Source: an uncultured Butyrivibrio sp. (lineage in GTDB: Bacteria; Bacillota; Clostridia; Lachnospirales; Lachnospiraceae). Taken from it: DNA of 10,383 bases. Location: positions 1-10,383 of the forward strand of contig CAMVRW010000057.1 of assembly GCA_947169985.1 (NCBI GenBank), written 5' to 3'. A program made the position numbers and the translations under genes. The first letter of the stretch is position 1; the number at the start of each line of letters is the position of its first letter. This document shows positions 1 through 10,383 of the stretch, one piece after another. Under the pieces are notes generated by a model. That model was not told where the DNA came from. It worked only from the letters and a program-made list of their open reading frames with translations, and did no database searches.

Positions 1-1
1 T

Positions 2-55
2 GTTGAGAAGATCCACATCTTCGACAAAGAGACAGAGCAGACAATCACAAACTAA
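2..55 (+). CDS. C-terminal end of upstream gene, probably sugar ABC transporter ATPase (MsmX/UgpC type), partial
   Basis: Only the last 17 codons and the stop are in the window. The open frame reads VEKIHIFDKETEQTITN and ends in TAA, immediately followed by an in-frame-independent TAG. A tail of the form KIHxFDxETE plus a few residues is typical of the C-terminal regulatory (TOBE/MOP-like) domain of MsmX/UgpC/MalK-type ATPases, which energise carbohydrate ABC importers and often serve several importers at once. The fragment is followed within 15 bases by an intrinsic terminator, as expected for the end of a transcription unit. The identification rests on a very short stretch and is tentative; the catalytic part lies outside the window. 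Confidence 0.55.
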   Translation, partial: VEKIHIFDKETEQTITN

Positions 56-67
56 TAGTGATACTTC

Positions 68-98
68 AAGAGCTGCGCACTTTGCGCAGCTCTTTTTT
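68..98 (+). terminator. Intrinsic terminator of the upstream gene
   Basis: A 12-bp perfect stem (AAGAGCTGCGCA at 68-79 pairing with TGCGCAGCTCTT at 83-94) with a three-base loop runs directly into six T residues at 93-98. It sits 13 bases after the upstream stop codon and before the promoter of the regulator gene. Confidence 0.93.
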
Positions 99-101
99 GC
101 G

Positions 102-110
102 TGTTATACT
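102..110 (+). promoter_or_regulatory. Extended -10 promoter for the PucR/CdaR-type regulator
   Basis: TATACT at 105-110 is preceded by TGT at 102-104, giving an extended -10 element. The best -35 at 17-bp spacing is TTGCGC (82-87), a weak match that lies within the 3' half of the preceding terminator stem. Transcription would start near 117, leaving a leader of about 28 bases with the ribosome site AAAGGGG at 132-138, six bases before the ATG. Confidence 0.6.
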
Positions 111-144
111 CGAATAGAGAGGTTTTCACTGAAAGGGGTAAACT

Positions 145-1233
145 ATGATTTCTTCACAGACCATAAAAACAAGTATTGAAGAACTTGGCGCTATTACTAA
201 GGTGGAGCTTTGTGTGCTGAATCTTAGCGGAGAAGTAGTTGCATCCACCAGTGAGAAAGATTTTTTGGATGTCTCCATAATTACCAGTTTTGCAAATTCA
301 CCTGTGGATTCTCAGGTAATAGGCGATGTTCACCTCTTTAAGGTATTGGATGATACAGAGCCCTTATATGTACTTCTGGCAAAGGGCGACTCTGAGCATG
401 CTTACATGGTTGGAAAAATTGGAGTAAGTCAATTGCAGGCCCTGATTACGGCCTACAAGGAGAAGTTTGACCGAAATAATTTCTTCCAGAATCTTTTGCT
501 GGATAACATGCTCCTTATTGATGTATACAACAGGGCGAGAAAGCTTAAGATAGAGGTTAATGCTCCAAGAGTAATAATCCTTGTGGAAGTGGGAAATGCA
601 AAAGACAATACTGCCCAGGAGCTTCTTGGAGGAATGTTTGGTGCCCACTCCGGCGACTTTGTCACAGCTGTGGATGAGAACAGTGTTATTCTGATCAAGA
701 CCCTGTCCAAGATCCAGACTTACGATGAAGTGCAAAAGATTGCTACTACCATTGTGGATATGATGAACACAGAGGCGATGCTTAACGTAAGGGTATCTTA
801 CGGTGGAATCGTCTATGAGCTTAAGGACCTTAGCAAATCTTTTAAGGAAGCCAAAATGGCTCTGGAGGTTGGACGCATTTTTTATGCAGAGAAGATGGTC
901 AATGCCTACAATACTCTTGGGATTGGAAGACTTATCTATCAGCTTCCTGAGAGCCTTTGCCGTATCTTCATCGAGGAGATATTTGCAGGAAAAGAAATCC
1001 CTGATGACCTTGATGAGGAAACCCTTGGCACCATCAATAAGTTCTTTGAGAATAATCTGAATGTATCAGAGACCTCAAGGCAGCTCTTTGTTCACAGAAA
1101 TACTCTTGTGTACAGGATTGAGAAACTGGAAAAGAGCTGTGGACTTGATGTAAGGAAATTCGATGATGCCTTGACCTTCAAGATTGCTATGATGGTTATC
1201 AATTATATGAAGTATTTGGAGAATTCCAGATAA
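145..1233 (+). CDS. PucR/CdaR family transcriptional regulator
   Basis: A 362-residue DNA-binding regulator of the PucR/CdaR (sugar-diacid/purine regulator) type. The clearest evidence is the C-terminal helix-turn-helix block at about residues 300-352, with NLNVSETSRQLFVHRNTLVYR and then EKLEKSCGLD and a DDALTFKIAMM helix, the signature of the PucR C-terminal HTH domain. Residues about 135-255 fit the GGDEF-like middle domain of this family, including the SYGGIV strand and the FKEAKMALEVGR helix. The first 130 residues look like an N-terminal sensory region, but I cannot assign its ligand. The start is supported by AAAGGGG six bases upstream. It is a single-gene unit between a terminator and the convergent SRP RNA. 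In this family the ligand and target genes vary (sugar diacids, purines, amino acids), so the regulon is unknown; targets could be nearby or remote. Confidence 0.88.
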   Translation: MISSQTIKTSIEELGAITKVELCVLNLSGEVVASTSEKDFLDVSIITSFANSPVDSQVIGDVHLFKVLDDTEPLYVLLAKGDSEHAYMVGKIGVSQLQALITAYKEKFDRNNFFQNLLLDNMLLIDVYNRARKLKIEVNAPRVIILVEVGNAKDNTAQELLGGMFGAHSGDFVTAVDENSVILIKTLSKIQTYDEVQKIATTIVDMMNTEAMLNVRVSYGGIVYELKDLSKSFKEAKMALEVGRIFYAEKMVNAYNTLGIGRLIYQLPESLCRIFIEEIFAGKEIPDDLDEETLGTINKFFENNLNVSETSRQLFVHRNTLVYRIEKLEKSCGLDVRKFDDALTFKIAMMVINYMKYLENSR

Positions 1234-1246
1234 ATAGAAGAAACGC

Positions 1247-1430
1247 AAAAGCGGTTCTGTAAAGGATGCATGCACGTTGACTCCCGGAAAAGAACAGGCA
1301 ACCTTACAACACATGGAAGGTTCTACTTAGTGCTGCTTCGTTCCCGACCTGACACGGTTCGCAGATTTCCATTGCATAAGACCCGGTCTCACACGAAAGG
1401 ACTGCTACATACACCCTTTACAAAACCGCT
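1247..1430 (-). ncRNA. ffs: Signal recognition particle RNA (4.5S/scRNA)
   Basis: The RNA component of the signal recognition particle, which binds Ffh and targets membrane and secreted proteins during translation. On the minus strand, complementary to 1332-1353, the sequence reads GTCAGGTC, GGGAAC, GAAGCAGC: the conserved SRP helix 8 with its GGAA tetraloop and asymmetric internal loop, followed by the usual ACTAAG. The 5' end (from 1430, AGCGGTTTTGTAAAGG...) pairs with the 3' end (about 1250-1273) in a helix of roughly 24 bp containing four G-U wobbles, the long helix 5. Further arms pair inside (for example ATGGAA with TTCCAT). A strong promoter places the 5' end at about 1430. The closing helix is followed by TTTT, so the RNA is about 180-185 nt. 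It lies beside tadA, as the SRP RNA gene also does in Bacillus subtilis, but here divergently. Confidence 0.93.
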
Positions 1431-1435
1431 CTATT

Positions 1436-1464
1436 ACTATACTTATTTTTTATTATTATGTCAA
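1436..1464 (-). promoter_or_regulatory. Strong sigma-A-type promoter for the SRP RNA
   Basis: On the minus strand a perfect -35 TTGACA (1464-1459), a 17-bp spacer and the -10 TATAGT (1441-1436) predict transcription starting about 1430, exactly where the closing helix of the SRP RNA begins. The -35 box covers the second and third bases of the tadA start codon, so the promoter extends into the tadA coding sequence. Confidence 0.9.
1438..1443 (+). promoter_or_regulatory. Possible -10 element for tadA and the following operon
   Basis: TATACT at 1438-1443 on the plus strand overlaps the SRP RNA -10 on the other strand. A weak -35-like TTTACA lies at 1417-1422 with a short 15-bp spacer. If used, transcription would begin about 1450, only about eight bases before the tadA ATG, leaving no room for a Shine-Dalgarno site. 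No better + strand promoter was seen between the regulator and tadA. Confidence 0.4.
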
Positions 1465-1979
1465 ATAACACTTTATCAGAAGAAGAAAAGAACGATATCA
1501 AATATATGAAGGCAGCCCTTGCCCAGGCCCGTAAGGCTTATAAACTGGGAGAGGTGCCTATTGGCTGCGTCATTGTATATGAGGACAAGATAATAGGCCG
1601 TGGGTATAATAGGAGAAATACAGATAAAACGCCTCTGGCTCATGCTGAAATTACAGCAATAAAGAGGGCCGGAAAGGTAATGAAGGACTGGCGACTTGAG
1701 GGCTGCAAGCTGTATGTGACCCTGGAACCCTGCCAGATGTGTTCCGGCGCTATAGTTCAGGCCAGAATACCAGAGGTCATTATGGCGGCTGAAAATCCTA
1801 AGGCTGGATGCGCAGGGTCAGTTATGGATATTTTGAACAACCCGGAGTTTAACCATCAGGTAAGTGTAAAGAAGGGTGTTCTTAAAGAAGAGAGCAGTGC
1901 TCTTTTAAAAAAATTTTTTCTGGAACTGAGAGCAAGGAATAAAGCTGAAAAAGAGCAGAAAGGTAAAGCCTGTGAGTAA
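1458..1979 (+). CDS. tadA: tRNA-specific adenosine deaminase TadA
   Basis: Deaminates adenosine-34 of tRNA-Arg(ACG) to inosine so that one tRNA reads several arginine codons; a cytoplasmic zinc enzyme. The 173-residue protein has the full cytidine/deoxycytidylate deaminase signature: HAE at residues 62-64 (zinc His and proton-shuttle Glu) and PCQMC at 91-95 (two zinc Cys). TadA-specific features are GEVPIGCVIV (31-40), the WRLEGCKLYVTLEP strand, and FNHQVSVKKGVLKEE followed by a FFLELR helix. Length fits the family. The ATG at 1458 has no recognisable ribosome site. The next in-frame ATG (1506, residue 17) would remove the short leader before YMKAAL that homologues possess, so 1458 is preferred; a leaderless or near-leaderless message is possible. 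It is the first gene of the long + strand run and overlaps the next gene by 8 bases. Confidence 0.95.
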   Translation: MSNNTLSEEEKNDIKYMKAALAQARKAYKLGEVPIGCVIVYEDKIIGRGYNRRNTDKTPLAHAEITAIKRAGKVMKDWRLEGCKLYVTLEPCQMCSGAIVQARIPEVIMAAENPKAGCAGSVMDILNNPEFNHQVSVKKGVLKEESSALLKKFFLELRARNKAEKEQKGKACE

Positions 1980-3519
1980 GAGAATTGTTTCAATTCTGCT
2001 CGTTCTGTTCATGCTTATGACTATCGTTGCATGCGGAAAGGGCGAAAACAGGGGATATCAAAAGAACAAGGCAGCCAGTCAGATAGACTTTAGCCAGAAA
2101 CCGGTCACAATTACCTATCTGACTATCGGAGATAAGCCAGTCAATGGCCGCACTGAGGAAGTGATTGAACAGCTCAATAAGATCCTGATCAAACGCCTCA
2201 ATGCCAGGCTGGATATTTATTACGTGGGATGGAATGACTATCTTCAGAATTATGACAGGACACTGGAAAATCCCAATGCAGGAATTGACCTTGTGGGAAC
2301 CGGAACAGATTGGCTGGATGCCTGGCCAAATGTCATCAATGGCAATTTTCTGCCGCTTACTGAGGAAATGATCAGAGAGTACTGTCCGGAAACATTTGCT
2401 AATGTTCCGAAGACTACCTGGAAGAAATGTTCCTATGATGGTAGTATTTATTTTCTACCGGAAAATGAGTATACCCAGTGGACGAACCACGGATTCATCT
2501 ATAGAACAGATATTGCCAAGGAGGCCGGTCTTTCCGAGGTTAAAAGCTGGGATGACCTGGATAAATACTTCGAGTGTGTGATCAAAAATCACTCGGAGAT
2601 GACTCCCTGGGATTTTGCTGGAGATAGCGGAGTTCCTGCCCTTGGATATATTATGTCTTCAATGAAGTATGTGCCTATATATGAGGTGACAACCTATGGA
2701 CTTTGGGGTGAGGATTCAAATAACAAGGGTAAGATAATATCTCCTTTTTATATGGGAGATGAATTTGTTGAGTATGCAAGACTGATGAAGAAGTGGAATC
2801 AGATGGGTGTTTGGAGAAGCAACGTTTCCACTGCTGAGGATAATACTGAGGAGTTCTATGCAGGAACATCCTCTGTGGCACAGCACCATACTCAGAATTT
2901 CTTTACCTCTATAAAACCCGCCATGAGGGTAAAAAATCCTGATGTTGGCGTTAAGTTTTACTGGTTTGGCAAGGAAAGCGGAAATCTTATGAGGCTCAGC
3001 GACCTTCATGGAGCCATGGCAATTTCTGCCTACTCCCAAAATCCTGAGAGAGCACTTATGGTCTATGATATGCTCAGAAATGATGAGGAATGTTACAGGC
3101 TGCTCCGGTATGGGATAGAGGGAATTCAGTATACTGTCACTGATAGCGGAATGATGGAAAAACCAAGTGGTTATAATGAAGCCAAGGATGGAATAGTGAC
3201 TAACTTCTGGTGGGGCAGGCGTGATGTACTTGAGATTCCGGATTCAGCTAATTCATGGGATGATTATTATGAGCTGGTTGGAAGCTATGAACATGTAGCA
3301 ATAGATTATCCCTGGGATGGTGTTCCATTCTCAACTCCACAGATCAATGCACAGCTTTCAGAGATAACAGCAATTTGCGATAAATATATACCACTTATCT
3401 CAACTGGTCAGTATGATAAAAAACCGGAGGATATGGTGGCTGAGTTCAGGAACGAGCTAATGAAGGCGGGCTTTGAACGAATAACAGGACAGCTACAAAG
3501 GATTTATAATGCACAGTAA
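1972..3519 (+). CDS. Extracellular solute-binding lipoprotein, DUF3502-type (family 1 sugar-binding related)
   Basis: A surface-anchored substrate-binding protein of the carbohydrate ABC-importer class, 515 residues. It starts with GTG inside the end of tadA, with AGAAAGG (1957-1963) eight bases upstream. Residues 1-20 are a lipoprotein signal peptide (KR, then a hydrophobic core) ending in the lipobox IVAC, so Cys21 is the probable lipid-modified residue. The mature start VTITYLTIGD, the DYLQNYDRTLENPNAGIDLVGTGTDW region and the SWDDLDKYFECV segment fit extracellular solute-binding folds. The C-terminal part (about 445-515: FSTPQINAQLSEITAI, then PLISTGQYD, then a FRNELMKAGFERI helix) resembles the DUF3502 domain found in LipO-like binding proteins. 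No permease or ATPase gene adjoins it. The gene overlaps the GH9-like lipoprotein gene by 11 bases, suggesting coupled translation. The ligand is not known; an oligosaccharide is an inference. Confidence 0.85.
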   Translation: MSKRIVSILLVLFMLMTIVACGKGENRGYQKNKAASQIDFSQKPVTITYLTIGDKPVNGRTEEVIEQLNKILIKRLNARLDIYYVGWNDYLQNYDRTLENPNAGIDLVGTGTDWLDAWPNVINGNFLPLTEEMIREYCPETFANVPKTTWKKCSYDGSIYFLPENEYTQWTNHGFIYRTDIAKEAGLSEVKSWDDLDKYFECVIKNHSEMTPWDFAGDSGVPALGYIMSSMKYVPIYEVTTYGLWGEDSNNKGKIISPFYMGDEFVEYARLMKKWNQMGVWRSNVSTAEDNTEEFYAGTSSVAQHHTQNFFTSIKPAMRVKNPDVGVKFYWFGKESGNLMRLSDLHGAMAISAYSQNPERALMVYDMLRNDEECYRLLRYGIEGIQYTVTDSGMMEKPSGYNEAKDGIVTNFWWGRRDVLEIPDSANSWDDYYELVGSYEHVAIDYPWDGVPFSTPQINAQLSEITAICDKYIPLISTGQYDKKPEDMVAEFRNELMKAGFERITGQLQRIYNAQ

Positions 3520-5053
3520 TTTAAGTCTTTTTATAAAAAAGAACAAGAACAGGATATGGGCACTGGGGTTGACAATACCCATCATTGGAAGCGCTGCAGG
3601 ATGTGGCGCTTCTTCTGCTGAATTACCTCAGGAGAGCCCGGAGAAGATATTAAGCTCTGAGGAGGTGAAGCTCTCCTATGAAGCACCTACTCAGATTCCG
3701 AGGATACTTATAGATCAGGTGGGCTATGACATTGATTCTGAGAAAGCGGTAGTTTTCAGTGAAGAAGGCCTTTCTGGAAATTTCTATGTCTGCGAACTGG
3801 AGACAGGAATCCCTGTGTACACAGGAACTATTCTTAAAGGGCAGGGACATTTTACAGATTTAAAGGAAGAGGGAAGCTACTATATTTATACTGATGAAGT
3901 GGGAGAGTCCTACTCTTTTTCCATAAAAGAAGACATATATGGTGAGGTGTTTAACAGGGCTTGCAAAAAATACTACATAAATCGGTGTGGACTTGCCTTG
4001 TCGGAAAATTACGCCTGGGAAAATGCCCACAGCGCCTGCCATACCACCATGGCAAAGCTACAGGAAGACCCTGACACCCAGATTGATGTGTCAGGAGGAT
4101 GGCACATGGACGAACAGGCAAGAAGAGACACCAAGCTTGGAAGCAGGATCGCAGAAAACCTTTTGCTTGCCTATGAGATGAATCCGGATTCTTTTTCTGA
4201 TGAAAGTGGGATTCCGGAAAGTGGCAATGGGATTCCTGATATCCTTGATGAAGTCAGATATGAGGTTGAATGGCTTCTTAAGATGCAGGATGCAAAGACC
4301 GGAGGAGAGTACGGTGCGGCAGTCACTGACTCAACAAATGGAGCAGATCTTTTTACTGCGCCTGTATTTGTGACTCCCACTGATCTTGAGGCGACAGTTT
4401 CTTTTGCAGCGGCGGCAGCCAGATTCAGTTACATCTATCAGCAGTATGATGCTGAATTTGCCACCACTTGTCTAAAAGCAGCAGACAGGGCCTGGACCTG
4501 TTATCTGAACAACCAGAAACCTATAGAAAACACTGCGTCCTTTGAGGCAGCAGCACAGCTCTACAGGGCAACCGGAGCAGATAATTATCATCAGGTCCTG
4601 GAGCAGTTCTTTGAAAAAAGCGACTTTGACAGCCTTTTTAATACGGATGAGAATATTTTCATGGGTGGCGTGACTTATCTATCCATTAATAAGGCAGTAG
4701 ATGTGGAAAGATGCACAGCTCTCATGAAGCTACTGATGAAAAGATCGGAACAGATTGCATCTGAGGCCTCCAAATCGCCATATCTGGTGACTGATGCAGA
4801 TAGTAGTGGCAGGTTTGACCGGATGCTGGATGATATGCGCTGCCTTACAATAACGGACCATATCATCTATAACCATGAGTACACCACCATAATTGAGAAT
4901 TGTGCTCATTTTCTTATGGGGATGAACCCGGATGCCATAAACTTCGTCACTGATGATACTGAGAGAACCTATGAAACAGCAGGGACTACCGGAGTTCTTG
5001 GAGACCCTGAGAGTGACGCGCTTTTCATATTTATGTTAAGTGTGATAATATAA
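3509..5053 (+). CDS. GH9-like lipoprotein lacking catalytic residues (probable pseudoenzyme)
   Basis: A 514-residue exported protein related to family 9 glycoside hydrolases (endoglucanases). Residues 13-32 form a signal peptide with a lipobox-like SAAGC, so Cys32 would be the lipid anchor. Residues about 62-140 match the N-terminal Ig-like (CelD_N) domain, with RILIDQVGYD at 65-74. Residues about 145-514 match the GH9 (alpha/alpha)6 barrel: DVSGGWH (193-199), then LLLAYE, IPESGNGIPDILDEVRYEVEWLLKMQD (starting at 235) and FLMGMNPDAINFVT (468-481). The key catalytic motif is broken: where GH9 enzymes have GGWHDAGD, this protein has GGWHMDEQ. The C-terminal His-rich motif after the NP..xFVT strand and the catalytic Glu (NE) segment are absent, and the protein ends after one final hydrophobic helix. 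The reading frame is intact, so this looks like an evolved non-catalytic protein. It is probably a surface glycan-binding partner of the lipoprotein encoded just upstream. Confidence 0.82.
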   Translation: MHSNLSLFIKKNKNRIWALGLTIPIIGSAAGCGASSAELPQESPEKILSSEEVKLSYEAPTQIPRILIDQVGYDIDSEKAVVFSEEGLSGNFYVCELETGIPVYTGTILKGQGHFTDLKEEGSYYIYTDEVGESYSFSIKEDIYGEVFNRACKKYYINRCGLALSENYAWENAHSACHTTMAKLQEDPDTQIDVSGGWHMDEQARRDTKLGSRIAENLLLAYEMNPDSFSDESGIPESGNGIPDILDEVRYEVEWLLKMQDAKTGGEYGAAVTDSTNGADLFTAPVFVTPTDLEATVSFAAAAARFSYIYQQYDAEFATTCLKAADRAWTCYLNNQKPIENTASFEAAAQLYRATGADNYHQVLEQFFEKSDFDSLFNTDENIFMGGVTYLSINKAVDVERCTALMKLLMKRSEQIASEASKSPYLVTDADSSGRFDRMLDDMRCLTITDHIIYNHEYTTIIENCAHFLMGMNPDAINFVTDDTERTYETAGTTGVLGDPESDALFIFMLSVII

Positions 5054-5061
5054 ATTGGATT

Positions 5062-5856
5062 ATGAAGACTACTATTAATGGATTAAATATAAACTACATA
5101 GACGAGGGGCAGGGACAGCTCCTGGTTTTGCTTCACGGCTGGGGTTCCAACATAGAGCTCTTTTCCGGGATAATTAATTTCGTAAAGAGTAAGTACCACG
5201 TGGTAGCTATGGATATGCCAGGCTTTGGAAAGAGCGATGAGCCACTTGAGCCCATGAATGTTGATGACTACGTGAACTTTGTCCTTGAGTTCGTAAAAGA
5301 GCTGTATCCTCAGGAGAAGGAGATTATTTTCCTTGGTCATTCCATGGGTGGAAGGATCATTATAAAGCTTGCTTCCGGTATTCATGATGGAAGGATCAAG
5401 GCTTGCTTTACTATCCCCAAGGTAATCCTTACGGATGCCGCCGGGGTGCTTCCTGTAAAGACTGAGGCGCAAAAGAAACGCACCAGGAGATATAAATTCT
5501 ACAAGAATCTTCTTACTAAGACTGGAATTGCCAAGGCTTTTCCTGGAAGTTTGGACAAGCTTCAAAAGAAATTCGGAAGTGCGGACTATGCAGCAGCTTC
5601 GCCTGTTATGAGACAATCTCTTGTTAAGGTTGTAAACGAGGATCTTGTACCATACATGAAGTCTGTGACTATGCCGGCTCTTTTGATCTGGGGCGATAAG
5701 GACACAGCAACTCCTCTTTCAGATGGACAGACAATGGAAAGAGAGATGCCTGAGGCTGGCCTTGCAGTAATAAACGGCGTGGGGCATTATTCATTCCTTG
5801 AGAATCCATATCTTTACAACAAGATTTTGGGAAGCTTTTTGGGAATAAGTATCTGA
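5062..5856 (+). CDS. Alpha/beta hydrolase fold protein
   Basis: A 264-residue soluble serine hydrolase of the alpha/beta fold with no signal peptide. The oxyanion-hole HG lies in LLHGWGSN (23-30). The nucleophile elbow is GHSMGG (92-97, Ser94). The acid is probably Asp214 in LLIWGDKDTATP, and the base is His242 in VGHYSFLENP, so the triad is complete. A cap region of about 70 residues (130-200) is rich in Lys and Arg (KKRTRRYKFYK). The start matches the usual first beta strand of the family, although the ribosome site is poor (only a GGA close to the ATG); it follows the GH9-like gene by 8 bases and may depend on coupled translation. The substrate cannot be told from the fold. Its position directly before a Mur ligase and Ddl suggests a cell-envelope role, perhaps cleaving an ester or amide there. 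Confidence 0.85.
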   Translation: MKTTINGLNINYIDEGQGQLLVLLHGWGSNIELFSGIINFVKSKYHVVAMDMPGFGKSDEPLEPMNVDDYVNFVLEFVKELYPQEKEIIFLGHSMGGRIIIKLASGIHDGRIKACFTIPKVILTDAAGVLPVKTEAQKKRTRRYKFYKNLLTKTGIAKAFPGSLDKLQKKFGSADYAAASPVMRQSLVKVVNEDLVPYMKSVTMPALLIWGDKDTATPLSDGQTMEREMPEAGLAVINGVGHYSFLENPYLYNKILGSFLGISI

Positions 5857-5867
5857 GGTAATAGATT

Positions 5868-7520
5868 ATGTTTTTGATTTCAGCTTTTGTATTGATAATA
5901 CCTGTACTATGTCTGGCTTTTCTGGGACTGCGGTTTTATACCCATATGCTTCAGCTCTCCAGCTACCAGTTTCAGGGATATTTCAGGTTCATGAAGACTA
6001 ACTGGAAGAGAGTGTTGTTCCATATTCTCTTCCTTATATTTTTTGTATTGGTGTTCTTTGGCACGGGCTTTAATTCCATGGCGTTGCCGATAGTAATGCT
6101 GCTGGCAATACTGGGAATCTTCGTCGGCCTTATCATCTCCTACCTTCCAAGGGAGGCCAAGAAAAAGTTTGTGGTAACTGACAGGGTAAAGAGACTTTTT
6201 ATCACTTACGTTATCCTGACAGTCCTTATTTTTGCCCTGGGATGTCTTGGCGTTAGAGTGACCCAGGTTGGGCTTAATGAATATGGTGATGTGCTGTTTG
6301 CCGTGGGACTTATCATGGGAGCTGTAATTTATGTAACAGTGCTTCCTTTTATTCCTGCTCTGGCAAATCTTATCAACAAGCCAATAGAAAACCGCATCAA
6401 TCAGGGCTTTATTGATGACGCAGTAAGGATACTGAAGGAACATGAAAACCTTCGTATCATCGGAATAACCGGAAGCTATGGAAAGACCAGCGTAAAGTAT
6501 TATCTGACAACGCTTTTGTCTGAGGGCTTCAGAGTACTTATGACCCCCGAGAGTTACAACACTCCCATGGGTATCGTAAGGACCATAAGGGAGCACATGC
6601 AGCCTACTCACGAGGTGTTTGTCTGCGAGATGGGCGCCCGTCACCTTCATGATATAAAAGAGATCACGGATTTTGTTCATCCTGATGACGGAATCGTGAC
6701 ATCTATCGGATATCAGCACCTTGAGACCTTCCATTCTCTGGAGAATATCATCAGCACCAAGTATGAACTTCTTGATGCAGTAGATGCAAAAGAGAAAGCT
6801 GAGGGTGGAAAGGTTCCTGGCAAACATCTTAAGTTTGTTAACGGTGACAACGAGATCATCAGGAAAAATATGAAATATCCTGATGCAATAACCTATGGCC
6901 TTTCTGAAGGCTGCGACTATAGAGCTACAGATATCAAGGTTACCGGCGCAGGAACTACCTTTACCGTTACTTCAAAGACGGGAGAGAGCGGCGAGTTTAA
7001 CACAAAGCTTGTGGGAAGACACAATGTTGAGAATATCGTAGGTGCCATTGCTGCAGCAAACAGCCTTGGAATCCCAATGACCAAACTCAGGATGGCAGTA
7101 AGGAGGCTCCAGAGCGTTCCTCACAGACTTGAGCTTGTTAAGCACGGCAATGTTTCTATCCTTGATGATGCATATAACTCTAACCCCAATGGTGCCAAGG
7201 TGGCCCTTGAGACCCTGGCTCTTTTTGAGGACAGCGTTAAGATCCTTGTTACTCCCGGAATGGTTGAGCTTGGAGAGAAGGAAGATGAGTACAACAATGA
7301 CTTCGGAGCTCAGGCAGCAGGAGTCTGTGATTATATAATCCTGGTAGGAGATAAGAACAGTGCTTCCATTAAGAAAGGCGTTGAGGAAGCCGGATTTGAC
7401 CCGGAGAAGCTCTTTGTAAAGAGCACCTTTACGGAAGCTTCCAAGCTTATGTATGAACTTGACGCAGGCAGAGAAAAGGTTATACTTTTAGAGAACGATC
7501 TGCCCGACAATTATAAGTAA
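5868..7520 (+). CDS. Membrane-anchored Mur ligase, MurF-like
   Basis: An ATP-dependent amide ligase of the Mur family, closest in motifs to MurF, which adds D-Ala-D-Ala to a peptidoglycan stem peptide. The 550-residue protein begins with about five predicted membrane helices (roughly 3-22, 47-66, 72-92, 108-127, 141-168). The Mur central domain follows: P-loop TGSYGKTS (201-208), ESYNTPMG (228-235), EMGARHLHDI (254-263), a TKYELL segment (297-302) where the carbamylated Lys is expected (Lys298), GRHNVEN (383-389), and the C-terminal domain with DDAYNSNP (433-440). The C-terminal end LLENDLPDNYK is intact. From P-loop to end it is about as long as in ordinary MurF, but the uridine-binding N-terminal domain is missing and replaced by the membrane part. 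The start has GAGG nine bases upstream, overlapping the hydrolase stop. Together with ddl 31 bases downstream it forms a D-Ala-D-Ala making and adding pair. Whether it is the housekeeping MurF or a paralogue cannot be decided here. Confidence 0.85.
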   Translation: MFLISAFVLIIPVLCLAFLGLRFYTHMLQLSSYQFQGYFRFMKTNWKRVLFHILFLIFFVLVFFGTGFNSMALPIVMLLAILGIFVGLIISYLPREAKKKFVVTDRVKRLFITYVILTVLIFALGCLGVRVTQVGLNEYGDVLFAVGLIMGAVIYVTVLPFIPALANLINKPIENRINQGFIDDAVRILKEHENLRIIGITGSYGKTSVKYYLTTLLSEGFRVLMTPESYNTPMGIVRTIREHMQPTHEVFVCEMGARHLHDIKEITDFVHPDDGIVTSIGYQHLETFHSLENIISTKYELLDAVDAKEKAEGGKVPGKHLKFVNGDNEIIRKNMKYPDAITYGLSEGCDYRATDIKVTGAGTTFTVTSKTGESGEFNTKLVGRHNVENIVGAIAAANSLGIPMTKLRMAVRRLQSVPHRLELVKHGNVSILDDAYNSNPNGAKVALETLALFEDSVKILVTPGMVELGEKEDEYNNDFGAQAAGVCDYIILVGDKNSASIKKGVEEAGFDPEKLFVKSTFTEASKLMYELDAGREKVILLENDLPDNYK

Positions 7521-7551
7521 GATATTTGCAGACCGGTGAAAGAAGGTTTTT

Positions 7552-8757
7552 ATGAAGCTGAAAGTAGCAGTATTATTTGGCGGAAAAAGTACAGAGCATG
7601 AGATCTCAATCATCTCAGCAATACAGGCAATTGGTTACATCAACAAGGAAAAGTATGATGTGATACCTGTTTACATCACAAAGAACAACGATTTTTATGT
7701 AGGTGATGCAGTGGGAAATATTGAGGAGTACACTCACATTCCTGAACTTCTCAAAAAGAGCACACAGGTTATATGGGTTAAGGAGGGTGATAGAGTATCC
7801 CTTGTAAGATACCCAATGAAGAAGTTTGGTAACAATGTGATCACACAGGTAGATATCGCATTCCCTATCGTTCACGGAACAAATGTTGAGGACGGAACTT
7901 TACAGGGATACCTGGCTACAATGGGGCTTCCTGTTGTGGGCTGTGATGTTCTCTCATCTGCTGTCGGAATGAATAAATACGTAATGAAGACAGTCCTTAA
8001 GGACAATGATATACCTGTTCTTGACTGCAAGTGCTATACCTGGAAAGACTATGAGGATGTGGATGGTCTTGTTGCAAAGATCGAGAAAGCCTTCACCTAT
8101 CCTGTTATCATAAAGCCTTTAAACCTTGGTTCCAGTATCGGTATCAAGCTTGCAAAGGACAGAGATGAGCTTTTGGAAGCCCTTGATCTTGGATTTGAAT
8201 TCTCCAAGAAGATACTTGTAGAAAGAGCTATCACTAACCTTAAGGAGATCAACTGCTCAGTACTTGGCGACTATGAGTCAGCCCAGGCTTCTGAGTGTGA
8301 GGAGCCAGTTAACTCTGACGAGATCCTCAGCTTTGAAGATAAGTATATCGGTGGAGCAAAGGGCGGCGCTAAGGGTGCTAAGACCGGAGGCAGCAAGGGA
8401 ATGGCTTCTCTTAAGAGAAAGATTCCTGCTGAGATCTCTTCCGAGATGAGAGACAAGATCAGAAAGATGGCAGTTGATGCATTTATTTGCCTTGGCTGCA
8501 GCGGTGTATCTAGAATTGATTTCATGATCGATAAGGACACCAATGAAGTATACTTAAACGAGATCAACACTATTCCCGGATCCCTTTCCTTCTATCTTTG
8601 GGAGCCACTGGGAATGAAGTATGAGACTCTTTTGGATAACATGATAGAACTGACCCTTAAGGCTGACAGAGAGAACCACAAGGTGGTTTATTCCTTCGAG
8701 ACCAACGTCCTTGAAGGCGTTAAGCTTGGAGGCGGAAGCAAGGGCAGCAAGATGTAA
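7552..8757 (+). CDS. ddl: D-alanine--D-alanine ligase
   Basis: Joins two D-alanines with ATP to make the dipeptide used in peptidoglycan precursors; cytoplasmic ATP-grasp enzyme. The 401-residue protein shows LFGGKSTEHEIS (8-19), HGTNVEDGTLQGYL (108-121), KPLNLGSSIGI (188-198), SRIDFM (320-325, with the active-site Arg) and the metal-binding E-x-N in NEINTIPGS (336-344). The EDKY residues at 262-265 give the Lys-Tyr pair found in D-Ala-D-Ala ligases in place of the His of VanA-type D-lactate ligases, so normal D-Ala-D-Ala specificity is expected. A Gly/Lys-rich stretch (267-283) sits in the omega-loop region, and a similar short tail (GGGSKGSKM) ends the protein, making it longer than typical Ddl enzymes of about 310-370 residues. 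AGAAGG lies five bases before the ATG. It is the last gene of the run, followed by a terminator. Confidence 0.95.
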   Translation: MKLKVAVLFGGKSTEHEISIISAIQAIGYINKEKYDVIPVYITKNNDFYVGDAVGNIEEYTHIPELLKKSTQVIWVKEGDRVSLVRYPMKKFGNNVITQVDIAFPIVHGTNVEDGTLQGYLATMGLPVVGCDVLSSAVGMNKYVMKTVLKDNDIPVLDCKCYTWKDYEDVDGLVAKIEKAFTYPVIIKPLNLGSSIGIKLAKDRDELLEALDLGFEFSKKILVERAITNLKEINCSVLGDYESAQASECEEPVNSDEILSFEDKYIGGAKGGAKGAKTGGSKGMASLKRKIPAEISSEMRDKIRKMAVDAFICLGCSGVSRIDFMIDKDTNEVYLNEINTIPGSLSFYLWEPLGMKYETLLDNMIELTLKADRENHKVVYSFETNVLEGVKLGGGSKGSKM

Positions 8758-8762
8758 AAAAT

Positions 8763-8808
8763 AAGCCGCTACGTATCATATCAGTGTGATGCGTAACGGC
8801 TTTTGTTT
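8763..8808. terminator. Bidirectional intrinsic terminator between ddl and plsC
   Basis: A 16-bp imperfect stem (AAGCCGCTACGTATCA at 8763-8778 with TGATGCGTAACGGCTT at 8787-8802; one C-A mismatch and one G-T wobble) has an eight-base loop. On + it is followed by TTTTGTTT, on - by TTATTTTTTAC. It begins five bases after the ddl stop codon and lies just beyond the end of the convergent acyltransferase gene, so it can end both transcripts. Confidence 0.9.
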
Positions 8809-8835
8809 AGGGTAATTTACTTTGGAAGGCGTATG

Positions 8836-9573
8836 TCACAAAGACATGGCCTGGTTTTTGAGGTAGATTTCCTCGATGATATTCTTTACATATCCATCGA
8901 TGTTCTTCTGATCTTCCTTTGAAAGCTCGCTCATGATTATGGGCTTGCCATATTCGATCACAACCTTGGTGCTGCGGATGAATGGAACATGCTTTTCAAG
9001 GATTTCATCTGAGTGGTTCATTACAACAGGAATGATGGGACATCCTGACTTCTGGGCAATCTTGAAGCTTCCCTTATGGAACTCTCCCAAAGGCTGGTCT
9101 GTCTTATTTCGGGTTCCTTCAGGGTAAATGAAGATGGAGATACCGTTTTTGACTTTATCTATGGCAGTAAGGACCATTTCAAGGCCTTTTCTGAGATCCT
9201 TTCTGTCCAGGAACAAGCAATCAAGGTAGATCATCCAGATGTTAAGGAGCGGAACCTTTAAGACTTCTTTCTTGGAAATAAATCCTGTTGGACCCGGAAC
9301 TCTTGGGTAAGCAATGACAATATCGAAAATGCTTCTGTGGTTTCCTACGTAAAGAACAGCCTGATCCTTTGGAACATTTTCCTCGCCGATGACGGTGCGC
9401 TTAACGCCGCTGATGAAAGAAACTACATTAAATGCCCAACCGACAACTGCTAGGGATACTTTCTTCTTAACCATGGGATTGAACTTTCCGATGATCAAGA
9501 GCACTCCCTGTAATGGCAGACTTAGTATCAGAAATATTGCAACAAACAAAACTGCAAGAATAGTTCGTATCAT
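8836..9573 (-). CDS. plsC: 1-acyl-sn-glycerol-3-phosphate acyltransferase (PlsC family)
   Basis: Transfers an acyl chain to lysophosphatidic acid to make phosphatidic acid, the second acylation in phospholipid synthesis, at the cytoplasmic membrane face. The 245-residue protein has an N-terminal hydrophobic helix (about 4-28). It carries the four acyltransferase motifs: NHRSIFD (78-84, catalytic His79 and Asp84), FLDRKD (121-126), YPEGTRNK (150-157) and IPVV (181-184). Length fits the PlsC family. The start is supported by AGGAGA nine bases upstream (9588-9583 on this strand). It is transcribed towards ddl and divergently from pyrC. Family members can prefer other acyl acceptors, so the exact acceptor is inferred. 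Confidence 0.92.
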   Translation of the reverse strand: MIRTILAVLFVAIFLILSLPLQGVLLIIGKFNPMVKKKVSLAVVGWAFNVVSFISGVKRTVIGEENVPKDQAVLYVGNHRSIFDIVIAYPRVPGPTGFISKKEVLKVPLLNIWMIYLDCLFLDRKDLRKGLEMVLTAIDKVKNGISIFIYPEGTRNKTDQPLGEFHKGSFKIAQKSGCPIIPVVMNHSDEILEKHVPFIRSTKVVIEYGKPIIMSELSKEDQKNIDGYVKNIIEEIYLKNQAMSL

Positions 9574-9709
9574 AATGATGAATCTCCTGTTTCCAAAAAT
9601 CTTAGACTATTTTCTCATAGTTGCAGGGCTAAATCAACAAAAGCTGTGGTGTGAGCCAAAGGTTTTATGATAAAGTAAATTTGAACCTTAAGGATGGGAG
9701 CTTGTAAGA
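9574..9709. promoter_or_regulatory. Divergent plsC/pyrC intergenic region
   Basis: This 136-base region must hold the start signals for both flanking genes. For pyrC a -10-like TATGAT lies at 9666-9671 without a good -35. The short palindrome CCTTAAGG (9686-9693) lies just before the ribosome site GGGAG (9696-9700). For plsC no convincing -10/-35 pair was found. No clear attenuator or PyrR-type leader structure was recognised. Confidence 0.35.
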
Positions 9710-10383
9710 ATGATAATAATAAAGAATGGAAGGCTGATGGACCCTGCTACGGGGACTGAGGGCCTTTACGACATTTTAATAGACGGTGACAAGATCGCCA
9801 GTATCGGGCTTTGCGGAAGCCTGGATGAGATGGCGAAGGAAGCTGCGTCCATGAAGCTCATGGAGGGCGTGGAGTCCGAATCTATTACAGAGATAGATGC
9901 CACCGGATGTGTAGTTGCTCCGGGACTTGTTGATGGTCATGTTCACTTTAGAGATCCTGGATTTACCTACAAAGAGGATATTGAAAGCGGCGCCAGGGCA
10001 GCAGCCAGAGGTGGTTTTACCAGTGTGATAATGATGGGAAACACCAATCCCCATATGGATAACGTGAATACCATTAAGGATGTGCTTGATCGTGGAGGCA
10101 AGACCGGAATAAAAATCTACGCTTGCGGAAATGTCACCATGGGCATGTCGGGAAAAGAGCTTACTCCCATGGAAGAGCTTATAGAAGCGGGAGCAGTTCT
10201 TTTCACTGATGACGGAAAACCCCTGATGGATGAAAACCTGATGGAGAAGGCCTGTGAGGAAGCTGTTAGACTTGAACAGGTCATAAGCCTTCACGAGGAG
10301 GATCCGGCGGTAATAACAGACAATGGCATAAATGCCGGGGAAGTGGCAGAGGCCATGGGGCTTAAGGGCTCTCCAAGAGAAGC
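9710..10383 (+). CDS. pyrC: Dihydroorotase, N-terminal part (runs off the window)
   Basis: Cyclises carbamoyl-aspartate to dihydroorotate, the third step of pyrimidine synthesis; a cytoplasmic zinc amidohydrolase. The 224 codons in the window run without a stop. They show the amidohydrolase start (MIIIKNGRLMDPATG), APGLVDGHVHFRDPG (70-84, metal His77 and His79), SGARAAARGGFTSV (93-106), the MGNTNP substrate loop (109-114), FTDDG (165-169) and LHEED (194-198), all in the order seen in class I (PyrC/AllB-like) dihydroorotases. HVHFRDPG and MGNTNP favour dihydroorotase over allantoinase. The ATG is supported by GGGAG (9696-9700), nine bases upstream. Between the second beta strand and the DATG motif there is an extended, charged segment (about residues 35-60) that is longer than usual. 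The C-terminal half is outside the window. Confidence 0.92.
   Translation, partial: MIIIKNGRLMDPATGTEGLYDILIDGDKIASIGLCGSLDEMAKEAASMKLMEGVESESITEIDATGCVVAPGLVDGHVHFRDPGFTYKEDIESGARAAARGGFTSVIMMGNTNPHMDNVNTIKDVLDRGGKTGIKIYACGNVTMGMSGKELTPMEELIEAGAVLFTDDGKPLMDENLMEKACEEAVRLEQVISLHEEDPAVITDNGINAGEVAEAMGLKGSPRE

Follow-up and report, generated by a model that had tools for sequence, protein, structure and literature searches.

The 514-aa lipoprotein encoded in the window, by which we mean the whole 10,383-nt stretch of uncultured Butyrivibrio sp. DNA that was analysed, is derived from glycoside hydrolase family 9 (GH9) and, on well-supported sequence evidence, is catalytically dead, non-decaying and lipid-anchored, because orthologues are found throughout the genus, purifying selection acts on them and the same loss is shared by other genera. 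Our preferred reading, to which we assign a probability of about 0.48, is that this pseudo-GH9 is a GH9-derived pseudoenzyme exapted as a non-catalytic cell-envelope lipoprotein. We infer its inactivity from its sequence, and likewise its surface location, envelope role and mode of action. The gene and its parts are located as follows:

3509..5053, + strand: pseudo-GH9 lipoprotein gene, 514 aa (open reading frame; PF00759 and CelD_N matches; orthologues)
3509..3604, + strand: lipoprotein signal peptide, its last residue being the lipobox Cys32 (sequence)
3698..3904, + strand: Ig-like (CelD_N) domain, residues 64-132 (PF02927, E 1.6e-08)
3929..5050, + strand: (alpha/alpha)6 GH9-type barrel, residues 141-514
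3986..3988, + strand: Cys160, first of four presumed zinc ligands, the others being Cys177, His178 and His199 (alignment)
4037..4042, + strand: Cys177-His178, presumed zinc ligands (alignment)
4094..4117, + strand: GGWHMDEQ replacing GGWHDAGD, with both catalytic Asp substituted (sequence, alignment)
4943..5050, + strand: shortened C-terminus, with the HHR...NE loop deleted and the last barrel helix (residues 500-513) kept (alignment, AF2 model)

The 514-aa protein gave a significant match to Pfam PF00759 (E 5.3e-31; 108.8 bits against a cut-off of 27.7) that covered most of the profile (positions 1-376 of 444), as expected for a GH9 sequence. It also has the GH9 fold, an (alpha/alpha)6 barrel with the Ig-like domain found in one subgroup of the family, and complete GH9 folds appear to be retained in the predicted structures of pseudo-GH9. 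The PF00759 and CelD_N matches and these models are in agreement with the fold assigned in the initial annotation, whose start position, reading frame, lipobox and motifs were likewise found in the sequence as described. Characterized GH9 proteins with an N-terminal Ig-like domain include C. thermocellum CelD (1clc), A. acidocaldarius Cel9A (3ez8) and a metagenome endoglucanase (3x17). The window protein has the Ig-like domain, the barrel, GGWH, the Cys-Cys-His-His set and the NP strand in common with GH9s of this type and, unlike them, lacks the catalytic Asp pair, HHR, the Asn-Glu acid segment and several invariant Trp.

Conservation was assessed in an alignment of 45 pseudo-type proteins (the members of profile A2) with 23 canonical GH9s found by the same searches. 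The canonical rows were chosen for their DAG[DE] and NE motifs, so that their own 23/23 at these positions follows from the choice itself, in which HHR played no part. Four of the 37 members from other genera (L109, L110, L117 and L118, all without GGWH) stand outside A2, the alignment, the tree and the residue counts. A signal peptide ending in a lipobox Cys (Cys32) marks the window protein as a lipoprotein, lipidation being predicted, and the aligned column held Cys in all 45 pseudo rows and in 2/23 canonical rows. A lipobox is not universal in the family, as no Cys was present in the first 75 residues of L044, L109 and the fragment L118. A loose lipobox regular expression was uninformative (it matched 43/45 pseudo and 17/23 canonical rows) and was replaced by the aligned Cys column. 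Nine columns were invariant over the 45 pseudo rows, six of them falling at residues 72-137.

The alignment gives good support for the loss of GH9 catalysis: with the Asp pair, the HHR segment, the general-acid Glu and the canonical Trp gone, the pseudo-GH9 should have no GH9 hydrolase activity. As first annotated, Met200 occupies the first and Gln203 the second Asp column of GGWHDAGD when aligned with the 23 canonical GH9s. The catalytic base pair of an active GH9 was lacking across the family, with Asp at the first column in 0/45 pseudo rows and at the second in 1/45. The Asn-Glu segment, which provides the general-acid Glu of an active GH9, was a gap in 45/45 pseudo rows, and the HHR columns, filled in 23/23 canonical rows, were matched by at most one of the 45 pseudo rows per column. 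Hence the downstream His motif and the catalytic Glu segment are indeed absent, both being deleted. The related claim of an end shortly beyond the NP strand was right about the missing HHR...NE loop and wrong about the closing barrel helix, which is kept in the AF2 model.

The same division was seen when all GH9-like ORFs of 300 aa or more in the fetched loci were taken without selection: of these 146 distinct ORFs, 30 had DAG[DE], of which 27 also had NE and 26 HHR, and the remaining 116 had none of the three motifs. No intermediate between the canonical and pseudo types was found among the 146. The exact HHR string was also absent from four canonical cellodextrinase-type proteins of 547-552 aa. 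All 120 proteins nearest to the window protein contained GGWH, the next residue being M in 89, L in 30 and I in one; HHR, and NE[VI] within the last 60 residues, were each found in 0/120.

A GH9-fold enzyme with rebuilt acid/base chemistry (using, for example, Asp201, Asp207 or Glu457), perhaps directed at a cell-wall glycan, is an alternative that we consider improbable. Several residues that it might use are well kept in 62 near orthologues, where Asp201 is Asp in 55, Arg206 is Arg in 61, Asp207 is Asp in 59 and Glu457-Tyr458 is present in all 62, and structural models indicate that cellobiose 2-epimerases and members of GH88, GH105 and GH76 share the pseudo-GH9 barrel, at lower Z. However, Asp201, named earlier as a conceivable replacement acid and a candidate for a catalytic base shifted by one residue, is Asn in six and Gly in one of these 62 proteins, has no clear partner acid and aligns with a gap in 16/45 rows of the wider family. 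When pseudo-specific acids were sought in the alignment, none was prominent except Glu457.

The barrel interior has diverged as well. Forty-three polar or aromatic barrel residues were common to at least 22 of the 23 canonical rows; in the GGWH-bearing pseudo rows, 28 of them were lost and 15 kept, most of the kept ones falling within the RCG/CH/GGWH and IPES...LDE stretches. The losses include Trp columns 569, 664, 734 and 863, each with Trp in 0/20 GGWH-bearing pseudo rows, which we take to line the substrate cleft. The cleft therefore lends no support to the suggestion in the initial annotation that the protein holds or senses beta-glucan. Cys160, Cys177, His178 and His199 correspond to the CelD-type ligand set of two Cys and two His, from which we assume their role in a presumed zinc site, and were kept in 20/20, 19/20, 20/20 and 20/20 of the GGWH-bearing pseudo rows, respectively. 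GGWH was absent from 25/45 aligned pseudo members, and 17/45 had a gap at His199.

Within Butyrivibrio, some match was found in 61/61 genomes and a strong orthologue (E <=1.6e-84) in 60/61, the best canonical-range paralogue in these genomes having an E-value of 3.5e-50. The sole genome without a strong orthologue (G031) is 64% complete. In the 49 distinct Butyrivibrio genes, GGWH was followed by M, L or T in 47 and by D in none, and the motif was missing in two (L039 and L048). Nine orthologue pairs had dN/dS values of 0.05-0.10, one of them, formed by the window gene and L004, being saturated (dS 2.7); one canonical GH9 pair gave 0.085 for comparison. Conserved loss combined with dN/dS well below 1 is the pattern of a pseudoenzyme under selection. 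Catalytic motif loss alone would look the same in a locally decaying pseudogene or a misassembled sequence, but this explanation has a negligible probability: the frame is intact, the closest protein (from Butyrivibrio sp. AE2032) is 98% identical, and the loss is shared by other genera. Decay, already judged unlikely in the initial annotation, was rejected on the genus-wide orthologues, the AE2032 match and the dN/dS values, and assembly error is unlikely given the AE2032 protein.

A profile built from the Butyrivibrio members led to shorter relatives in other Lachnospiraceae genera, and the second profile, A2, was searched against 299 Lachnospiraceae genomes, about one per genus. Pseudo-GH9 members, including more degenerate relatives, were present in at least 39 of the 299 genomes, membership being judged by how far the match extended and how long the frame was, with a check of the sequence in the fetched loci. 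In a search of 344 genomes of the order, the matches listed outside Lachnospiraceae look canonical in extent, motifs of the order-wide matches being read in the fetched loci only. On a tree made without a formal outgroup, a branch with SH-aLRT 99 separated 45/45 pseudo rows from 23/23 canonical rows, and row L150, from another family of the order, grouped on the canonical side; a single origin would produce this split if the root lies on that side too. It is possible, and we put it forward tentatively, that catalysis was lost a single time, in an ancestral lachnospire, by a lineage of GH9 cellulases that became a peptidoglycan-linked envelope lipoprotein. Encoded near the Ddl and MurF genes of the cell itself, this protein would read, or set the spacing of, beta-1,4 wall glycans or a partner of wall synthesis, with the cleft eroding genus by genus and the Ig-like domain staying under selection.

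Canonical GH9s also occur in the same bacteria. The window genome (67% complete) had one further GH9 match (G000:C164), which is canonical, with GGWHDAGD and NE kept, and lies on another contig. This protein and a 552-aa protein of B. hungatei (L232) belong to the same Pfam family as the pseudo-GH9, with 28-42% identity over the shared part, but differ in retaining the catalytic motifs, in their loci and in standing on the other side of the tree (L232 is outside the tree). Among the matches listed, another GH9-like match was present in 18/39 pseudo-bearing genomes vs 38/260 others (Fisher p 2e-5, kinship ignored; counts read by eye from the match table). Such an excess would fit a plant-glycan role.

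The genes around the pseudo-GH9 in the window are the following:

1972..3519, + strand: extracellular solute-binding lipoprotein (SBP/DUF3502), with an 11-nt overlap with the pseudo-GH9 start (Pfam)
5062..5856, + strand: alpha/beta hydrolase, next gene downstream of the pseudo-GH9 (Pfam)
5868..7520, + strand: MurF-like ligase with an N-terminal membrane-like region (PF08245 and PF02875; hydrophobic windows)
7552..8757, + strand: D-Ala-D-Ala ligase, Ddl (PF01820 and PF07478)

The last gene of the window is an amidohydrolase according to Pfam and presumably PyrC. The alpha/beta hydrolase was the next gene in 55/55 named Butyrivibrio loci with downstream sequence, at a median distance of 72 bases (maximum 605). 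MurF-like and Ddl genes were found no more than five genes downstream in 54/55 Butyrivibrio loci and in 28/37 loci of other genera, the pair being missing from the other nine; when a PlsC-like acyltransferase was counted as an alternative to the pair, the figure for other genera was 35/37. Three canonical GH9 loci used as controls had no Ddl, MurF or PlsC-like acyltransferase within five genes downstream. Upstream genes vary, with TadA-SBP-aconitase or GlgP-aconitase in Butyrivibrio and SpoIID, an M23 peptidase, an amidohydrolase or an unknown protein elsewhere. Glycogen phosphorylase and the aconitase-like protein were rejected as functional partners, since only some loci have them as neighbours and they belong to common metabolic families.

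The Ddl of the window is the only PF07478 match above 100 bits in its incomplete genome. The linked Ddl was likewise the only match above 100 bits in G060 (153.7; next best 43.9) and G054 (156.1; next best 41.4), two near-complete Butyrivibrio genomes in which the MurF-like protein at the locus was one of five Mur-type ligases, so that both linked genes are probably housekeeping peptidoglycan genes. Judging by how many such ligases there are and by their sizes, the linked protein would be the only MurF in these two genomes. A single strong Ddl was also found in G091. Three genomes (G082, G323 and G147) had a second Ddl elsewhere that scored higher than the linked one, and G041 had two strong Ddl matches, neither at the pseudo-GH9 locus, its Ddl/MurF lying about 0.11 Mb away. 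We rate the envelope role slightly lower because several genomes outside the main Butyrivibrio group have a second Ddl, and the Ddl/MurF synteny may be an inherited gene order without function.

The same neighbourhood bears on a possible, though doubtful, role in surface glycan capture or sensing, in which the dead cleft or the Ig-like domain would bind beta-1,4 oligosaccharides and hand them to the adjacent SBP or give rise to a signal. The SBP lies directly upstream in the window and near the pseudo-GH9 in most Butyrivibrio loci, mostly with an aconitase-like gene in between, and the enrichment of other GH9-like matches points the same way. However, BLAST with the window SBP found no match among the pseudo-GH9 neighbours in other genera, no permease gene was recognised within the window, and the commonest neighbours belong to peptidoglycan precursor synthesis and not to a glycan-utilisation locus. 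The Trp columns and most invariant polar or aromatic canonical barrel residues are lost, and among the matches listed no other GH9-like match was present in 21/39 pseudo-bearing genomes.

Expression data may also favour glycan capture. B. hungatei DSM 14810 (L198), which we take to be JK615T, has two GH9-like genes, the canonical gene of 552 aa (L232) and a pseudo-GH9 of 524 aa. The accessible part of the genome paper lists cel9B, with 552 aa, as the sole GH9, does not mention cel9A, and describes MB2003 and JK615T as having identical CAZyme genes, cellulose being degraded by neither (PMC5716241). In the accessible part of a second paper, cel9A of MB2003 (bhn_I2653, GH9/CelD) is named an endo-1,4-beta-glucanase and shows the strongest up-regulation of any CAZyme gene when xylan monoculture is set against coculture (log2 5.36), these two conditions being what the design contrasted, and not xylan with another sugar (PMC6344614). 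By elimination, cel9A of MB2003 is probably the pseudo-GH9, as the 552-aa cel9B is accounted for by the canonical gene and the pseudo-GH9 is left over. If so, the top 'endoglucanase' of the xylan monoculture would have no GH9 active site.

Three points lead us to prefer the envelope lipoprotein to a beta-glucan receptor: the canonical Trp have gone, many members do without the motif segment, and the commonest neighbouring genes make peptidoglycan precursors. As an envelope lipoprotein, the pseudo-GH9 would work without catalysis at the external surface of the membrane, where the conserved Ig-like domain and a C-terminal helical face might serve, as the wall grows or is repaired, to dock a partner or a glycan of the wall. 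Against this, the C-terminal region (residues 437-478) was no better conserved than in the canonical rows (0.36 vs 0.37). A literature search for a GH9 pseudoenzyme family found none described among the papers listed. Pseudo-glycosidases from other GH families offer parallels: the chitinase-like YKL-40 kept its fold after loss of activity and has a non-enzymatic role, and the same appears to hold for heparanase-2 in the accessible portion of its literature.

The sources of several members name them 'glycoside hydrolase family 9 protein' or 'endoglucanase', and GH9 counts may therefore overstate the cellulolytic potential of Lachnospiraceae. Selection across Butyrivibrio and related genera and the peptidoglycan-precursor gene neighbours suggest that an old enzyme was turned into a non-enzymatic part of the cell surface. 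If this is true, a degradative fold has become a conserved envelope component, and the stages of motif loss preserved in living genera would make the family a good system for studying the change from enzyme to non-enzyme.

Cysteine 402 of the pseudo-GH9, a residue specific to the pseudo-type proteins, was kept in 41 of the 45 pseudo rows of the alignment and in all near orthologues (62/62), and Cys321 was likewise often present in pseudo-GH9 members.

Window 4712–4714: codon of the pseudo-specific cysteine Cys402

In this exported protein, Cys402 together with the frequent Cys321 might form a disulfide or a ligand site. The N-terminus was read in a full-length member from another Butyrivibrio genome (G017).

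L044, 2581–4113: full-length pseudo-GH9 member

The N-terminus of this protein resembles an ordinary secretion signal and contains no lipobox cysteine; the lipid anchor is therefore not common to all pseudo-GH9 members.

The upstream genes varied.

Window 1972–3519: solute-binding lipoprotein (SBP_bac_8/DUF3502)
L098, 4245–5441: conserved upstream protein, with similar ORFs upstream in other genera

No permease gene was recognized within the window alongside the solute-binding lipoprotein. At most other Butyrivibrio loci the lipoprotein and pseudo-GH9 genes are separated by an aconitase-like gene, which is missing in the window and in loci L176–L179. Of the 37 loci from other Lachnospiraceae genera, 8 (9 if one opposite-strand copy is included) encode a conserved protein of about 390–440 aa immediately 5' of the pseudo-GH9, and a Pfam search of the L098 copy returned zero matches. 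The MurF-like ligase (window 5868–7520) carries an N-terminal extension of ~190 residues containing five hydrophobic 19-residue windows, and the Pfam search gave no match to the Mur_ligase N-domain; it is possibly a membrane-anchored MurF.

Within Butyrivibrio, two members (L039 in genome G007 and L048 in genome G043) also lack the GGWH motif, which suggests that the zinc/motif region of the pseudo-GH9 was lost repeatedly.
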